In this document: positions 1 to 64,000 of the stretch, piece by piece | Position numbering within the stretch: the stretch's first letter is position 1 | Layout: the number at the start of each line of letters is the position of its first letter | NCBI RefSeq assembly: GCF_000255295.1 | Contig: NC_017030.1 | Coordinates: 930,001 to 994,000 of the forward strand | Source: Corallococcus coralloides DSM 2259 | Lineage (GTDB): Bacteria > Myxococcota > Myxococcia > Myxococcales > Myxococcaceae | Direction of reading: 5' to 3' | Length of the DNA stretch: 64,000 nucleotides | Notes under the pieces: model-generated | Databases searched by the model: none | Told to the model about the DNA's origin: nothing | What the model saw: the letters and a program-made list of their open reading frames with translations, nothing else | Translations under genes and position numbers: made by a program

Positions 1-215
1 GGGTCGTCATGGATTGGGCTTTCACGCGATGGCGGACACCGCCCCTCCTCCGGCGACAGCGGGACGGGTTCCACCGGCCCGCGGGCAAGTGGGGGTTGAG
101 TGGTTGTGAAGAATTGCAGCCGGAGGGTAAGGAATAACTGGGCCTGACCCTCGCGTCCGTCAATCAATGGCAGACCTCGGGACGAGAGGCTGTGCTCCCC
201 GCGACGCCCATTTTC

Positions 216-338
216 TCAATGAGCGAGGGCCCCTGCCGCCTTCGCATGCGCGTCGATGAAGTGTCCGTCATCCGACTCCACCTGATCCGCATAGGCTGAG
301 ATGAACTCAGTGACGGCTTCATCGAAGTGGTCCTTGGT
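216..338 (-). pseudogene. Relic: duplicated 3' end of the DUF2252 gene
   Basis: Read on the minus strand, these 123 bases encode the last 40 residues and stop of a DUF2252 protein (TKDHFDEAVTEF near the start, GHFIDA later, ending in ALAH). They align without gaps to 2617-2739, the 3' end of the intact DUF2252 gene. I count 100 of 123 identical bases and 32 of 40 identical residues. Homology stops abruptly at 338/339, and no start codon or N-terminal part lies upstream. The relic has the same orientation as the intact gene, with the toxin/immunity cassette between the two copies. A recombination footprint is the simplest reading; a functional product is not expected. Confidence 0.85.
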
Positions 339-407
339 ACGCCGAGCGCTTCAACTCCTGCACTGCATGCGGGAATGCTGGGAGGCCGAGACGCAAGGGG
401 CCTGCCC

Positions 408-758
408 CTATTCCGGGTCCAGGGCCCAGGTGCCCTCCGCCCAGCGTTTCAAGGTCTGCTCTGCCTTGAAAGGCACGAGTCCTTCGCCCCCGGCCGCCTC
501 CATCAAGACCTCGCGTGCCGCCTGCGTCCGGTAGCGAAGCAGGTAGGCCGCGGCCATGACTCGCACATCCATCCTTGGGTGACTGAAAAGCACCGTGAGC
601 GCTTCGCGGCCTGCATCCCCATGCGCCCGGAGTTGCTCAAAAGCGGAGATGTACTTCCTCGCGCGTCGGTTTCCGGTCTTTGCGTCGCCCTGCCAGATTG
701 CGTCGGTCTGGGCGGCAACGTTCTCCGCGAACTGCCCGACAAGTGTATCGAACCTCAC
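408..758 (-). CDS. DUF2019 domain protein, second immunity-like gene
   Basis: 116 aa, GTG start chosen because an AAAGGGGGCGGA ribosome-binding sequence lies just upstream; the longer open frame runs into the preceding gene and lacks family similarity. The protein is helical and shows the DUF2019 pattern: an N-terminal FDTLVGQFAENVAAQ helix, RRARKYISAFEQLRAHG, DVRVMAAAYLLRYR, then a C-terminal FKAEQTLKRWAEGTW. It is a diverged paralogue of the protein at 830-1204, sharing the pattern AxxxLR.W..GT. DUF2019 proteins are found next to SitA-type toxins in myxobacteria. As third gene of the toxin transcript, 71 bases after the first immunity-like gene, it may be a second or orphan immunity factor. 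Specificity is untested. Confidence 0.75.
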   Translation of the reverse strand: MRFDTLVGQFAENVAAQTDAIWQGDAKTGNRRARKYISAFEQLRAHGDAGREALTVLFSHPRMDVRVMAAAYLLRYRTQAAREVLMEAAGGEGLVPFKAEQTLKRWAEGTWALDPE

Positions 759-829
759 TCCGCCCCCTTTTCTGCTGCCCCCAACTGCGCGGGAACGTCC
801 TCGCAATCGACCTATCAATTGGAACGGCT

Positions 830-1204
830 CTATTCTTCCGGAGGAAGCGTTCCGTCCTTCCACGCGCGCAGGGTCATCGCCGCACTCACACTCAGCATTG
901 TTGGCGGCGGCTCCGCCAACAGGGCAAGCGCACGTTCTGCCTCGCTGGGAGCGAAGCCCAGGGCGGCCGTCGCGGCCCAATACCGCGTCCCTGACTCCGG
1001 ATCAGTCAACAATACCAGCAGGCATTTTTCCGCATCGGGTCCACGGGTACGCAGCTCTTTCCTGACGGCTGCCGCGAGAAGGTAGTCCTTGTTTGCAGCC
1101 CGAGTGTCGCGCGCATTCAATAAGCGCCCGTGCCTGGCTGAAACCTCGCGAAAACGCGCAATCAGATCCTCTGTTCGCAGCACCTTGAGGTCATGTGCTT
1201 TCAT
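830..1204 (-). CDS. DUF2019 protein, probable cognate immunity (SitI-like)
   Basis: 124 aa, all-helical and cytoplasmic with no signal peptide. It has the DUF2019 layout: an N-terminal LRTEDLIARFREVSARHG helix, KDYLLAAAVRKELRTRG, a GTRYWAATAALGF helix pair and a terminal SAAMTLRAWKDGT. Its ATG overlaps the toxin stop in an ATGA junction (1201-1204), so the two are translationally coupled, as expected of a toxin and its cognate immunity protein. DUF2019 members are known as partners of one of the SitA toxin families; which toxin this one neutralises is inferred from coupling only. Confidence 0.8.
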   Translation of the reverse strand: MKAHDLKVLRTEDLIARFREVSARHGRLLNARDTRAANKDYLLAAAVRKELRTRGPDAEKCLLVLLTDPESGTRYWAATAALGFAPSEAERALALLAEPPPTMLSVSAAMTLRAWKDGTLPPEE

Positions 1205-2535
1205 TGAATGGCTCCGAAATCCTTCAAGGTTTGCAATCCAAATGCGCGCTGCTGCTCATAGGGTTGCAGCCGAAGCCACTCCCGGACGATCTGGCCTCCA
1301 GAGACAGCCTGTCTGGACGAGTAGTATGAGCTGACCAGCTTGTGGATTTGCTCATCGATTGCGATGACATTCTCGGTGTTGTGGATGGCCTCCGGGCCGA
1401 AGCGCTGCACGTTTCCGGGCGTCTGCTCGACGATGTGGTGCCATTGGTTCCCGCTGCCCGCTGGCCCCATTGCTTTCTTGAAGCCGCTGAAGGACTTCCA
1501 CGCCTTCAATCGGGACGTTGTCGTGCTTGCCGGCGTACCGCGCGATGACATGGCCACGGCGCTCGGCGCGAGGCCGACCGTGAATCCGTCCGCGGCCACG
1601 GCGACGGATTCGACGCTGCCCACTGCTGCGTAGACCACGCCTGCTTCCGCTTCTGCGCGTACGGCGGCCTGGGCCGCCCCTGGCAGGCCCGGGAGCTTCG
1701 CCCCAAGCGTCGCCCCCGTGCTTCCGATGGCCGCCGTCGCCAGCATCACGAAGGCCCGCGCCGCCTGCCGGCCCATCACCTTCCCGAAGCGCTCCCCCGC
1801 CCCGCGCAGTTCGTCGAACGTCAGCGCCGCATCCGACTCGGCCATCAGGTGCCGGAAGCCCTGGGTGAGTGCCCAGAACGTGTCGATGCCCACGTAGCCG
1901 ATGAGCGCCGCCGTGAGCACCGCCGCCACGCCCTTTGTCGCGGGCTCTGGCACGGTCCAGAGCAGCGCATACGTGGCCGCCGTCCATAGCGCGGCCTGCA
2001 TCAGTGCCTCGGGATTCGCCATGCCCTTCACGGCGTCCCACAGCTCGTCCAGCACCGCCCCCTTCGCCAGCGCGAGCGCCAGGGCGAAGCGCGCGTCCCC
2101 GGTGATGACCGGGCTCTCCTTCAACAGCCCCAGACAGTCACCTGTCCGTCCGGTCCGGCCACACCAGCGCAAGTAGGCGCGGGTCAGCTCCACGTCTGGA
2201 TGCGCCTGCTCGGAGGTCAGGTGCTCCCCCGGCCCGAGCGGCGTGATGCGGCGGCGCTGCACATCCAGCAGGTACGAACCGCTCCGGGGCTCCACCTCGA
2301 AGAGGCGCCGGGCCGCATCCTGGGCCCTCGGTGACAACCGAAGCCCTGGGGCCAGCCGCGCCACGGCCTCCTTCAGAGCCACCGCATCAAGCTGGACCGG
2401 CCGGGCCGTTTCAGCCGCACGAGGCACATGGACGACCGGTGAACCGAGTCCCGTGTCGAGCCGGACGACCTTCGTTGCACCGCTACACCCGACCAGCGCC
2501 CAGAACAGGGACAGCACCAGCCATGGAAGCCGCAT
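1201..2535 (-). CDS. sitA: SitA-family (SitA5-like) lipoprotein polymorphic toxin
   Basis: 444 aa from the ATG at 2535, preceded by GGAG; a TTG four codons earlier is the alternative start. Residues 1-17 are a lipoprotein signal with lipobox LVGC (Cys17). A hydrophobic stretch at about 178-220 could act in membrane passage. The C-terminal ~80 residues hold a His-rich nuclease-like toxin tip: GNQWHHIVEQ (His366-His367), then EAIHNTENVIAID and EQIHKLV. SitA proteins of Myxococcus xanthus are lipoproteins passed between kin by TraA-dependent outer-membrane exchange and kill recipients that lack SitI. The gene lies 81 bases after the DUF2252 stop and overlaps its immunity gene. Toxin activity and target are inferred from family and motif. 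Confidence 0.82.
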   Translation of the reverse strand: MRLPWLVLSLFWALVGCSGATKVVRLDTGLGSPVVHVPRAAETARPVQLDAVALKEAVARLAPGLRLSPRAQDAARRLFEVEPRSGSYLLDVQRRRITPLGPGEHLTSEQAHPDVELTRAYLRWCGRTGRTGDCLGLLKESPVITGDARFALALALAKGAVLDELWDAVKGMANPEALMQAALWTAATYALLWTVPEPATKGVAAVLTAALIGYVGIDTFWALTQGFRHLMAESDAALTFDELRGAGERFGKVMGRQAARAFVMLATAAIGSTGATLGAKLPGLPGAAQAAVRAEAEAGVVYAAVGSVESVAVAADGFTVGLAPSAVAMSSRGTPASTTTSRLKAWKSFSGFKKAMGPAGSGNQWHHIVEQTPGNVQRFGPEAIHNTENVIAIDEQIHKLVSSYYSSRQAVSGGQIVREWLRLQPYEQQRAFGLQTLKDFGAIQ

Positions 2536-2616
2536 CCAGAGCTCCAATTGCGAGCCACCATCCCAGCTCAGGCACCATGGTAGCAGAGCGGCCGTTCAGG
2601 GACTGCGCTGCTCCGC

Positions 2617-4092
2617 TCAGTGTGTCAGCGCTTCCAGTGCCTTCGCCTGCGCGTCGATGAAGTGCCCGTAGTCCGACTCCACCTGGTCTGAATAGGCGCA
2701 GGCGAACTCCGTGACGGCTTCATCGAAGTGGTCCTTGGTGCCCAGGTATCCGGCAATGAGCGCGGCGTCGCCGGTGCGCGCGTGGGCGCGGGCCAGGGTG
2801 GCCCCACAGGCTTCCGCGTAGTCCTGGAACACCGGCGCGTCCATCTTCTCCGCGTCCAGCGCACCCTTCATGTCGCGCAGCTGGCGCACGTAGAACGCGC
2901 CCATGCCCTCCACCTCCGTCCATCCGAGGAACAGGTCGGAGAAGGCCTGCATGCGCCGCTGGCCCACCACCACGCGCTCGCCCGCGCTGTGGAACTCGCT
3001 GGGGCCCAGGTAGGGCTCCAGCACGGAGGCCTTCGCTTCCTTGAGCTGCAACACCAGCGGGTCCTCCCCGCCGTTGCCTTCACACAGCACGACGTAGGCC
3101 TGCAGCCCCACGCTGCCCACGCCCACGACCTTGAAGCCCCACTCCTTGCGCCGGTAGCGCAGGCACAGGTCTCGCACCGCGCCGTCCAGTGACTCGAGGT
3201 AGCCCACCGTGAGCCGCTTGATGCGCCGCTCCAGCTCCGCGGGCGTCACGTCCATCTTCACCGCGCTGAGCGGGAAGAGCAGGGGCGGCTGGTAGGCCAG
3301 GTGCCGCTGGCCGTTGCGCTCCACGGTGAGCTTCTCCACCGCGTGCGCGCTGGTGTGGCGCTTCGCCTTCTCCACCGCCTGCGCGGCGAGCTTCGCGGTG
3401 TCGTCGGAATCGGAGTTCTTCAGCTCCTTCGCGTCCACGTGGAGCGACCAGACCTCCAGGAGGCTCCGGGTCGTCAATTCGCGCATCGTGAGCCGGTAGG
3501 CCTCCACGGCCTTGCGCGCGGCCTTCTTGCCACAGCGGGCACCCAGGCCGTTCTGCTTCGCGGCCACGACGAAGCTCGCGGCCAGGCGCTTCACGTCCCA
3601 TTCGAAGGGGCCGGGCAGCGTCTCGTCGAAGTCGTTGAGGTCGAAGATGAGGTTGCGCTCGGGCGTGCCGAAGAGGCCGAAGTTGGCCAGGTGCGCGTCG
3701 CCGCAGATTTGACTGCGCAGGCCGCTGTGCGGCGTGTGGGCCAGGTCGCGCGCCATGACGAACGGCGTGCCGCGCAGGAAGGCGAACGGAGACTCCGACA
3801 TGCGCTCATGGCGCACGGGCACCAGCCACGGCAGCCGCGTGGCGTCGGACTCCTTGAGCTGCGCGAGCGGGTCTCGTCCCCGGAAGGGCTTCCATGCCGC
3901 GTGGCTGCTCCGGGGACAGCGCTTGCGCAGGGCGCGGCCCGCGTCCATGCGCTCCTCCACGGAGCGGAAGTCCACGGCCTGCAGCCGCGAGGGCTTCAGC
4001 TTCCGGGGCGTGCGCCGCGTGCGCTGCTGTTTCTGGTTGGATACGAGGGGAACCTTCGCGGCTCCCAGTTCGGATGTGCCGTCCGCATCCAT
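2617..4092 (-). CDS. DUF2252 family protein
   Basis: 491 aa, full length for DUF2252. After a basic N-terminal tail (residues ~15-35 rich in Lys/Arg) come SPFAFLRGTPFVMARDLA, then ICGDAHLANFG and FDLNDFDET. The last two resemble the catalytic GDxHxxN and D-F-D motifs of aminoglycoside-phosphotransferase/kinase-like folds, so a phosphotransferase-like activity is plausible but unproven. No signal peptide is seen, so it is probably cytoplasmic. An AGGAG lies about 12 bases before the ATG. Its last 123 bases are duplicated as a relic at 216-338, on the far side of the toxin cassette, which suggests the cassette joined the chromosome at this gene's 3' end. Confidence 0.9.
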   Translation of the reverse strand: MDADGTSELGAAKVPLVSNQKQQRTRRTPRKLKPSRLQAVDFRSVEERMDAGRALRKRCPRSSHAAWKPFRGRDPLAQLKESDATRLPWLVPVRHERMSESPFAFLRGTPFVMARDLAHTPHSGLRSQICGDAHLANFGLFGTPERNLIFDLNDFDETLPGPFEWDVKRLAASFVVAAKQNGLGARCGKKAARKAVEAYRLTMRELTTRSLLEVWSLHVDAKELKNSDSDDTAKLAAQAVEKAKRHTSAHAVEKLTVERNGQRHLAYQPPLLFPLSAVKMDVTPAELERRIKRLTVGYLESLDGAVRDLCLRYRRKEWGFKVVGVGSVGLQAYVVLCEGNGGEDPLVLQLKEAKASVLEPYLGPSEFHSAGERVVVGQRRMQAFSDLFLGWTEVEGMGAFYVRQLRDMKGALDAEKMDAPVFQDYAEACGATLARAHARTGDAALIAGYLGTKDHFDEAVTEFACAYSDQVESDYGHFIDAQAKALEALTH

Positions 4093-4215
4093 GGGGTGTG
4101 TGACTCCTCACCCCAAAGGTGGGGCCGGCCCCTGGAAACGGGAAGCGTCCAGGGCCGGAAAGTCCCCTGCCCCCTGGGAACATGGACGCATGGAGTGTTC
4201 ACCCGTGGGCGCGCT

Positions 4216-5091
4216 TCAGGCCGCGGCGGCCAGCAGGTCCCGGAGGATGTCCCGTGCGCGCGTCCACAGCAGTGAGCCGCCCTCGTCCGGCAGGAAGTGG
4301 CGGACCGCGCGGGGAAAGCGCGTGGCCAGCAACGCGCCTCCATCCGGCGAGTGCACCGGACTGGTGTCGCGCCCGCCGTACCAGAGCCGCACGGGCACGG
4401 TGATGGCTTCGGGCGGGACGGGCCACCGGCCCATGGCCAGGGTGAGGTCGCGCGCGTAGCCGCTGGCGCCTTGCGCGAAGCCCTCGCGCAGCGCCTGGCG
4501 ATACGCGGACGCGAAGGCGGGCTCTCGGTAGAGGGCGCGGTCCTCCGGTCCGCTCATGCCGTCGACGAGCGCCCACATGCCGTCCGCGTCCGCTCGCGCC
4601 GCGAAGCCGGCCTCGAAGCCCTCGCGGTCCGACTCGATGGCGGCGACCATGCCCGCGACCTGAGTGGGGAGCAGGGCCCGGGTCGCGGGGTGGGCGAGCT
4701 CGTCCTGGCCCGCCACGAGCGCCAATGCGGACACCTGTCCTGCTCCGGCCAGGGCCACCGCGAACGGAGCGCCCTGGGAGAAGCCCACCACGGCGGGCCG
4801 CGACAGGCCCGTGGCCTCCAGCACCGCCGCGACGTCCGCCGTCCAGCGGGAGAAGTCCTTGAGCGGATCCGGCTGGGAGAGGCCCAGCCCCGCCCGGTCC
4901 ACGCAGAGCAGCCGCACTCCCAGCTCGCGCACCGCCTCCGCGCCAAAGCCCAGCGAGCTGCTCGTCGCCGCGCCGGTGCAGAAGAGGACCGGCACGCCGT
5001 CGGGCGAACCCCACTCCGTCCATCCCACCCGCCGTCCGTGCTCACGTTCCAGGTGGTGACTGCGCTCCGGTGCCGTCAGTGCCAGCGTCAT
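4216..5091 (-). CDS. Alpha/beta hydrolase
   Basis: 291 aa, start chosen at the ATG giving MTLALTAPERS; the frame stays open upstream but that part is non-homologous and lies partly over the P450 gene. The sequence shows VLFCTGAATSSSLG in the oxyanion-loop position, LLCVDRAGLGLSQPDP, the nucleophile elbow GFSQGAP (GxSxG), then VPVRLWYGGRDTSPV, which places the acid, and RHFLPDEGG as the probable His region. There is no signal peptide. The substrate is unknown; the N-terminal EHGRRVGWTEWGSPDGVPV is typical of the general esterase/epoxide-hydrolase-like fold. It follows the P450 gene by 71 bases on the same strand, so co-transcription is possible. Confidence 0.85.
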   Translation of the reverse strand: MTLALTAPERSHHLEREHGRRVGWTEWGSPDGVPVLFCTGAATSSSLGFGAEAVRELGVRLLCVDRAGLGLSQPDPLKDFSRWTADVAAVLEATGLSRPAVVGFSQGAPFAVALAGAGQVSALALVAGQDELAHPATRALLPTQVAGMVAAIESDREGFEAGFAARADADGMWALVDGMSGPEDRALYREPAFASAYRQALREGFAQGASGYARDLTLAMGRWPVPPEAITVPVRLWYGGRDTSPVHSPDGGALLATRFPRAVRHFLPDEGGSLLWTRARDILRDLLAAAA

Positions 5092-5162
5092 GGGCGCAAG
5101 CCTGGGAAACACCGGGCATGGCGTCCAGCGGATTCCCGCGCCGCGAAAGCCCGGAGCGCGGG

Positions 5163-6527
5163 TCACTCCTGGCGAGACACCCTCCTCGCCACGAGCGGGA
5201 TGCCGTTCTTCGGGCGCAGGGTGATGGCGGGGAGGACCTCCGGCGCGGGCCCTGGCTCGGCTTCGAAGTGGATGCGCTGGAGCACCGTGGCCAACACCAG
5301 GCGGATCACCATCAGCGCGGAGCCCGCGCCAATGCAGAGCCGCGGCCCCCCTCCAAAGGGACAGTACGCGAAGCGCGGGATGCGCCGCTCCAGTCCGTCC
5401 GCCCAGCGCTCGGGACGGAAGGCCTCCGGCTCCGGGAAGTGGCTCGCGTCCCGGTGCAGCGCCCACTGGGACCACGCGACCACCGTCCCGGCGGGCACGA
5501 GGACGCCGTCCATCCGGTCGTCCTGCTCCGCCACCCGGCTCATGCCCCACGCGGGCGGATACAGACGCAGCGATTCCTTCACCACCTGCTCGCAGTACGG
5601 CAGCGACGGCAGGTCCGCCACCGTGGGCTCGCGGCCTCCCAGCACCGTGGCCAGCTCCCGCCGCAGCGCTGCTTGCGCGTCGGGATGGCGCGCCAGCAAA
5701 TACAGACTGAGCGCCAGCGCGGTGGCGGTCGTCTCATGCCCGGCGATCATCAACGTCAGACATTCGTCGCGCAGCTGCGCGTCCGTCAGGTGTTCGCCGT
5801 CCTCGGCCTGCGCCTCCAGCATCAGGCCCAGCAGGTCCTCTCCAGGGCCGCCCTGCCTCCTTCGGCGCTCCACCACGTCGTCCACCACTGCGTGCAGGGC
5901 GCGCAGGCCCGCCCTGAACCGCCGCTGCCCCAGCGTGGGCACCCAGGCAGGCAGCGAGATGGGCGTATCGAAGAGGTGCTGGGCATGCAGCATCACCGCC
6001 TCCATGGCCCGTCCCAGCTCCCGCGCCTGCGCGGAGAGGTTCGCGCCGAAGAGCGTCTCCGCCACCACGTCCAACGTCAGCGCCATCATCTCCGGGTACG
6101 CGTCGAAGGATGCTCCCTCCCGCCGTGACGCCATCCAGGTGCTCGCGGCCTTCACCGCCACGCTCCCGTGCGCGGTCAGCAGGTTCTTGTGGAAGGCCGG
6201 CTGCATCATCCGCCGCCGCCGCATCCAGAAGTCGCCGTGGCTGGTGAAGAGGCCATGGCCCACCACCGCCTCCAGGGCGCGCTTCTGGAAGGCGTCCTTC
6301 GGGTAGTTGCGGAAGTTCTTCACCAACACGTGCTCGATGGCCTCCGACGTGTTGAGCAGGTAGATGTCCGTCCCCACGAAGCGGGTCCGCACCACCGCGC
6401 CCCGGTCCGCGTAGCGCAGGAAGAAGCCCAGCGGATCCTTCCGGTACTCCAGCCCCTGTCCCACCCACGGCAGCCCCGCAGGAAGCCGGGGCGGAAGGAC
6501 CGCGGAGTCGGAAGGTGCGGCGTGCAT
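5163..6527 (-). CDS. Cytochrome P450
   Basis: 454 aa from the ATG at 6527, which follows CCAGGAGCC; longer in-frame starts have no family similarity. Landmarks: I-helix oxygen-binding motif AGHETTAT (from ~262), K-helix ExxR in KESLRLYPP (~317), the PERW region, and heme loop FGGGPRLCIG with the thiolate ligand at Cys398. There is no N-terminal membrane anchor, so a soluble monooxygenase fed by separate ferredoxin partners is expected. No ferredoxin, reductase or biosynthetic cluster is adjacent, so the substrate cannot be assigned. Gene order with the downstream alpha/beta hydrolase allows a two-gene catabolic or tailoring unit. Confidence 0.95.
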   Translation of the reverse strand: MHAAPSDSAVLPPRLPAGLPWVGQGLEYRKDPLGFFLRYADRGAVVRTRFVGTDIYLLNTSEAIEHVLVKNFRNYPKDAFQKRALEAVVGHGLFTSHGDFWMRRRRMMQPAFHKNLLTAHGSVAVKAASTWMASRREGASFDAYPEMMALTLDVVAETLFGANLSAQARELGRAMEAVMLHAQHLFDTPISLPAWVPTLGQRRFRAGLRALHAVVDDVVERRRRQGGPGEDLLGLMLEAQAEDGEHLTDAQLRDECLTLMIAGHETTATALALSLYLLARHPDAQAALRRELATVLGGREPTVADLPSLPYCEQVVKESLRLYPPAWGMSRVAEQDDRMDGVLVPAGTVVAWSQWALHRDASHFPEPEAFRPERWADGLERRIPRFAYCPFGGGPRLCIGAGSALMVIRLVLATVLQRIHFEAEPGPAPEVLPAITLRPKNGIPLVARRVSRQE

Positions 6528-6662
6528 GCGGCGGCTCCTGGACGGGCGCAAAAGACCTTCCCGAGCGCGCGAGTGTATCCGAGCTGGTCCGGTGGAGGCC
6601 CAACGGTGACGGCGCACGCTACAAACCCAGCCACGTGCCCTGGCGCCGCTCCCCAGGGCGCG

Positions 6663-7184
6663 CTACCGCTCTTCGCCCAGCGCCGGCCGGAGTTGCCCGC
6701 TGTTGATGGCCAGGGACAGGCTGCGCTCCATCGCCTCGGCTTCCTCGCGCGGGCCGGCGCTGAGGGCCTGGTGGAAGCGCCGCTGATCATCATCCGTCCA
6801 GCGGCCGCGCGTGATGGCGTCCGCCAGGACCTGTTGGCCCTGACGGGATGCCTCCATCTGTTCGGGCGTGGGGGCGGGGCGCGCCTCCTCGACGAGCTCC
6901 GTGGGCGGAAGCGCCTCCAGGGACTGCCGGGCCGCGAGCACGGCGAGGTGTTCGCGGATGAGCCGCAAGTCCTCGCGGGAATCCTGCGCCTGCATGACGA
7001 CAGGGGCGGGCTCGGGGCGGGACTGCACGAGAGGGCGAAGCCGGGCGAAGTGGGCTTCCAGCTTCGCGTCCAGCATCCGCTCCACGCGGGACTCCAGGGT
7101 GGCGAAGGTCAGCGCCACGCCCCCGGTGATGCCGAGCGCGATGCCCGGGACCTGTGACAGCAGCGTCTGGAGGAAGGTCTTCAT
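6663..7184 (-). CDS. Hypothetical membrane-anchored coiled protein
   Basis: 173 aa, ATG at 7184 with a CGGAG ribosome site. Residues ~13-30 (PGIALGITGGVALTFATL) form one transmembrane helix near the N terminus. The rest is charged and helical: ESRVERMLDAKLEAHFARLR, then REDLRLIREHLAVLAARQSLE and a C-terminal WTDDDQRRFHQAL segment. No catalytic motif is recognised. It sits 35 bases after the secreted protein gene at 7220-7618 on the same strand, so the two are probably co-transcribed. Function unknown; the coding assignment rests on codon bias, start context and spacing. Confidence 0.65.
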   Translation of the reverse strand: MKTFLQTLLSQVPGIALGITGGVALTFATLESRVERMLDAKLEAHFARLRPLVQSRPEPAPVVMQAQDSREDLRLIREHLAVLAARQSLEALPPTELVEEARPAPTPEQMEASRQGQQVLADAITRGRWTDDDQRRFHQALSAGPREEAEAMERSLSLAINSGQLRPALGEER

Positions 7185-7219
7185 CGAGAGGCTCCGGGGG
7201 CGTGACGCAAGCAGCGGGA

Positions 7220-7618
7220 CTACGGCGCCTTCGGCTCCAGGTGCGAGCCCTTGAGCACGTCGACCGACTGACAGACGCCGCTCGTGTCCCAGGTGAAATA
7301 GATGAAGGACGCGTCGCCAGCGGACTGCGCGCTGCGCACGTGCGCGGGCAGGGTGGAGAAGCAGGTCGCGGACACGTTCGCCGCGGACACGGCGAAGCAC
7401 CGCACCGACTCATTTCCCGCCGCGTCCGCGGACGTGCGGCAGTAGATGCGCTGGACGGTGTCGGTGCTGTTGCGCGCCGTGCCCTGCGCCCCTTCCGCGT
7501 AGCGGAGGGAGGTGTTGACGTTCACGTTGAACGCCGCCTTCGTCCCCGCGTACGCCACGGGGACGGCCAGCAGGGCCAGCGCGACGGACGTTCCCAACGC
7601 CTGGGTGAAACGCTTCAT
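7220..7618 (-). CDS. Hypothetical secreted protein
   Basis: 132 aa from the ATG at 7618, preceded by AAGGAG. A clear Sec signal is present: MKRF, a hydrophobic ALGTSVALALLAVPVA core, and a probable cleavage after AYA. The mature part contains five cysteines (in IYCRTS, VRCFAV, ATCFST and GVCQSV among others) and looks like a small beta-rich disulfide-containing exported protein. It resembles no family I can name. It is divergent from prpE (7729), with about 110 bases between the two starts. Confidence 0.7.
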   Translation of the reverse strand: MKRFTQALGTSVALALLAVPVAYAGTKAAFNVNVNTSLRYAEGAQGTARNSTDTVQRIYCRTSADAAGNESVRCFAVSAANVSATCFSTLPAHVRSAQSAGDASFIYFTWDTSGVCQSVDVLKGSHLEPKAP

Positions 7619-7728
7619 GGTGTGGACTCCTTCAGTCAACGGCTGAAGGGGTTACGCCGGGGGCCGCGATTATTCCCATGCGGCTTTCCGGTATCGTCCG
7701 GACACATCCCCTTCGCAGGAGCGTCCGC

Positions 7729-9642
7729 ATGGGCAGCTATCTGGACTTCTACCGCCGCTCCATCGAAGCGCCGGAGGCGTTCTGGGCGGAGCAGGCCCGG
7801 CTCATCGACTGGGAGCGGCCCTTCGACGCGGTGCTGGATGCCTCCCGGCCGCCCTTCGCGCGCTGGTTCGTCGGCGGGCGCACCAACCTGTGCCACAACG
7901 CCGTGGACCGGCACCTGGCCACCCGCGCGGACCAGCCGGCGCTCGTTTTCGAGTCCACCGAGACGGACCAGCGCCGCCAGTACACCTATGCGCAGCTCCA
8001 CGCGGAGGTGAACCGGACGGCGGCCATGCTGCGCTCGCTGGGCGTGAAGCGCGGGGACCGCGTCATCGTCTACATGCCCATGGTGCCGGAGGCCGTCTTC
8101 GTGCTGCTCGCCTGCGCGCGGCTGGGCGCCATCCACTCGGTGGTGTTCGGCGGCTTCGCGGCGCACAGCCTGGCCATGCGCATCGACGACGCGAAGCCCG
8201 TCCTGCTGGTGACGGCGGACGCGGGCATGCGCGCGGGCCGGGTCGTCCCCTACAAGCCGCTGGTGGATGAGGCCCTCACGCTCGCGAAGCACCCGCCCGC
8301 GCGCGTGCTGGTGCTGGACCGGGGACTCGTTCCCAACAGCCCCGTCACGCCGGAGCGAGACGTGGACTTCGCCACGCTGGGCCGCGAGCACGAGGGCGCC
8401 CGGGTGCCGGTGGAGTGGATGGAGTCCTCGGAGCCCAGCTACATCCTCTACACGTCCGGCACCACCGGGAAGCCCAAGGGCGTGCAGCGCGACACGGGCG
8501 GCTACGCGGTGGCACTGGCCTCGTCCATGCGCCACATCTACACGGGCCAGCCCGGCGAGGTGATGTTTACCGCCTCCGATATCGGCTGGGTGGTGGGGCA
8601 CTCGTACATCGTCTATGGCCCGCTGCTGAACGGCATGACGACGGTGCTCTACGAAGGCCTGCCCATCCGGCCGGATGCCGCCGTCTGGTGGCGGCTCATC
8701 GAGCAGTACCGGGTGAGCGTGATGTTCACGTCGCCCACCGCCATCCGCATCCTGAAGAAGCAGGACGCGGCGTTCCTGAAGCGCCACGACACGTCCAGCC
8801 TGCGCTACCTGTTCCTCGCGGGCGAGCCGCTGGATGCGCCCACGCACGCGTGGATTTCAGACGCGCTGCCATCCACGCAGGTGCTGGACAACTACTGGCA
8901 GACGGAGACGGGCTGGCCCATCCTGGGGCCCGTGCCCGGGGTGGAGCCGCGCAAGCGCAAGCTGGGCTCACCGGGCGCGGCCATCTACGGCTACCGCGTG
9001 AAGCTGGTGGACGGGCTGAGCGGCGAAGAGGTGACGGCGGCGAATCAGAAGGGCGTGCTGGTGATTCAACCGCCGCTGCCGCCGGGCTGTCTGTCCACGG
9101 TGTGGGGTGACGACGCGCGCTTCGTCTCCACGTACTTCTCGAGCTTCGACACGCCCCTCTACAACACCTTCGACTGGGCCACGCGCGACGCGGACGGGGA
9201 CTACTTCATCCTGGGCCGCACGGACGACGTCATCAACGTGGCGGGCCACCGCCTGGGCACGCGTGAGATTGAAGAGGCCATCAGCGGACACCCGGCCATC
9301 GCGGAGGTGGCGGTGGTGGGCGTGAAGGACGAGCTCAAGGGCCAGGTGGTGATGGCCTTCGCCGTGCCCAAGGACCCCGCGCGCCTGCAGCGCGAAGAGG
9401 ACCGGGACGCCCTCTCGCGCGAGGTGATGGACACGGTGGGCCGGACGCTGGGCGCCGTGGCCCGCCCCGCGGCGGTGTACGTGGTGGCGAACCTGCCCAA
9501 GACGCGCTCCGGGAAGCTGCTCCGCCGCAGCATCCAGGCCGTGGCGGAGGACCGCGAGCCGGGCGACCTCACCACCATCGAGGATCCGGGCGCTCTGGAG
9601 GGCATCCAGGCCGCGCTCAAGGCGCGGCCCCCGAAGGCTTGA
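7729..9642 (+). CDS. prpE: Propionyl-CoA synthetase
   Basis: 637 aa from the ATG at 7729, which follows CAGGAG. It activates propionate to propionyl-CoA through a propionyl-adenylate, feeding methylcitrate or methylmalonyl routes. The N-terminal YLDFYRRSIEAPEAFWAEQA is the ACS_N domain. Adenylation motifs follow: YTSGTTGKPKG (~240-250), the NYWQTETGWP acid-base region (~387), the hinge/ADP motif DYFILGRTDDVINVAGHRL (~490), and the catalytic-lysine tail PKTRSGKLLRR (~593). The sub-family call (PrpE rather than Acs) rests on SVVFGGFAAHSLAMRIDDAKP and the overall N-terminus. It is a single-gene unit ended by a convergent hairpin. Confidence 0.92.
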   Translation: MGSYLDFYRRSIEAPEAFWAEQARLIDWERPFDAVLDASRPPFARWFVGGRTNLCHNAVDRHLATRADQPALVFESTETDQRRQYTYAQLHAEVNRTAAMLRSLGVKRGDRVIVYMPMVPEAVFVLLACARLGAIHSVVFGGFAAHSLAMRIDDAKPVLLVTADAGMRAGRVVPYKPLVDEALTLAKHPPARVLVLDRGLVPNSPVTPERDVDFATLGREHEGARVPVEWMESSEPSYILYTSGTTGKPKGVQRDTGGYAVALASSMRHIYTGQPGEVMFTASDIGWVVGHSYIVYGPLLNGMTTVLYEGLPIRPDAAVWWRLIEQYRVSVMFTSPTAIRILKKQDAAFLKRHDTSSLRYLFLAGEPLDAPTHAWISDALPSTQVLDNYWQTETGWPILGPVPGVEPRKRKLGSPGAAIYGYRVKLVDGLSGEEVTAANQKGVLVIQPPLPPGCLSTVWGDDARFVSTYFSSFDTPLYNTFDWATRDADGDYFILGRTDDVINVAGHRLGTREIEEAISGHPAIAEVAVVGVKDELKGQVVMAFAVPKDPARLQREEDRDALSREVMDTVGRTLGAVARPAAVYVVANLPKTRSGKLLRRSIQAVAEDREPGDLTTIEDPGALEGIQAALKARPPKA

Positions 9643-9657
9643 AGCGGAAGGAAAAGC

Positions 9658-9693
9658 CCGGCGCGGCCCCCAGGGCCGTGGAGGCCGCGCCGG
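9658..9693. terminator. Bidirectional terminator hairpin
   Basis: A perfect 11-bp inverted repeat (CCGGCGCGGCC at 9658-9668 and GGCCGCGCCGG at 9683-9693) encloses a 14-nt loop between the convergent stops of prpE (9642) and the M4 peptidase gene (9701). There is no T-run, so this would be a very stable GC-rich hairpin rather than a classic intrinsic terminator. Its position between converging genes supports a shared transcription-stop role. Confidence 0.6.
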
Positions 9694-9700
9694 CATGCAA

Positions 9701-11494
9701 CTACTGCCCGGAGCTCACCGTGAAGGTGGCGCCGGAGAAGGCGCTGTAGCCGCGGATGAGCACGTAGTACGTGCCGGACTGCGCGCCGTTGATGGTGCAG
9801 GTCTCGTCGTTGCTGGCGCCCGCGGAGCGGCAGTCGTAGCTGGTGGTCGTGGGCGCGCTGCCGAACTTCACGTAGAGGTCCGCGTCACCCGTGCCGCCCG
9901 CCAGCGCGAAGCGCATCGCGGTGGCGCCGGACGGCTTCACGTAGCTCAGGTTCGTGTTGCTGTTGCGGGCTCCGGACACGTTGGTCAGCGTGGTGACGGT
10001 CGTCCACACCGGCGGCGCGGCCACGCCCACGGCGCTCCAGGCCTCGTTGACGGACGTGACGGCGCTGGCGCCGTACAGGTCTGCGGCCGCCTGCGCGGTG
10101 GCGCCGCGCGCGTCGGCGAAGGTGCTGCCCGGCGTCAGGTAGACAGTGTTCGCGCGGTAGAAGATGGCCGCGCCCTTCATGATGCTGGCGTAGGCGTTGG
10201 CGTCGAGCGCGGGCACCACGTTGCTCGTCTTGCCGCGCGGGTGCGTGCCGCCGCTGACCATCAGGTGGAACGCCAGGTTCGCGATGCCGGAGTTCCAGTG
10301 CACGCCGCCGCTGTCCGACGTGCCGGTGTAGCGCGTGGGGTAGTAGTCGTAATCCCCCGCGATGGCCGGGTCGTTCATGTAGCGGAGCGCGTCGCCCGGG
10401 GTGGCCGGCGTCCAGCACTCCTCGCCAATCTTCCAGGTGTTGGCGGTGACGGCGCCGTCCCGGTACGCCTCGATGGCGGCGCCGAAGACGTCGGACATGG
10501 CCTCGTTCAGCGCGCCGGACTCGTTGGCGTAGATGAGCTCCGAGGACGTGTCCGTGACGGCGTGGGTCAGCTCGTGGCCCACGACGTCCAGCACCGTGAG
10601 CGCGCTGGACTGCGAGCCGTCACCGTCGCCGTAGACCATCTGCGTCCCGTTCCAGAACGCGTTCACGTAGTTCTTGCTGTAGTGGACGCTGGAGGTGAGC
10701 GCGGTGCCCAGCCCGTCGTAGCTGTCCCGGCCGAACACGTTGGCGTAGAAGTCGTACGTGAAGCCCGCGTTGTCGTGGGCCTGGTCCAGCACCGCGTCGC
10801 CAGAGGCGCCCTGGCCCTCGCTGCGCACCAGCGTCCCGGGCAGCGTGGTGCGGTTCTTCGCCGTGTAGGTCTTCCGGTTGCGGCTCGTCTGCAGGTTGTC
10901 GAAGCCCCAGACGGAGTCACCAGTGCGCGCGTCGATGAAGACGTTGGGCATGGAGGGCAGGCCGTCCACGTCCACCGTCTCCAACTGCACGCGCCACGTC
11001 AGGCGGGTGTCCTTGCTGTCGGCGAGGATCTGCAGGTCCGCGCGGGGCGCGCCCGTGATGACACTGCCCGCGGCCTCCAGCCCGGACACGGCGCGCTGGA
11101 TGGCCTCCTGGGCCCGCAGCCGGGGCGTGGTGTCCACCTTGAGGTCGCGCACGAGCTTGTCCGTCACGCCCGCGACCGCGCCGTTCGCGTCCAGGTGGAC
11201 GATGGCCGCCGCGCCAAAGACAGGCACGCCCTGGAACGTCTGCGTGAGGCGCTCATGCGCCTGGCCGCGCCCGTCCACGTGGAAGCGCCGCGAGGTCAGC
11301 TCGCCTGCTCCCTTGAGGAAGCCGGGGCGCTGCGCCTGGAGCTGGCGGAGGCCGTCGCCACGCACGGGCTTCGCGGCCAGCGCGCTGGTCTGCTGCGCGT
11401 CCGTCTGGGAAGTGTTTTCAGCGGTGTCGGTGGGACCACAGGCGCTTCCCAGCAGCAGGAAGGACGCGAGCGAGGCGTAGTGACGGATGCGCAT
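9701..11494 (-). CDS. Secreted M4 (thermolysin-like) metalloprotease with PPC domain
   Basis: 597 aa; ATG preceded by CCGGAG. The N-terminus is a lipoprotein-type signal ending LLLGSACG. An FTP/PepSY propeptide (~50-190) precedes the catalytic domain. Zinc ligands are His307 and His311 in HELTH and the Glu in GALNEAMSDVFG; the later GGVHWNSGIANLAFHLM supplies the M4 active-site His. The C-terminal ~110 residues form a bacterial pre-peptidase C-terminal (PPC) beta-sandwich (ATAMRFALAGGTGDADLYVKFG onwards), commonly removed or used for substrate binding. It degrades extracellular protein, in keeping with a predatory lifestyle. The lipobox on a precursor with a propeptide suggests cell-surface display before processing. 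Confidence 0.95.
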   Translation of the reverse strand: MRIRHYASLASFLLLGSACGPTDTAENTSQTDAQQTSALAAKPVRGDGLRQLQAQRPGFLKGAGELTSRRFHVDGRGQAHERLTQTFQGVPVFGAAAIVHLDANGAVAGVTDKLVRDLKVDTTPRLRAQEAIQRAVSGLEAAGSVITGAPRADLQILADSKDTRLTWRVQLETVDVDGLPSMPNVFIDARTGDSVWGFDNLQTSRNRKTYTAKNRTTLPGTLVRSEGQGASGDAVLDQAHDNAGFTYDFYANVFGRDSYDGLGTALTSSVHYSKNYVNAFWNGTQMVYGDGDGSQSSALTVLDVVGHELTHAVTDTSSELIYANESGALNEAMSDVFGAAIEAYRDGAVTANTWKIGEECWTPATPGDALRYMNDPAIAGDYDYYPTRYTGTSDSGGVHWNSGIANLAFHLMVSGGTHPRGKTSNVVPALDANAYASIMKGAAIFYRANTVYLTPGSTFADARGATAQAAADLYGASAVTSVNEAWSAVGVAAPPVWTTVTTLTNVSGARNSNTNLSYVKPSGATAMRFALAGGTGDADLYVKFGSAPTTTSYDCRSAGASNDETCTINGAQSGTYYVLIRGYSAFSGATFTVSSGQ

Positions 11495-11708
11495 GGGGGA
11501 CTCCGGTTCGCGCGAGGGGCGCTTTCCAGGGGGTGTGCTTTCACCCGGAAAAGAAATTTCCTGGGCAATTCAGGAGACTCGGGGACTCGTGAAACGGCCA
11601 CGGCCGTGACCTGGAGGACCTGTTCAATGCACGGGATGTCTGGGGAAGACGCGCAACTGGCGCATGTTGCTTCCGGGACCCGTCCGGAAACCCCGCAGGG
11701 GGAAATGC

Positions 11709-13190
11709 ATGTCATTGTCCGTCAGGGGCCTTGCCGTCCTCGCGGTGCTCGCCTTCGTGGCGCCCGCGTGCAACGACTCATCCGGCGCCGCCGTGGATGT
11801 CTTCACCTCGCTCCAGTTGGAGACGCCGGATGAGAGCGTGGCCTCCGTCCGGCTCACCGTCTCCGCTCCGGGCCTGGCGGCGCGGACCGTCACGCTGACG
11901 CAAGCGGGGGGGCCGTCTGGCGTGCTCACCGTGAAGCTGCCCATCCACAACGAGAAGCCCCTGTCGGAGGTCCTCTTCAACATGTGGCCGTACGTGCGCT
12001 CCGCGCAGTCCACTCCGGAGGCGAGCGTGGGCGAAGGGGCGGCGCTGGCGGTGACGTCCGTGGACCCGGAGGGCGAAACGCTGACGTATGCCTGGAAGGC
12101 CGGCTGCGTGGGCGTGTTCGAGGACATCGCGGCGGCCACGACGCGCTTCACGCCCACGGCGCAGCCACCGGTGGTGGGCTGCAAGCCCTGCGACCTCACC
12201 GTCACGGTCACCGACCCGCATGGCGGCCGGGCGCAGGAGACGGTGTCGACGTGCGTGAAGCCCGGGCCCGCGCTGCCGGTGCTCGCGGAGGGGAACGGCC
12301 ACTTCCTGGTCATCCGCCCGGGCGGCACCGTCTGGGCGTGGGGCAACAACGTCCTGGGGCAGCTGGGGACAGGCTCCACCGCCACCTCCGAGCCCGCCCC
12401 CGCGCAGGTGCCGGGGCTCACCGACATCGTCGCCGTGTCCGCCGGCAGCGGGTACTCGCTGGCGCTGCGCGCGGACGGCACGCTCTTCGGCTGGGGCGAC
12501 AACACCTCCGGCCAGCTGGCGAACGAAGACCTCGCGACGATTCGCCGCACACCCGTCGTGGTGGAGGGCCTTCCCCGCATCGCGGCCATCGCCACCATGA
12601 ACGTCTATTCCCTGGTGCTGGGCGTGGATGGCACGGTCTGGAGCTGGGGCAATGGCAGGGCCGTCCCTTCACGCGTGGACGTTCCGCCCGGCATCTCCGC
12701 GGTCGCCGCCGAGTACACGCATGGCGTAGCCCTGCACGAGACGGGGACGGTCTTCACCTGGTACACCGGCCTCAGCGCAGGGGCCACGGCTCCCACGCGC
12801 ATCGACTCCCTCTCCGACGTCGTCGCCATCGCCTCCGGGATGGGCTCGAGCCTGGCGCTGGGCGCGGATGGAACGGTCTACACCTGGGGAGGGGGTGTCG
12901 AGCCGGGCTCCCGCTCGTTGCCCCAACGCGTTCCCGGGCTGTCGCGCGTGGCGGCCATCGGCGGTGGGGGCTCGTTCAATAGCCTGTCCACGGCCCTGCT
13001 TGACGATGGGAGCCTCTACACCTGGTTCTTCTATTTCCCGAACCCCCAGCGCGTGGCCTCCCTGCCCGCGATGAGCCGCCTGGGCCAGAGCGGTTGTATC
13101 GCGCAGCGTGCGGACGGGGCCGTCTTCTCCTGGTGCACCGCGACCGGGGACGCCGTCCAGGTGCTCTCCGGCTCCCCGGCCGGGCCGTAG
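11709..13190 (+). CDS. RCC1-repeat lipoprotein
   Basis: 493 aa from the ATG at 11709 (CGCAGGGGG upstream). The signal sequence ends AFVAPAC, a slightly atypical lipobox. Residues ~25-190 look like an Ig/REJ-like beta domain (SVDPEGETLTYAWKAGC; LTVTVTDPHGG). From ~200 to the end there are about six or seven RCC1 blades: GGTVWAWGNNVLGQLGTG, ADGTLFGWGDNTSGQLANE, VDGTVWSWGNG, ETGTVFTWY, ADGTVYTWGGG, DDGSLYTWFF and a final DGAVFSW. RCC1 propellers mediate protein binding; in myxobacteria many such lipoproteins occur with unknown partners. The function is probably surface binding rather than nucleotide exchange. Confidence 0.88.
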   Translation: MSLSVRGLAVLAVLAFVAPACNDSSGAAVDVFTSLQLETPDESVASVRLTVSAPGLAARTVTLTQAGGPSGVLTVKLPIHNEKPLSEVLFNMWPYVRSAQSTPEASVGEGAALAVTSVDPEGETLTYAWKAGCVGVFEDIAAATTRFTPTAQPPVVGCKPCDLTVTVTDPHGGRAQETVSTCVKPGPALPVLAEGNGHFLVIRPGGTVWAWGNNVLGQLGTGSTATSEPAPAQVPGLTDIVAVSAGSGYSLALRADGTLFGWGDNTSGQLANEDLATIRRTPVVVEGLPRIAAIATMNVYSLVLGVDGTVWSWGNGRAVPSRVDVPPGISAVAAEYTHGVALHETGTVFTWYTGLSAGATAPTRIDSLSDVVAIASGMGSSLALGADGTVYTWGGGVEPGSRSLPQRVPGLSRVAAIGGGGSFNSLSTALLDDGSLYTWFFYFPNPQRVASLPAMSRLGQSGCIAQRADGAVFSWCTATGDAVQVLSGSPAGP

Positions 13191-13200
13191 CCGGGGCCCT

Positions 13201-13839
13201 TCAGCTCCGGCGCCTGGGCTCGCGCTTCGCGCCGGGGGCCGCCGGATCCTTGGGCAGGTGTCTCAAGCCCATCCACCCGAGCGCCGCGACATGGCGGGCC
13301 ACGTTCTCCGTGGAGAAGGCCTTGCCCTCCGCGGCCCACCAGTGGCCCACCTGCGTCACCATGCCCACCAGCGCGTTGGCGTAGATGGGCGCCACCTTGG
13401 GCGGGTAGCCGGCGCGCTCGAACTCGCTGCGGAAGACGTCGCTCACGCGCTGGGCCAGGTCGTCGATGACGCGCGTCAGTCCGCGCCGCGCCGCCGCCGT
13501 GGGCGAGTCCCGCGTGAGCACCGCGAAGCCCGCCGGCTCCTCCTTCACGTAGGCCATGAACGCCAGCACCGCGTCCTCGAAGCGCTGCCGGGGCGTGCCC
13601 TGGGCGATGCTCGTGGACACGCGCGCCACCAGGTCCTCCAGCTCCCGGTCCACGATGGCCGCGTACAGCCCCTCCTTCGCGCCGAAGTGCTCGTAGACGA
13701 TGGGCTTGGACACGCCCGCCTGCTGGGCGACCTCCTCAATCGAGGTCGCCTCGTAGCCCTTCGAGGCGAAGACCGACCGGCCGATCTCCATCAGTTGGAT
13801 CCGGCGTTCCGCGCCCGTGAGCCGCTGTTTCTTCTTCAA
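13201..13839 (-). CDS. TetR/AcrR family regulator
   Basis: 212 aa with a TTG start at 13839, preferred because GAGG lies six bases upstream and it begins right at the basic LKKKQRLTG leader; upstream codons are Pro-rich and non-homologous. The HTH is textbook: RRIQLMEIGRSVFASKGYEATSIEEVAQQAGVSKPIVYEHFG. The C-terminal ligand domain includes LARVSTSIAQ and ALVGMVTQVGHWWAAEG. It is divergent from the hemolysin III gene. The 13840-13988 spacer carries several TACC/GGTA elements (around 13851, 13869, 13884), which may be operator half-sites. It probably represses itself and perhaps the neighbour. Confidence 0.88.
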   Translation of the reverse strand: MKKKQRLTGAERRIQLMEIGRSVFASKGYEATSIEEVAQQAGVSKPIVYEHFGAKEGLYAAIVDRELEDLVARVSTSIAQGTPRQRFEDAVLAFMAYVKEEPAGFAVLTRDSPTAAARRGLTRVIDDLAQRVSDVFRSEFERAGYPPKVAPIYANALVGMVTQVGHWWAAEGKAFSTENVARHVAALGWMGLRHLPKDPAAPGAKREPRRRS

Positions 13840-13988
13840 GTTGACCTCGAACCTACCCGTCAGTAACTTACCGGACCGAAACCTACCATCCCGTAGGGAA
13901 GGCGTGGAGTCGCCACCGTCATGAAATGCTTCGTTCCGAAGGGTGTCGAGTCCGCCATGGGGCGCGCGTGAGCGCGGTGGTGCCGGGC

Positions 13989-14624
13989 ATGGAGAAGCCG
14001 AAGCTGCGGGGCGTGCTGCACCAGTGGGCGGCGGCGTTCGCGGTGGGGGCGGGGGTGGTGCTGGTGGCGATGGCACCCACGCAGCGCACGGCGGTGGCGT
14101 CCGCGCTGTACGCGCTGAGCCTGGTGGGGCTGTTCACCATCAGCGCGACGTACCACCGGGTGAACTGGTCGCCGAAGGCCCGCGCGTGGATGCGCCGGGC
14201 GGACCACGCGGCCATCTTCCTGCTCATCGCGGGGACGTACACGCCGGTCATCCTGCTGGGGCTGCCTCCCGAGGTGGGCAACCCGCTGATGGCGTGGCTC
14301 TACGCGGGGGCGCTGCTGGGCATCCTCCAGTCGCTGTTCTGGGTGGGCGCGCCCAAGTGGGTGACGGCGGTGCTGGCCATCGCGGTGGGGTGGACGATGA
14401 TGCCGTACTTCGGCGACGTCTTCCGCGCGGTGGGGCCTTCCGCCATCGCGCTCATCATCGCCGGAGGGCTGGCGTACACGTTGGGAGCGCTCGCGTATGC
14501 CTTCAAGCGGCCCAACCCCCGGCCCGGCGTCTTCGGCTATCACGAGGTGTTCCACGCGATGACGCTGGTGGGCGCGGGGCTGCACTTCGTGCTGGTGCTG
14601 CGCCTGGTGCGCGCGGCGGGGTAG
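13989..14624 (+). CDS. Hemolysin III family (TrhA/PAQR-type) membrane protein
   Basis: 211 aa from the ATG at 13989; an in-frame GTG at 13968 is equally possible and neither has a good ribosome site. Seven predicted transmembrane helices carry the PAQR signature: RGVLHQWAAAFAVGAG, the first His motif SATYHRVNWSP, RRADHAAIFLLIAGTYTP, and the C-terminal GYHEVFHAMTLVGAGLHF. The SxxxH, DH and HxxxH set forms the zinc site of this superfamily. Bacterial members affect membrane energetics or lipids; real hemolytic action is doubtful. Divergent from the TetR gene. Confidence 0.88.
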   Translation: MEKPKLRGVLHQWAAAFAVGAGVVLVAMAPTQRTAVASALYALSLVGLFTISATYHRVNWSPKARAWMRRADHAAIFLLIAGTYTPVILLGLPPEVGNPLMAWLYAGALLGILQSLFWVGAPKWVTAVLAIAVGWTMMPYFGDVFRAVGPSAIALIIAGGLAYTLGALAYAFKRPNPRPGVFGYHEVFHAMTLVGAGLHFVLVLRLVRAAG

Positions 14625-14637
14625 GGCGCCGCTCTTC

Positions 14638-15030
14638 TCAGCGCCCCGCGACGGCGAGCCGGCGCTTCGAGGCCGTCGTCTCCGGGGCCTGCTTCGGAGC
14701 CTTGCGGCCCAGGTAGGTCTCTCCCCAGGACTTGAGCGCGGCAATCACGCCTCGCAGCGTCTGGCCCTGTGGCGTGAGGCTGTATTCGACGCGCGGAGGC
14801 ACCTCCGCGTACACCTGCCGGTGCACGAGCCCGCTCTCCTCCAGCTCGCGCAGGTGCTGCGTCAGCATCCGCTGGGTGACGTCCGGGATGCGCTTGCGCA
14901 GCTCGCCGAAGCGCAGCGTGCCTTCGAGCAGGTGGTAGAGGATGAGCCCCTTCCACTTGCCGCCAATCACATCCAGCGTCGCGGACACCGGACAACCGGC
15001 GGAGCAGTCATAGGTCTTGTGCCGGGCCAT
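14638..15030 (-). CDS. HxlR family transcriptional regulator
   Basis: 130 aa from the ATG at 15030, with AAAGGG just upstream. It begins with [29 protein letters not shown], the hallmark of HxlR; the first cysteines are often redox-sensing in this family. The winged helix continues as [28 protein letters not shown] and ends in [12 protein letters not shown]. It is divergent from an MDR oxidoreductase, an arrangement seen for HxlR-type sensors of electrophiles or disulfide stress that control a quinone reductase. The C-terminal [15 protein letters not shown] tail is unstructured. Confidence 0.92.
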
Positions 15031-15043
15031 GGTTCCCTTTTCG

Positions 15044-15068
15044 TGCGTATGGGCGGAAATCCTGCGTA
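15044..15068. promoter_or_regulatory. Candidate HxlR operator in the divergent promoter region
   Basis: The 87-base gap between the HxlR and MDR genes holds two TGCGTA repeats at 15044-15049 and 15063-15068, spaced 19 bases (about two helical turns), the second continuing as TGCGTACTTGT. Repeated half-sites two turns apart in a divergent promoter are compatible with a dimeric winged-helix regulator. No clear promoter was identified. Confidence 0.35.
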
Positions 15069-15117
15069 CTTGTCCGTTCCAACCTTCGGGACGATGTTGC
15101 ACGCAAAGGAGCCCCCC

Positions 15118-16137
15118 ATGCGAGCCGTCGCCCTCACGAAGTACCTCCCCAGTGATCATCCCGAAGCCTTCGTCGACGTGGAGCTACCGGACCCCACGCC
15201 CGGCCCCGGAGACCTGCTGGTGCGCGTACGCGCCGTGTCCGTGAACCCGGTGGACGTGAAGGTCCGCGCACCCAAGGACAAGGTGGAGTCCTCGCCGCGT
15301 GTGCTCGGCTGGGATGCGGCCGGCGTGGTGGAGGCGGTGGGGAAGGACGTGAAGCGCTTCCGCCCCGGTGACGAGGTCTTCTACGCGGGCTCCATCGCGA
15401 AGCCCGGCACGGACTCCGAGCTGCACGTCGTGGACGCGCGCATCGTCGGCCGCAAGCCGAAGGGGCTGACGTTCGCCCAGGCGGCCGCGATGCCGCTCAC
15501 CTCCATCACCGCGTGGGAGTTGCTGTTCGAGCGCCTGGGCGTGCCCCAACAGAAGACAGGCACATCCAAGGACGCGCTGCTCGTGGTGGGCGGCGCGGGC
15601 GGCGTGGGCTCCATGGCCATCCAGATCGCCAGCAAGCTGACGGACCTCACGGTCATCGCCACGGCGTCGCGGCCGGAGACGGTGGAGTGGTGCAAGTCGT
15701 TGGGCGCGCACCACGTGGTGGACCACCGCCAGCCCCTGGCCGAGCAGGTGAAGGCGCTGGTGCCGGGCGGCGTGCGCTACGTGATGGCGCTCACCGCGAC
15801 GGAGCAGCACTTCGCGCAGCTGGTGGAGCTGATGGCGCCCTTCGGGCACCTGGGCATCATCGACGACCCGCAGACGCCGCTCGACGTGAACGCGATGAAG
15901 CGCAAGAGCCTGGCGCTCCACTGGGAGCTGATGTTCACCCGCGCGCTCTACGACGCGGATCCGCTCTCCCAGCAGCGGCTGCTCGACACGGTGGCGGACC
16001 TGGTGGAGGCGGGGACGCTGCGGACCACGATGACCCAGGACTTCGGTCCGCTCACCGCCGCGAACCTCCGGCGCGCGCACGCGGCGGTGGAGACGGGCCG
16101 CACGCTGGGCAAGATTGTCCTGAGCGGCTTCCCCTGA
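15118..16137 (+). CDS. Zinc-binding-dehydrogenase-family (quinone reductase-like) MDR protein
   Basis: 339 aa, ATG with an AAAGGAG site. GroES-like N-terminal domain ([31 protein letters not shown]) and a Rossmann domain with [15 protein letters not shown]. The catalytic-zinc cysteine/histidine set of true alcohol dehydrogenases is absent, as in the zinc-less quinone-oxidoreductase branch. It most likely reduces quinones or enones with NADPH. It is divergent from the HxlR gene, which suggests induction by electrophilic or oxidative stress. The C-terminal [10 protein letters not shown]-type segment ([16 protein letters not shown]) is typical of this ZADH sub-family. Confidence 0.9.
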
Positions 16138-16157
16138 GCGCTCCCCGCCCGCACCGG

Positions 16158-16186
16158 GCAGCCGGCCTTGCTTGGGGCCCGGCTGC
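16158..16186 (+). terminator. Weak hairpin after the MDR gene
   Basis: GCAGCCGG (16158-16165) and CCGGCTGC (16179-16186) form an 8-bp stem with a 13-nt loop, 21 bases after the MDR stop. No T-run follows, so termination is only a possibility. Confidence 0.35.
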
Positions 16187-16259
16187 ACGGCCGGTCGCAA
16201 GCCAGCGGGACGGTGCACATCTTCGCTCGGGGTGAAGGGACCCAGGCGAGAGGTGGCGC

Positions 16260-17996
16260 ATGAAGAGGACGGTGGCGGACCAGTTCGTGGAGGTCCTCGC
16301 GCTCGCGGGGGTGAAGCGCATCTATGGCGTGGTGGGTGACAGCCTGAACGCCCTCACGGACTCGCTGCGCCGCCGGGGTGACATCGAATGGGTGCCCATG
16401 CGCAACGAGGAGGCCGCCGCCTTCGCCGCGGGCGCGGAGGCGCACCTCACCGGGCAGCTCGCCGTGTGCGCGGGGAGCTGCGGCCCCGGCAACCTGCACC
16501 TCATCAACGGCCTGTATGACTGCCACCGCAGCCGGGCGCCGGTGCTGGCCATCGCCGCGCAGATTCCCTCCGTGGAGCTGGGCACCGGCTACTTCCAGGA
16601 GACCCATCCGGAGTCGCTCTTCAAGGAGTGCAGCCACTACTGCGAGCTGGTCTCCGGGCCCAACCAGATGCAGCGCACCGCGGAGATCGCCGTCCGCAGC
16701 GCGGTGGGCAAGGGCGGCGTGGCCGTGGTGGTGCTCCCCGGCGACATCGCCATGCTGAAGGCGGAGGACGCGCGCGCCCCCACGCCGGAGTCGCTGCGCG
16801 CTTCTTCGTCCCAGCTGATGCCCTCCGCCGCGCAGGTGGAGCAGATGGCCGCGCTGCTCAACCGCGGCGGGCGCGTGACGCTGCTGTGCGGCGCGGGCTG
16901 CGAGGGCGCGGGCGCGCAGGTGGTGGAGCTGGCGAAGCGCCTCCAGGCGCCCGTCGTCTCCGCGCTCCGGGGCAAGGAGTTCGTGGAGAAGGACAACCCC
17001 CACTTCGTGGGGCTCACGGGGCTCATCGGCTACGCGTCCGGGTACTGGGCGATGATCGACTGCGACGTGCTCCTGATGCTGGGCACGGACTTCCCCTACC
17101 GGCAGTTCTACCCGGACAGCGCCGATACGCGGATCATCCAGGTGGACGTGCGCGCGGAGAACATCGGCAAGCGCACGCGGGTGGACCTGGGCGTGGTGGG
17201 CAGCGTGTCCGCCACCGTCCAGGCGCTCCTGCCCCGCATCGAAACGAAGCGCGACACGAAGCACCTGGAGCGAGCGCTCGTGCATTACCGCAAGACGCGC
17301 GAGGAGCTGGACTCGCTGGGGCAGGGGACGGTGGGCAGGAGGCCCATCCACCCGCCGCAGGTGGCCCGCGCGTTCGACCTCCAGGCGGCGGACGACGCCA
17401 TCTTCACCTGTGACGTGGGCCTGCCCACGGTGTGGGCCGCGCGCTACGCGACCATGAAGGGCGGCCGGCGGCTGGTGGGCTCCTTCAACCACGGCTCCAT
17501 GGCGAGCGCCCTCGCGCAGGCCATTGGCGCGCAGAAGGCCTTCCCGGACCGGCAGGTCATCGCCTTCTCCGGTGACGGCGGCTTCACGATGTTGATGGGG
17601 GACTTCATCGGCCTGGTGCAGCTGGGGCTGCCCATCAAGGTCGTGGTGTTCAACAACAGCTCCCTGGGCTTCGTGGCCATGGAGCAGCAGGTGGGCGGCA
17701 TGCTCGACGTGGGCACGTCACTCCAGAACCCGAACTTCGCCGCGCTGGCGGAGGCCGTGGGCATCAAGGGCCTGCGTGTGGAGGACCCGGGGCAGGTGGA
17801 TGAGGCCGTCCAGCTGGCGCTCGCGACGCCGGGCCCCGTGCTGGTGGACGCCGTGGTCAGCAAGGCGGAGCTGGTGATGCCACCGCGCATCACCGCGGCC
17901 ATGGCCGCGGGCTTCACCCTGTTCGGCATCAAGGCCCTGCTCAACGGCCGCACCAACGAGGTGCTGGAATTGGCGCGCACCAACCTCTGGCGCTGA
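16260..17996 (+). CDS. poxB: ThDP-dependent pyruvate dehydrogenase (quinone), PoxB-type
   Basis: 578 aa, the usual PoxB length; ATG after GCGAGAGGTGG. Three ThDP-enzyme domains: the PYR domain with the catalytic Glu in PMRNEEAAAFAAG (Glu50), a central FAD/NAD-like domain (LLCGAGCEGAGAQVVELAKRL), and the PP domain with the ThDP/Mg motif FSGDGGFTMLMGD (~437) ending in VVFNNSSLG. PoxB decarboxylates pyruvate to acetate and CO2, passing electrons via FAD to membrane quinone. The C-terminal ~25 residues (AGFTLFGIKALLNGRTNEVLELARTNLW) match the amphipathic membrane-binding tail of the family. Single-gene unit; a related acetolactate-synthase-like role is less likely. Confidence 0.88.
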   Translation: MKRTVADQFVEVLALAGVKRIYGVVGDSLNALTDSLRRRGDIEWVPMRNEEAAAFAAGAEAHLTGQLAVCAGSCGPGNLHLINGLYDCHRSRAPVLAIAAQIPSVELGTGYFQETHPESLFKECSHYCELVSGPNQMQRTAEIAVRSAVGKGGVAVVVLPGDIAMLKAEDARAPTPESLRASSSQLMPSAAQVEQMAALLNRGGRVTLLCGAGCEGAGAQVVELAKRLQAPVVSALRGKEFVEKDNPHFVGLTGLIGYASGYWAMIDCDVLLMLGTDFPYRQFYPDSADTRIIQVDVRAENIGKRTRVDLGVVGSVSATVQALLPRIETKRDTKHLERALVHYRKTREELDSLGQGTVGRRPIHPPQVARAFDLQAADDAIFTCDVGLPTVWAARYATMKGGRRLVGSFNHGSMASALAQAIGAQKAFPDRQVIAFSGDGGFTMLMGDFIGLVQLGLPIKVVVFNNSSLGFVAMEQQVGGMLDVGTSLQNPNFAALAEAVGIKGLRVEDPGQVDEAVQLALATPGPVLVDAVVSKAELVMPPRITAAMAAGFTLFGIKALLNGRTNEVLELARTNLWR

Positions 17997-18122
17997 AACC
18001 CCAGGCATTTCCAGCGGTTGGGCAGGGCCGGAGAAAAATCAGCAGGGCCGCGAATCCATTCGCCCCGTGGCCGCCTCTTATCTCGCGAATGGGGATTTTC
18101 CCCGCCGCACGAGGCAGGTTCC

Positions 18123-18641
18123 ATGGGCTCGACTCCGACTCCCGACGCGCTGTTGCTCGCGGCCCACGCCGGTGACCGGGACGCGATGGTGCACCTGCTC
18201 CAGCTCCAGCAGCCGAACCTCCGGCGCTACGCGCAGAAGCGCTGCCTCATCAGCGACGTGGACGACGCGGTCCAGGAGGCCCTGCTGGTGATGTCCCGCC
18301 AGCTGTCCGCCGTGCGCCAGCTGGCGTCGTTCTCCGGGTGGATGTTCAAGATCGTCCAGCGCGAGTGCCGCCGCCTGGCCCGCACGGTGATGAAGAACGA
18401 CCCCTACGAGGAAGCGCTCGTGGACCAGTGGATGTCCGCGCACACGCCGGACTCGCTGCGGTTGGACATGGCGTCCGCGCTGGAGTCGCTGCCGCCGCAG
18501 TACCTGGAGGTCGTCGTGCTGCGCGACTTCGAGGCGCTCTCCATCCGCGAGATGGCCGAGCGCCTGTCGCTGGACCCGGCGGCGGTGAAGAGCCGTCTGC
18601 ACCGCGCCCGCGTGATGATCCGCGAATACCTGCTGGCCTGA
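18123..18641 (+). CDS. ECF-type RNA polymerase sigma factor
   Basis: 172 aa from the ATG at 18123 (GCAGG upstream). Region 2 is RRYAQKRCLISDVDDAVQEALLVMSRQL with the following ASFSGWMFKIVQRECRRLAR; region 4 is LESLPPQYLEVVVLRDFEALSIREMAERLSLDPAAVKSRLHRARVMIREYL. Regions 1.1 and 3 are missing, so it is an extracytoplasmic-function type. There is no neighbouring protein with a recognisable anti-sigma or ZAS motif; the membrane protein gene that starts 32 bases downstream is the only candidate partner. Confidence 0.92.
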   Translation: MGSTPTPDALLLAAHAGDRDAMVHLLQLQQPNLRRYAQKRCLISDVDDAVQEALLVMSRQLSAVRQLASFSGWMFKIVQRECRRLARTVMKNDPYEEALVDQWMSAHTPDSLRLDMASALESLPPQYLEVVVLRDFEALSIREMAERLSLDPAAVKSRLHRARVMIREYLLA

Positions 18642-18673
18642 AGCTCAATCCCTCTCATCTCTGGAGTCCTGTC

Positions 18674-19189
18674 ATGGCGAACCCCCTGTCCGTCCTGGGC
18701 ATCATCCACACGCTCGTGAGCGTGCCTCCCATCGTCTTCGGCGTCTGGGCCTTCGTGCGGGACGGGCGCATCGACCCGGGGACGCGCGTCGGCAAGGCGT
18801 ACGTCGCCAGCATGGTGGCGTCGGTGGTGACGTCCTTCGGCCTGTCCAGTACGGGCGGCTTCAACCCGGGCCACGCGCTGGGGCTGGTGGCGCTGCTGCT
18901 CATGGCGGTGGGCGCGGCGGCGCCGGGCCTGGGCGTGTTCGGCCGCGCCACGGAATACGTGAGGACCCTCACGTACTCGGCCAGCTTCATGGTGCTGCTG
19001 CTGCCGGGCATCAACGAGACGCTGACCCGGCTGCCCGCGGACAAGCCCCTGGCGGACAGCCCTCAGTCCCCCGTGGTGCAGGCCGCCCTGGCGACGCTGC
19101 TGGGCTTGTTCCTCTGCGGCGCCACGTACCAGGTGCTGCGGCTGCGCGCGCGGAAGTACGACCATGTAGGTGGACTGTCGCACCGCTAG
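18674..19189 (+). CDS. Small multi-pass membrane protein
   Basis: 171 aa, ATG after CTGGAGTCC. About four to five hydrophobic helices: VLGIIHTLVSVPPIVFGVWAF, AYVASMVASVVTSFGL, GHALGLVALLLMAVGAAAPGLG, SASFMVLLLPGINETL and AALATLLGLFLCGATYQVL, ending in a basic LRLRARKYDH tail. The IIHTLVSVPPIVFG start recalls DUF2306-like proteins, but I cannot assign it firmly. It lies 32 bases after the sigma-factor gene on the same strand and is probably co-transcribed. A membrane role linked to that sigma factor is possible. Confidence 0.72.
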   Translation: MANPLSVLGIIHTLVSVPPIVFGVWAFVRDGRIDPGTRVGKAYVASMVASVVTSFGLSSTGGFNPGHALGLVALLLMAVGAAAPGLGVFGRATEYVRTLTYSASFMVLLLPGINETLTRLPADKPLADSPQSPVVQAALATLLGLFLCGATYQVLRLRARKYDHVGGLSHR

Positions 19190-19272
19190 AAACGTGAGGA
19201 GCGTGTCGATTCGTGGGGGCCTGATTCGACGTGGAGTAGAAGGCCCGCGATTTTCACTGAACGGAGCACGCC

Positions 19273-19737
19273 ATGGACGCCACCCTCTCCTCCACCACCC
19301 CCGGGGTGGACGCCTCACCGAAGAAGAAGTCGTTTGCCCGCTTCCTGCCGACGGTGGCCCGCGTGTTCATGGGGCTGGTGTTCTTCGTCTTCGGCCTGAA
19401 CGGGTTCCTGGAGTTCATTCCCACGCCCAAGGACCTGAGCCCGACGGACCCTGCGGTGGCCTTTGGCATCGCAATGAAGGCGACGGGCTTCCTGTTCGCG
19501 CTGGTGAAGGGCACGGAGACGGTGGTGGGGCTGCTGCTGCTGGCCAACCGCTTCGTCCCGCTGGCGCTGGCGCTCATTGCCCCGGTCATCGTGAACATCT
19601 TCCTGACGCACGCCTTCCTGGCGCCGTCGGGCCTGGGTATGGCGGTGATGCTCCTGGCGGCCGAACTCTTCCTGGCCTGGTCCTACCGGGCGGCGTACCG
19701 CCCGATGCTCGCCATGAAGGTCAACCCAGGCTCTTGA
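19273..19737 (+). CDS. DoxX family membrane protein
   Basis: 154 aa, ATG at 19273 following GAACGGAGC. After a polar, lysine-containing head come four transmembrane helices: VARVFMGLVFFVFGLNGFLEFI, ATGFLFALVKGTETVVGLLLLANRF, PLALALIAPVIVNIFLTHAFLA and GLGMAVMLLAAELFLAWSY. The arrangement and the GLNGF/KGTETVVG motifs fit DoxX/SURF4-like proteins. The exact role in bacteria is mostly unknown; some members act in redox or respiratory membrane complexes. The 3' end overlaps the convergent alcohol dehydrogenase gene by 17 bases. Confidence 0.85.
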   Translation: MDATLSSTTPGVDASPKKKSFARFLPTVARVFMGLVFFVFGLNGFLEFIPTPKDLSPTDPAVAFGIAMKATGFLFALVKGTETVVGLLLLANRFVPLALALIAPVIVNIFLTHAFLAPSGLGMAVMLLAAELFLAWSYRAAYRPMLAMKVNPGS

Positions 19738-20767
19738 GGTCGAGGACGAAGCGGTACTTCACGTCGCCCTTCTCCAGCCGCGTGAACGCTTCGTTGATGC
19801 CCTGGATGGGAATCAATTCGATGTCGGAGACGATGCCGTGCTCGCCGCAGAAGTCGAGCATGGCCTGGGTCTCCGGCAGGCCGCCGGTGCCGGAGCCGGA
19901 GAAGCTCGCGCGCCGGGAGAGGAGCGCGACCGGGGCCACCTCCAGCGGCCGGGACGGGAAGCCCACCAGCACCAGGTGCCCGTCGCGCCGCAGCAGGTCC
20001 AGGTAGGCGTTGACGTCGTGGACCGCGGAGACGGTGTCGAGGATGAAGTCGAGGCTGTTCGCCTTCGCCGCCATCTCCTCTGGCCTCGACGACACGACCA
20101 CCTCATGGGCGCCCAGCCGCAGCGCGTCCTGCTTCTTGCGGTCCGTGTGGCTGAAGACCGTGACGTGCGCGCCCAGCGCCAGCGCGAACTTCACGCCCAG
20201 GTGCCCCAGCCCGCCCAGCCCCACCACGCCCACCTTCTGCCCCGGCCCCACCTTCCAGTGCCGCAGCGGTGAGTACGTGGTGATGCCCGCGCAGAGCAGC
20301 GGCGCCACCGCCGCCGGGTCCAGGTTGCCGGGCACCTTCAGCGCGAAGTGCTCGTCCACCACGAGGCGGTCCGAGTACCCGCCCTGCGTGATGCCCTTCC
20401 CGTCCCGCTCCCGGCTGCCGTAGGTCAGGACGCCCTGGACCTTGCAGTACTGCTCATACCCGTCCCGGCAGTCCACGCAGGCGCGGCACGAGTCCACCAT
20501 CGTGCCCACGCCCGCCAGGTCCCCCGGGCGGAACTTCGTCACGTCGCTGCCCACGCGGACCACCCGGCCCACGATTTCGTGCCCCGGTACCAGCGGGTAG
20601 GTCGAGAAGCCCCAGTCGTTCCGGACCATGTGCAGGTCCGTGTGGCAGACGCCGCAGTAGAGGACGTCCAGCTGCACGTCACGCGGGCCGGGCTCGCGGC
20701 GCTCGAACGGGTAGGGGGCAAGAGGGGAAGAGGCATCCGGGGCCGCGTAACCGCGAGCGGAAATCAT
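19721..20767 (-). CDS. Zinc-dependent NAD(P) alcohol dehydrogenase (cinnamyl-ADH/YahK-like)
   Basis: 348 aa from the ATG at 20767 with CCAGGAGC upstream. Catalytic zinc ligands lie in GVCHTDLH and GHE; the structural zinc cysteines are in SCRACVDCRDGYEQYC. The Rossmann motif is GLGGLGHLGVK. Sequence order and the TYGSRERDGKGITQGGYSDRLVV block match the broad-substrate aldehyde reductases of the CAD/YahK type. It probably reduces aldehydes to alcohols with NADPH. It is divergent from a LysR gene that may control it, and it overlaps the DoxX gene tail to tail. Confidence 0.93.
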   Translation of the reverse strand: MISARGYAAPDASSPLAPYPFERREPGPRDVQLDVLYCGVCHTDLHMVRNDWGFSTYPLVPGHEIVGRVVRVGSDVTKFRPGDLAGVGTMVDSCRACVDCRDGYEQYCKVQGVLTYGSRERDGKGITQGGYSDRLVVDEHFALKVPGNLDPAAVAPLLCAGITTYSPLRHWKVGPGQKVGVVGLGGLGHLGVKFALALGAHVTVFSHTDRKKQDALRLGAHEVVVSSRPEEMAAKANSLDFILDTVSAVHDVNAYLDLLRRDGHLVLVGFPSRPLEVAPVALLSRRASFSGSGTGGLPETQAMLDFCGEHGIVSDIELIPIQGINEAFTRLEKGDVKYRFVLDLKSLG

Positions 20768-20870
20768 GGGCGCTCCTGGGTGACTGCTGCGTGATGCCAG
20801 GCAGGATGCGTCCGCGCGGCTCTTCGCGAAACGGATGGAATCCGCACGCAGCATGTTGGAAAACTTCCGA

Positions 20871-21776
20871 ATGGCCACCACCCCCCTCAATGCCCTGAAC
20901 GCCTTCCTCGCCGTGGGGCGCCGGCGCAGCTTCGCGTCGGCGGCCATCGAGCTGGGCATCTCCCCGTCCGCGCTAAGCCAGCAGGTGCGCCACTTGGAGT
21001 CACGGCTGGGCGTGCCGCTGCTCACCCGCACGACGCGCAGCGTGGCGCTGACGGACGCGGGGCAGCGGCTCTTGGAGCGCGCCGGCCCTTCCGTGGCGCA
21101 GGCGCTGGAGGCGCTGGAGGCCGCCACGGCCAGCGCGGGAGACATCACCGGACGCGTGCGGCTGTCCGTGCCCACCATCTCCCTGTCCACGGTGGTGACG
21201 CCCATCCTGCTGCGCTTCGCCCAGCGCCATCCCCAGGTGGAGGTGGAGCTGCGCATCGAGGACCGCTTCGTGGACATCGTCGCGGAGGGGCTGGACGCGG
21301 GCATCCGCCCGTTCGAGGCCGTCGAGCGGGACATGGTGCAGGTGCGTCTGTCCAAGCGCTTCCGCTACGTGGTGGTGGGCTCGCCCGCGTACCTCAAGCG
21401 CAAGGGGACGCCCCAGCGCCCGGAGGACCTGCTGGACCACGACTGCGTGAACATCGTCCTGCCGTCCTCCGGCGCGAAGTACGCGTGGGAGCTGGAGCGC
21501 GGCAGGAAGACCTGGCGCATCCCCGTGCGCGGCCCCGTGCTCGCCACCAACGAGGAGGTGCTGGTGGCGATGGCGGAGGCGGGCCTGGCGCTCATGTATG
21601 CCTTTGAGCCCACCATCGTGCCGCGCCTGAAGCGCGGCACCCTGAAGCTTGTCCTGGAGCCCTACGCGGCGTGGATGGAAGGACTGTTCCTCTACTTCCC
21701 CAGCCGCGCCCAGGTGTCCCCCGCGTTCCGCGCCTTCCTGGACGTGGCCCGCGAGGTGACGGCCGCAAGGGACTGA
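20871..21776 (+). CDS. LysR family transcriptional regulator
   Basis: 301 aa from the ATG at 20871; an in-frame ATG at 20853 is possible. N-terminal HTH: LNALNAFLAVGRRRSFASAAIELGISPSALSQQVRHLESRLGVPLLTRTTRSVALTDAG (two helices plus wing, residues 7-65). The effector domain holds RLSVPTISLSTVVTPIL and the ligand-pocket segment GLDAGIRPFEAVE. It closely resembles the LysR type paired divergently with oxidoreductases. The 103-base gap to the alcohol dehydrogenase gene should contain the shared control region. Confidence 0.92.
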   Translation: MATTPLNALNAFLAVGRRRSFASAAIELGISPSALSQQVRHLESRLGVPLLTRTTRSVALTDAGQRLLERAGPSVAQALEALEAATASAGDITGRVRLSVPTISLSTVVTPILLRFAQRHPQVEVELRIEDRFVDIVAEGLDAGIRPFEAVERDMVQVRLSKRFRYVVVGSPAYLKRKGTPQRPEDLLDHDCVNIVLPSSGAKYAWELERGRKTWRIPVRGPVLATNEEVLVAMAEAGLALMYAFEPTIVPRLKRGTLKLVLEPYAAWMEGLFLYFPSRAQVSPAFRAFLDVAREVTAARD

Positions 21777-21781
21777 AAGGG

Positions 21782-23260
21782 TCAGTCGCGCGGCGGGCCG
21801 CGGCGGCGGTCCACCACGCCCGTGGTGATGGGCTCCCCCGAGGACTTCGCGCTCTTGGCCCGCAGGCTCATCTCCGCGGTGCTCTGCGCGGGCAGCCCCG
21901 CCCAGGTGCGCAGCCGCTCCAGCGCCACGGCCTGGTCCGCTTCCGGCAGGCGCGTGATGCTGGCGCCGTGGTTGCCGCCCGGCTCGAAGAACCGGTACGA
22001 GTCATTGCGCGCGCTCACGCTGAACGCGCCCGTGGACCAGGGGTCGTTCTCTCCGTAGACGAGCAGGATGCGCTCGCCGAACGCCTTCACCCAGCCCTCC
22101 ACGAGCGGCATGGCGAGTGGGTTGAAGGGGTACGGCCCCATGTTGAACGGCACGAGATTCCGCGGGTCGTACTGGCGGGGATAGCGCAGGAGGCCGCGCA
22201 GGTGGCCCTCTTCGGACGCGTAGCTGCCCAGCTGCGTCGCGGCCTGGAAGTCATAGGCCGCGTAGTAGTCCAGGTCGCCGTCGCTCATGTACGAGAGGCC
22301 GACCACCCGGTCCAGGAAGCCCACCAGCGCCTCCGCGGGCGCGCCCGGCTGGGGAATCAAGTCGCACAGCGACGCGTTGCCGTGCTGCCAGAAGGCGAAG
22401 GCGACCTCGAGCGTGCTGAACTCCAGCGCCTTGTCCACGCCCAGGAAGTCGTAGGTGCTGCCGTAATTCGCCGCGCCCGCCGCCTGGAAGAGGGGCGCCG
22501 TCTCCGAGCGCCGCGCCAGCACCTCGTGCTGGAAGTTCCGGATGTCCTCACGGCACTCGGGTGTGCCCAGCTTGCTCAGGAACTTCACATAGCGCGGGTC
22601 CTGCGTGCCGTAGCTGTTGGGGGCCACGTAGGCCACCGTGGCGTCCACGTCGCGCGGGAAGAACGCCCGGTGGTAGAGCGACGTCATGCCGCCCTTGCTG
22701 CCGCCGGTGCTGATCCACTTGCCGGGGAAGAGCGGCTTGAAGGCCTGGACGATGCGGTGGTGGTCCGCCGCCGCCTGCTCGATGCTGAGCAGCCGCCAGT
22801 CCGCGGGCTGCGGCCGGGACGGCTCGAAGAAGCGGTGCTCCACCAGCAGCTGGTTGCCCTGCAGGAGGAAGGTGGGCTCCAGCTGGAAGGAGAACGTGCT
22901 GATGCCGTACCCGGTGCTGGCCAGCACCATGGGCGCCTCCGCGCTCCGGTAGCGAAGCGTCATCCGCTGCTGGAAGCGCGTGCCGTTCGGACGCAGGTGG
23001 TCCGCGGGCTGGTCATAGGTCAGCACGAAGAACCGCACGCCCGGCGCGGGCGCCGGCTGCTCCTGCACCACCGTGAGGCCAGGAATCGCCTGCAATTGCG
23101 CCAGGATGTCCGGCGCCGCGTCCTGTGTCAGGGATTGCGCCTGGACCTCCGGCGCGCTCGGGGTGATGGACTCGGGGGGAAGCTCGCTGCCGCCGCAGGC
23201 CTGGAGCCCCAGTGCCAGCGCGCACGCCAGCACCGCGGGACGACCGAAGAAACGTGACAT
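21782..23260 (-). CDS. S37 (PS-10) family secreted tripeptidyl peptidase, lipoprotein
   Basis: 492 aa, ATG with GGAGGG upstream. Lipoprotein signal ending LGLQACGG. The alpha/beta-hydrolase catalytic part holds the nucleophile in WISTGGSKGGMTSLYHR (GGSKGG), a motif typical of peptidase family S37, with LLVYGENDPWSTGAF providing the acid and EPGGNHGASI the catalytic His. The family cleaves tripeptides from protein N termini outside the cell. The mature part begins with a Ser/Pro/Gln-rich linker. It probably works with the M4 protease in protein digestion at the surface. A basic tail (VVDRRRGPPRD) ends the protein. Confidence 0.92.
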   Translation of the reverse strand: MSRFFGRPAVLACALALGLQACGGSELPPESITPSAPEVQAQSLTQDAAPDILAQLQAIPGLTVVQEQPAPAPGVRFFVLTYDQPADHLRPNGTRFQQRMTLRYRSAEAPMVLASTGYGISTFSFQLEPTFLLQGNQLLVEHRFFEPSRPQPADWRLLSIEQAAADHHRIVQAFKPLFPGKWISTGGSKGGMTSLYHRAFFPRDVDATVAYVAPNSYGTQDPRYVKFLSKLGTPECREDIRNFQHEVLARRSETAPLFQAAGAANYGSTYDFLGVDKALEFSTLEVAFAFWQHGNASLCDLIPQPGAPAEALVGFLDRVVGLSYMSDGDLDYYAAYDFQAATQLGSYASEEGHLRGLLRYPRQYDPRNLVPFNMGPYPFNPLAMPLVEGWVKAFGERILLVYGENDPWSTGAFSVSARNDSYRFFEPGGNHGASITRLPEADQAVALERLRTWAGLPAQSTAEMSLRAKSAKSSGEPITTGVVDRRRGPPRD

Positions 23261-23347
23261 GGGTAAAGCCCTCCTTGGGCGAAAGACAGAACGAACATGT
23301 CGGTCCTGTATTTCCGGAAGAAGGACGTCTCAGGTGTCCTGGGGCAA

Positions 23348-23962
23348 TTACTTGCGCAGCAACGGCTGGCCCTGGCGCAGGTGTCTGGCCAACGCGGCGT
23401 AGGAGCCCTCCTGGTACCTGGCCCACGCGTCGGGGTGCAGCAACTGCTCCAGTGCTCCCGCGATGACCCGGGCGTGCCCTTCCAGGTGTGTGTCCGCGTG
23501 GACCTGGTCCACGGCGTCCGCGCGGTCGTCTGCCACCACCGCGCGGGCCGTCAGCGTGTCCGCGTAGGTGGAGTAATCGTTGTAATAGGTCCAGGCCGCG
23601 CCGCGCAGGGTGAGGCCTCCCAGCGCGACCAGCTCTCCATGGAAGAGGAGGTTGTCCGCCTGGATGGAGCCGCCCGCGAAGAGCAGGGCGTAGTCGAACC
23701 CTTCGTGGACGATGTTGCCCTCCACCACCAGGTCCCCCGCGACCAGCAGGCGGGACTGCTCCTCCAGGAGGAGGTGTCCCTTCACGTGGACGCGGCCCTC
23801 TTCGAAGACGAGGTCCGTTCCTTCCGTGAGCGTCAGGTCTCCGTCCACCTGCTTCGTCGCGGCGGAAGGCTGAAGGCCGGCCTTGAGGTGGGCCCGCTTC
23901 CCGGCCGTCCCGCAGGGCTCGTGGAGCGAGGCGTGTTCCATCAACTTCTGGAGCAGTGACAT
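23348..23962 (-). CDS. Hypothetical protein, possible beta-helix fold
   Basis: 204 aa, no signal peptide. The middle (~35-125) is built of short alternating strands with regular Gly/Leu/Val spacing (DGDLTLTEGTDLVFEEGRVHVKGHLLLEE, then RLLVAGDLVVEGNIVHEG, GGSIQADNLLFHGELVALGG), which suggests a right-handed beta helix similar to polymer-forming proteins. The C-terminal ~70 residues are helical. No catalytic residues are recognised. It precedes the S37 gene on the same strand by 87 bases and is divergent from the MDR gene at 24011. Function unknown. Confidence 0.65.
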   Translation of the reverse strand: MSLLQKLMEHASLHEPCGTAGKRAHLKAGLQPSAATKQVDGDLTLTEGTDLVFEEGRVHVKGHLLLEEQSRLLVAGDLVVEGNIVHEGFDYALLFAGGSIQADNLLFHGELVALGGLTLRGAAWTYYNDYSTYADTLTARAVVADDRADAVDQVHADTHLEGHARVIAGALEQLLHPDAWARYQEGSYAALARHLRQGQPLLRK

Positions 23963-24010
23963 GGTGGGACCCTGTTCGGTGAGAGGGCCCTGGCTCTAAG
24001 GTCCCAGGCC

Positions 24011-25024
24011 ATGAACGTCTACGAGATTCGCGGTGCCTTCGGCCTGGACAACCTGGTGCGCGCGGAGCGACCGGACCCCGTGCCCGGACCCTTCCAGGTG
24101 CGCGTGCGCGTGAAGGCCACGAGCCTCAACTCGCGCGACCTGATGATGGTGGAGGGCCGCTACAACCCGCGCCAGAAGCTGCCGCTGGTGCCCAACTCGG
24201 ACGGCGCGGGCGTGGTGGACGCGGTGGGGCCGGGCGTCACCCGCGTGAAGGTCGGCGACCGGGTGATGACGCTGTTCGCGCAGGGCTGGCAGTCCGGTGA
24301 GCCGACGAAGGCTATCACCGCCACCACGCTGGGCGGGCCGCTGGATGGCGCGCTCGCGGACACCCTGCTCCTGCACGAGGACGGCGTGGTGCCCACGCCC
24401 GCGTACCTCTCCGACGAGGAGGCCGCCACGCTGCCGTGCGCGGCGGTGACGGCGTGGAGCGCGCTCGTCACGCAGGGGGGACTCAAGGCCGGAGACACGG
24501 TGCTGGTCCAGGGCACGGGCGGCGTGTCCATCTTCGCGCTGCAGATTGCCCGGCTGTTCGGCGCGCACGTCATCGTCACATCCAGCCGCGACGACAAGCT
24601 GGAGCGGGCCCTGAAGCTGGGCGCGCACGAGGGTATCAACTACGTCACCACGCCGGACTGGGAGAAGGCGGCGCGCACGCTCACCGGAGGCGTGGGCGTG
24701 GACCACGTGGTGGAGGTGGGTGGCTCGGGGACGTTCGAGAAGTCACTCAAGGCGCTGCGCGTGGGCGGCACCGTGTCCGTCATCGGCGTGCTGTCCGGCG
24801 GGGCGGGCACCGTGTCGCTCGTCCCCATCCTGATGCAGAACCTGCGCGTGCAGGGTGTGTTCGTGGGGCACCGTCAGTCCTTCGAGGCGCTGACGCGCGC
24901 GTTCACGCTCCATGACGTCCACCCGGTGGTGGACCGCGTGTTCCCCTTCGCGGAAGCGCGCGCCGCCTTCGAGCACATGAAGCAGGGCGCGCACTTCGGG
25001 AAGATCGTCATCAAGGTGAGCTGA
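24011..25024 (+). CDS. NAD(P)-dependent zinc-less alcohol dehydrogenase (MDR family)
   Basis: 337 aa. GroES-like half (VRVKATSLNSRDLMMVEGRYN; PNSDGAGVVDAVGPGV) and Rossmann half with VLVQGTGGVSIFALQIARLFGA. The zinc-ligand Cys/His set is missing, and LNSRDLMM is typical of the 2-haloacrylate-reductase/quinone-oxidoreductase-like MDR branch. It probably uses NADPH to reduce an enone or aldehyde. The start is the first ATG of the frame; the ribosome site is weak (CAGGCC). Its 3' end overlaps the convergent TonB-C gene by 14 bases. Confidence 0.9.
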   Translation: MNVYEIRGAFGLDNLVRAERPDPVPGPFQVRVRVKATSLNSRDLMMVEGRYNPRQKLPLVPNSDGAGVVDAVGPGVTRVKVGDRVMTLFAQGWQSGEPTKAITATTLGGPLDGALADTLLLHEDGVVPTPAYLSDEEAATLPCAAVTAWSALVTQGGLKAGDTVLVQGTGGVSIFALQIARLFGAHVIVTSSRDDKLERALKLGAHEGINYVTTPDWEKAARTLTGGVGVDHVVEVGGSGTFEKSLKALRVGGTVSVIGVLSGGAGTVSLVPILMQNLRVQGVFVGHRQSFEALTRAFTLHDVHPVVDRVFPFAEARAAFEHMKQGAHFGKIVIKVS

Positions 25025-25412
25025 CCCACGCGAAGTGGAAGTGGGCCTCCACCGTGGCCGTGGCGGTGCTCTTGGGCAGGGGCGGGAAGGGCGCCGCCTT
25101 CTTCACCGCGGCGAGCGCGGCCGCGTCCCACGCCTTGGCGCCGGACTCGGTGAGGATGGCGGTGGAGACCAGCTTGCCGTCCTTGTCGAGCACGGCCTGG
25201 ACGATGGTCTTCTTGCCCAGGGCCGGTGTGCCCTTGGGGCCCGGCTGCTTCCAGGCCTTCGCCACGCGCTGGAAGGCCTGCTGCTGGTAGGTGGGGCTGT
25301 CCACCGAGCCCTGGAAGTAGGTCTGGAGCTGCGGACTGCCGCTCGCGGCCAGGGCCCCGGAAGCGAGGGCCAGCGCGAGCACCACCACGGCGGTTTTCGG
25401 GATGCGGAGCAT
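25011..25412 (-). CDS. Exported TonB C-terminal-domain protein
   Basis: 133 aa with a Sec signal (MLRIPKTAVVVLALALASGALA, cleavage near ALAAS). From ~50 on, the sequence follows the TonB C-terminal fold: VAKAWKQPGPKGTPALG, VQAVLDKDGKLVSTAILTESGAKAWDAAALAAVKKAAPFPPLP and a final VEAHFHFAW strand. It has no transmembrane anchor or Pro-rich spacer, so it is a free periplasmic TonB-C module, of the sort abundant in myxobacteria, with an unclear partner. A TATATT box lies about 10 bases upstream of the ATG and may be a -10 element. Confidence 0.8.
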   Translation of the reverse strand: MLRIPKTAVVVLALALASGALAASGSPQLQTYFQGSVDSPTYQQQAFQRVAKAWKQPGPKGTPALGKKTIVQAVLDKDGKLVSTAILTESGAKAWDAAALAAVKKAAPFPPLPKSTATATVEAHFHFAWVSSP

Positions 25413-25432
25413 GGACCGAATATAGGGCCCGC

Positions 25433-26047
25433 TCAGTTCCTCGGCTGGGGGCCTCGGGGCGGCAGGGGCTTCGCTTCGGGGGGCTTGCTGGCGCCCTTCT
25501 CCGGCAGCCAGGACAGGTCGTACACGGCCGCGTCACCCGCGGCGCGCATCAGCACCACGGAGGCGCCGTGTGCGCCGCTCATCTCCAGGCCGGCGGAGAA
25601 GAGGCCCCGGTAGAAGCCGGCCACCACCACCGGGCGGCAGGTGAGCACGTAGCGCGTGGGGCCGGTCTGCTCCAGCCGCGCCTCCAGGTAGTTGGTGCCC
25701 GTGCGCAGGTTGCGCGTCATCCGCTCCAGCATCCGGTGTGGCCCCAGAAGCCGCACCCCCGCCAGCAGCGCGCTGCCGATGAGCGTGGCCCCGTAGCCCT
25801 CCAGGAAGCGCCGGCCCACCACCTCCGCGCCGTCGTCCAGCGTGGCCGCGGGCGCGAGCACGGACGCCGCCAGCTTCAGCGACTCCACCCACACCTCCAG
25901 CGGATAGGCCACCGCCAGCTTTCCGCGAGGATCGATGCCCACGTCGCGCAGCTGCCGCGCGCACGGCTCGTCCAGGTGGTCACCCAGGGCGCGAATCAGC
26001 CCTTCGAAGCTCTGCTGGAAGACAAGGCGTTCGGGGGTCATCGGCAT
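25433..26047 (-). CDS. DUF2378 (TIGR02265) Myxococcales paralogous protein
   Basis: 204 aa; a second ATG two codons in is also possible. It shows the family pattern: VFQQSFEGLIRALG, GIDPRGKLAVAYPLEVWVESL, a helical RRFLEGYGATLIGSALLAG, and a strand-rich YVLTCRPVVVAGFYRGLFSAGLEMSG before a variable Pro-rich tail. DUF2378 proteins are numerous in myxobacteria and essentially restricted to them; their function is unknown. It is divergent from the sigma-54 activator gene, with 174 bases between the two starts. Confidence 0.88.
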   Translation of the reverse strand: MPMTPERLVFQQSFEGLIRALGDHLDEPCARQLRDVGIDPRGKLAVAYPLEVWVESLKLAASVLAPAATLDDGAEVVGRRFLEGYGATLIGSALLAGVRLLGPHRMLERMTRNLRTGTNYLEARLEQTGPTRYVLTCRPVVVAGFYRGLFSAGLEMSGAHGASVVLMRAAGDAAVYDLSWLPEKGASKPPEAKPLPPRGPQPRN

Positions 26048-26221
26048 GTCCTTCCACGCTACCCGTGTGAGCGGGGCCGCCTCAACCCGGTAGGTTCCCA
26101 GGCCTCAAGAAGTCCGCCGGGAGTGTTCGAAAACGCAGTGCGGCAGAGAGGGCCGACGGGTCGACCGGCGCGGCTCGACGCGTCGAAAGGGGGCGGGGAG
26201 GGTGCGCTAGGGTCGTGGGCC

Positions 26222-27952
26222 ATGCCGCATGACGCCCTCGCAGATGTCTCCACGGCCGCGATGCAGGAGCGCGGAGGTGCACGGGGGACTCCCCGCGCCG
26301 TGCCCGCGCTGACGGTGGTGTCCCACCCGGTGCCCCAGCGCGTGGGGGAGCGGCTGCTGTTGGACGCGGTGGTGGCGGGACGGACCCTGGCCCTGTCGCG
26401 CAACGCGCCGGACTTCGCGAAGCCGGGCAGCTCGCTGGGGCTGCCGCTGGCGGATCCATTCGTGAGCCGCAAGCCGCTGGAGCTGTCCGCCCTCGCGGCC
26501 GGGGGCGTGCGCCTGTCGGTGCCGGAGGATGGCACGCATGTGGTCGCGGCGGGCGGGCCGCTCCAGGGCGCGAGGGACTTCGGGCCGGCGGAGCTGATGG
26601 ACGGGGTGGCGCTGGAGCTGTCGGGCCGCGTGGTGCTGCTCTTGCACACGGTGGAGCTGGACGGCGAGGGCCTGGTGGACACGCAGGGCATGGTGGGCGA
26701 GAGCGCGGGCCTGCGGCGGCTGCGCAAGCACATCGAGCGGGTGGCGGACCTGGACGTGTCGGTGCTCATCCGGGGAGAGACGGGCACGGGCAAGGAGCTG
26801 GTGGCGCAGGCCATCCACCGGCTGTCACCGCGCCGGGATGGGCGCTTCGTCAGCGTCAACCTGGGGGCCATCCCCAAGGAGCTGGCGGCGGCGGAGCTGT
26901 TCGGTTCGAAGAAGGGCGCGTACTCCGGGGCCACGCAGGACCGCGAGGGCTTCTTCCGCGCCGCGCACGGAGGCACGCTGTTCCTGGACGAGGTGGGCGA
27001 GGCGCCGCCGGAAGTGCAGGTGATGCTCCTGCGGGTGCTGGAGACGGGGGAGCTGTACCCCGTGGGCGCCAGCCAGCCGGTGAAGGTGGACGTGCGGCTC
27101 ATCGCCGCGACGGACGCGCACCTGGAGGAGCAGATCCGCGACGGGCGCTTCAAGGCGCCGCTCTTGCACCGGCTGGCGGGCTACGACCTGCGCGTGCCCG
27201 CGCTGCGTGAACGGCGCGAGGACGTGGGCCGGTTGTTCTTCCACTTCGCGCGAGAGGAGCTGGCGGCGCTGGGGGATGCGGCGCGGCTGGACTCGGAGGA
27301 CCCGCACGCGGAGCCGTGGCTGCCGGCGCCGCTGGCGTCGCGGCTGGTGCGGGCGGCGTGGCCGGGGAACATCCGGCAGCTGCGAAACCTCACGCGGCAG
27401 CTCGTCATCGGGAGCCGGGGACAGGCACGCTTGCAGCTGGATCCCCAGTTGGAGGAAGCGCTGGGCACGGCGGCGGGAGCGGGGACCGCGCCGATGCCGC
27501 AAGGAGCCCACGTGGGGATTGGCGCCGCAGTGGCTCCGGCGTGGGCGGCGGGAGCGGGGACCGCGCCGATGCCGCAAGGAGCACAGGCCTCGGCTGGCAC
27601 TCCCGTGGCTCCGGCTCGCGGCGCTGACGCTCCGGAGGCTCGCGAGGCGGCGGTGCCCCGGCGCAAGCCTTCGCAGGTGACGGAGGCGGAGCTGCTGGCC
27701 GCGCTGCGGGCGAGCGCATGGGACCTGAAGGCCGCGGCGGATGCGTTGGGTATTCCGCGTCCGTCCGTCTACGACCTCATCGAGCGCAGCCCGAACCTGC
27801 GCACCGCCGGGGACCTGGGCGCGGACGAAATCACCCGCTGCTTCGAGGCCTGCGGCGGCGACCTGGACGCGATGGTGCGCACGCTGGAGGTGTCGAAGCG
27901 CGCGCTGGGGCGGCGGTTGAAGGAGCTGGGGCTGACGGCGAAGGCACCCTGA
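26222..27952 (+). CDS. Sigma-54 interacting transcriptional activator, FHA-like N-terminus
   Basis: 576 aa from the ATG at 26222. Residues ~30-140 resemble an FHA domain (GRTLALSRNAPDFAK; FVSRKPLELSA; DGTHVVAAGGPL; DGVALELSGRVVLLLH), which binds phospho-Thr peptides made by Ser/Thr kinases. The AAA+ domain has Walker A GETGTGKE (185-192), Walker B GTLFLDEVGE (~252) and R-finger region RLIAATDAHLEEQI. The sigma-54 contact loop reads GAYSGA (232-237) instead of the canonical GAFTGA. A linker carries two 25-residue repeats before the Fis-type HTH (SAWDLKAAADALGIPRPSVYDLIE). A second helical module (ITRCFEACGGDLDAMVRTLEVSKRALGRRLKEL) ends the protein. Likely an enhancer-binding protein; targets unknown. 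Confidence 0.92.
   Translation: MPHDALADVSTAAMQERGGARGTPRAVPALTVVSHPVPQRVGERLLLDAVVAGRTLALSRNAPDFAKPGSSLGLPLADPFVSRKPLELSALAAGGVRLSVPEDGTHVVAAGGPLQGARDFGPAELMDGVALELSGRVVLLLHTVELDGEGLVDTQGMVGESAGLRRLRKHIERVADLDVSVLIRGETGTGKELVAQAIHRLSPRRDGRFVSVNLGAIPKELAAAELFGSKKGAYSGATQDREGFFRAAHGGTLFLDEVGEAPPEVQVMLLRVLETGELYPVGASQPVKVDVRLIAATDAHLEEQIRDGRFKAPLLHRLAGYDLRVPALRERREDVGRLFFHFAREELAALGDAARLDSEDPHAEPWLPAPLASRLVRAAWPGNIRQLRNLTRQLVIGSRGQARLQLDPQLEEALGTAAGAGTAPMPQGAHVGIGAAVAPAWAAGAGTAPMPQGAQASAGTPVAPARGADAPEAREAAVPRRKPSQVTEAELLAALRASAWDLKAAADALGIPRPSVYDLIERSPNLRTAGDLGADEITRCFEACGGDLDAMVRTLEVSKRALGRRLKELGLTAKAP
27471..27620 (+). repeat. Two 75-bp in-frame tandem repeats in the activator linker
   Basis: Copies start at 27471 and 27546 (75 bases apart). 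Their first ~35 bases are nearly identical and the second halves diverge. Both encode a 25-residue unit beginning GAGTAPMPQGA and ending VAPA. They lie between the AAA+ domain and the HTH, so copy-number change would lengthen a flexible linker without breaking the frame. Confidence 0.85.
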
Positions 27953-28029
27953 GCGGAGGGCCACGCCGCATGGCACGCTGGATGCTAAGCCGTCGCGTCG
28001 TCCGTCCCCATCCCCCTGGAGGGTTCCCC

Positions 28030-28524
28030 ATGCGAAGCCGCGTCCTCTTCCCGCTGTGCCTCACCGGACTGCTGCTGGCCTGTGCCAGCGGTGGCGCCCG
28101 TTCCACCCCCTCCGAAGCCGCGTCGTCCGACAGCGGGCCGGTGCAGCCCTGCTCGGTGAACCCGACGCCTCCCGAGGGGACCACCCAGGTGCTCATCACC
28201 GCCAGGCCGGACGGCAAGGTGCACTTCAGCAGCACGACGGTGCAGGTGCGGGCCGGGCAGACGGTGAGCTTCGTGTCCCAGGTGCAGCAGGACCGGTGCA
28301 TCGGCGTATCCAACAGCGGGCTCCTCAAGGACGGCTCACAGAACCCCCTGCCGGTGCCCGCGTGTCAGGTCGCTTCGTGGAAGCTGCGCGCCGCGGATGA
28401 GCCGGGGACGACCACGTCGCTGTGGTCCTGCCCGACGAGCGACTGCTCCAAATGCACGCAGTCCCAGGGCATCCGGGAGACCATCAACGGCACGCTGGAA
28501 GTCACCGGACGCGGCGAGGACTGA
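28030..28524 (+). CDS. Hypothetical lipoprotein
   Basis: 164 aa from the ATG at 28030. Signal MRSRVLFPLCLTGLLLACAS has a good lipobox (LLAC). A Ser/Pro-rich spacer is followed by a beta-sandwich-like part: TTQVLITARPDGKVHFSSTTVQVRAGQTVSFVSQV, then QDRCIGVSN, ACQVASWKLRA and a Cys-rich WSCPTSDCSKCTQSQGIRETINGTLEV. The VRAGQTVSF segment recalls cupredoxin-like folds, but the copper ligands are not obvious. Six cysteines are in the mature part. Membrane- or periplasm-attached protein of unknown function. Confidence 0.72.
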   Translation: MRSRVLFPLCLTGLLLACASGGARSTPSEAASSDSGPVQPCSVNPTPPEGTTQVLITARPDGKVHFSSTTVQVRAGQTVSFVSQVQQDRCIGVSNSGLLKDGSQNPLPVPACQVASWKLRAADEPGTTTSLWSCPTSDCSKCTQSQGIRETINGTLEVTGRGED

Positions 28525-28599
28525 AGCGCGGTCCCTGCCTCTTGAGTGACCGGCAGGAGCAGCCCTGCTCCGGTGGATTCATCCCCGGAGCGGGCCACG

Positions 28600-29232
28600 T
28601 CAGGGCTTGCGGGCCCTGGCCGGCCGGGCGGGCTGCCGTGGCGGCGCTGCCGGAGTCACGGTGGCGCTGGTGCTCGCGGTGACGGCCCTGAGCTCGTCGA
28701 GCCCGAGCTGGATGTGCCGTGAGAGGTCTTGCGCCTTGGGGTCCTCGAGCCAGCGCTCGAACGCGACCTTGAAGACCGCGATGCCCGCTTCGGCGGCCAG
28801 GCTCGCGGTGGGCTCGGTGACGCCGCGCTTTCGCAGGGTCTCCGCGGCGGCCGAGGCCAGGGAGGCCAGCTTGATCAGCTCGCGCTCCCGAAGCTCGGCG
28901 TGCGCGACGAGGAGCGTCTGGCGCGCCCGGGCATGGTCGCGGCGGTCCTTGAAGAAGGGCGTCAGCGACTCGAGAGCGGCGGCGACCGTGTCGAGCGGCG
29001 CGGCCCCCGGAGGCGCCTCCGCGATGGTGGTGACGATGCGCTCGTGGAGCGCGTCCGAGCCCCCGAACAGGACCTCCTTCTTGTCGGTGAAGTAGCGGAA
29101 GAACGTCCGCTCCGTGAGCCCAGCGCGCGCGGCGATCTCCTCCACCGTCGTCCGGTCGTACCCGTGCTCCTGGAACAGGGTCATCGCGGCCTGTGCGAGC
29201 CGGTCTCGTGCGTTGGGTTCCCAGCGGCCCAT
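28600..29232 (-). CDS. TetR family regulator of the adjacent epimerase
   Basis: 210 aa. HTH: RDRLAQAAMTLFQEHGYDRTTVEEIAARAGLTERTFFRYFTDKKEVLF. The effector domain continues as TIAEAPPGAAPLDTVAAALESLTPFF with an unstructured Ala/Pro/Arg tail (TPAAPPRQPARPARARKP). It is divergent from the SDR-like epimerase, and the 80-base spacer holds three copies of a TGACATC half-site arranged as two overlapping perfect palindromes, the expected operator of this repressor. Confidence 0.93.
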   Translation of the reverse strand: MGRWEPNARDRLAQAAMTLFQEHGYDRTTVEEIAARAGLTERTFFRYFTDKKEVLFGGSDALHERIVTTIAEAPPGAAPLDTVAAALESLTPFFKDRRDHARARQTLLVAHAELRERELIKLASLASAAAETLRKRGVTEPTASLAAEAGIAVFKVAFERWLEDPKAQDLSRHIQLGLDELRAVTASTSATVTPAAPPRQPARPARARKP

Positions 29233-29261
29233 GGGCTGGAGTCTAACCTGATTGCAGTCAC

Positions 29262-29300
29262 TGACATCACTTGTTAGATGTGATGTCAGCAGCTGACATC
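29262..29300. promoter_or_regulatory. Nested palindromic TetR operator
   Basis: Two overlapping perfect inverted repeats: TGACATCAC (29262-29270) with GTGATGTCA (29280-29288) around 9 bases, and GATGTCAGC (29282-29290) with GCTGACATC (29292-29300) around one base. The middle half-site is shared, giving three TGACATC-type half-sites between the TetR start (29232) and epimerase start (29313). Confidence 0.85.
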
Positions 29301-29312
29301 AAGGGGTTTTCC

Positions 29313-30215
29313 ATGCGCGTATTCGTGACCGGTGCATCTGGCTTCATTGGTTCGGCCGTCGTCCCCGAGCTCCTGGGGGCGGGACATCAGGTGGTGGGGC
29401 TTGCCCGCTCGGATGCTTCGGCCCGGGCCCTGGAGGCGGCGGGGGCGGAGGTGCATCGCGGTTCTCTAGACGACCCGGACAGCCTGCGCGCCGGGGCGGC
29501 GAAGGCGGACGGGGTCATCCACCTGGCGTTCATCCACGACTTCTCCCGCTTCGAGGACTCGGTGCGTGCCGACGCGCGAGCGATTGAGGCGATGGGCAAG
29601 GCGCTGGAGGGTTCCCAGCGGCCTCTCGTCATCGCGGCGGGGCTGCTGTTCCTGACGCCGGGACGCGTCGCCGTGGAGACCGACGCGGCGGCTCCAACGG
29701 GGCGTGGCGCGGCGGAGGCGACGATGCTTGCGCTGGCCGAGCGAGGCGTGCGCACGTCCATCGTGCGGCTTCCGCCATCGGTTCATGGCAAGGGCGACCA
29801 CGGCTTCGTGCCGCACCTCATCACCTCCGCGCGGCGGACGGGCGTGGCGGCCTACGTCGGGGAGGGGGTGAATCGCTGGCCTGCCGTGCACCGTTCAGAC
29901 GCGGCCCGGCTCTTCCGGCTCGCGCTGGAGCGTGCCCCCGCGGGTTCAAGGCTCCACGCCGTCGCCGACGAGGGCGTGCCAACGCGGGACATCGCGGCCG
30001 TCATCGGCCGCCGGGTGGGGGTGCCGGTCGCTTCGAAGACGCCAGCGGAGGCCGGTGACTTCCTTGGCTTCCTGGGGGCACTCTTTGCGCTCGATGCTCC
30101 AGCGTCGAGCACCCGCACGCGCGAGCAGCTCGGCTGGCGGCCCGAAGGGCCCGGGCTCCTGGCGGACCTGGACGACGGCCACTACTTCGCACCGGACGCT
30201 GGCACGATCCTGTGA
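29313..30215 (+). CDS. NAD-dependent epimerase/SDR family oxidoreductase
   Basis: 300 aa from the ATG at 29313; the frame extends upstream through the operator but the Rossmann motif begins here ([21 protein letters not shown]; GxxGxxG). Extended-SDR features: [44 protein letters not shown] and a C-terminal [21 protein letters not shown]. The YxxxK catalytic pair is not obvious (the [10 protein letters not shown] region occupies that place), as in atypical extended SDRs, so it may be a reductase with altered chemistry. Expression is probably derepressed by the divergent TetR. Confidence 0.9.
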
Positions 30216-30367
30216 GCGCGATGGACGAGTGCTGGGGCCTCCGCTCTACGCGACAGGTCTGACACGAGGCCACCCGGAGCCGCTGGACCGGCGCCGTCCT
30301 GCCGTCCGAGGAGCGAGAGGAGGACGCGCCGCGCCAGAACATCGGACGTGAGTTCTGTCCGTCCGCA

Positions 30368-31210
30368 CGAATGAGAAGGTGAGAACCCGGCAGGGGCTCA
30401 CCGTTCGCGGCGCACCGCACGAACCTGTCCGACAGTCGGACAGGTTTGAACAGCCGAGTCCGCAAGGGCTCCCGTTTCACCCGAGCCGCAGAAACCTGTC
30501 CGACAGTCGGACCGCGATTGGGAGAACCGTGCCGGGGACTACCGAGCCGCGGAAACCTGTCGGACAGGCTTGGGCGGCCATGTCCGCAGGGCATGCCCCT
30601 TCCGCCGAACCGCGAAAACCTGTCGGACAGTCGGACCGACATTTGAAGAACCGTGACGGGGCCTCCGCTCCAGGCGAGCCGAGGAAACCTGTCGGACAGT
30701 CGGACATGTTTGGGCGGCCGTGTCCGCAGGGCACGCCGCTCCAGCTGGGCTGCGGAAACCTGTCCGACAGTCGGACAGGTTGGACAACCGTGTCGGCGGG
30801 GGCCACGCCGCTCCAGGCGAGCCGAGGAAACCTGTCGGACAGTCGGACAGGTTCAGGTGAACCCGGACCGAGGGTTGCTGCTCCGTCCGGGTAGCGGAAA
30901 CCTGTCGGACAGTCGGACAGGTTTGGGCGGCCGTGTCCGCAGGGGCGCCACTCCAGCCGAGCGCGGAAACCTGTCGGACAGTCGGACAGCTTGGGGATGG
31001 CATGGCAGGGAGGAGCCTCCGCTCCAGGCGAGCCGAGGAAACCTGTCGGACAGTCGGACAGGTTGGGGCGGTCATGCCCGCAGGAGAGCCCCGTTGCATC
31101 CGGGCCACGGGAACTTGTCCGACAGTCGGACAGGTTTGGGCGGCCGTGCCCGCAGGGACGCCGCTTCAGTCAAGCTGCGGAAACCTGTCCGACAGTCGGA
31201 CAGGTTTTGT
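30368..31210 (+). repeat. Tandem array of palindromes (about 12 copies, ~70-bp period)
   Basis: Twelve copies of a 21-base element start at 30424, 30495, 30556, 30619, 30688, 30759, 30831, 30901, 30970, 31042, 31114 and 31184. Consensus arms are CCTGTCSGAC and GTCGGACAGG with one A between; the CC form is a perfect 10-bp inverted repeat. The copy at 30556 has lost 8 bases; those at 30495 and 30619 end GGACCG. Linkers of about 50 bases are themselves similar (GGGCGGCCGTGTCCGCAGGG, then GGAAA before each copy). A leader CGAATGAGAAGGTGAGAA (30368-30385) is shared with the second array at 62475. No gene was found in 30216-31312; the peptides readable in all frames come from the repeat. Confidence 0.93.
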
Positions 31211-31312
31211 GCGGCCGTGCCGCCAGGAGGCGGGTAGCCGGGACGTCTGGGCGCTTGGGGCGTGAGCCCGCTTCACCGTTCAACGTGGCGGCGCTGTCCC
31301 AGATGGCTTGGC

Positions 31313-31792
31313 TCAGCCCGAGGTCTCCCGATGGCTCACGGCCATCATCGTCGCGAGCATGGTCGCGACGGGCTTGAGGCCTGCGTCGGTCTCCGCGAAC
31401 ACGTCACCCGTGGTGACCGTGAGCGTCCGGCCGGGCTTCGTCACCCGGCCCTGCGCGATGAACTTCCGGCCCGCGGCGGGCGCGAGGAAGTTCACCTTGT
31501 ACTCCACCGTCAGGACCGCGGCGTCCACGGGCATCAGCGAGTACGCCGCGTAGCCACAAGCACTGTCGACGATGGCCGTGACGATGGCCGCGTGCAGATA
31601 GCCGTGCTGCTGCGTGAAGTCCTCCCGGAACGGCAGCTCGATGACGACCTCCCCCGGTGCCACGGAGGTCAGCGATGCGCCAAGCGTGTCCATGACGCGC
31701 TGGCGCGCGAAGCTGGCGCGAACGCGTTGCTCGAACGAGGCGTCCGCGGGAGTGAAGACCTGCGGTCCGAAGGGGGACTTGGTTCCGCTCAT
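31313..31792 (-). CDS. PaaI/hotdog-fold thioesterase
   Basis: 159 aa from the ATG at 31792, with a TGGAGC ribosome site. Hotdog fold with the PaaI-type motif HGYLHAAIVTAIVDSACGYAAYS (a His-Gly start of the long helix) and LTVEYKVNFLAPAAGRKFIAQGRVTKPGRTLTVTTGDVFA. It likely hydrolyses acyl- or aryl-CoA thioesters; specificity unknown. It is the second gene of a two-gene unit 17 bases after the VOC gene. Confidence 0.9.
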   Translation of the reverse strand: MSGTKSPFGPQVFTPADASFEQRVRASFARQRVMDTLGASLTSVAPGEVVIELPFREDFTQQHGYLHAAIVTAIVDSACGYAAYSLMPVDAAVLTVEYKVNFLAPAAGRKFIAQGRVTKPGRTLTVTTGDVFAETDAGLKPVATMLATMMAVSHRETSG

Positions 31793-31809
31793 CGAGGTGC
31801 TCCTGGTGT

Positions 31810-32154
31810 TCAGAGCTGCGGGGCGCTGCCGAAGCCGATCTCGTTTCCGTCCGGGTCCCGGTAGGTGGCCCGTCGGACGCCGTCTTTGTACGTCTCCTGC
31901 TTCTCCGCGTGGATCCCCCGCTCGGCGATCCGGGCCACGAGGCTGTCCAGGTCGTCCACGAAGATCGAGAGGTTCGCGTGCCCCGCGTGCTCGGGGCGCT
32001 CGTCGATGCAGATGGACCGGTGCTCCGCGAGATCCCACACCGCCTTCGTGGGCGTGGCGACGAGCGTGGGCGGCCCGCCAAACAGTCGCGAGTACCAGTC
32101 GCAAGCCGTTGCGTAGTCCGAGACGGCGATTCCGGCGTAGAGGGCAAGCGGCAT
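31810..32154 (-). CDS. VOC (glyoxalase/bleomycin-resistance) family protein
   Basis: 114 aa. Two beta-alpha-beta-beta-beta modules: AGIAVSDYATACDWYSRLFG and LSIFVDDLDSLVARIAERG, ending YRDPDGNEIGFGSAPQL, where the Glu of DPDGNEI is the family's last metal ligand. First gene of an operon with the thioesterase. It may bind or isomerise a small molecule; the substrate is not predictable. Confidence 0.9.
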   Translation of the reverse strand: MPLALYAGIAVSDYATACDWYSRLFGGPPTLVATPTKAVWDLAEHRSICIDERPEHAGHANLSIFVDDLDSLVARIAERGIHAEKQETYKDGVRRATYRDPDGNEIGFGSAPQL

Positions 32155-32231
32155 GGTCCGACGCTATGTACGTCGCGTCAGTGCGGCAACGCCTGGAACG
32201 GCGAAGACGCCGCGCACCAGCCAGCTCTGCT

Positions 32232-32571
32232 CCAGGTCGTCACGCACGGAGGTCCGAGCAAGGCCTCCTCGCGCACAGCCTTTGTCGTCATTCCGGCGGC
32301 AGCTCCGCGACCCGCGTCAGTTCGTCATGAAGGTGACCCGCGCAAGGCCTCCTCGTGCACAGCCGCTGTCGTCATTCCGGCGGCAGCTTCGCGACCCGCG
32401 TCAGGTCGTCATGCAAGCTGACCCGAGTAGGGCCTCCTTACGGCGCGCAGCCGCTGCCGTCATTCCGGCGGCAGCTTCGCGACCCGCGTCAGGTCGTCAT
32501 GCAAGCTGACCCGAGTAGGGCCTCCTGGCGGCACGTAGCCGTTGCTGTCATTCCGGCGGCAGCTTCGCGAG
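32232..32571. repeat. 84-88-bp tandem repeats derived from the kinase 3' end
   Basis: The word GTCATTCCGGCGGCAGCT recurs at 32287, 32371, 32459 and 32547 (steps of 84, 88 and 88). Between copies a conserved block reads CAGGTCGTCATGCAAGCTGACCCG-like sequence followed by GGGCCTCCT. The last copy is the end of the kinase gene itself: read on the minus strand every copy encodes AKLPPE and a TGA stop. The array fills the whole gene-free stretch 32155-32547 between the VOC start and the kinase stop. Confidence 0.88.
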
Positions 32572-35500
32572 TGCGCGAAGCAGTCCATCGCGCAAGGTGC
32601 TCGCGTCCTTCCACCGGGGGCGCGCGGTGAGCACGGTCTCGGTCAGTGACAGGCCCTGCTGGAGATGGGCGCGTGCGTCCGGGCCGGAGGCCGTCGCGCC
32701 CCATTCGCGAAGGAACGCGCTGTAGGCCAGGCGTGGATCCAGGTTCTCGGGATCCAGCTCCAGCGCCTTCTGGAAGTCGCTCGCAGCGGCCTGGAAGGAC
32801 GCGTCTGGCTTCTGGCCCCGTCGGACCTCCTCGCGAGCCTGGAGCGCCCGCACCTCTCCCCGCCAGCGCCACGCCTGCGCGAGGGAGGGATTGAGCTTCA
32901 GCGCGCGCTCCAGCGCCTCCGTGGCCCGGGCGAGCGACGGCCGTGGATCCTTCCCTTGCTTCAGCGCGTACGCGGCCTCGGTGTGGTGCACCTGGCCCAG
33001 GTTGGCCCATGGCTCCGCGAGCCCGGGCAGCAACGTGGTGGCCTGTTGAAGTTCGGCCTGTGCTTCCTTCGCGCTCGCGGTGGGATCCTGGTCGCGCAGC
33101 AGACGCCAGGTCGCGCGCCACATGCGCACCTCTCCCAGGTTGTTGTGCGCGAAGCCCACCTTGGGCGCGATGGCGATGGCCTGGAGGAAGGCCTGCTCCG
33201 CCTGGTCCAGCAGGGACTCCGGCGAATCTCCCCGGTCCCACGCCTCGCGGGCCTGGTCGAGCAGGATGGTGCCCACGCCGTTCTGGAGCGGCGGCAGCTT
33301 CGCGTTGATGGCGACGCCCTGACGGTAGGCCTCCAGCGCTCGGGCAAGTCCTGGCCCCGCGTCGCCGCCGTGGTCCCGCAGGCGCAAGGCGAGCGTGCGG
33401 TGCACGTCCGCCAGATAGAACCACGCGACGACGTGTCCCGGGTCGAGCGTGCTCGCGCGCTCCAGCGCGGTCCGGGCTTCTTCCAGGTCCGCGTCCTTCG
33501 ACGGTGCACGCGGATGGTTGGCGCGGTTCACATGGGCCGTGCCCAGGTTGATCCACGCATCCGGCCGCTTCGCGTCCAGCGCCAACGCCTGCCGGTAGGC
33601 CGTGATGGCCTGCTGCCGGAAGGGCAGTGAATCCCCACCGCGGCCGTCCTCTGAATCCGCCCACACCTTGAAGACGAGCCCCAGGTCCAGGTGGAAGTCG
33701 TAGTCGCGCGCGGACTCGGGAATGGACTCGAAGGCGGCGACGGCGGCCTTCAGTTGTTCGCGCGGGTCCTCGTTCCGGTCCTGACGGTAGCGGGCCCACT
33801 GCCACCAGCCCATGGCCAGCGCGTGGCGCGCTTCCACCCTCTCGGGAGCAAGCCTCAGCGCCTCCTTCGCCGCGTCGAGCGTGCGCTCGAGGAGTGGCTC
33901 CACGTCGCCTCCACTGCTGAGGCTCGCCTGGGCCAGGCGCCGGTGGAGCCGCGCCTCCAGCACCCAGGTGTCCGCTTCATCCGGAGCGGCCGTGCGCGCG
34001 CGTGACACGGCCTCCATGCCGCGCGTGTACGCGGGCAGCACGTCGCCCTTGCCGGACAGCTCCAGGATGAGGGCCTCCTGCTCCAGCTCCGCCCTCGCGC
34101 GGTGCACGGCGGACACACTGCGGCCAATGTCCGCCGCCGCGTCGTAGGCCCGCCGTCCGGCCTCCAGATCGTCCCGGGCCGCGTCGCGTTCACTCGCCAG
34201 GGCATGGCGCACGGCGCGAGCGAGCAGCACGTCGCCCCGGAGCCGCGGCGCTTCGTGGAACCACGGCAGCCGCGTGCCCAGCGCATCCAGCGACTTCAGC
34301 GCGTCCTCGAAGCGCTCCTGATGGAAGGCACGGAGGGCCTCCGCGTACTCGGGGGCGGGCATCTCCGCGCCCCGGCCCTGCTCCAGGAAGGCCAGCGCCG
34401 GGTCTCGGGAGTGCGCCCAGGCTTCGCGCCGCTTCGCCTCGCGGCGGGCCGCGTCCGGGATGCGGTCCGCCTCCAACCGCTCGCGCTGGTAGCGGTGGCC
34501 CAGCACCAGCGCGAGCGCATACGCCACGCGAGGCTCGCGGAAGCCCTTCGCCCAGGCGGCCTCCAGGTGCGTGAGCGCGGCCTCCTCGTCCCCCAGCGCG
34601 AGGAACCCGCGCCCCAGCGCGTAATGGCCCGGGCCTTCCGCGACGGGACCGGCGTCGCGCATGGTCGCTTCGATGTCACGCATGCGGGCGAGCATCACCT
34701 CACGGTCCGGCCGCGTGTCGTGCAGGGGCGCCTGACCGGAGTAGCGAGCCTGGGCCTCGATGCGTTCGATGCCTTCGGTGAAGCGCCGGGTCAGGGCTTC
34801 ACGGCGAGCCACCTCCCGCCGGGCCATCACGCCCTGGCCCACGGCGCCCGCCACGGCGAGCCCGGTGATGCTCGCGACGACGACGGCGACCCGGTGACGG
34901 GCCATCCATTTGCGCACGCGGTACGCAGGACCCGTGCGCGCGAGGACCCGGTCCCCTTCGAGGAACCGCGTGAGGTCATCCGCCAGGGCTCGCGCGGAGC
35001 CGTAGCGCCGTGAGCGGTCCTTCTCCAGACACTTGAGGACGATGGCCTCCAGGTCCGCCGGAATCCCCGCGTCCAGCTCACGAGGACGGCGAGGCTCCTG
35101 GGTGGCGATGCGTCCGAGCACCTCCAATCCATTGGCACCCGTGACAGGCGGTTGGCCGGTGAGCAGGTGGTACAGCGTGGCGCCCAGGCTGTAGATGTCC
35201 GCGCGCCGGTCCAGCCGGGTGACCTCGCCCCGGGCCTGTTCAGGGGCCATGTACTGGGGCGTGCCCAGCACGGTGCCGGTGGCGGTGGCGGCGTCGTCGC
35301 TGGACCAATCTCGCGCCAAACCGAAGTCCATGACGTAGGGGCGCAGGGCGCCGTCCTCGCCGCGCTCCACGAGGATGTTGGAGGGCTTGAGGTCGCGGTG
35401 CACGAGCCCGGCCAGATGGGCCGCGTGCACACCCAGCGTGGCGTCGCGGAGCACGAGCGCCTTCTGCTCCACGGACAGCGTGCCGGCGAGCGTGTGCAGC

Positions 35501-36033
35501 GGCGCCCCCGCGATGTACTGCATGGCGATGTACGCGCGGCCCTGGACTTCACCGACCTCGTACACGCGGCAGACGCGTTCGTGGTCCACGCGGGCCTGGG
35601 CGCGGGCTTCGGAGATGAAGCGGCGGGACAGCTCCGGGTCCTCGTCGCGAACGAACTTCAGCGCCACGTCGCGGTGCAGCCGCAGGTCCCGGGCCAGGAA
35701 GACGCGCCCCATTCCGCCCTGCCCCAGGAAGCGGAGCGGCCGGTAGAGCGTCCAATGCGGCACCGGGAACGCGGGACCGTCCGTCACGGAGGCGGGGGCC
35801 GCGCCCGGAGGCAGCGTGTCGTCCGCGGTACCCGGTGGGGCGTTCCTCTCCACCTCCAGGCTCCGGCGCAGCGACACGAGCGAGTCCGCGGTGAGACGCC
35901 CCTGCTCCACGAGCAGCTGCAACGGAGACACGCCGCGCCGTGCCGCCTCCTCGCGAAGGGCGTCCACGTCCTCGCGGGAGAGCAGTCCCTCGGCCAGGGC
36001 CATGCGCAGTTCCGCTTCGTTCGCCTCGAGCAC
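32548..36033 (-). CDS. Serine/threonine protein kinase with C-terminal TPR array
   Basis: About 1161 aa from the GTG at 36033 (a GTG at 36069 is also possible; neither has a clear ribosome site). The head (~1-60, LLSREDVDALREEAARRGVSPLQLLVEQG) is a helical N-terminal module common on myxobacterial kinases. Kinase domain ~100-365: Gly loop FLGQGGMGRV, VALKFVR lysine, HRDLKPSN (~212-219), DFGLAR, GTPQYMAPEQ. One transmembrane helix follows (VAVVVASITGLAVAGAVGQGV), then ~750 residues of helical repeats with TPR character (ALTHLEAAWAKG; AITAYRQALALDAKRPDAWINLGTAHVNRA; ALELDPENLDPRLAYSAFLREWG). All catalytic residues are present. The 3' end carries a tandem repeat that spills into the intergenic region. 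Confidence 0.94.
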   Translation of the reverse strand: MLEANEAELRMALAEGLLSREDVDALREEAARRGVSPLQLLVEQGRLTADSLVSLRRSLEVERNAPPGTADDTLPPGAAPASVTDGPAFPVPHWTLYRPLRFLGQGGMGRVFLARDLRLHRDVALKFVRDEDPELSRRFISEARAQARVDHERVCRVYEVGEVQGRAYIAMQYIAGAPLHTLAGTLSVEQKALVLRDATLGVHAAHLAGLVHRDLKPSNILVERGEDGALRPYVMDFGLARDWSSDDAATATGTVLGTPQYMAPEQARGEVTRLDRRADIYSLGATLYHLLTGQPPVTGANGLEVLGRIATQEPRRPRELDAGIPADLEAIVLKCLEKDRSRRYGSARALADDLTRFLEGDRVLARTGPAYRVRKWMARHRVAVVVASITGLAVAGAVGQGVMARREVARREALTRRFTEGIERIEAQARYSGQAPLHDTRPDREVMLARMRDIEATMRDAGPVAEGPGHYALGRGFLALGDEEAALTHLEAAWAKGFREPRVAYALALVLGHRYQRERLEADRIPDAARREAKRREAWAHSRDPALAFLEQGRGAEMPAPEYAEALRAFHQERFEDALKSLDALGTRLPWFHEAPRLRGDVLLARAVRHALASERDAARDDLEAGRRAYDAAADIGRSVSAVHRARAELEQEALILELSGKGDVLPAYTRGMEAVSRARTAAPDEADTWVLEARLHRRLAQASLSSGGDVEPLLERTLDAAKEALRLAPERVEARHALAMGWWQWARYRQDRNEDPREQLKAAVAAFESIPESARDYDFHLDLGLVFKVWADSEDGRGGDSLPFRQQAITAYRQALALDAKRPDAWINLGTAHVNRANHPRAPSKDADLEEARTALERASTLDPGHVVAWFYLADVHRTLALRLRDHGGDAGPGLARALEAYRQGVAINAKLPPLQNGVGTILLDQAREAWDRGDSPESLLDQAEQAFLQAIAIAPKVGFAHNNLGEVRMWRATWRLLRDQDPTASAKEAQAELQQATTLLPGLAEPWANLGQVHHTEAAYALKQGKDPRPSLARATEALERALKLNPSLAQAWRWRGEVRALQAREEVRRGQKPDASFQAAASDFQKALELDPENLDPRLAYSAFLREWGATASGPDARAHLQQGLSLTETVLTARPRWKDASTLRDGLLRALAKLPPE

Positions 36034-36122
36034 GCCGGAAGCGTACCGGAGCCCCCATCCTCCACGCACGGCGGCGCGGCGCGGCTTGCGGTGTCCTGCC
36101 GCCCGTTCCCAAGATGCGCGGC

Positions 36123-36929
36123 ATGAGCTCCATGTGGGTCCTGGAAACGCCGCAGCCGCCGCCGGACGCGCGCATCGCCTATGGCGAAGCTCCGCAGCAG
36201 TTCACCGAGCTGCGCAAACCCAAGGGCAAGGGCCCGCACCCCGTGGTCCTCTTCGTCCACGGCGGCTTCTGGCGCGCCGAGTACGGCCTGGAGCACGCGG
36301 GCCACCTGTGCGCGGACCTGACGAAGCGCGGCTTCGCGACGTGGAGCCTGGAGTACCGGCGCGTGGGCCAGGACGGCGGCGGCTTCCCCGGCACCCTGGA
36401 GGACGTGGCCTCCGCGGCGGACCACCTGATGAGCGCGGCTCCGTCGCTGGGGCTGGACCTCTCCAACGTGGTGGCCATGGGCCACTCCGCGGGCGGACAC
36501 CTGGCCATGTGGCTGGCCGCGCGGCACCGCCTCCCGCCGAAGCATCCGCTGTACCGCGATGCCCCGCTGAAGCTGAAGGGCGTGGTGTCCCTGGCCGGCG
36601 TGCTGGACCTCGCGCAGGGCGCGGCGCTGGACCTGGGCAACGGCATCGTGAAGACCTTCATGGGCGGCACCCCGGAACAGGTCCCGGAGCGCTACGCCGT
36701 GGCGTCTCCCGCCGCGCTCCAGCCGCTGAAGCTGCCGCAGGTCCTCATCCACGGCACCGAGGACGACACCGTCCCCCTGAAGGTCAGCGAGGGCTTCCAC
36801 GCCCGGGGCGTCCAGCAGAAGGACCCGGTGCACCTGGTCCCCCTGAAGGGCGCGGGCCACTTCGAGCTCATCGACCCGCGCTCCAAGGAGTGGCCTCGCG
36901 TGGTCCAGGCCGTGAAGAACCTGCGCTGA
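36123..36929 (+). CDS. Alpha/beta hydrolase, esterase (BD-FAE-like)
   Basis: 268 aa; ATG at 36123 chosen (36114 also in frame). Oxyanion motif VLFVHGGFWRAEYG, nucleophile elbow MGHSAGGHLAMW (GxSxG), acid in HGTEDDTVPL and His in GAGHFELI. The HGG and GHSAGGH set fits hormone-sensitive-lipase/BD-FAE esterases such as kynurenine formamidases, which it resembles in size. There is no signal peptide. It diverges from the kinase gene with a gap of about 90 bases. Confidence 0.9.
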   Translation: MSSMWVLETPQPPPDARIAYGEAPQQFTELRKPKGKGPHPVVLFVHGGFWRAEYGLEHAGHLCADLTKRGFATWSLEYRRVGQDGGGFPGTLEDVASAADHLMSAAPSLGLDLSNVVAMGHSAGGHLAMWLAARHRLPPKHPLYRDAPLKLKGVVSLAGVLDLAQGAALDLGNGIVKTFMGGTPEQVPERYAVASPAALQPLKLPQVLIHGTEDDTVPLKVSEGFHARGVQQKDPVHLVPLKGAGHFELIDPRSKEWPRVVQAVKNLR

Positions 36930-37056
36930 GCATCCAGGCAGCCGGGCCCTGTGTCCCCCGCTCGGATGGGGAACCGGGGGGAGCACCTTGCGCCCGTCCG
37001 CGCCGCCGGATGCGCACCCTGTCCTTCGGTCCGGGAGGACGGGAGGAGCACACCGC

Positions 37057-37905
37057 ATGGCGACGATGGACGTGATGCGTGGGCCGGGCATGGACCGGCT
37101 GTCGCGCGGCGCGAAGGAAGCCGCGAACCATCCTTGGGCGAAGAAGCTCGGCCGCATGGGCTACGCGGCCAAGGGCTGCGTCTACGCCATCATCGGCGTG
37201 CTCGCGCTGAAGCTCGCGGCGGGCGAGGGCGGACGCGCCACCGACAGTCACGGCGCTGTCGCCACCGTGGCGCAGGGGCCCTTCGGCATCGTGCTCCTGT
37301 CGCTGCTGGCCGTGGGGCTCGTCGGCTACGTCGTCTGGAGATTCGCGCAGGCGTTCGCGGACACGGAGGACAAGGGCTCGGACGCGAAGGGCATCGCCAC
37401 GCGCGCCATGTACTTCGTGAGCGGCGTCATCTACGGCTCGCTGGCGCTGTTCGCCGTGAAGACCGTGGTGGGTTCGTCACAGGGGAAGGGCAAGGGCACC
37501 CAGGGCTGGACGGCGACGCTGATGGAGCAGCCCTTCGGCCGCGTCCTGGTGGTGCTGGTGGGGCTGGGCATCATCGGCTTCGCGGTGAAGCAGTTCCACA
37601 CGGCATGGAAGGCGAAGTTCCGGGAGAAGCTCACGCTCACGGGCCTGGCGGCGACGCATCAGCACCGCGTGGAGCGGGTGTGCCAGTTCGGCATCGCCGC
37701 GCGCGGCGTGGTGTTCACCGTCATCGGCGGCTTCCTGGTGCTCGCGGGCGTGGACGCGAACCCGGGTGAGGCCAAGGGCCTGGGAGAGGCCCTGGCCGTC
37801 GTCGCCCGCCAACCCGCGGGCGACGTGCTCCTGGGGGTGGTGGCGGCGGGCCTGGTGGCCTACGCCGCCTACCTGTTCCTCCAGGCGCGCTACCGCGAGC
37901 TCTAG
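37057..37905 (+). CDS. DUF1206 family membrane protein
   Basis: 282 aa from the ATG at 37057 (GGGAGGAGC upstream). Three similar two-helix units make six transmembrane segments: GYAAKGCVYAIIGVLALKLA / GIVLLSLLAVGLVGYVVWRF, RAMYFVSGVIYGSLALFAVK / GRVLVVLVGLGIIGFAVKQF and FGIAARGVVFTVIGGFLVLAG / DVLLGVVAAGLVAYAAYLFL. The G(Y)xAxGxVYxxIG repeats are diagnostic. Function unknown. Its TAG stop is shared with the opposing glutamine synthetase stop through a CTAG overlap at 37902-37905. Confidence 0.92.
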   Translation: MATMDVMRGPGMDRLSRGAKEAANHPWAKKLGRMGYAAKGCVYAIIGVLALKLAAGEGGRATDSHGAVATVAQGPFGIVLLSLLAVGLVGYVVWRFAQAFADTEDKGSDAKGIATRAMYFVSGVIYGSLALFAVKTVVGSSQGKGKGTQGWTATLMEQPFGRVLVVLVGLGIIGFAVKQFHTAWKAKFREKLTLTGLAATHQHRVERVCQFGIAARGVVFTVIGGFLVLAGVDANPGEAKGLGEALAVVARQPAGDVLLGVVAAGLVAYAAYLFLQARYREL

Positions 37906-39341
37906 AAGAGGTTCCAGAGGTACTGGTTCGTCACCTCGTGGTGGAACTGGATCTCCGCGTCCTTCACGCGGGTTCCCAGCTGCTTGGGGCAGCGGTCCGC
38001 GGCGGCCACCTTCAGCTCCGCGTACTTGCCCTGCACCTGCTCACCCAGCGTCTGCGCGATGAACTGGCTGCCCTTGAAGAAGCGCACCGCGTCGTAGATG
38101 TTGTCCGGCAGGAAGCGCGTGCGGCTGCGCTTGGTCTCCGCGTCCTCCTGCGGCTGCGGCCCCTCCAGGCCCGTCTTCAGGAGCGTGAAGAGCACCATGT
38201 ACGGGTTCGCGTCCGGCGCCACCGAACGGCACTCGACGCGCGCGCTGCGCTCGTTGCCGAACGGGATGCGCACCATGGCGCCGCGGTTGTTCGCGGAGGC
38301 CTTGATCTGGTTGGGCGCCTCGTAGTGCGGATCCAACCGGCGGTACGAGTTCACGCTGGAGTTGAGCACCAGGCAGATGTCATTCGCGTTGTTCAGGATC
38401 CGGTCGATGAACTCCCAGCCCATGGCCGACAGGCCGTCCTGACCGCCCTTGTCGTAGAACAGGTTCTTGTTGTTCTTCGACAGCGACATGTTGATGTGCA
38501 TGCCGTTGCCGTTCACGCCCGTGACGGGCTTGGGCAGGAAGCTGGCCGTCAGCCCCTGCTGCGCGGCGACCTGACGGCAGAGCAGCTTGTAGAGCTGGAT
38601 CTGGTCGGCGGCGACGAGCGCCTCGCTGTAGGAGAAGTTCATCTCGAACTGGGAGGGCGCCACCTCCGGGTGGTCCTTCTCGTTCTCGAAGCCCATGGCG
38701 CGCTGCGCTTCCGCGGCCTTGTCGATGAAGGCGCGCAGCCCGTCGCCCGGCAGCGCGTGGTAGTAGCCGCCGATGGAGATGAACTCGAACTTGCCCTCTT
38801 CGTGGTAGTGGCGCTCGGCGTCACGGTTCTTGAAGAGGAAGCCCTCGATTTCCGGCGCCGCGTGGAACACGGTGCCGTCCTTCTGGAACAGCTGCTCGGT
38901 GGCGCGCTTGAGCTGGCCGCGCATGTCCGAGTGGTACGGCGTGCCGTCGCGCTCCAGCACCTCGCAGAACGCCAGCACCTTGCCGGGGCCGAAGATGTCC
39001 GACGGCAGCCAGTAGAACGCGCTCCAGTCCACGTTCAGGCGCAGGTCGCTCTCCGCCTGCGCGGAGAAGCCGCGGATGGAGGAGCCGTCGAAGGTGAGGT
39101 TGTCCGCGCTCTTGAGGAGGAACTTCTTGTCGTAGTCCAGCATGTGCAGCCGACCTTCCAGGTCGGTGAAGCACACGGTGACGGCCTTGATGCGCTTCTC
39201 GTCGGTCAGGTACTTGATCCGCTCCTCGCGAATCTTGTCCGGCGACTCGCGCTTGATGCGCTGGCGCTTCACCTTGAGGTTGAGTTCCTCCAACTCGTCG
39301 TAGGGAATCTCCAGGAAGTCCCGCAGCGGCTTCTGCTCCAT
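37902..39341 (-). CDS. glnA: Glutamine synthetase, type I family
   Basis: 479 aa, ATG with AGGCAGGACC upstream. Catalyses ATP-dependent amidation of glutamate by ammonia. A basic ~50-residue head (KVKRQRIKRESPDKIREERIKYL) precedes the beta-grasp part. Motifs: FDGSSIRGF (84-92), metal Glu in AAPEIEGFLF and SQFEMNF, VTGVNGNGMHIN (His of the n2 site), NRGAMVRIP and the substrate-Arg ARVECRSVAPDANPY. NIYDAV occupies the place of the adenylylation-site NLYDLP, with the Tyr retained. The head is longer than in typical enteric GlnA. It is a single gene, not next to glnB or ntr genes; an AT-rich palindrome 87 bases upstream may be regulatory. Confidence 0.93.
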   Translation of the reverse strand: MEQKPLRDFLEIPYDELEELNLKVKRQRIKRESPDKIREERIKYLTDEKRIKAVTVCFTDLEGRLHMLDYDKKFLLKSADNLTFDGSSIRGFSAQAESDLRLNVDWSAFYWLPSDIFGPGKVLAFCEVLERDGTPYHSDMRGQLKRATEQLFQKDGTVFHAAPEIEGFLFKNRDAERHYHEEGKFEFISIGGYYHALPGDGLRAFIDKAAEAQRAMGFENEKDHPEVAPSQFEMNFSYSEALVAADQIQLYKLLCRQVAAQQGLTASFLPKPVTGVNGNGMHINMSLSKNNKNLFYDKGGQDGLSAMGWEFIDRILNNANDICLVLNSSVNSYRRLDPHYEAPNQIKASANNRGAMVRIPFGNERSARVECRSVAPDANPYMVLFTLLKTGLEGPQPQEDAETKRSRTRFLPDNIYDAVRFFKGSQFIAQTLGEQVQGKYAELKVAAADRCPKQLGTRVKDAEIQFHHEVTNQYLWNLF

Positions 39342-39427
39342 GGTCCTGCCTCCAGGCGTGTCCCCGGTTCCGGAATACCGGCGGGAACATCAAAAGCACG
39401 GGCGCAGGTATTTACATTCCGCGACCC

Positions 39428-39445
39428 GAAATCAAGCCTAATTTC
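39428..39445. promoter_or_regulatory. AT-rich imperfect palindrome upstream of glutamine synthetase
   Basis: GAAATCAAG/CCTAATTTC is an 18-base dyad with 7 of 9 pairs matching, in the most AT-rich part of the 240-base gap between glnA and the C39-like gene. It might be a nitrogen-regulator or RNA-polymerase site; nothing identifies the binding protein. Confidence 0.35.
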
Positions 39446-39581
39446 AGCGGACTGAAGGCTAAAGGTCGTGTTGGGTCGCGCACGGACGCTCGAACGTCAA
39501 GGGACGGGGTGTCTGTCGCCCCGGCCAGTGGACACTGCGCGCCGCGCTGCGTTGGCCGCGTGTCCGCATTCGGACGCGGGC

Positions 39582-40841
39582 TCAGGGGAGGGGGACGAGC
39601 CCCTGCTCGGGCAGGGGGGTTCCGGCGGGCCACAGTACGTACGCGGCGCCCCGGGAGTGCTGCCAGGCGCGCCACAGCTCGGCGCGGGGGTAGGTGGCGT
39701 GGGTGGTTTCGTTGGAGCCGAAAGCAGGGTCGTTGCCCACGACGTCGCCGGTGTCGGTGAAGCCCTTCACGACGATGAGGTGACCGTCGGTGCGGCGGGA
39801 GGCGCCGCCGGGGAGCTCGCCGGGTTCGTACGCGATGCTGATGCTGACGGGGATGCCGGCGGCGACGAGGCGCTCCACGGGGGCGAACGAGTCGAAGCGG
39901 GCGACGAGTCCGTGCAGGGCGCCATTGGACATGCTGGCGGCGTAGGCGGTGTTGAAGGCCCAGTTGCCGGTGCCCTTGTAGACCCAGTCATAGGTGTGGG
40001 CGGCGGCGGTGGGCACGGGGTGTTCCAGGTCCGCGCGACCCAGCTTCCGGCTCCAATAGCCGAGCAGCATGGTGGTGGACGTGGGGGAGCACCAGACCTC
40101 GCCGCCATCGGGGTAGATCATCTGCGAGTAGCCCGGCACGTCGAGCACGACGCCCCACCCGGTGCGGTCCGACGTGGCGTCCTGGGGCTTGAGGCGCGTG
40201 TCGGTGACGGCGGCGGCGAGCGCCCGGACGCGGGGACTCACGTCCGCGCGTTCGGAGAAGAGGTGGACGGTGACGCGCAGGGCGTCCGCGCGGCGCTTGA
40301 GGTTGAGGGTGTCGGTGAGGACGTTGCCGTCGGCGTCGCCCTGGTTGTCCACGCTGTGTCGCGCGACGGTGGTGGTGTCGAAGGCCCAGACGCCCAGCTC
40401 GTAGTCCTTGGTCCAGGTGCCTTCGACGCGGGCGGAGACGGTGAGCTTCACCCAGGTGCCAGGAGGTGTCTGGGCGTCGAAGGACGGCACCACGCTGTCG
40501 AAGCCGCCGGGGACGGACTGGACTTCGGAGGTGGCGGTGCCGACGCGGAAGGTGCCGCCATTGTAGAAGCTGCCGCCGTCGAGCCAGCCGCCCGCGGGGA
40601 ACGGGTCGGTGCCCTCTTTCGCGGTGGAGGGGTCCAGCTCCAGCGCGCCGTCAGCGGTGACGCGAGTGCCGTCGCGGGAGAAGCGCGCGAGGTCGCCTGA
40701 CACGGACGTCTTCTGCCACAGGCGCGCGGGCGAGCCGGTCTCCTGGGGCGCATCCGAGGACGGTGACGGCGGCGAGGAGGCGCAGGCCCAGATGCAGGTG
40801 GCCAGCAGGACGGCGGAGAGGACGCGAGCGCGGGCGTTCAC
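39582..40841 (-). CDS. C39-like (peptidase_C39_2) papain-fold lipoprotein
   Basis: 419 aa with a GTG start. Lipoprotein signal ending ATCIWAC. Residues ~40-215 are beta-rich (WLDGGSFYNGGTFRVG; GTWVKLTVSARVEGTWTKDYELGVW), probably a carbohydrate- or surface-binding beta-sandwich. The C-terminal half is a cysteine-peptidase fold: VPGYSQMIYPDGGEVWCSPTSTTMLLGYW gives the catalytic Cys, RRTDGHLIVVKGF the His and VVGNDPAF the Asn/Asp. The family cleaves peptides but the substrate is unknown. It is exported and probably tethered to a membrane, and divergent from the toxin-antitoxin genes. Confidence 0.86.
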   Translation of the reverse strand: MNARARVLSAVLLATCIWACASSPPSPSSDAPQETGSPARLWQKTSVSGDLARFSRDGTRVTADGALELDPSTAKEGTDPFPAGGWLDGGSFYNGGTFRVGTATSEVQSVPGGFDSVVPSFDAQTPPGTWVKLTVSARVEGTWTKDYELGVWAFDTTTVARHSVDNQGDADGNVLTDTLNLKRRADALRVTVHLFSERADVSPRVRALAAAVTDTRLKPQDATSDRTGWGVVLDVPGYSQMIYPDGGEVWCSPTSTTMLLGYWSRKLGRADLEHPVPTAAAHTYDWVYKGTGNWAFNTAYAASMSNGALHGLVARFDSFAPVERLVAAGIPVSISIAYEPGELPGGASRRTDGHLIVVKGFTDTGDVVGNDPAFGSNETTHATYPRAELWRAWQHSRGAAYVLWPAGTPLPEQGLVPLP

Positions 40842-40962
40842 GGAGCTGAGTTTCGCAAACGCCCGCGCAAGGGCTCAAGTCGGATTCCTGGAAAGTCCAG
40901 CCGGGCGGACAGATGCCGGTCCAGGCGTTGGCATGTCAGACGCGGTTGCTAGAGCGCCACAC

Positions 40963-40979
40963 GCGACCCTGCGGGTCGC
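40963..40979. promoter_or_regulatory. Palindrome just before the toxin start
   Basis: GCGACCC (40963-40969) and GGGTCGC (40973-40979) form a perfect 7-bp inverted repeat with a 3-base centre, ending four bases before the toxin ATG. It occupies the place where a ribosome site would be, so it may be an autorepressor operator or an RNA hairpin limiting toxin translation. Confidence 0.5.
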
Positions 40980-40983
40980 CTCA

Positions 40984-41466
40984 ATGAACCACGCCCCTCT
41001 CTATACGGTTGAGTTCTACGAGGAGGCGAATGGCTCCTCGCCCGTCTTCAAATGGATGACCGAGGAACTCTCTCCAGCGCAGCGGCGCGTTGTGACCGCG
41101 GCCTTGGAGGAGCTTGTCGCGCCAATGGGCCCCGACATCGCGGGGACCGAGTTCGGCAAGAACCTGGGGGGCGGCGTCATTGAGCTGCGTCTGCGGCAAG
41201 ACGCGGCGCAACTCCTGAAGCGCGTTGGCAAACCCCCCAGGGAGCCTCATCCGGAGGACATGGGCGAGGAGATTCTCCTTCGCATCTTCTTCCATCCTCA
41301 TGGACGCAAACGGGCGTTGGTGCTCCACGGCTACGACAAAGGGCGCAACCCGTCCATGCGACACCAGCAGCAGCAGATTGCTATCGCGGAGGCGCGACGG
41401 GTCCGGTTCAAGCAGCGCGAGAAGCAGCGGGACAAGAGGGCAGGGAAGCCGAGGGGCGGGAAGTAG
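40984..41466 (+). CDS. HigB/RelE-type toxin (phage-derived Gp49-like)
   Basis: 160 aa from the ATG at 40984. Family pattern: YTVEFYEEANGSSPVFKWMTEELSPAQRRVVTAALEEL, then FGKNLGGGVIELRL, LLRIFFHPHGRKRALVLHGYDKGRNP and a Lys/Arg-rich helical tail (ARRVRFKQREKQRDKRAGK). HigB-type toxins are ribosome-dependent mRNA endonucleases. At 160 residues it is longer than the usual ~110. The gene comes before the antitoxin gene, the order typical for higBA. No ribosome site is visible, which fits low toxin translation. Confidence 0.86.
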   Translation: MNHAPLYTVEFYEEANGSSPVFKWMTEELSPAQRRVVTAALEELVAPMGPDIAGTEFGKNLGGGVIELRLRQDAAQLLKRVGKPPREPHPEDMGEEILLRIFFHPHGRKRALVLHGYDKGRNPSMRHQQQQIAIAEARRVRFKQREKQRDKRAGKPRGGK

Positions 41467-41514
41467 CGGTTGCTCATTATGGGTTATAGGAATATCCTTC
41501 TGATGGGAGGACTC

Positions 41515-41904
41515 GTGCGCACCCTCAAGGACCTGACTGCTTTCGTGGAGAAGGAAGCCGCGGCTGAGGGGCCTGCCGCTCAAGCGGAGCTTCAAGCCCA
41601 GCGCGACCGTTTCCGCATCGCCCGGGAATTGGCCATGCTGCGGAAGGCACAGGGCCTGACGCAGGCACAGCTCTCCGCGAGGGCGGGCGTGCCCCAGAGT
41701 GAGATCAGCAAGATTGAATCGGGAAAGGCGAACGCCACCGGCTTGACGCTCTTCCGGATGGCCCATGCGATGGGCCACGTGTTCCGGTTGGAGCCCGTGG
41801 GAAGCGCCGTGGCTCCCACCCGGCCTCGTCGCTCCGTTGCCGGGAAGAAGGGCCGCGCCGTGCGGAAGGGGGCGCCCCGGTCACGCGAGCTCGAGCCCGC
41901 GTGA
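41515..41904 (+). CDS. XRE-family antitoxin (HigA-like)
   Basis: 129 aa from the GTG at 41515, chosen for its strong GGGAGG site; ATG at 41503 and earlier starts are in frame. Helix-turn-helix: IARELAMLRKAQGLTQAQLSARAGVPQSEISKIESGKANATGLTLFRMAHAMG. A helical head (LKDLTAFVEKEAAAEG) likely binds the toxin, and the tail is basic (TRPRRSVAGKKGRAVRKG). It neutralises the upstream HigB-like toxin and should autorepress the operon. A short AT-rich patch at 41472-41500 lies between the two genes and could hold a separate antitoxin promoter. Confidence 0.88.
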   Translation: MRTLKDLTAFVEKEAAAEGPAAQAELQAQRDRFRIARELAMLRKAQGLTQAQLSARAGVPQSEISKIESGKANATGLTLFRMAHAMGHVFRLEPVGSAVAPTRPRRSVAGKKGRAVRKGAPRSRELEPA

Positions 41905-41918
41905 CGGGTGGTGCTGGC

Positions 41919-42602
41919 TCAAGGGGGCGCGCCGGGCGGGCCGCACGTCTCGTCGCCGCCTTGGAGCACGTGGCTTTCCATCTCGCGGACCTCTCCGGAC
42001 GCGGGCACGTGGAAGACGTGCTGCGTGATGGGAATGTCCCCGTCGCATTGGATGCCCCGGAAGCCGATGACGTCGAAGCTGCCGTCCACGTTCGCCTTCA
42101 CACCCCCCTGGTCCACGTCGTAGCAGAGGAAGTCGTAACCCATCGCGTAGACCATGAGGACGGCCTCCTGCTCCGTGTCGATGGTTCCCAGCACCTCCCG
42201 GACGGAGGCCGGCGTGGAATGGGTCCGCACCTGGTCTCCCTGCGTCGTGAGCAGGAAGTGGTAGGAGCAGGCGTCTGCGTAACAAGAGGAGTGGAAGCCC
42301 TCGGAAGGCCGTGCCGCCTCCACGGCCGCCTGACACGCGGGGACGTCGGTGGCTGTCGAGCAGGCCTGCCCCCAGGAGGCGATGCTGCCGGAGGCCGGGC
42401 CCTCCGAAGGAGGCTGCTCGCGCGTGCCGCGGACCTGGACCGCATCCAGCCCCGCCGCGGGACGAAGGTCCTCGAAGAGCGGCTGGCGGCTCCACCAATA
42501 CGAGCAGTCGACCTGCTTGTATCCGTCCGTGTCCGCCGAGGAATCACAGCCGGCCAGCAGTAGCGTCGTACCCACCAGGACTCGTGAGAAGAAATGGCTC
42601 AT
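41919..42602 (-). CDS. Cys-rich lipoprotein, paralogue 4
   Basis: 227 aa from the ATG at 42602. Lipobox LLLAGC. It shares the family core with the three genes upstream: a Cys-containing head, CSTATDVPAC, GFHSSC.AD.C, FLLTTQGDQVRTHST, VLGTIDTEQEAVL, VDGSFDVIG, CDGD and a terminal Cys. Its ATG overlaps the stop of the ferritin-fusion paralogue by ATGA, so it is translated from that mRNA and has no promoter of its own. Divergence is greater than among the other three. Envelope protein of unknown function; even cysteine spacing suggests disulfides. Confidence 0.8.
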   Translation of the reverse strand: MSHFFSRVLVGTTLLLAGCDSSADTDGYKQVDCSYWWSRQPLFEDLRPAAGLDAVQVRGTREQPPSEGPASGSIASWGQACSTATDVPACQAAVEAARPSEGFHSSCYADACSYHFLLTTQGDQVRTHSTPASVREVLGTIDTEQEAVLMVYAMGYDFLCYDVDQGGVKANVDGSFDVIGFRGIQCDGDIPITQHVFHVPASGEVREMESHVLQGGDETCGPPGAPP

Positions 42603-43930
42603 GCCCAGAGGTCCTGCTCCAGCGTGTCCAGCAGCGCCAGGGCCGCCTCCGGCGTGGGCATGCCCGCCATCGTGATGATGCTCGCGTCGAGCGGCACCGC
42701 GACGTCCTCGCGCAGGGCCGCCACCGCGCGCTTCTGGGCTTCGCGCAGCTTCTCGCGCTCCTCCGTGGACAGGCGCGGCCGGGCCCACTGGTCGATGTCC
42801 CATGACAACGCCGCGTGCCGCGTCTCATCCTCCGCGATGCGGACCATGGCCTCGCGCACCTCCAGGTCCCGCGCGTGCAACGCCTGATGGTGCGCGAGCA
42901 GCGCGCCGTACGTCTCTCGCACGCAGCCCTCCACCGCGTTCTCCAGCGCCACGTCCAGCAGGGAGCGCGGCGGCAGCTCCTCCACCACCGGACGCTGGGG
43001 CGTGCCTCCGAAGCGGCGCGCGAGCCGGTCCGTCACCTGGGCGTGCTGGACCTCCTCCATGGCGCTCCTGCGCGCCGCGTCCTGGAGCCCCACGTCCGCG
43101 CCGTGCAACGCCAGCTCATCGCGCAGTCTCAGGAACGCATGCACCGACGCCGCCTCCAGGTGCGCCGCGTCCGCGAAGTAGCGTCCCAGCGCCTCCGGGC
43201 TCTCGCAGGCTTCCGCGACCTGGAGCCCCACCGGCCGCCGGCCGATGTTGCAGTTGGGGGCTCCCTTCTCCAGGACGCGCTGCTCCTGCTCCTGGACCTC
43301 ACCGGACGCGGAGACCCGCACCACGTGCTGCGTCAGCTCCGTGCCCGGCCCGCAGGCGTAGCCCTTCGTCCCGATGACATTGAAGCTGCCGTCCGCGTTC
43401 TTCTTCACCGCGCCGCCCTTCAGCTCGTAGCAGCTCACGGCGTAGCCTGCGGCGAAGGTCTTGAGCACCGCCTCCTGCTCCGTGTCGATGGTGCCCAGCA
43501 CCTGCTGGAGCTCCTCCAGCGTCGAGTGCGTCTTCACCTCGTCACCCCGGGTCGTCACCAGGAAGGACTCGCTGCAGAAGTCCACGCAGACGTGGTGGAA
43601 GCCGGACGTGACGTTCGCTTTCTCCAGCGCGGCGGTGCACGCGGGGACGTCGGTCGCCGTCGCGCAGGGCTCGCCGGAGGAACTCACGTTGACGTAGGAG
43701 ACGGGCGGCTGGCCTCCGTTGGAGTTGATGTAGCGCAGCTGCACGAAGTCCGGCTCCGGCGTCAGCGTCAGGTCACTGACGGCCAGTCCCTGAACCGAGC
43801 ACGCGACCTCCGAGTAGCCCTTCAGGTCCACACTGCCCTCCGAACCGTCACAGCCCGCCAGCACCAGGGGCGTGGCGAGCGAGGCGTGCAGGGCCCGCGA
43901 GAAGAGACGGCGCAGTCGATGGATGTTCAA
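42599..43930 (-). CDS. Cys-rich lipoprotein fused to a ferritin-like di-iron domain, paralogue 3
   Basis: 443 aa; TTG start at 43930, with CCAGGAG six bases ahead and the same NIHRLRRLF start as its paralogues. Lipobox LVLAGC. Residues ~25-245 are the shared Cys-rich unit (CATATDVPAC, LVTTRGDEVKTHST, VLGTIDTEQEAVL, NADGSFNVIGT). From ~265 a four-helix ferritin-like domain adds candidate metal ligands: HLEAASVHAFLRL, AMEEVQHAQV (ExxH), NAVEGCVRETYGALL and IAEDETRHAAL (ExxH). It could oxidise or store iron or act as an oxidase at the envelope. A sigma-54 promoter lies 38 bases upstream. The fusion occurs in only one of the four copies. Confidence 0.86.
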   Translation of the reverse strand: MNIHRLRRLFSRALHASLATPLVLAGCDGSEGSVDLKGYSEVACSVQGLAVSDLTLTPEPDFVQLRYINSNGGQPPVSYVNVSSSGEPCATATDVPACTAALEKANVTSGFHHVCVDFCSESFLVTTRGDEVKTHSTLEELQQVLGTIDTEQEAVLKTFAAGYAVSCYELKGGAVKKNADGSFNVIGTKGYACGPGTELTQHVVRVSASGEVQEQEQRVLEKGAPNCNIGRRPVGLQVAEACESPEALGRYFADAAHLEAASVHAFLRLRDELALHGADVGLQDAARRSAMEEVQHAQVTDRLARRFGGTPQRPVVEELPPRSLLDVALENAVEGCVRETYGALLAHHQALHARDLEVREAMVRIAEDETRHAALSWDIDQWARPRLSTEEREKLREAQKRAVAALREDVAVPLDASIITMAGMPTPEAALALLDTLEQDLWA

Positions 43931-43967
43931 GGGAGGCTCCTGGGAAGGACGTGTGTCCGGGGCACTG

Positions 43968-43983
43968 AGCAATGCGGATGCCA
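43968..43983 (-). promoter_or_regulatory. Sigma-54 (-24/-12) promoter of paralogue 3
   Basis: On the minus strand the sequence reads TGGCATCCGCATTGCT, matching the consensus TGGCAC-N5-TTGCW with the exact spacing. The predicted start of transcription is near 43957, leaving a ~27-base leader with the AGGAG site before the TTG. The same 16 bases precede two other paralogues. Confidence 0.85.
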
Positions 43984-44095
43984 GGGCGTCTTCTCTGCGA
44001 AGTCCCCCTGCCGCATGGCGCGGAAGGCCGGGAGGGACTCGGAAAGTTGAGGGGGACAGGACCTGGACGCCGCGCTCGTGGGGCGACCTGGAGCC

Positions 44096-44764
44096 CTACT
44101 GGCCGGCAGGGCAGACCGGGTCGCCCTCCTCCAGGATGCGCGTCTCCAGCTTCTGGACCGTCCCGGCCGCGGTCACCTTCAGCACGTACTGCGTCAGCTT
44201 CGTGCCCGGTCCGCAAGCGTAGCCATTCGTCCCGATGACATTGAAGCTCCCATCCGCGTTCCTCTTCACCGCGCCTTGCTCCTGGGTCCCGCAGACGAAG
44301 GAGTAGTTGGACGCGAAGGCCTGGAGCACCGCCTCCTGTTCCGTGTCGATGGTGCCCAGCAGCTGCTGGAGCTCTGCCTGCGACGAATACGTCTTCACCT
44401 CGTCACCCCGGGTCGTCACCAGGAAGTGCTGGCGGCATTCGCGCGTGCAGTTGTAGTGGAAGCCGGAGGTGACGGTCGCATCCTCCAGTGCGGTCTCACA
44501 CGCGGTGACGTCGGTGGCCGTCGCGCAGGACTGGCCAGAGGAACTCACGCTGACAGAGAGGGCGCGCGTGTCGGGGTCGAAGGAGCGCAGTTGCACGAAG
44601 TCCGGCTCTGGGGTCAGCGTCAGGTCGCTGACGGAGATGCCCTGGTTCGTGCAAGCGATCTCCGAGTAGCCCGTCAGGTCCACGCTGCCTTCCGGTCCGC
44701 CACAGCCCGCCAGCATCAGAGGCAGGGCGAGCGAGAAAAGACGACGCAGTCGATGGATGTTCAA
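44096..44764 (-). CDS. Cys-rich lipoprotein, paralogue 2
   Basis: 222 aa, TTG start at 44764 with CCAGGAG upstream. Lipobox LMLAGC. It shows the family core: YSEIACTNQGISVSDLTLTPEPDFVQLR, CATATDVTAC, FHYNCTRECRQHFLVTTRGDEVKTYSS, LLGTIDTEQEAVL, NADGSFNVIGTNGYACGPG, and a terminal GDPVCPAGQ. It has the lipoprotein unit only, without the ferritin-like part of its neighbour. Its leader and promoter are nearly the same as those of paralogues 1 and 3, so promoter and gene were duplicated together. Function unknown. Confidence 0.8.
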   Translation of the reverse strand: MNIHRLRRLFSLALPLMLAGCGGPEGSVDLTGYSEIACTNQGISVSDLTLTPEPDFVQLRSFDPDTRALSVSVSSSGQSCATATDVTACETALEDATVTSGFHYNCTRECRQHFLVTTRGDEVKTYSSQAELQQLLGTIDTEQEAVLQAFASNYSFVCGTQEQGAVKRNADGSFNVIGTNGYACGPGTKLTQYVLKVTAAGTVQKLETRILEEGDPVCPAGQ

Positions 44765-44800
44765 GGGCGGCTCCTGGGAAGGAAGTGTGCCCGGGCCCTG

Positions 44801-44816
44801 AGCAATGCGGATGCCA
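44801..44816 (-). promoter_or_regulatory. Sigma-54 (-24/-12) promoter of paralogue 2
   Basis: Identical 16-base TGGCATCCGCATTGCT on the minus strand, 37 bases before the TTG start. Only 15 bases separate it from the stop of paralogue 1, so any activator site must lie inside that gene's coding region. Confidence 0.85.
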
Positions 44817-44831
44817 GGGCGACTTGGAGCC

Positions 44832-45536
44832 CTACCGCCCGGTGGGGCAGACCGTGTCTCCCTCTTCCAGGATGCGCGTCTCCAGTTCCTCGATCTCACC
44901 GGAGACCGTCACCTTCAGCACGTGCTGCCTCAGCTCGCCGCCCGGCCACCCGCAGGCATACCCATCGGTCCCGATGACATTGAAGCTGCCATCCGCGTTC
45001 TTCTTCACCGCCCCCCGCTCCTTGTTCCCGCAGAAGAAGGTGTAGCGGGTCGAGAAGGCCTTGAGCACTGCCTCCTGCTCCGTGTCGATGGTGCCCAGCA
45101 ACTGCTGGAGCTCTGCCTGCGACGCGTGCGTCTTCACCTCGTCGCCCCGGGTCGTCACCAGGAAGTGGAAATCGTTGCAGCCGCCCCTGCCCCTGCACTT
45201 CCAGTGGAAGCCGTCGGTGGGGATCGCGTTCTCCAACGCGGTCTCACACGCGGGGACGTCCGTGGCCGTCGCGCAGGGCTGGCCGGAGGAGCTCAGGCTG
45301 ATGGGGGTGGGGGGCGCAGCGCCGTCCTCGGCGTAGTCATCGAAGTAGCGCAGTTGCACGAAGTCCGGTGCCTGCGTCAGCTTCAGGTCGCTGACGGAGA
45401 TGTTCTGGTCCGTGCACGCGATCTCCGAGTAGCCCTTCAGGTCCACGCTGCCCTCCGGTCCGCCACAGCCCGCCAGCACCAGGGGCAGGGCGAGCGAGGC
45501 CCGCACGAAGAGACGGCGCAGTTGATGGATGTTCAC
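44832..45536 (-). CDS. Cys-rich lipoprotein, paralogue 1
   Basis: 234 aa, GTG start at 45536 aligned with the TTG starts of the paralogues; its ribosome site (CTGGGAG) is weaker. Lipobox LVLAGC. Family core: YSEIACTDQNISVSDLKLTQAPDFVQLRYFDDY, CATATDVPACETAL, FHWKCRGRGGCNDFHFLVTTRGDEVKTHAS, LLGTIDTEQEAVL, FFCGNKERGAVKKNADGSFNVIGTDGYAC and GDTVCPTGR. The family is probably exported to a membrane. First of the tandem set, preceded by the same sigma-54 element. Confidence 0.8.
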   Translation of the reverse strand: MNIHQLRRLFVRASLALPLVLAGCGGPEGSVDLKGYSEIACTDQNISVSDLKLTQAPDFVQLRYFDDYAEDGAAPPTPISLSSSGQPCATATDVPACETALENAIPTDGFHWKCRGRGGCNDFHFLVTTRGDEVKTHASQAELQQLLGTIDTEQEAVLKAFSTRYTFFCGNKERGAVKKNADGSFNVIGTDGYACGWPGGELRQHVLKVTVSGEIEELETRILEEGDTVCPTGR

Positions 45537-45573
45537 GGACAACTCCCAGGCAAGGTGTGTGTCCGGGCGGCAA

Positions 45574-45589
45574 AGCAATGCGGATGCCA
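45574..45589 (-). promoter_or_regulatory. Sigma-54 (-24/-12) promoter of paralogue 1
   Basis: The same 16-base TGGCATCCGCATTGCT on the minus strand, 38 bases before the GTG start. Upstream sequence (around 45592-45610, CTGCGAAG block) is also conserved ahead of paralogue 3, a candidate activator-binding region. Confidence 0.85.
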
Positions 45590-45667
45590 GGGCCGCTTCC
45601 CTGCGAAGCCCCCTCCCACGCTGCTCGGAAAGCTGAGAACGACTTGGAAAGTTGAGGGGGGCGGGGC

Positions 45668-46468
45668 CTAGATGCCGCGCTTCCGGGCCGGGCCGCGAGG
45701 CGCGCGCGGCCGTTCAATGAGCATGGCCAGCCCGTCCAGGATGCGCTCCAGGCCAAAGGCATACGCATGGTCCGGGTCGTACGCGGCGCCATGGGCCTTG
45801 CCCGCGGCGGAGCCCACCCGGGACGCGATGGGGTAGCGCTCCGGGTCGGACATGCGCGCGAGCAGGGACGCGTTCGCCTCCCACCAGGCCCCATCGCTCA
45901 TCTGGGACTCGAGCCGCGCGGCGCGCTGGTCCAGGGCCGCCCGGGCGGAGGACTCCACGAAGCCCAGCACGAACGTCAACGCCGCGTCCTGCGCCACGTC
46001 GTCCAGGCCCACGCCTTCGAGCGCCTGGAGCTCGTACTCGTATTTGGCCATCTGGCCCGGACCCAGCGGTGGGCGCGTGGTGGACACGTCCGCGAGCCAG
46101 GGATGCCGTGAGAACAGGGCCCGGTTGTCGTGGGCCACGGCCTCCAGCCGCGAGCGCCAGTCCCGGGCCTTCGGCTTGCGCCGGGCCATGCCCGCATAGA
46201 GGGTGTCGAGCATCACGTCGATGAGCTCCGCCCGCCCGGGCACATAGGTGTAGAGCGCCATGGGCGCGATGCCGAGCTTCCCCGCGAGCGCCCGCATCGT
46301 CACCGCGTCCAGCCCCTCCGCGTCCGCCAGCGCCACCGCCGCTTCGACGACGGCGGTGACGGTGAGCGCCTGCTTCGGACCCCGCTTGCCCTGGGCGGGG
46401 AGGGAGTCCCGCCACAGCAGCTCCAGCGTCCGGGTGGGGTCTCCCATGCTGCTGCGATGCGATGCCAT
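45668..46468 (-). CDS. TetR/AcrR family regulator with TetR_C-type domain
   Basis: 266 aa, ATG at 46468 (one at 46447 also in frame). HTH: TVTAVVEAAVALADAEGLDAVTMRALAGKLGIAPMALYTYVPGRAELIDVMLD, with the MALYxYV motif of the TetR_C_1 group. The long C-terminal ligand domain contains AHDNRALFSRHPWLADVSTTRPPLGPGQMAKYEYELQAL. A CGTACG palindrome in the divergent promoter region toward the VOC gene is the probable operator. It likely responds to a small lipophilic ligand. Confidence 0.9.
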   Translation of the reverse strand: MASHRSSMGDPTRTLELLWRDSLPAQGKRGPKQALTVTAVVEAAVALADAEGLDAVTMRALAGKLGIAPMALYTYVPGRAELIDVMLDTLYAGMARRKPKARDWRSRLEAVAHDNRALFSRHPWLADVSTTRPPLGPGQMAKYEYELQALEGVGLDDVAQDAALTFVLGFVESSARAALDQRAARLESQMSDGAWWEANASLLARMSDPERYPIASRVGSAAGKAHGAAYDPDHAYAFGLERILDGLAMLIERPRAPRGPARKRGI

Positions 46469-46509
46469 GCGCCGGATTCTTCCAACGCCGCGCCCTTGAC
46501 GTGCAACTG

Positions 46510-46522
46510 CGTACGTCGTACG
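46510..46522. promoter_or_regulatory. TetR operator overlapping the VOC promoter
   Basis: CGTACG-T-CGTACG is a 13-base perfect palindrome made of two self-complementary hexamers. TTGACG, a likely -35 box, is at 46496-46501, so a repressor bound here would sit within the promoter of the divergent VOC gene. Confidence 0.65.
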
Positions 46523-46560
46523 TAGATTGGGTCTTTTGGAACCGTGAGGAGGAGCCGTTC

Positions 46561-46968
46561 ATGCGCGTCACCGCTTCCGCCGTGTCCCTGAATGTCGATG
46601 ACGTGGAGGCCTCCGCCTCCTTCCTGAAGCGCCACTTCGGTTTCACGGAGGCAATGGCCGCGGACGGCTTCGTGTCCCTGTCCCGGCCCGACGTGGGCTT
46701 CAACGTCATCTACCTGCGCACGGGCCTGAAGTCGCTCAAGCCAGAGTCCCTGAAGACGCGCCGGGCGGACGGGCTCATCGTCGCGTTCGTCGTGGACGAC
46801 ATCGACGCGGAGTACGCACGCATCCAGGCGGAGGGCGTGAAGATCCTGACGCCCATCGAGACGGAGGCCTGGGGCGAGCGCTACTTCCAGGTCACCGACG
46901 CGAACGGCGTCATCGTCCAGCTCGTCCAGTGGATGCACACGCCGGGACAGGCCGAAGGCGTTGCATGA
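46561..46968 (+). CDS. VOC family protein
   Basis: 135 aa from the ATG at 46561, with GAGGAGGAGCC upstream. Two VOC modules: AVSLNVDDVEASASFLKRHFGF and AFVVDDIDAEYARIQAEG, with the C-terminal YFQVTDANGVIVQLVQW strand. The usual metal-ligand Glu of the final strand (DPxGNxxE) is replaced (VIVQLVQW), so the site may be non-metallic or altered, as in some antibiotic-binding or resistance members. The neighbouring TetR probably controls it. Confidence 0.9.
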   Translation: MRVTASAVSLNVDDVEASASFLKRHFGFTEAMAADGFVSLSRPDVGFNVIYLRTGLKSLKPESLKTRRADGLIVAFVVDDIDAEYARIQAEGVKILTPIETEAWGERYFQVTDANGVIVQLVQWMHTPGQAEGVA

Positions 46969-46975
46969 TGCGCGC

Positions 46976-47494
46976 ATGAGCACAGGGCCGGTCGCGCCCC
47001 GGTTCCGCTGGGCGATGGAGGTGCTGTCCGTCGCCCCGGACGCGCGGGTGCTGGAGGTGGGGTGTGGTCACGGCATCGCGCTGGGGCTCGTGGCCGCGCG
47101 GCCTGGCGACGGGTGCATCCTGGGCATCGACCGTTCGGAGAAGATGATCACCCAGGCCCTGCGGCGGAACGCGGATGCTGTCCACGCGGGACGTGTCCTG
47201 GCGCGCACCGGGACGCTGGCGGACGTGGACCTGGGGCGCGAGCCGTTCGATGTCGCCTTCGCCATCAACGTCAGCCTGTTCGCGGAGGACGACGCGCGCG
47301 TGGAGCTTGCGCGGCTGCGAGAACACCTGCGTCCTGGTGGCGCGCTCTATCTCTTCCACGAAGCGCCCGTCGCCGCTCACGCGAAGCGCTTCGCCACGAT
47401 GGCCGCGCGGAACCTGGAGTCGCAGGGTTTCAGCGTGCGGACCGTTCCCGCCACGCCGTCGCGCGCGTGCGTCGTGGGGCAGGCGCCCGGGTAG
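46976..47494 (+). CDS. Class I SAM-dependent methyltransferase
   Basis: 172 aa, ATG at 46976 only 7 bases after the VOC stop, so co-transcribed. SAM motif I VLEVGCGHGIALGL, motif II acid in LGIDRSEKMITQA, and motif IV/V in FDVAFAINVSLFAED and LRPGGALYLFHEAP. The protein is short, with no extra substrate domain. Target molecule unknown. Confidence 0.9.
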   Translation: MSTGPVAPRFRWAMEVLSVAPDARVLEVGCGHGIALGLVAARPGDGCILGIDRSEKMITQALRRNADAVHAGRVLARTGTLADVDLGREPFDVAFAINVSLFAEDDARVELARLREHLRPGGALYLFHEAPVAAHAKRFATMAARNLESQGFSVRTVPATPSRACVVGQAPG

Positions 47495-47503
47495 CGGCAC
47501 GGC

Positions 47504-47518
47504 CCCCACCGGGTGGGG
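47504..47518. terminator. Short GC hairpin between the methyltransferase and moxR genes
   Basis: CCCCACC-G-GGTGGGG is a 7-bp perfect dyad 10 bases after the methyltransferase stop. It could end that transcript, but the 1-base centre means the loop must open and no T-run follows. Confidence 0.35.
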
Positions 47519-47568
47519 AGTCCCACCGCTGTTGACGCGACCCGTGAGGCAGCCGAAGCGTTTGCCGG

Positions 47569-48684
47569 ATGTCAGACCGAGTGGATAGCGTGCAGCTCAT
47601 GCCGGACATCCGCCTGCCTGCCGAAGCGAAGTACAAGAACGAGCTGGACGCCCTCGCCGCGCATGACGACAAGCCCCGCCCACCGGGTTGGGCGCTGTCG
47701 CCTCGCGCCGTGGAGACGTACATCCTGGGCAGCCCCAAGCCCGTGGGGGGCGTGGCCATCACGCCCAAGTACGTGGGCGACAAGGGGCTCATCCAGGTGT
47801 GCATCGCCACGCTCGCGTCGGACCGCGCGCTGATGCTGGTGGGCGAGCCGGGCACCGCGAAGAGCTGGCTGTCGGAGCACCTCTCCGCGGCCATCAGCGG
47901 CACGTCCGCGCTCGTCGTCCAGGGCACGGCGGGGACCAGTGAGGACCACATCAAGTACTCGTGGAACTACGCGCTGCTGCTCGCGCAGGGCCCCACGCCG
48001 GAAGCGCTGGTGCCTTCGCCCATCCTGCGTGCCATGCGCACGGGCAAGTTCGCCCGCTTTGAAGAGGTGACGCGCACGTCGCCGGAGATTCAAGACTCGC
48101 TCATCTCCATCCTGTCGGAGAAGCAGGTGTCGGTGCCGGAGCTGGGAGAGGTGACGAGCGCGCAGCGCGGCTTCAACCTCATCGCCACCGCGAACACGCG
48201 CGACCGCGGCGTCAACGAGATGAGCGCCGCGCTCAAGCGCCGCTTCAACTTCGTCACCGTGCCGGTGGTGGAGGACCTGGAGCAGGAGATCCAGATCGTC
48301 ACCAAGCGCGAGGCGGAGCTGCGCACGGACTACCAGGTGGGCGTGCCGCCGCCGGAGGAGCTGTCGCGCGTGCTGCTGACGCTCTTCCACGAGCTGCGCA
48401 AGGGCGTGACGAAGGACGGCAAGACGAAGGTGCGCACGCCGGGCGCGGTGCTGTCCACGGCGGAGGCCATCAGCGTGCTGTTCAACAGCTCCATCCTCGC
48501 GCAGCAGTTCGGCTCCGGGACGGTGACGTCGCAGGAGCTGGCGGCGTCGCTGGTGGGCGCGGTGGTGAAGGAGCAGGAGGACGACGTGAAGGCGCTGCGC
48601 GAATACATGGAGACGGTGGCCAAGAGCCGCACGGGCCCGTGGAAGGAGCTGTACACCGCGAGCAAGAAGCTCTTGAGGGGCTGA
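47569..48684 (+). CDS. MoxR-family AAA+ ATPase, first gene of a YehLMPQ-like operon
   Basis: 371 aa; ATG at 47569 or possibly 47599. MoxR-like core: GEPGTAKSWLSEHLS Walker A (92-99), ARFEEVTRTSPEIQDSLISILSEKQVSVPELG with the Walker B/insert region, sensor ATANTRDRGVNEMSAALKRRFNF and a C-terminal lid. MoxR ATPases remodel or assemble partners, usually together with a VWA protein, as here. The stop overlaps the next start (TGATG). In E. coli the same order of families is yehL (MoxR-like), yehM, yehP and yehQ, so this is a homologous system. Confidence 0.9.
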   Translation: MSDRVDSVQLMPDIRLPAEAKYKNELDALAAHDDKPRPPGWALSPRAVETYILGSPKPVGGVAITPKYVGDKGLIQVCIATLASDRALMLVGEPGTAKSWLSEHLSAAISGTSALVVQGTAGTSEDHIKYSWNYALLLAQGPTPEALVPSPILRAMRTGKFARFEEVTRTSPEIQDSLISILSEKQVSVPELGEVTSAQRGFNLIATANTRDRGVNEMSAALKRRFNFVTVPVVEDLEQEIQIVTKREAELRTDYQVGVPPPEELSRVLLTLFHELRKGVTKDGKTKVRTPGAVLSTAEAISVLFNSSILAQQFGSGTVTSQELAASLVGAVVKEQEDDVKALREYMETVAKSRTGPWKELYTASKKLLRG

Positions 48685-50996
48685 TGGACCTGGCACTGCT
48701 CTCCCGGGTGCAGCACTTCCCGGTCCGTCACCACTCGCCGCGCACCACCGCGGTGCTCCTGAAGTGGCTGGAGCGCGTGAAGCCCACCGTCGTCCTGGTG
48801 GAAGGGCCCTGCGACGCGACGGCGCTGGTGGACGTGCTGTGCGACGCGCAGACCCGGCCGCCCGTGGCCATCCTGGGCTACCGCACGGACGGCACCCCGT
48901 CCTCGTCGCTGTGGCCCTTCGCGGCGTACTCGCCGGAGTACCAGGCGCTGAAGTGGGCCCGGGCGAACGGCGCGCGGGCGGAGTTCATCGACATCCCGGT
49001 GGGCGTCAGCCTCGCGGTGGACCGCCACGAGCCCGGGATGGGTGTGGAGTCGGAGGCCACCGAAGAGGGCACGCCCGTTCCCGATGAGGCGGTGCCGCTG
49101 ACGGAGGCGTTCGCGCGCTCGCAGGGGTACCGCTCCTTCGAGGAGTTCTGGGAGGCGTCCTTCGAGGCGCCGGACTGGAGCCCGGAGCAGTTCCGGCCGG
49201 TGCTCACCGCCTGGGCGGACGTGGTCAACGCGGGGCCCCGGCTGGCCTATCACCGTCAGCGCGACGCCTTCATGGCGCGCAAGGTGCTGGAGGTGGTGGC
49301 GGGCGGCGTGGCGCCGGAGAAGGTGGCGGTGGTGGCGGGCGCGGCGCACACCGCGGCGTTCCTCGCGGGGGACGTGGATCCGAAGGAGGAGGCGAAGCTG
49401 CCCGAGGCCGGGCCGTGCGCGGTGACGGTGATTCCGTACAGCTTCCCGCGCCTGGCGGAGCAGCTGGGGTACGGCGCGGGCAACCGGGCGCCGCACTTCT
49501 ACCAGAAGGCCCATGAGGCGAACTGCGACTTCCGGCGGGCCACGCTGGAGGTGCTGCTGGACTTCGCATCTCACCTGCGGATGCGCGGCTTCTCCGCGTC
49601 GCTGTCGGACGTGCTGGAGGCGTACCGGCTGGCGGTGACGCTGTCGGACCTGCGCGAGAAGAGCGCCCCGGGCCTGGATGAGCTGCGCGAGGCCACCGTG
49701 GCCACGCTGTGCCGCGGAGACGCGACGCACGTGGACAGCTTCCTGTGGAAGAGCGTCATCGGCCATGAAGTGGGGCAGGTGGCGAGCCGCATCGGGCAGA
49801 ACTCGCTCCAGGCGGAGTTCTGGCGCGAGGTGGGTGAGCGGCGGCTGCCGCGCACGGACAGCCCGGAGACGTTCACGCTGCGGCTCAACAACCCGGTGGA
49901 GGTGGGCTCCTCCGTGTTCCTCCACCGGCTGCGCGTGGCGGGCATCCCGTACGCGTCGCTGACCGGGACGGGCTCGTCGCGCAAGCAGGCCGCGGAAGGT
50001 GAAGCCGGCGGCTACGCGGCGCTCACCCGCGTGCGCGAGGCCTGGCAGGCGCAGTGGACGCCGTCCACGGACGTTGCGCTGGTGGAGAAGATCGTCCTGG
50101 GCGACTCGCTGGAGGGCGTGACGACGCGCGTGCTCCAGGAGCGGCTGACGCAGGCGAAGACGACGGCGGAGGCGGCGGACGTGCTCCTGGAGTCCGTTAT
50201 CACCGGCTGCTCCCAGACGGTGGCGCAGGCGCTCAAGGCCTGTGACGCGCACGCGGCCACGGACGCGGACCTGCCATCGCTGGCGAGCGCGGCTCGGGCG
50301 CTGTCGGGATTGATGGCCTATGGCACCTCGCGCGCGCACTCGGACGTGGGCGACGAGGCGGTGGCGGCCCTGGGCGAGAAGACCTTCGGCCGGGCGCTCC
50401 TGCGCGTGCGCGAGGCCAGCGCCTGCGCTCCGGAAGCAGTGCTCCCGGTGCTGGACGCGCTGCGCACGCTGCATGAGGTGGCGCTGTCCCAGCCGCGCGC
50501 GGACAAGGAGGGCTGGCTCGCGGAGGCGCGCGGGTTGATGGAGAGCCACGCGGTGCACCCGGCGACGTCGGGCCTGGCGACGGGTCTGTTGTACCTGGCG
50601 CGCGAGCTGCCGGAGGCGGAGGTGGCGCTGGAGGTGGGCCGGCGGCTGTCGGCGGCGGTGGAGCCTTCGGACGCGGCGGCGTACCTGGAGGGCTTCCTCC
50701 AGGTGAACGCGCTGGTGCTGGTGAAGAGCCGCGATGTGGTGAAGGCGCTGGATGACTTCCTCACCAGCGTGGAGCCGGAGCGCTTCCGGCAGACGCTGCC
50801 GGTGCTGCGCCGGGCGCTGGGCGCGCTGGGGGCCACCGAGCGCCGCTACCTGATGGAGAACGTGATGGGCGTGCGCCAGCTGAAGGACAAGGGCCGCGCG
50901 GTGAAGGCGGTGCTGGAGGAGAAGGACAAGGCGACGCTGAAGGACCTGAGCGCGGACCTGGGCAAGGCGCTCGACGACCTGGATGACCTGCTATGA
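48684..50996 (+). CDS. DUF5682 family protein (YehM-like)
   Basis: 770 aa from the ATG at 48684. The N-terminal third has a layout that resembles TraB/EreA-type putative hydrolases: FPVRHHSPRTTAVLLKWL, VVLVEGPCDATALVDVL, ALKWARANGARAEFIDIPVGVSLAVD and EKVAVVAGAAHTAAFLAG, where His and Glu could form an active site (inferred). The rest is mostly helical, with VWRE-type Leu/Ala-rich segments (AEAADVLLESVITGCSQTVAQALKACDAHA) and a C-terminal LKDLSADLGKALDDLDDLL. It overlaps the ATPase gene by one base and the VWA gene by four. The family's chemistry is unknown; its strict linkage with MoxR, VWA and SWIM genes suggests an effector or scaffold. Confidence 0.88.
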   Translation: MDLALLSRVQHFPVRHHSPRTTAVLLKWLERVKPTVVLVEGPCDATALVDVLCDAQTRPPVAILGYRTDGTPSSSLWPFAAYSPEYQALKWARANGARAEFIDIPVGVSLAVDRHEPGMGVESEATEEGTPVPDEAVPLTEAFARSQGYRSFEEFWEASFEAPDWSPEQFRPVLTAWADVVNAGPRLAYHRQRDAFMARKVLEVVAGGVAPEKVAVVAGAAHTAAFLAGDVDPKEEAKLPEAGPCAVTVIPYSFPRLAEQLGYGAGNRAPHFYQKAHEANCDFRRATLEVLLDFASHLRMRGFSASLSDVLEAYRLAVTLSDLREKSAPGLDELREATVATLCRGDATHVDSFLWKSVIGHEVGQVASRIGQNSLQAEFWREVGERRLPRTDSPETFTLRLNNPVEVGSSVFLHRLRVAGIPYASLTGTGSSRKQAAEGEAGGYAALTRVREAWQAQWTPSTDVALVEKIVLGDSLEGVTTRVLQERLTQAKTTAEAADVLLESVITGCSQTVAQALKACDAHAATDADLPSLASAARALSGLMAYGTSRAHSDVGDEAVAALGEKTFGRALLRVREASACAPEAVLPVLDALRTLHEVALSQPRADKEGWLAEARGLMESHAVHPATSGLATGLLYLARELPEAEVALEVGRRLSAAVEPSDAAAYLEGFLQVNALVLVKSRDVVKALDDFLTSVEPERFRQTLPVLRRALGALGATERRYLMENVMGVRQLKDKGRAVKAVLEEKDKATLKDLSADLGKALDDLDDLL

Positions 50997-52210
50997 GCGT
51001 GGACCCCAAGGACCTGGACCCGAAGGACCGCGACGCGCTGTTGCGCTGGCGGCTGGCGCTGGGCCCGGAGGCGGAGAAGACGGGCTCGTGCCCTTCCTTG
51101 AGCGCGCTGGGCGCCAGCGCGGACACCGTGGACCTCAAGGGCGACGACCTGGAGGGCCTGGATGACGCGCTCTCCTTCGTCTACGGCGAGCGCTCTGCGG
51201 GGCGGGGCGGCTCCAAGCCGTACCTGCCCAAGTGGCTGGGCGCGCTGCGCGACTTCTTCCAGGACGACGTCATCGCCCTGGTGCAGAAGGACGCCATCGA
51301 GCGCAAGGGGCTCACCCAGCTGCTCTTCGAGCCGGAGACGCTGCCCTTCCTGGACAAGAACCTGGAGCTGGTGACGACGCTGGTGAGCGCCCGGGGGCTC
51401 ATCCCGGAGCAGGCCAAGGACACCGCGCGCGCCATCATCCGCGAGGTGGTGGAGGACCTGCGCAAGAAGCTGGAGTCCCCGCTGCGCACGGCGGTGCTCG
51501 GGGCGCTCCGTCGCGACAGGACGAGCCCCATCCCCATCGCGCGCAACATCGACTGGCGGCGCACCATCCGCTCCAACCTGAAGGGCTGGGACGCGGAGCG
51601 AAAGCGCCTCATCCCGGAGCGCTTCTACTTCTGGCCCAACCAGCGCCGTCACCACGAGTGGGACGTGACGCTGGTGGTGGACCAGTCCGGCTCCATGGCG
51701 GAGAGTGTGGTGTACAGCTCCGTGATGGCGGCCATCTTCGCGTCCCTGGACGTGCTGAGAACCAGCCTGGTGCTGTTCGACACGGAGATCGTCGACATGA
51801 CGCCCGTGCTGGCGGACCCGGTGGAGGTGCTCTTCTCCGCGCAGCTGGGCGGCGGCACGGACATCAACCGGGCGGTGGCGTACGCGCAGGAGCACTACGT
51901 GCGCCGGCCGGAGAAGACGCTCTTCATCCTCATCACCGACCTGTACGAGGGCGGCAACGCCGAGGAGCTGGTGGCCCGGTTGCGGCAGTTGGTGGACTCA
52001 CGCTCCAAGGTGCTGTGCCTGCTGGCGCTGTCGGACAGCGGGCGGCCTTCGTATGACCACGCGATGGCGGAGCAGCTCACCGCGCTGGGGATTCCGTGCT
52101 TCGGGTGCACGCCCCGCAAGCTGGTGGACGTGGTGGAGCGGGTGATGCGCAACCAGGACCTGGCGCCGCTGCTCGCGTCCAGCGACAAGAAGGGGGAGCG
52201 TCATGGCTGA
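50993..52210 (+). CDS. VWA domain protein (YehP-like)
   Basis: 405 aa; ATGA overlap with the DUF5682 gene. The N-terminal ~215 residues are charged and helical (LTQLLFEPETLPFLDKNLELVTTLVSARGLI; AIIREVVEDLRKKLESPLRTAVLGALRR). A VWA domain follows: VTLVVDQSGSMAESVVYSS gives the MIDAS DxSGS (230-234), with LGGGTDINRAVAYAQ and LFILITDLYEGG as the remaining Mg-binding loops. VWA proteins in MoxR systems act as ATPase partners that hold or deliver the target. No signal peptide or membrane segment. It overlaps the SWIM gene by 8 bases. Confidence 0.93.
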   Translation: MSVDPKDLDPKDRDALLRWRLALGPEAEKTGSCPSLSALGASADTVDLKGDDLEGLDDALSFVYGERSAGRGGSKPYLPKWLGALRDFFQDDVIALVQKDAIERKGLTQLLFEPETLPFLDKNLELVTTLVSARGLIPEQAKDTARAIIREVVEDLRKKLESPLRTAVLGALRRDRTSPIPIARNIDWRRTIRSNLKGWDAERKRLIPERFYFWPNQRRHHEWDVTLVVDQSGSMAESVVYSSVMAAIFASLDVLRTSLVLFDTEIVDMTPVLADPVEVLFSAQLGGGTDINRAVAYAQEHYVRRPEKTLFILITDLYEGGNAEELVARLRQLVDSRSKVLCLLALSDSGRPSYDHAMAEQLTALGIPCFGCTPRKLVDVVERVMRNQDLAPLLASSDKKGERHG

Positions 52211-55079
52211 GGTGCGGCCCGTCATCGGGATGGGCGGAATGACGGAGATCATCAGCGACAAGGCGGAGCTGGCCAAGGGCGCGGAGCTGTTCGACGGCAA
52301 GCAGCTCAGCAACCTGTCGCGCTACGAGAACCGGCTCTTCGCGGACGCGGCGGGCTCCGGGGCGACGCCGTACAAGGTGTCGCTGGTGTTCGGCGAGGCG
52401 CGCTCGGACGTGAAGGGGCGGTGCTCGTGCATGGCGGCGCGCTCGCGCCCCTTCTGCAAGCACGCGGCGGCGCTGCTGGTGGCGTGGGCCCGGGCCCCGC
52501 AGGCCTTCGTGACGGCGGAGTCGGCCCCGGCCGCGCCCGCGGGCTCTGGCGGCGCGAAGAAGAGCGTGAAGAAGGGCAAGGCGGAAGCCGGCGACCTGAT
52601 GAAGGCGGGCGTGGCGCAGGTGTCCACGCTGGTGCGCGAGCTGGGCCTGTCCGGCGTGGCGTCGCTGGGCGCGGAGCGGCCGGAGCAGGTGCGCGCGCTG
52701 GGCGAGGCGCTCCGGGCCAACGGCCTGCGGCGGCTGTCCGCGCGGGCGGTGGAGCTGGCGGGCCTGCTGGACGCGGCGGCGGCTCGCACGGGCACCTTCG
52801 AGGCGCCGGCGTACACGGACCTGGTGGCGGACATGCTGCTCACCGCGCGCAAGGTGGAGAAGCACCTGGGCGGTGAGGCGCTGGAGCCCCGCCACGTCGA
52901 GGAGCTCATCGGCAAGACGTGGACGAAGAAGGACCGCGCGCCCGTCGAGGGGCTCAAGCTGGTGGAGTACGCGTTCTCCTCCAAGGTGACGCCGGACCGG
53001 TTCATGGTCCGCGAGAGCCGCTTCGTGGACCTGGGGTCGGGCACGCACTACAGCGAGAAGCAGATCCTCCCCGCGAACCTCAAGACGGTGGCGCCGAAGA
53101 ACAGCCACGCGGGCGTCGTGCTCCAGGGGGCGCACGGCGGACAGTACCCGGGCTTCGCGCCGCACCGGCTGGACCTGGAGTCGTGGAAGGACGCGCCGTC
53201 GGTGGACCGGGCGGCGCTGGAGCGGCTGGTGGAGGCGGCGCTGCCGGACGTGGGCGCGGTGATGACGGCCTTCCAGGAGCACCGCAAGGACGTGTTCGCG
53301 CCGGACCTGCTGCCGGTGTCCGTGCGGGTGGAGACGCTGCTCGCCAGCGGGGCCCGCTCGCAGTTCGTGGATGGCGCGGGACGCGGACTCTTCCTGCCCG
53401 CGGACCCGTCGCTGGAGGAGCCGCTGGCGAGCGCGCTGGAGGACGCGAAGCTCCTGGCGGTGCTGGGCGACGTGGGCCTGGAGGCGGCGCTGCCGACGTT
53501 GTTCCCCTCGGCCGTCGTGGTGCGGACGCCGGAGGGGTTGGACCTGCGTCCGCTGGCGCGCGCCTCGGACGTGCCCGTGCCGCCCCGGCGGCGCGGCCGG
53601 GTCCGGGCCCCCGCGACGCCGAGCGCGCTGCCCCGCAGCGGGTGGGCGGACGCGGCGCGGGCGGCGGGTGCGTCGCGAGCGGCCATCGCGCTGGCGGAGG
53701 TGCGCGACGAGCTGGCGGACGCGTTCGCCAGCGGCCTGTCGGCGGTGAGTCCCCGCACGGTGGAGCCGCTGGTGTCCCGGCTGAAGGAGCTGGGGCTGGA
53801 GAAGCCGGGCGCGCTGCTGGAGGCGCTGGCGCAGCGCTCGGATCCGGCGGAGCGGCTGGATGACTTCATCAAGGTGTACCAGGTGCTGGGCATCGCGCTG
53901 GTGCGGCTGGCGGGCGCGGTGCAGGTGGACATGGCCGGACTGGAGTCCGTGCCCACGCACCCCAGCATTCACGTGCACCGCCCGGAAGAGGTGCTGAGCC
54001 CGGGCACGGCAATGGTGCGCCGGGCGCTCGGGGAGCTGACGCGCTACGAGGCGGCGGCGCACGCGGCGCGCTACTACGCGGGCCTGGGGCCGGACGCGCT
54101 GATGCGGGAGCTCTATCCGGCGTGGAGCGATGGCTCGGCGAGCGCCTTCGTGGCGCGCACGGTGGCGGCGCGGGGCGAAGAGGCGCTGGTGGTCGTGCGG
54201 GGCGCGCTGAACGAGCGCCACAGCCGCATGGTGCGCCGCACCGCCATCCGCGTGCTGGGCGCGATGGGCGGGGTGCAGGCGCGGCGGGAGCTGGATGCGT
54301 TGACGCGCGCGGGGCACGACATGGGCCTGCGCCTGTTCGCCCGGGAGACGCTGGAGGACGTTCAGGCCCGGGAGACGGGGGAGAAGGCCGTGGCGGAGCT
54401 GGCGCGGCGCCGCAAGGACAAGGCGGTGCCGCTGATGCAGGCGGCGCTGTCGGAGACAACGAAGGACGCGCGCGGGGCGGCCGTGGCCATGCTGGCGGAC
54501 CTGGGCTCCGTGGCGATGCCCGTGCTGCGCCAGGTGCTGAACACGGACCCGGCGCGCGAGGTGCGGCGCGAGGCGGCGGAGGCGCTGGCCCGGATGGGGG
54601 ACGCGGACGTGCTCGAGCGGTTCGTCGACATGGTGCAGGGGCGCGGCCACGACGACGTGGAGGCGAAGCACGCCGTGTACGCGCTGGGCATGCTGGGCGA
54701 CGTGCGCGGCGCGGAGGCCCTGCTGCTGGCGTTCGCGGACGGGTGGAAGCCCGGCGTCGTCGCGGAGGCCATGCGCACGCTGGGGCTGGCCCTGCTGCGG
54801 CCCGCGCTGGACCTGGCGGAGACGCGTCCGGAGGTGCTGGAGCGGCAGGCGCTGCGCGGCCTCCTCCAGGCCTTCGACCCGCCCATCCTGGCGAAGGAGC
54901 TGCTCGCCCGCGTGGTCAGTTCCAGCATGCACGTGGACCTGATCACGCGCGCGGAGGCGTACCTCAAGGCCGCGGCCGTGAACCCCGCGGTGGGCAAGGT
55001 CGTGGCCGCGCGCCTGATGGAGCTTCCCGCCGTGGCCGGGGACAAGGCCCTGGCCAAGGCGGCGAAGAAGCTCCTGTGA
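52203..55079 (+). CDS. SWIM zinc-finger and HEAT-repeat protein (YehQ-like)
   Basis: 958 aa, last gene of the operon. The SWIM motif CxCx8CxH is complete: Cys74, Cys76, Cys85 and His87 (GRCSCMAARSRPFCKH), a nucleic-acid or protein-binding zinc site. A basic linker (GAKKSVKKGKAEAG) follows, then a long helical part. The C-terminal ~350 residues are HEAT-like: AALGALMQAALSETTKDARGAAVAMLADLGSVAMPVLRQVLNTDPAREVRREAAEALARMGD pattern and further repeats to KALAKAAKKLL. It probably recognises the target or foreign nucleic acid for the MoxR-VWA machine. Overlap and co-directionality indicate fixed stoichiometry. Confidence 0.9.
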   Translation: MAEVRPVIGMGGMTEIISDKAELAKGAELFDGKQLSNLSRYENRLFADAAGSGATPYKVSLVFGEARSDVKGRCSCMAARSRPFCKHAAALLVAWARAPQAFVTAESAPAAPAGSGGAKKSVKKGKAEAGDLMKAGVAQVSTLVRELGLSGVASLGAERPEQVRALGEALRANGLRRLSARAVELAGLLDAAAARTGTFEAPAYTDLVADMLLTARKVEKHLGGEALEPRHVEELIGKTWTKKDRAPVEGLKLVEYAFSSKVTPDRFMVRESRFVDLGSGTHYSEKQILPANLKTVAPKNSHAGVVLQGAHGGQYPGFAPHRLDLESWKDAPSVDRAALERLVEAALPDVGAVMTAFQEHRKDVFAPDLLPVSVRVETLLASGARSQFVDGAGRGLFLPADPSLEEPLASALEDAKLLAVLGDVGLEAALPTLFPSAVVVRTPEGLDLRPLARASDVPVPPRRRGRVRAPATPSALPRSGWADAARAAGASRAAIALAEVRDELADAFASGLSAVSPRTVEPLVSRLKELGLEKPGALLEALAQRSDPAERLDDFIKVYQVLGIALVRLAGAVQVDMAGLESVPTHPSIHVHRPEEVLSPGTAMVRRALGELTRYEAAAHAARYYAGLGPDALMRELYPAWSDGSASAFVARTVAARGEEALVVVRGALNERHSRMVRRTAIRVLGAMGGVQARRELDALTRAGHDMGLRLFARETLEDVQARETGEKAVAELARRRKDKAVPLMQAALSETTKDARGAAVAMLADLGSVAMPVLRQVLNTDPAREVRREAAEALARMGDADVLERFVDMVQGRGHDDVEAKHAVYALGMLGDVRGAEALLLAFADGWKPGVVAEAMRTLGLALLRPALDLAETRPEVLERQALRGLLQAFDPPILAKELLARVVSSSMHVDLITRAEAYLKAAAVNPAVGKVVAARLMELPAVAGDKALAKAAKKLL

Positions 55080-55083
55080 CGCT

Positions 55084-56118
55084 TCAGCTCGCCAGCTTCG
55101 AGGTGAGGTCGATGCTGGTGGGCGAGGCCGGCACGGGGAAGGGCTTCCCGGCCGCGCCGCTGAAGTCGAGCGTCTTCAGGTTGACCGAGTACACCAGGGG
55201 GTTGGCGTAGAAGCGCACGGACAAGGTGAGCGCGACCAGGTCCTTCACGACGGCCCACTGCGTGTAGTCCAGCTCGTCCTTCCCCAGCTTGCTCACGGAG
55301 CGGCTGGTGCCCGCCGGGATGTCCACCGTGTTGAGCAGGTGGAAGGCGAGCGTGGTGGCGTCCGCCGCCGTGATGAGCGGCTGCGAGTACTGCTTGAGGT
55401 ACGCGGCGCGCACGAAGCGCGCGGGCGGCGTCGAGTCTCCCGGCAGGCCGCGCATTCCGCTGCCGTGGCCGGCGGGCGCGAACGACCCGGAGCCCAGCTC
55501 CGTGGGCTTCGCGTCCCAGGGCGTGAGGTTGGCGTACCCGCCCAGGTTCTGCAGCTGCTGGGGGAACGGCGGGTCGTTGGTGCACACGCCCACCGGGTTC
55601 TCGTAGACGTTGAGCTGACCGTGGGTGAACTCCACCACGATGCTGTTGCCCTTGGCGTCGTGGATGGGGAAGTGCAGCGGGAGCAGCTTCGCCAGCAGGT
55701 CACCCTCCCAGACCTGCACGGTGCCGCTCGTCAGCGCGGCCCGCACGTCCGCCACGCTCCCGCACGTGCCCAGCGCCCAGCTCACGAAGTCCACCAGCGC
55801 CAGGGCCTGCGAAGGCTGGCTCACCTTGGGATAGTTGGAGCCCGGCAGCCACAGCGCGCCCACGGACAGGCCCTGCGTATTGAGCCCATCCACGATGACC
55901 TTGTCCGTGAGGGCGGTGATGCCGACGAAGCCATACGTCGACGTCCACTTCAGGCCGGGCTTGCCGCTGGGGGCCATGGACTGGAAGGACTCGCCCGAGG
56001 CGTGGACCATCAGCTGCGAGTTCAGGTCCAGCCCGAACTCCATGCTGCGGCCATTGACGGCGATGGGCCCGGAGGCGACGCGGGTGGTGTCGCCGGTGAT
56101 CAGGAAGTCGGTGCACAT
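55084..56118 (-). CDS. Linear amide C-N hydrolase (choloylglycine hydrolase/penicillin V acylase family)
   Basis: 344 aa, ATG at 56118 with GTGAGG upstream. The residue after Met is Cys2, the N-terminal nucleophile of this Ntn-hydrolase family, freed by removal of Met (MCTDFLITGD). Family residues: RSMEFGLDLNSQLMVH (Arg and oxyanion region), TYGFVGITAL, DGLNTQGLSVGALWLPG (Asn-Gly) and IVVEFTHGQLNVYENPVGVCTNDPPF, whose Asn is part of the catalytic set. It hydrolyses amide bonds such as bile salts, penicillin V or acyl-homoserine lactones; the natural substrate is unknown. There is no signal peptide, so it is cytoplasmic or unusually exported. Confidence 0.92.
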   Translation of the reverse strand: MCTDFLITGDTTRVASGPIAVNGRSMEFGLDLNSQLMVHASGESFQSMAPSGKPGLKWTSTYGFVGITALTDKVIVDGLNTQGLSVGALWLPGSNYPKVSQPSQALALVDFVSWALGTCGSVADVRAALTSGTVQVWEGDLLAKLLPLHFPIHDAKGNSIVVEFTHGQLNVYENPVGVCTNDPPFPQQLQNLGGYANLTPWDAKPTELGSGSFAPAGHGSGMRGLPGDSTPPARFVRAAYLKQYSQPLITAADATTLAFHLLNTVDIPAGTSRSVSKLGKDELDYTQWAVVKDLVALTLSVRFYANPLVYSVNLKTLDFSGAAGKPFPVPASPTSIDLTSKLAS

Positions 56119-56365
56119 GGGGCAGTCCTCACGCAGCGTGGAAGCCAATTCCTCCCACGATGGTGGGCGCGTTCCACGATGCCTGGATGCCATTGCACGC
56201 CGCGCACCAACACCCGGTGAAACCAGGAACCCGCCAAATTCCAGGGGATTGCGCGGAGGCCTGCCGCGGTGGGTCCTCCCTCGCGTCCGGATGGGAGGCA
56301 GGCGCGTCCCGGTCCGACGCGGAGTCATTGCGTGGCGTCCGGAATCCGGACAGCCTCCGCGGCGC

Positions 56366-57121
56366 ATGACGGATTCCGCGCCTCCTCCCGCGCCCCCACC
56401 GCGCCGCGACGACACGATGGGCGAGTTCGACCTGCCGTTCTTCCAGCGGCTGTCGCTCCAACTGCAGGGCATCGTCATCGCGTTCGTGCTGCGCGGCACG
56501 GACCTGCTGCTGCTGCTCCCACGCCCCCGGCTCCTGAAGCCGTACCTGGGACTGTGGTGGCAGCGCATCCTGTGGACGCCCTATCGCTGGCGGCGCACCT
56601 TCGAGATGGCGCGGGCGCTCCAGGCCACGGGCCAGTCGCTCCGCGAGCTGATGTACGGCGAGACGCCGCTGGTGACGGCGCTGTGGTTCCTCAAGAAGGC
56701 GGGCGTGGGGCGAAACAGCCGGGTGGTGGACCTGGGCGCGGGGCGAGGACGCGTGCTGCTCGCCGCGCGCTGGTGGGGGGCCGGGGCGCATGGCGTGGAG
56801 TTGATCGCGGACCACGTGGCGCGCGTGGCGCCGTGGCTTCAGCCCGCGGGCATCACCCTCACCGTGGGTGACATGACCCGCGAGCCCCTGGGAGACGCGA
56901 CCCACATCTTCTGCAACTGGGTGGCGTTCAGTCCGGAGACGAAGGCCCGGCTCGTCGCGCACCTGCGCACCTGCGCGCCCGGCACGCGCATCATCACCGT
57001 CACCCGTCCCATCCAGGCGGAAGGCTTCAGCGGCCACTCCTCCCATTGGATGCTCTTCACCTGGGGCTTCGAGAAGGTCTGGCTCCAGCAATACGTCCCA
57101 GGTCCCATCGCATCCCCCTGA
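56366..57121 (+). CDS. Membrane-associated SAM-dependent methyltransferase
   Basis: 251 aa; ATG at 56366 (alternative at 56417, MGEFDLPFF). After a Pro-rich head and a hydrophobic/aromatic segment (QLQGIVIAFVLRGTDLLLLLP) comes the methyltransferase core VVDLGAGRGRVLLAARWWGAGAHGVELIADHV (motif I with the Asp/Gly pattern and the acid in ELI), then GDATHIFCNWVAF and LRTCAPGTRIITVTRPI. The hydrophobic stretch could bind it to the membrane. Target unknown. It is divergent from the Ntn hydrolase gene by 247 bases with no feature seen. Confidence 0.85.
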   Translation: MTDSAPPPAPPPRRDDTMGEFDLPFFQRLSLQLQGIVIAFVLRGTDLLLLLPRPRLLKPYLGLWWQRILWTPYRWRRTFEMARALQATGQSLRELMYGETPLVTALWFLKKAGVGRNSRVVDLGAGRGRVLLAARWWGAGAHGVELIADHVARVAPWLQPAGITLTVGDMTREPLGDATHIFCNWVAFSPETKARLVAHLRTCAPGTRIITVTRPIQAEGFSGHSSHWMLFTWGFEKVWLQQYVPGPIASP

Positions 57122-57219
57122 CACGGGAAGGTCTGATGCGACTCCGAGCTTGTCCGGCGTCATTCGTGATTAACTGGTAAATGCGGGCGGCGGCGTTCCC
57201 GTTGCGAGAGGTGATGGTG

Positions 57220-57783
57220 ATGGACCAGTGGAGGAACAAGGAGCCTGACGTGACTCGCGAGAAGCTTCTTCGGGCGGCCGCGGATCTCATCCTGGCTCAG
57301 GGACTCCAGGCCGTGACGCTCGATGCCATCGCCGGGCGGGCAGGGGTCTCGAAGGGGGACCTCCTGGAGCATTTCCAGACCAAGCCCATCCTGCTCGATG
57401 CGCTGTTCGACGACGTGACCCAGCGCTTCGCCGGGGCGGTCGCCGCGGAGATGGCGAAGGACCCGGACGCCAACGGCAGGGGAACCCGCGCGTACCTCCG
57501 GGTGACGGTCGCCGCTCCCGCCGATGACGGCGAGGCCCACGTCATGCGCTCGCTCATCGGGCTCATGCTCTTCGACCCGGAGGTCCGGGAGCTCTGGAGC
57601 TCCATCTGGGACGAGGCGCGAGAGGAGCAACTCAGCCCCCAGGAGCAGGAGTCGCCGGAGCTCACGCTCTGCCGTCTGGCGATCGACGGGTTGTGGATGT
57701 CGGACCTGCTCGAGCACCGCTCGGTTTCGAGCCAGATGCGCGCGGCGGTCATTCAGCGAATCGAAGAGCTCACGCGCAAGTAG
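57220..57783 (+). CDS. TetR family regulator
   Basis: 187 aa; ATG at 57220 fits best with AGAGG 8 bases upstream, though 57214 and 57181 are in frame. HTH: TREKLLRAAADLILAQGLQAVTLDAIAGRAGVSKGDLLEHFQTKPILLDALFDD, with the GDLLEHF motif of the CGR-type TetR proteins. The effector domain includes HVMRSLIGLMLFDPEVRELWSSIWDEAR. No neighbour is an obvious target; it converges with the M20 peptidase gene and follows the methyltransferase gene. Confidence 0.9.
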   Translation: MDQWRNKEPDVTREKLLRAAADLILAQGLQAVTLDAIAGRAGVSKGDLLEHFQTKPILLDALFDDVTQRFAGAVAAEMAKDPDANGRGTRAYLRVTVAAPADDGEAHVMRSLIGLMLFDPEVRELWSSIWDEAREEQLSPQEQESPELTLCRLAIDGLWMSDLLEHRSVSSQMRAAVIQRIEELTRK

Positions 57784-57814
57784 CCTGGGCCCTCGAGGAG
57801 GTGGTACCGGTGCG

Positions 57815-59209
57815 TCAGCGCGTCAAGTGCTTCAGGGTGAGATAGACGAACTCCGCGCCGGGCTGGAGGGACGCCACCGGGACGCGCTCGTTGGGGGCGT
57901 GCGCGGTGCGCGCGTCGTCCGGGGTCAGCGCGAAGAGGTCGATGCCATAGGCGTGGATGCCCGAGCGGCGCAGCGTGGCGGACTCGGTGGTGCCGGTGGA
58001 CATGCGCGGAATCACCGGCGCCTTCGGCCACACCTTCGCCGCGGCGGCCTTCACCGCGCGGAACATGGCGTTGTCCCCCACGGGAGACATGGGCGAGTCC
58101 GGCGGCGACACGTCCATCTCCACCTGGATGTCCGGGTCATTCACCGCGGCGACGATGCGCTCGCGCACGGCCTTCGGGTCCGCGTCCGGCAGCAGGCGGC
58201 AGTTCACGGTGGCCTCGGCGGTGGCGGGGATGACGTTGGACTTCGTGCCCGCCTTGAACACCGTGGGCACGCAGGTGGTGCGCAGCACCGCGCCCAGCGC
58301 GGGATCCAACCGGGCCACGGCCGTCACCGCGTCCTCGGGCGGCGCGTCCGGTGAGGCGGCGATGCGGCGCAGCGCCTCACCCAGCTCACCGGGAGCCGCC
58401 TGCGCGCGGCCCTGCACGTGGAGCCTGGCGGCGGGCGTCAGGTGCGCGGGGAAGGTGAGGGCGCCCACGCGCGCCACCGCCGCGGCCACCCGCACCAGCG
58501 GCCCCGCGTCCACGGGCGGCGCGGAGGAGTGGCCTCCGGGGCCTGCGGCCTTGAGCGTCACGTTGCGGGACACGCGCTCCGCGGCCTGGAGCGCCACGAA
58601 GCGCACCTCCTTGCGGTCTGGCGACAGCTCCGTGAGGCCGCCCTCGTTGAGCGCGAACTCCGCCTCCTTGAGCTCCGGGCGGTGCTCCATCATCCAGTCC
58701 AGTCCCTGTCCGGAGCCCACCTCTTCATCCGCGCCCAGGTACAGGAGGATGTCGCGCGAGCGAGTCCCGCCCTCCTGCTTCAGCCGGCGCAGCGCGAGGA
58801 TGCTCGCCGCCGCCATGCCCTTGTTGTCCTGCACGCCGCGTCCGTAGAGCAGGCCGTCCTTCTCCGTGAGCCGCCACGGGTCGGTGGCCCACTCGGTCTT
58901 CACGGCGGGCACGGTGTCCAGGTGCGCGAGCACGAGCACCGGCCGGCCCTTGCCGCTGCCCTTCAAGCGCACCAGCAGGTTTCCGCGACCGGGCGAGGGC
59001 TCGATGAGCTCCGACTCGATGCCGGCCTCGCGCAGCCACTTCGCCGCCACCTGGGCCGCGGCCGTCTCGTTGCCGGGCGGGTTGGAGGTGTCCGCGGCGA
59101 CGAGCTCCGCGAGCAGCGTCCGCAGCTCGTCCTTGGGCGCGGGACGGGATGACGCGGCGTGGCTTGGACCCAGCGCGAACAAGGCGATGACGAGGGGCAG
59201 AAGACGCAT
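57815..59209 (-). CDS. Secreted M20 family metallopeptidase (dipeptidase/carboxypeptidase)
   Basis: 464 aa with signal MRLLPLVIALFALGPSHAAS. Zinc-site motifs: VLVLAHLDTVPA (H and D ligands), YGRGVQDNKGMAAASILALRRL (bridging Asp), ADEEVGSGQGLDWM (catalytic Glu, then metal Glu), and a C-terminal MSTGTTESATLRRSGIHAYGI and RTAHAPNERVPV (final His). A dimerisation domain (~200-310) includes GPGGHSSAPPVDAG. The family hydrolyses dipeptides or N-acyl amino acids; the precise substrate cannot be told. It is divergent from the dipeptide epimerase gene, suggesting common peptide turnover. Confidence 0.94.
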   Translation of the reverse strand: MRLLPLVIALFALGPSHAASSRPAPKDELRTLLAELVAADTSNPPGNETAAAQVAAKWLREAGIESELIEPSPGRGNLLVRLKGSGKGRPVLVLAHLDTVPAVKTEWATDPWRLTEKDGLLYGRGVQDNKGMAAASILALRRLKQEGGTRSRDILLYLGADEEVGSGQGLDWMMEHRPELKEAEFALNEGGLTELSPDRKEVRFVALQAAERVSRNVTLKAAGPGGHSSAPPVDAGPLVRVAAAVARVGALTFPAHLTPAARLHVQGRAQAAPGELGEALRRIAASPDAPPEDAVTAVARLDPALGAVLRTTCVPTVFKAGTKSNVIPATAEATVNCRLLPDADPKAVRERIVAAVNDPDIQVEMDVSPPDSPMSPVGDNAMFRAVKAAAAKVWPKAPVIPRMSTGTTESATLRRSGIHAYGIDLFALTPDDARTAHAPNERVPVASLQPGAEFVYLTLKHLTR

Positions 59210-59305
59210 GGTGGAGAGGCTCGCGCCTTCTGGCCCGGGAAGGCAACGGAAGCGGTGTTTGCAAGGAGTGCCGTGTTAAGGGAAGGGCCCTGGAGGGATT
59301 CCGCC

Positions 59306-60325
59306 ATGGCCTCGCCGTTGAGCTTTCGCACCGTGGAGCTGCCGCTGCGTCACGCCTGGACCATTGCCCGGGGCACGAGCACGGTGAAGCGCAACGTGTT
59401 CGTGGAGGTGCGCTCGGAAGGGCACGTGGGTTACGGCGAGGCCGCGCCCAACGTGCGCTACGGCGAGTCGTGGGAGACGGTGGAGGTGGCGCTCCACAAA
59501 TTGGCCCCGGTGCTGGAGGGCCGCGACCTGCGCCACTTCCGCGACGTGTCCGAGGCCGTGGACGCGGCGCTGCCGGACAACCCCGCGGCGAAGGCGGCGG
59601 TGGACCTGGCGCTGCATGACTGGGCGGGCAAGGTGATGGGCGTGCCGCTGTACCGGATGCTGGGCGTGGACCCGTCGCGGCAGCCGGTGACGTCCATGTC
59701 CATTGGCATCGACGTGCCGGAGACGCTGGCCGTGAAGGTGCGCGAGGCGGCGGACTTCCCGGTGCTGAAGGTGAAGCTGGGCGCGGACCGCGTGCAGGAG
59801 GTGTTCGGCACGGTGCGCTCGCTGACGGCGCAGACCATCCGCGTGGACGCGAACGAGGCGTGGAAGCCAGACGAGGCGCTGGCGCACATCCAGTGGTTGT
59901 CCACGCAGGGTGTGGAGTTGGTGGAGCAGCCGCTGCCCGCGGCGGACGTGGAGGGCGCGAAGTGGCTGCGCGCGCGCTCGCCGCTGCCGCTGGTGGCGGA
60001 CGAGTCGCTGACGAAGGCGTCGGACGTGCCGAAGCTGGCGGAGGGCTTCCACGGCATCAACGTGAAGCTCCAGAAGAGCGGCGGCATCCGTGAGGCACTG
60101 CGCATCATCGAGACAGCGCGAGCGTGCGGCCTGAAGGTGATGCTGGGCTGCATGGTGGAGACGGGGCTGGGCATCGCGGCGGGAGCGCATCTGGCGCCGC
60201 TGGTGGACTGGGTGGACCTGGACGGCAACCTGCTGCTCGCGGAGGACCCGTACCGCGCGCATCCGGTGGTGCAGGGCCGCATCCAGCTGGGGGCGGGCGC
60301 GGGCCTGGGCGTGGAGCCCCGGTGA
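59306..60325 (+). CDS. Dipeptide epimerase (enolase superfamily, Ala-Glu epimerase-like)
   Basis: 339 aa from the ATG at 59306 (TGGAGGG upstream). Enolase superfamily, MLE-like capping domain then barrel. Acid/base lysines are in FPVLKVKLG (Lys155 and Lys157) and VKLQKSGG (Lys254 or Lys256); metal ligands are Asp181 (RVDANEAW), Glu207 (VEQPLP) and Asp232 (VADESL). This KxK...D...E...D...K pattern with RHAWTIARGTS is characteristic of L-Ala-D/L-Glu-type dipeptide epimerases. It would racemise peptides from murein or protein. It overlaps the transporter-like gene by GTGA and is divergent from the M20 peptidase. Confidence 0.9.
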   Translation: MASPLSFRTVELPLRHAWTIARGTSTVKRNVFVEVRSEGHVGYGEAAPNVRYGESWETVEVALHKLAPVLEGRDLRHFRDVSEAVDAALPDNPAAKAAVDLALHDWAGKVMGVPLYRMLGVDPSRQPVTSMSIGIDVPETLAVKVREAADFPVLKVKLGADRVQEVFGTVRSLTAQTIRVDANEAWKPDEALAHIQWLSTQGVELVEQPLPAADVEGAKWLRARSPLPLVADESLTKASDVPKLAEGFHGINVKLQKSGGIREALRIIETARACGLKVMLGCMVETGLGIAAGAHLAPLVDWVDLDGNLLLAEDPYRAHPVVQGRIQLGAGAGLGVEPR

Positions 60326-61524
60326 CGCCACCGCTCATCCAGGATCCGATGGCGGTGCTCGCCGTGCTGCTCGCGGTGCTGGCGGGGTTGTATGCGTTGC
60401 AGCGCTACCCGGCGGTGGAGCGGTTCTTCAACGTCGTGCCGCTGCTGGTGTTCGCGTACTTCGTGCCGACGCTGCTGTCGAACACGGGCGTCATCCCCAC
60501 GCAGTCGGAGCTGTACCGCTTCACGCGCGTGTACCTGCTGCCCGCGAGCCTGGTGTTGCTGGTGCTGTCGGTGGACCTGCCGGCCATCGCGAGGCTGGGG
60601 CGCAACGCGGTGGGCGTGTTCCTGGCGGGCTCGGTGGGCATCATGGTGGGCGGGCCGCTCGCGTATCTGGCGCTGGGGTGGCTGGTGCCGGCAGAGCTGG
60701 GGGACCAGGCGTGGAAGGGATTGGCGGCGCTCAGCGGGTCGTGGATTGGCGGCAGCGCGAACTTCGTGGCGATTGGCCAGAGCGTGGGCGCGCTGGACAG
60801 CACGTTGAGCATGCTGGTGGTGGTGGACGTGGGCGTGTCCAACGTGTGGACGGCGGTGCTGCTGTCCTTCGCCGGGCGTGAGAAGGCGATGGACGCGAGC
60901 ATCGGCGCGGACCGGACCGCGCTGGACCACGTGCGCGAGGAGTCAGCGCGCATCCAGGCCGCGTCCGCCCGGCCCGCGAGCCTGTCCGATTTGCTGTCCA
61001 TGCTGGCGGTGGCGTTCGGCGTGACGGTGGTGTGCACGGGGCTGGCGAAGCTGCTGCCGGACCTGGGCAACGTGGTGACGGGCTTCACGTGGGTGGTGCT
61101 ACTGGTGACGACGGTGGGCGTGGTGCTGTCGTTCACCCCGGTGCGCAGGCTGGAGGGCGCGGGGGCGAGCCGGATGGGCTCGCTGTTCCTGTACCTGCTG
61201 GTGGCGACGATTGGCGCGCAGGCGGAGTTCCGGCGGCTGTGGGACGCGCCCGCGCTGGTGGCGGTGGGGGCGCTGTGGATGTGCATCCACGCGGCGGTGA
61301 CGATGGGCACGCGCCGTTGGCTGAAGGCGCCGGTGTTCTTCGCGGCGGTGGGGTCGCAGGCGAACGTGGGCGGCACGGCCTCCGCGTCCGTGGTGGCGGC
61401 GGCCTTCCATCCCGCGCTCGCGCCGGTGGGCGTGCTGCTCGCTGTGCTGGGGTATGTGCTGGGGACGTACTGCGGGCTGGTGACGGCGCTGATGCTGGAG
61501 CAGGTGCACCGGCTGATTCACTGA
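60322..61524 (+). CDS. DUF819 family membrane protein, putative transporter
   Basis: 400 aa from the GTG at 60322, whose GTGA overlaps the epimerase stop; an ATG at 60349 is an alternative. About ten transmembrane helices in two halves: PMAVLAVLLAVLAGLYAL, FNVVPLLVFAYFVPTLL, LLPASLVLLVLSVDLP, NAVGVFLAGSVGIMVGGPLAYLALGWL, and later LLSMLAVAFGVTVVCTGLAKLLP. Hallmarks of the family are LSGSWIGGSANFVAIGQSVG and the matching GSQANVGGTASASVVAAAFHP, an inverted repeat typical of secondary carriers. With the dipeptide epimerase translationally coupled, peptide or amino-acid transport is plausible but inferred. Confidence 0.9.
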   Translation: MTPPLIQDPMAVLAVLLAVLAGLYALQRYPAVERFFNVVPLLVFAYFVPTLLSNTGVIPTQSELYRFTRVYLLPASLVLLVLSVDLPAIARLGRNAVGVFLAGSVGIMVGGPLAYLALGWLVPAELGDQAWKGLAALSGSWIGGSANFVAIGQSVGALDSTLSMLVVVDVGVSNVWTAVLLSFAGREKAMDASIGADRTALDHVREESARIQAASARPASLSDLLSMLAVAFGVTVVCTGLAKLLPDLGNVVTGFTWVVLLVTTVGVVLSFTPVRRLEGAGASRMGSLFLYLLVATIGAQAEFRRLWDAPALVAVGALWMCIHAAVTMGTRRWLKAPVFFAAVGSQANVGGTASASVVAAAFHPALAPVGVLLAVLGYVLGTYCGLVTALMLEQVHRLIH

Positions 61525-61536
61525 AGGGAGTCGCGG

Positions 61537-62481
61537 ATGCGGACGGTGCTGCTCTGGGCGGGGCTGTTGGCGATGAGTGGTTGCGCGACGAAGCAGGAGG
61601 CGGGCGCTCCTCGGGAGTCCCTGAAGGCGGTGGTGGAGTCACTGGCGGGCGAGGCCACGCGCCTGTCGCCCGGGACGGACCTGTCGCTCGCGGTGATGGA
61701 CCTGCGCACGGGGGAGACGGCGAGCGTCTCCGGCCTGGAGCCGCATATCTCCGCCAGCTCCGCGAAGGTGTTCTGGGTGGCGGCGGCGTTGGGACAGCGG
61801 GACCTGGCGACGGTGGCGCCGCTCGCGGAGAAGGTGTTCCGCACGTCGGACAATGAAGCGTCCGGCGAGGTGATCGACCTGGTGGGCGGCCCGGATGCCA
61901 TCAATGTCTATCTTCGCGGCCTGGGCCTGGAGCACACGGCGCTGACGAAGTGGAACTACGGCCGGGAGCGCTGGGCGACGAACTCTCCGCGCGTGATGGG
62001 GCGGGACAACTACTTCTGCGCGGACGACATGGTGTCGTTCCTGGCGCGGTTGGAGCGGCGGGAGGTGTTGGAGCCGGAGCCCACTGCGCGGTTGCTGAAG
62101 TGGATGGAGTTGACGCCTCGGGAGGGCTGCGGCGGTTGGCTGGGAACGCGCCTGCCCGCAAGCGCCCGCGCGTCGCTCCAGCACAAGGGCGGGTGGCTGC
62201 CGCCGGGATGCTGTGGGGATGACGCGCGCTACAACGTGCTCAACGAGGTGGGGCTGGTGACGCTGCCGGACGGAGGACGGTACGCCGTGGCCATCCTGGC
62301 CTCGCGAGGACCGGACTGGCCGAAGCAGGCGTTCTTCGTGGAGCGCGCGTCGTGCGTCCTGTACCGGCACCTGGCGAAGGACCTGTCGCTGGACTGTGGA
62401 GAAGCCCTGGCCCGCGCGGGCGGTCCGGCGCCCATCGTGTTGAAGCCCGGGGAACCCACGCCGAACTACGACTGCGAATGA
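61537..62481 (+). CDS. Class A beta-lactamase-fold serine hydrolase lipoprotein
   Basis: 314 aa, ATG 12 bases after the DUF819 stop, so third in the operon. Lipobox LAMSGC. Penicilloyl-serine-transferase motifs: SxxK in HISASSAKVFW (Ser74, Lys77), SDN at 104-106 in RTSDNEASG, and a KTG-like HKGGW near 217. Two Cys-rich spots (REGCGGW; PPGCCGDD) suggest disulfides. It could be a beta-lactamase, an endopeptidase or a peptidoglycan-binding relative. The partner genes point to murein-peptide handling rather than drug resistance. The conserved leader of the repeat array overlaps its stop codon. Confidence 0.86.
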   Translation: MRTVLLWAGLLAMSGCATKQEAGAPRESLKAVVESLAGEATRLSPGTDLSLAVMDLRTGETASVSGLEPHISASSAKVFWVAAALGQRDLATVAPLAEKVFRTSDNEASGEVIDLVGGPDAINVYLRGLGLEHTALTKWNYGRERWATNSPRVMGRDNYFCADDMVSFLARLERREVLEPEPTARLLKWMELTPREGCGGWLGTRLPASARASLQHKGGWLPPGCCGDDARYNVLNEVGLVTLPDGGRYAVAILASRGPDWPKQAFFVERASCVLYRHLAKDLSLDCGEALARAGGPAPIVLKPGEPTPNYDCE

Positions 62482-62746
62482 GAAGGTGAGAATTCCATAG
62501 GGCCTCCCCGCCGGAGGCGAACCGCGAAAACCTGTCCGACAGTCGGACAGGTTCGGGCAACGGAAACCTGTCGGACAGTCGGACCGGTTGGGACCGCAGC
62601 GTGGAAGCCTGTCGGACAGTCGGACCAGTTGGGACCGCAGCGTGGAAACCTGTCGGACAGTCGGACCGGTTGGGACCGCACGGTGGAAACCTGTCGGACA
62701 GTCGGACAGGTTCGGGCAACGGAAACCTGTCCGACTGTCGGACAGG
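62475..62746 (+). repeat. Second palindrome array (6 copies) with the same leader
   Basis: The leader CGAATGAGAAGGTGAGAA is at 62475-62492 and overlaps the beta-lactamase-like stop. After a 38-base gap, exactly the length seen in array 1, palindromes start at 62531, 62567, 62608, 62649, 62690 and 62726. Steps are 36 or 41 bases, shorter than the ~70 of array 1. The 62726 copy has T instead of A at the centre; those at 62567 and 62649 end GGACCGG and the one at 62608 ends GGACCAG. Linkers read GGTTGGGACCGCAGCGTGGAA or TTCGGGCAACGGAAA. The rest of 62747-62933, up to the nitronate monooxygenase gene, holds nothing I can assign. Confidence 0.92.
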
Positions 62747-62933
62747 TTTGGACCGGTCGGGGCGGGAGGGGCCGCCATGCGGAAAGCCCGTCGGCACGGC
62801 GTGGGCGGGTACGCCGCGCCTCGTACCTGGCATGGGGCGTGAAAGTAGGACTGATGCCTCCGGAGCGCGCGGCGCTCCCATGTGAAGCCGGGCCGTTAAT
62901 GCTGTCCGACGTGAATCACGGGGAGGTGTAGCC

Positions 62934-64000
62934 ATGATGGATCCGCAGGCGTGGCGCAGGTTCTCGGAGCGGCTCGGGGTGGCGCATTCGATCATCCAGG
63001 CTCCGATGGCGGGCGGCCTGACGCCGCCGGAGCTGGTCGCGGCGGTGTCGGAGGCAGGAGGGCTGGGCTCATTGGGCGCCGCGTACGTACAGCCGGAGGA
63101 CATCGTCCAGCAGGCCCGCGCGGTGCGCTCTCTCACCTCACGGCCCTACGCCATCAACCTCTTCGCGCCACAGCCCGCGGTGGCTCCCGCGGACCCGGGG
63201 CCCACGCTCGCCATCCTCGAGCGCTTCCATGCCGCGTTGGGGCTGCCTCCTCCCGTCATTCCCGCGACCGCGATGCCGGACTTCGCGAAGCAGGTGGAGG
63301 CCGTGCTCGACGTGGCGCCCACGGTGTTCAGCTTCACCTTCGGCATTCCGCCCGCACCGGTGCTGGAGGCGTTCCGGTCGCGCGGCATCCTTGTCGTGGG
63401 CACTGCGACGAACGTGCGCGAGGCCCAGGCGCTGGAGGCCGCGGGCGTGGATGCGATTGTCGCGCAGGGCTCGGAGGCGGGAGGCCACCGGGGCTCCTTC
63501 GGCGGTTCGTTCGAGGCGGGCATGGTGGGCACGATGGCGCTTGTGCCGCAGATGGTGGACGCCGTGCGGGTGCCGGTCATCGCCAGCGGCGGCATCATGG
63601 ATGGACGCGGCATCGCGGCGGCCCGGATGCTGGGAGCCGCGGCCGTGCAGCTGGGCACGGCGTTCCTGCGGTGCCAGGAGTCCAGCGCGGCGGCGGCCCA
63701 CAAGGCGCTGCTGCGCGAGGCCCGGGATGAGTCCTCACGCATCACCCGCGCCTTCTCCGGTCGCCCGGCTCGCGCGATTCCCAACGAGCTGACGACCACG
63801 CTGGAGGAGGCCGGAGCCATCCTTCCGTTCCCGCAGCAGCACGGAGCCACTCGCACGCTGAGGGCCGCGTCGTCGAAGCAGAACGACACGCGCTTCATGG
63901 CCCTGTGGGCGGGACAGGGCATTGGCCTGTCGCGAGAGGGCCCCGCGGCGGACCTGGTGCGCGCCCTGGTGGCGGAGACCGACGCCGCGCTGTCCGCCGT
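62934..64000 (+). CDS. Nitronate monooxygenase (2-nitropropane dioxygenase family), 3' end beyond window
   Basis: At least 355 residues, open to the window end. ATG at 62934 or 62937 with GGGAGGTGTAGCC upstream. FMN-dependent TIM barrel: IIQAPMAGGLTPPELVAAVSEAGGLGSLGAAY, FSFTFGIPPAPVLEAFRSRGI, DAIVAQGSEAGGHRGSFG with the family's catalytic-region His, and VPVIASGGIMDGRGIAAARMLGAAAVQLGTAFLRC. It oxidises toxic propionate-3-nitronate or nitroalkanes. Typical full length is about 350-370 aa, so only a short tail may be missing. Confidence 0.93.
   Translation, partial: MMDPQAWRRFSERLGVAHSIIQAPMAGGLTPPELVAAVSEAGGLGSLGAAYVQPEDIVQQARAVRSLTSRPYAINLFAPQPAVAPADPGPTLAILERFHAALGLPPPVIPATAMPDFAKQVEAVLDVAPTVFSFTFGIPPAPVLEAFRSRGILVVGTATNVREAQALEAAGVDAIVAQGSEAGGHRGSFGGSFEAGMVGTMALVPQMVDAVRVPVIASGGIMDGRGIAAARMLGAAAVQLGTAFLRCQESSAAAAHKALLREARDESSRITRAFSGRPARAIPNELTTTLEEAGAILPFPQQHGATRTLRAASSKQNDTRFMALWAGQGIGLSREGPAADLVRALVAETDAALSA

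Follow-up and report, generated by a model that had tools for sequence, protein, structure and literature searches.

Myxobacteria encode many enhancer-binding proteins (EBPs), but both the DNA site and the regulon have been defined for few of them. The closest described systems are two sigma-54 regulons of M. xanthus, namely that of Nla28, which is connected with starvation and uses the site CT(C/G)CG(C/G)AG (PMC9765219), and that of NmpR, which is connected with oxygen and uses the site GCGCA-N5-TGCGC (PMC11841059). The genes described here resemble both regulons in the -24/-12 core, the tandem upstream sites for a dimeric activator and the presence of several unlinked targets, but differ from them in the sequence of the palindrome (CTCAG-N4-CTGAG) and in the smaller set of targets found, which comprises two lipoprotein families.

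On the protein level, the relevant comparison is with the branch of R2, aldehyde-deformylating oxygenase and PaaC (also AurF and rubrerythrin), whose members are cytoplasmic enzymes. The family analyzed here exhibits the same four-helix core with the pattern E, ExxH, E, ExxH; however, this core is predicted to be exported, forming the C-terminal half of lipoproteins that begin with a Cys-rich domain, and the sequence matches of the family are weak. Ferritin-like helices are present also in EncB and EncC of M. xanthus (a weak match to the EncC profile was obtained, E 0.055), but these are short encapsulin cargo proteins, while the members of the present family are membrane lipoproteins. Neither Pfam nor NCBIfam provides a name for this widespread myxobacterial family, and no paper on it was found in the literature collection searched.

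The lipoprotein genes and their -24/-12 promoters

The window, i.e. the whole stretch of 64,000 nucleotides that was analyzed, is a part of the 10.08 Mb genome of a myxobacterium, a predatory soil bacterium; among the named relatives of the lipoprotein family, those closest to this genome come from Corallococcus species. Four adjoining lipoprotein genes occupy positions 41919-45589, all on the minus strand (Table 1), and a TetR-family gene lies directly upstream of them on the same strand. Neither a sigma-70-type promoter nor an intrinsic terminator was found anywhere in the four-gene region.

Table 1. Positions of the genes, promoter elements, leaders, palindromes and the ferritin-like domain in the window
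Feature	Position	Strand	Description
Gene 1	44832..45536	-	Short-form Cys-rich lipoprotein (234 aa) with LAGC lipobox; lacks the ferritin-like domain
Gene 2	44096..44764	-	Cys-rich lipoprotein, 222 aa, short form
Gene 3	42599..43930	-	Full-length lipoprotein, 443 aa, Cys-rich and ferritin-like domains
Gene 4	41919..42602	-	Short Cys-rich lipoprotein paralogue, 227 aa, without a promoter of its own
Gene 3 ferritin-like domain	42602..43198	-	Residues 245-443
Unit 1 -24/-12 element TGGCATCCGCATTGCT	45574..45589	-	
Unit 2 -24/-12 element TGGCATCCGCATTGCT	44801..44816	-	Starts 15 nt past the gene 1 stop
Unit 3 -24/-12 element TGGCATCCGCATTGCT	43968..43983	-	
Unit 1 leader	45537..45573	-	37 nt, GGGAG ribosome-binding site, then GTG
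Unit 2 leader	44765..44800	-	36 nt, AGGAG ribosome-binding site, then TTG
Unit 3 leader	43931..43967	-	37 nt, AGGAG ribosome-binding site, then TTG
Unit 1 proximal palindrome CTCAGCTTTCCGAG	45624..45637	-	48 bp to the -24 element
Unit 1 distal palindrome CTCAACTTTCCAAG	45643..45656	-	67 bp to the -24 element
Unit 3 palindrome CTCAACTTTCCGAG	44038..44051	-	68 bp to the -24 element

The original prediction assigned to three of these genes the exact-spacing element TGGCAT-N5-TTGCT, which is indeed exact in units 1, 2 and 3; all three exhibit the GG at -24, the GC at -12 and the fixed spacing of a sigma-54 promoter, a type that works only with a dedicated activator. At up to one mismatch, TGGCATCCGCATTGCT has 3 matches in the window, those of units 1-3 only, vs 0.54 expected by chance, while TGGCATNNNNNTTGCT occurs in 13 copies in the 10.08 Mb genome and the reversed control in none. 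The leaders had been described as 37-38 bases long with TTG or GTG starts: the starts are as stated and the length is not, since the distance between -12 element and start codon is 37 nt in two leaders and 36 nt in one. The TTG starts proposed at 45578 and 43972 by a mechanical ORF caller fall in or just past the -12 element and are not likely to be real. The coupling of gene 4 to gene 3 was borne out by an ATGA overlap (GGCATGAGC), in which the start of gene 4 at 42602 sits in the stop codon of gene 3.

Relatives of gene 1 were gathered from 96 Myxococcaceae genomes, of which 61 contain at least one, and the 300 bp upstream of the 102 relatives with a usable start were scanned for TGGCAYNNNNNTTGCW. 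A perfect TGGCAY-N5-TTGCW was found upstream of 78/102 relatives (7 genera, 53 genomes), nearly always 30-43 nt ahead of the start codon, whereas the controls (reversed, complement and reverse-complement motifs, and spacers of 3, 4, 6 or 7 nt) gave 0/102 perfect matches. The promoter block, sought elsewhere as the original prediction had suggested, is thus present across seven genera, beyond what plain duplication would leave. Removal of near-identical sequences reduces the 78 promoters to 56, with at least 21 different N5 spacers, and the gaps between promoter and start codon occur in all three frames, so recent copying and coding both fail as explanations; maintenance of the promoter by an overlapping reading frame, in particular, is ruled out by these gap lengths. 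Conservation across genera is here a matter of selection on a promoter. The perfect promoter is absent in 24/102 relatives, including a full-length Corallococcus subfamily with a copy at 4.47 Mb of the window's own genome, and the link between promoter and family appears strong and not universal.

In the tree of the N-terminal domain, genes 1 and 2 cluster with the short gene found in one relative (G027), whose full-length gene is orthologous to gene 3, while gene 4 shares an old branch with two further genes from the same genus; a promoterless subfamily of full-length members, including the copy at 4.47 Mb, forms a separate clade. G027 thus has a short and a full-length unit, and the window lineage has one extra short unit. 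The description of the locus as an amplified family therefore holds for units 1-3 and fails for gene 4, which in this tree is an old separate paralogue outside the recent amplification.

The upstream palindrome and its other targets

A side-by-side display of the upstream regions revealed an inverted repeat with the consensus CTCAGgTTTCTGAG, which the first reading of the sequence had missed. Its form as the candidate activator site is CTCAG-N4-CTGAG (also written CTCAGGTTTCTGAG). At up to 2 mismatches the palindrome is present in 66/80 family promoters, vs 0.06/80 on average for shuffled motifs, and at up to 3 mismatches in 76/80, vs ~1.3/80. It is located mostly 48-82 bp 5' of the -24 element, and the distances cluster at 46-49, 57-62, 67-69, 78-83 and 102-103 bp, in steps of approximately one helical turn; the palindromes are often paired, with 19-21 bp between the sites. 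Units 1 and 3 share this dyad-symmetric site in helical phase, as would be typical of an EBP regulon; unit 2 possesses the core promoter with no palindrome upstream, the DNA there being the end of gene 1. The claim that promoter and gene were duplicated together is thus correct for the core promoter and incorrect for the activator site, and we infer that the duplication that yielded unit 2 copied the core promoter and the gene and not the activator site.

The palindrome is rare. CTCARNTTTCYGAG has four sites in the whole of the own genome, three of which are ahead of members of the lipoprotein family, namely two in the window and one at the 4.75 Mb paralogue, a full-length protein (52% identical) with its own sigma-54 element. 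The fourth site, at 451622 (~0.45 Mb), lies 82 bp 5' of a -24/-12-like element, TGGCATGGGCATGGCA, followed by a gene that encodes a lipoprotein with a beta-propeller domain (PF09826). The orthologues of this gene also carry the palindrome, and its distances from the beta-propeller promoters (56-60, 68-70 or 81-82 bp) correspond to the same phases as in the Cys-rich family. A composite of the palindrome and the -24/-12 element was found in 16/16 genomes of the window's genus, once in each, and in 53/195 Myxococcota genomes, all but one Myxococcaceae (0 for the control). With a looser definition of the composite, 51/92 family genomes had a match (no matches for the controls). Those composite matches that were classified by protein are members of either the Cys-rich or the beta-propeller family of lipoproteins; in the M. 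xanthus strain analyzed (AM003), both of the two family members have the promoter and the palindrome.

The same promoter and palindrome ahead of two lipoprotein families suggest a small sigma-54 lipoprotein regulon, which is probably run by a single activator; one EBP is the simplest reading of these patterns. The sigma-54-type promoter and the coordinate control by an EBP proposed in the original prediction are strongly supported by the sequence comparison, i.e. by the conserved promoter and the phased conserved palindrome, and the control circuit appears to be small and apparently undescribed. Analysis of 40 neighbourhoods of 13-19 kb revealed no EBP gene within ~9 kb of the promoter-bearing members. 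No visible tie connects an EBP gene at ~26 kb of the window to the lipoprotein genes, and EBP autoregulation as a role of the palindrome was rejected, since none of the classified composite matches is near an EBP gene. Further exact palindromes, with no sigma-54 element, were observed in three Archangium-group genomes ahead of a beta-barrel-like gene, and in genus g4 near a thioesterase-like gene.

The predicted ferritin-like domain

The members of the family are mostly ~440 aa long and consist of two halves. The N-terminal half comprises a lipobox together with cysteines that are invariant or almost so; the lipobox characteristic of lipoproteins has the form LAGC in genes 1-4, and its Cys is invariant in 87 full-length members. 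For the N-terminal domain of gene 1, modeled with a pLDDT of 91.8, a fold search of the PDB gave no convincing match: the top hit was YpmB (VIA Z 5.3 over 59 residues), followed by cystatin-like folds with Z ~4.

The AlphaFold model of the C-terminal domain of gene 3 (pLDDT 84.5) is a four-helix bundle. VIA-align superimposed it on PaaC, aldehyde-deformylating oxygenase and R2-like oxidases with Z ~14-15 over 174-188 residues, values that can be reached by unrelated helical bundles. Residues E259, E293xxH296, E339 and E369xxH372 of this domain are invariant in the 87 members, as is E334, in the vicinity of E339. We consider this invariant set of predicted ligands as stronger evidence for the ferritin-like identity than the Z-score; Pfam matches are weak and were obtained for some members only (AurF, Rubrerythrin, Ferritin_2). 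Given the invariant ligands and the ferritin-like model, full-length members are likely to possess an extracytoplasmic diiron or Mn/Fe centre. The original statement that the family has no clear known function thus says too little, as a ferritin-like domain with all of the diiron ligands is present in the majority of members; its place in the window is gene 3, which has the only ferritin-like segment of the family there, while genes 1, 2 and 4 end at the domain junction, with no remnant of the helical domain downstream.

Competing explanations and the proposed control circuit

The likeness of the promoters could in principle reflect only a recent duplication of the units, with the sigma-54-like motif being functionless, and the identical promoter strings of units 1-3 and the recent clade that these units form with two genes of one relative fit such a scenario. 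It is refuted, however, by the presence of the motif with varied spacers in seven genera, at the frequency given above and with none in the controls, as well as ahead of the 52%-identical paralogue at 4.75 Mb, and its probability is practically negligible. The genes could also be mostly read through from the TetR-family gene, with the promoters contributing little; this gene is just upstream on the same strand and the region exhibits no terminator-like site, but a conserved promoter and activator site would not last across genera whose upstream sequences differ, which makes predominant read-through very improbable.

The palindrome, for its part, could serve another type of regulator, a repressor or co-activator other than an EBP, with the sigma-54 core retained and the EBP acting elsewhere or unspecifically. 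Some EBPs work without a DNA-binding site, and together with the lack of a linked EBP gene in the neighbourhoods analyzed this speaks for such an arrangement, but tandem phased palindromes 50-80 bp upstream resemble an EBP site, and the second, beta-propeller promoter has palindromes at the same distances, so we regard it as unlikely. As many EBPs of M. xanthus function in development, the set might alternatively be part of a starvation or development cascade, as the original prediction implied, with Nla28 or an EBP akin to it as the developmental activator. A lipoprotein gene, MXAN881, has been reported as an Nla28 target (PMC9765219), which also counts for this possibility. Nonetheless, the Nla28 half-site is not enriched upstream of the family (28 matches at up to 1 mismatch vs 27-73 for the controls) and differs from the palindrome by 3-4 mismatches, and we find little reason to expect control of this kind. 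The NmpR site is not enriched upstream either, its distribution of mismatches being the same as for the reversed control. The view of such promoters as a hallmark of development or starvation thus finds no support in these results, and sigma-54 of myxobacteria serves many processes.

The best explanation, which we hold to be quite probable, is that units 1-3 are sigma-54 units switched on by one palindrome-binding EBP. According to this model, sigma-54 RNA polymerase would transcribe units 1-3 from the conserved -24/-12 promoters, and a single EBP would bind CTCAG-N4-CTGAG ~50-80 bp upstream and reach the polymerase via DNA looping. Unit 2, with its core promoter and no site, would rely either on transcription continuing from gene 1 or on the sites of its neighbours, ~0.8 kb off, and gene 4 would be translated through its coupling to gene 3. 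The same EBP would also govern two loci elsewhere in the genome, the beta-propeller lipoprotein (0.45 Mb) and the full-length paralogue (4.75 Mb). The encoded proteins are predicted to be exported lipoproteins with a membrane-anchored Cys-rich N-terminal domain, joined in full-length members to an extracytoplasmic ferritin-like domain, most likely diiron (or Mn/Fe). The use of sigma-54, the single EBP, the binding of metal and the role in the cell envelope are all features that we infer from sequence. More speculatively, and with considerable doubt, the EBP might sense an envelope or extracellular condition and induce a surface complex of the beta-propeller lipoprotein and a tethered diiron oxidase or oxygenase, with the short copies as non-catalytic partners. 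If true, this would extend to the outside of the cytoplasm a superfamily whose known members are mainly cytoplasmic.

Sequence alone thus yields a sharp candidate site, through which the activator may be found, and a short list of targets, kept in many species including M. xanthus, in a laboratory strain of which the regulon would be testable; unit 2, with a promoter and without a site, provides a natural control. The widespread lipoprotein family, in turn, gains a predicted structural class (ferritin-like, probably diiron) and a likely location in the cell envelope.

Genes around the lipoprotein cluster and a sigma-54 activator

The lipoprotein cluster is adjoined by a type II toxin-antitoxin pair, and a TetR-family regulator is encoded immediately 5' of unit 1 and in the same orientation. 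Elsewhere in the window, a sigma-54 activator exhibits GAYSGA in place of the GAFTGA motif and, as judged by eye, what looks like an FHA-like N-terminus; no link between this activator and the lipoprotein regulon was seen.

Coordinates of the features discussed
Feature	Location	Strand	Basis
Gp49/HigB-like toxin gene (PF05973), then XRE-type antitoxin (HTH_3)	window 40981-41904	+	Pfam domains
TetR-family regulator	window 45668-46468	-	PF00440, PF02909
Sigma-54 activator	window about 26.2-27.9 kb	+	PF00158
L022, full-length paralogue without sigma-54 element	G000:C1:4470144-4471607
Interrupted family member	G022:C1159:61557-62801		single in-frame TGA
Interrupted family member	G024:C1:858776-859564		single in-frame TGA
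Interrupted family member	G064:C3:23212-23976		single in-frame TGA

Motif matches outside the cluster

In the own genome, exact copies of TGGCAT-N5-TTGCT precede genes whose products were recognised by eye: an lpxC-like gene (locus L005, 3.00 Mb), a sigma-factor gene (L007, 3.95 Mb) and an mdoG-like gene (L008, 4.72 Mb). The palindrome CTCAGATTTCTGAG is kept in 3 genomes of genus g3 (Archangium group), 5' of an outer-membrane beta-barrel-like gene (L170, L171, L172), with no sigma-54 element visible at these sites.

Promoter-less and interrupted family members

Those genes related to L022 that likewise lack the promoter form a separate clade in the tree; an NtrC-type regulator gene is found about 8 kb from L022. 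In the three interrupted members the frame behind the TGA is still open for the ferritin-like domain or its start, and the stop codon may reflect either ongoing decay or read-through.
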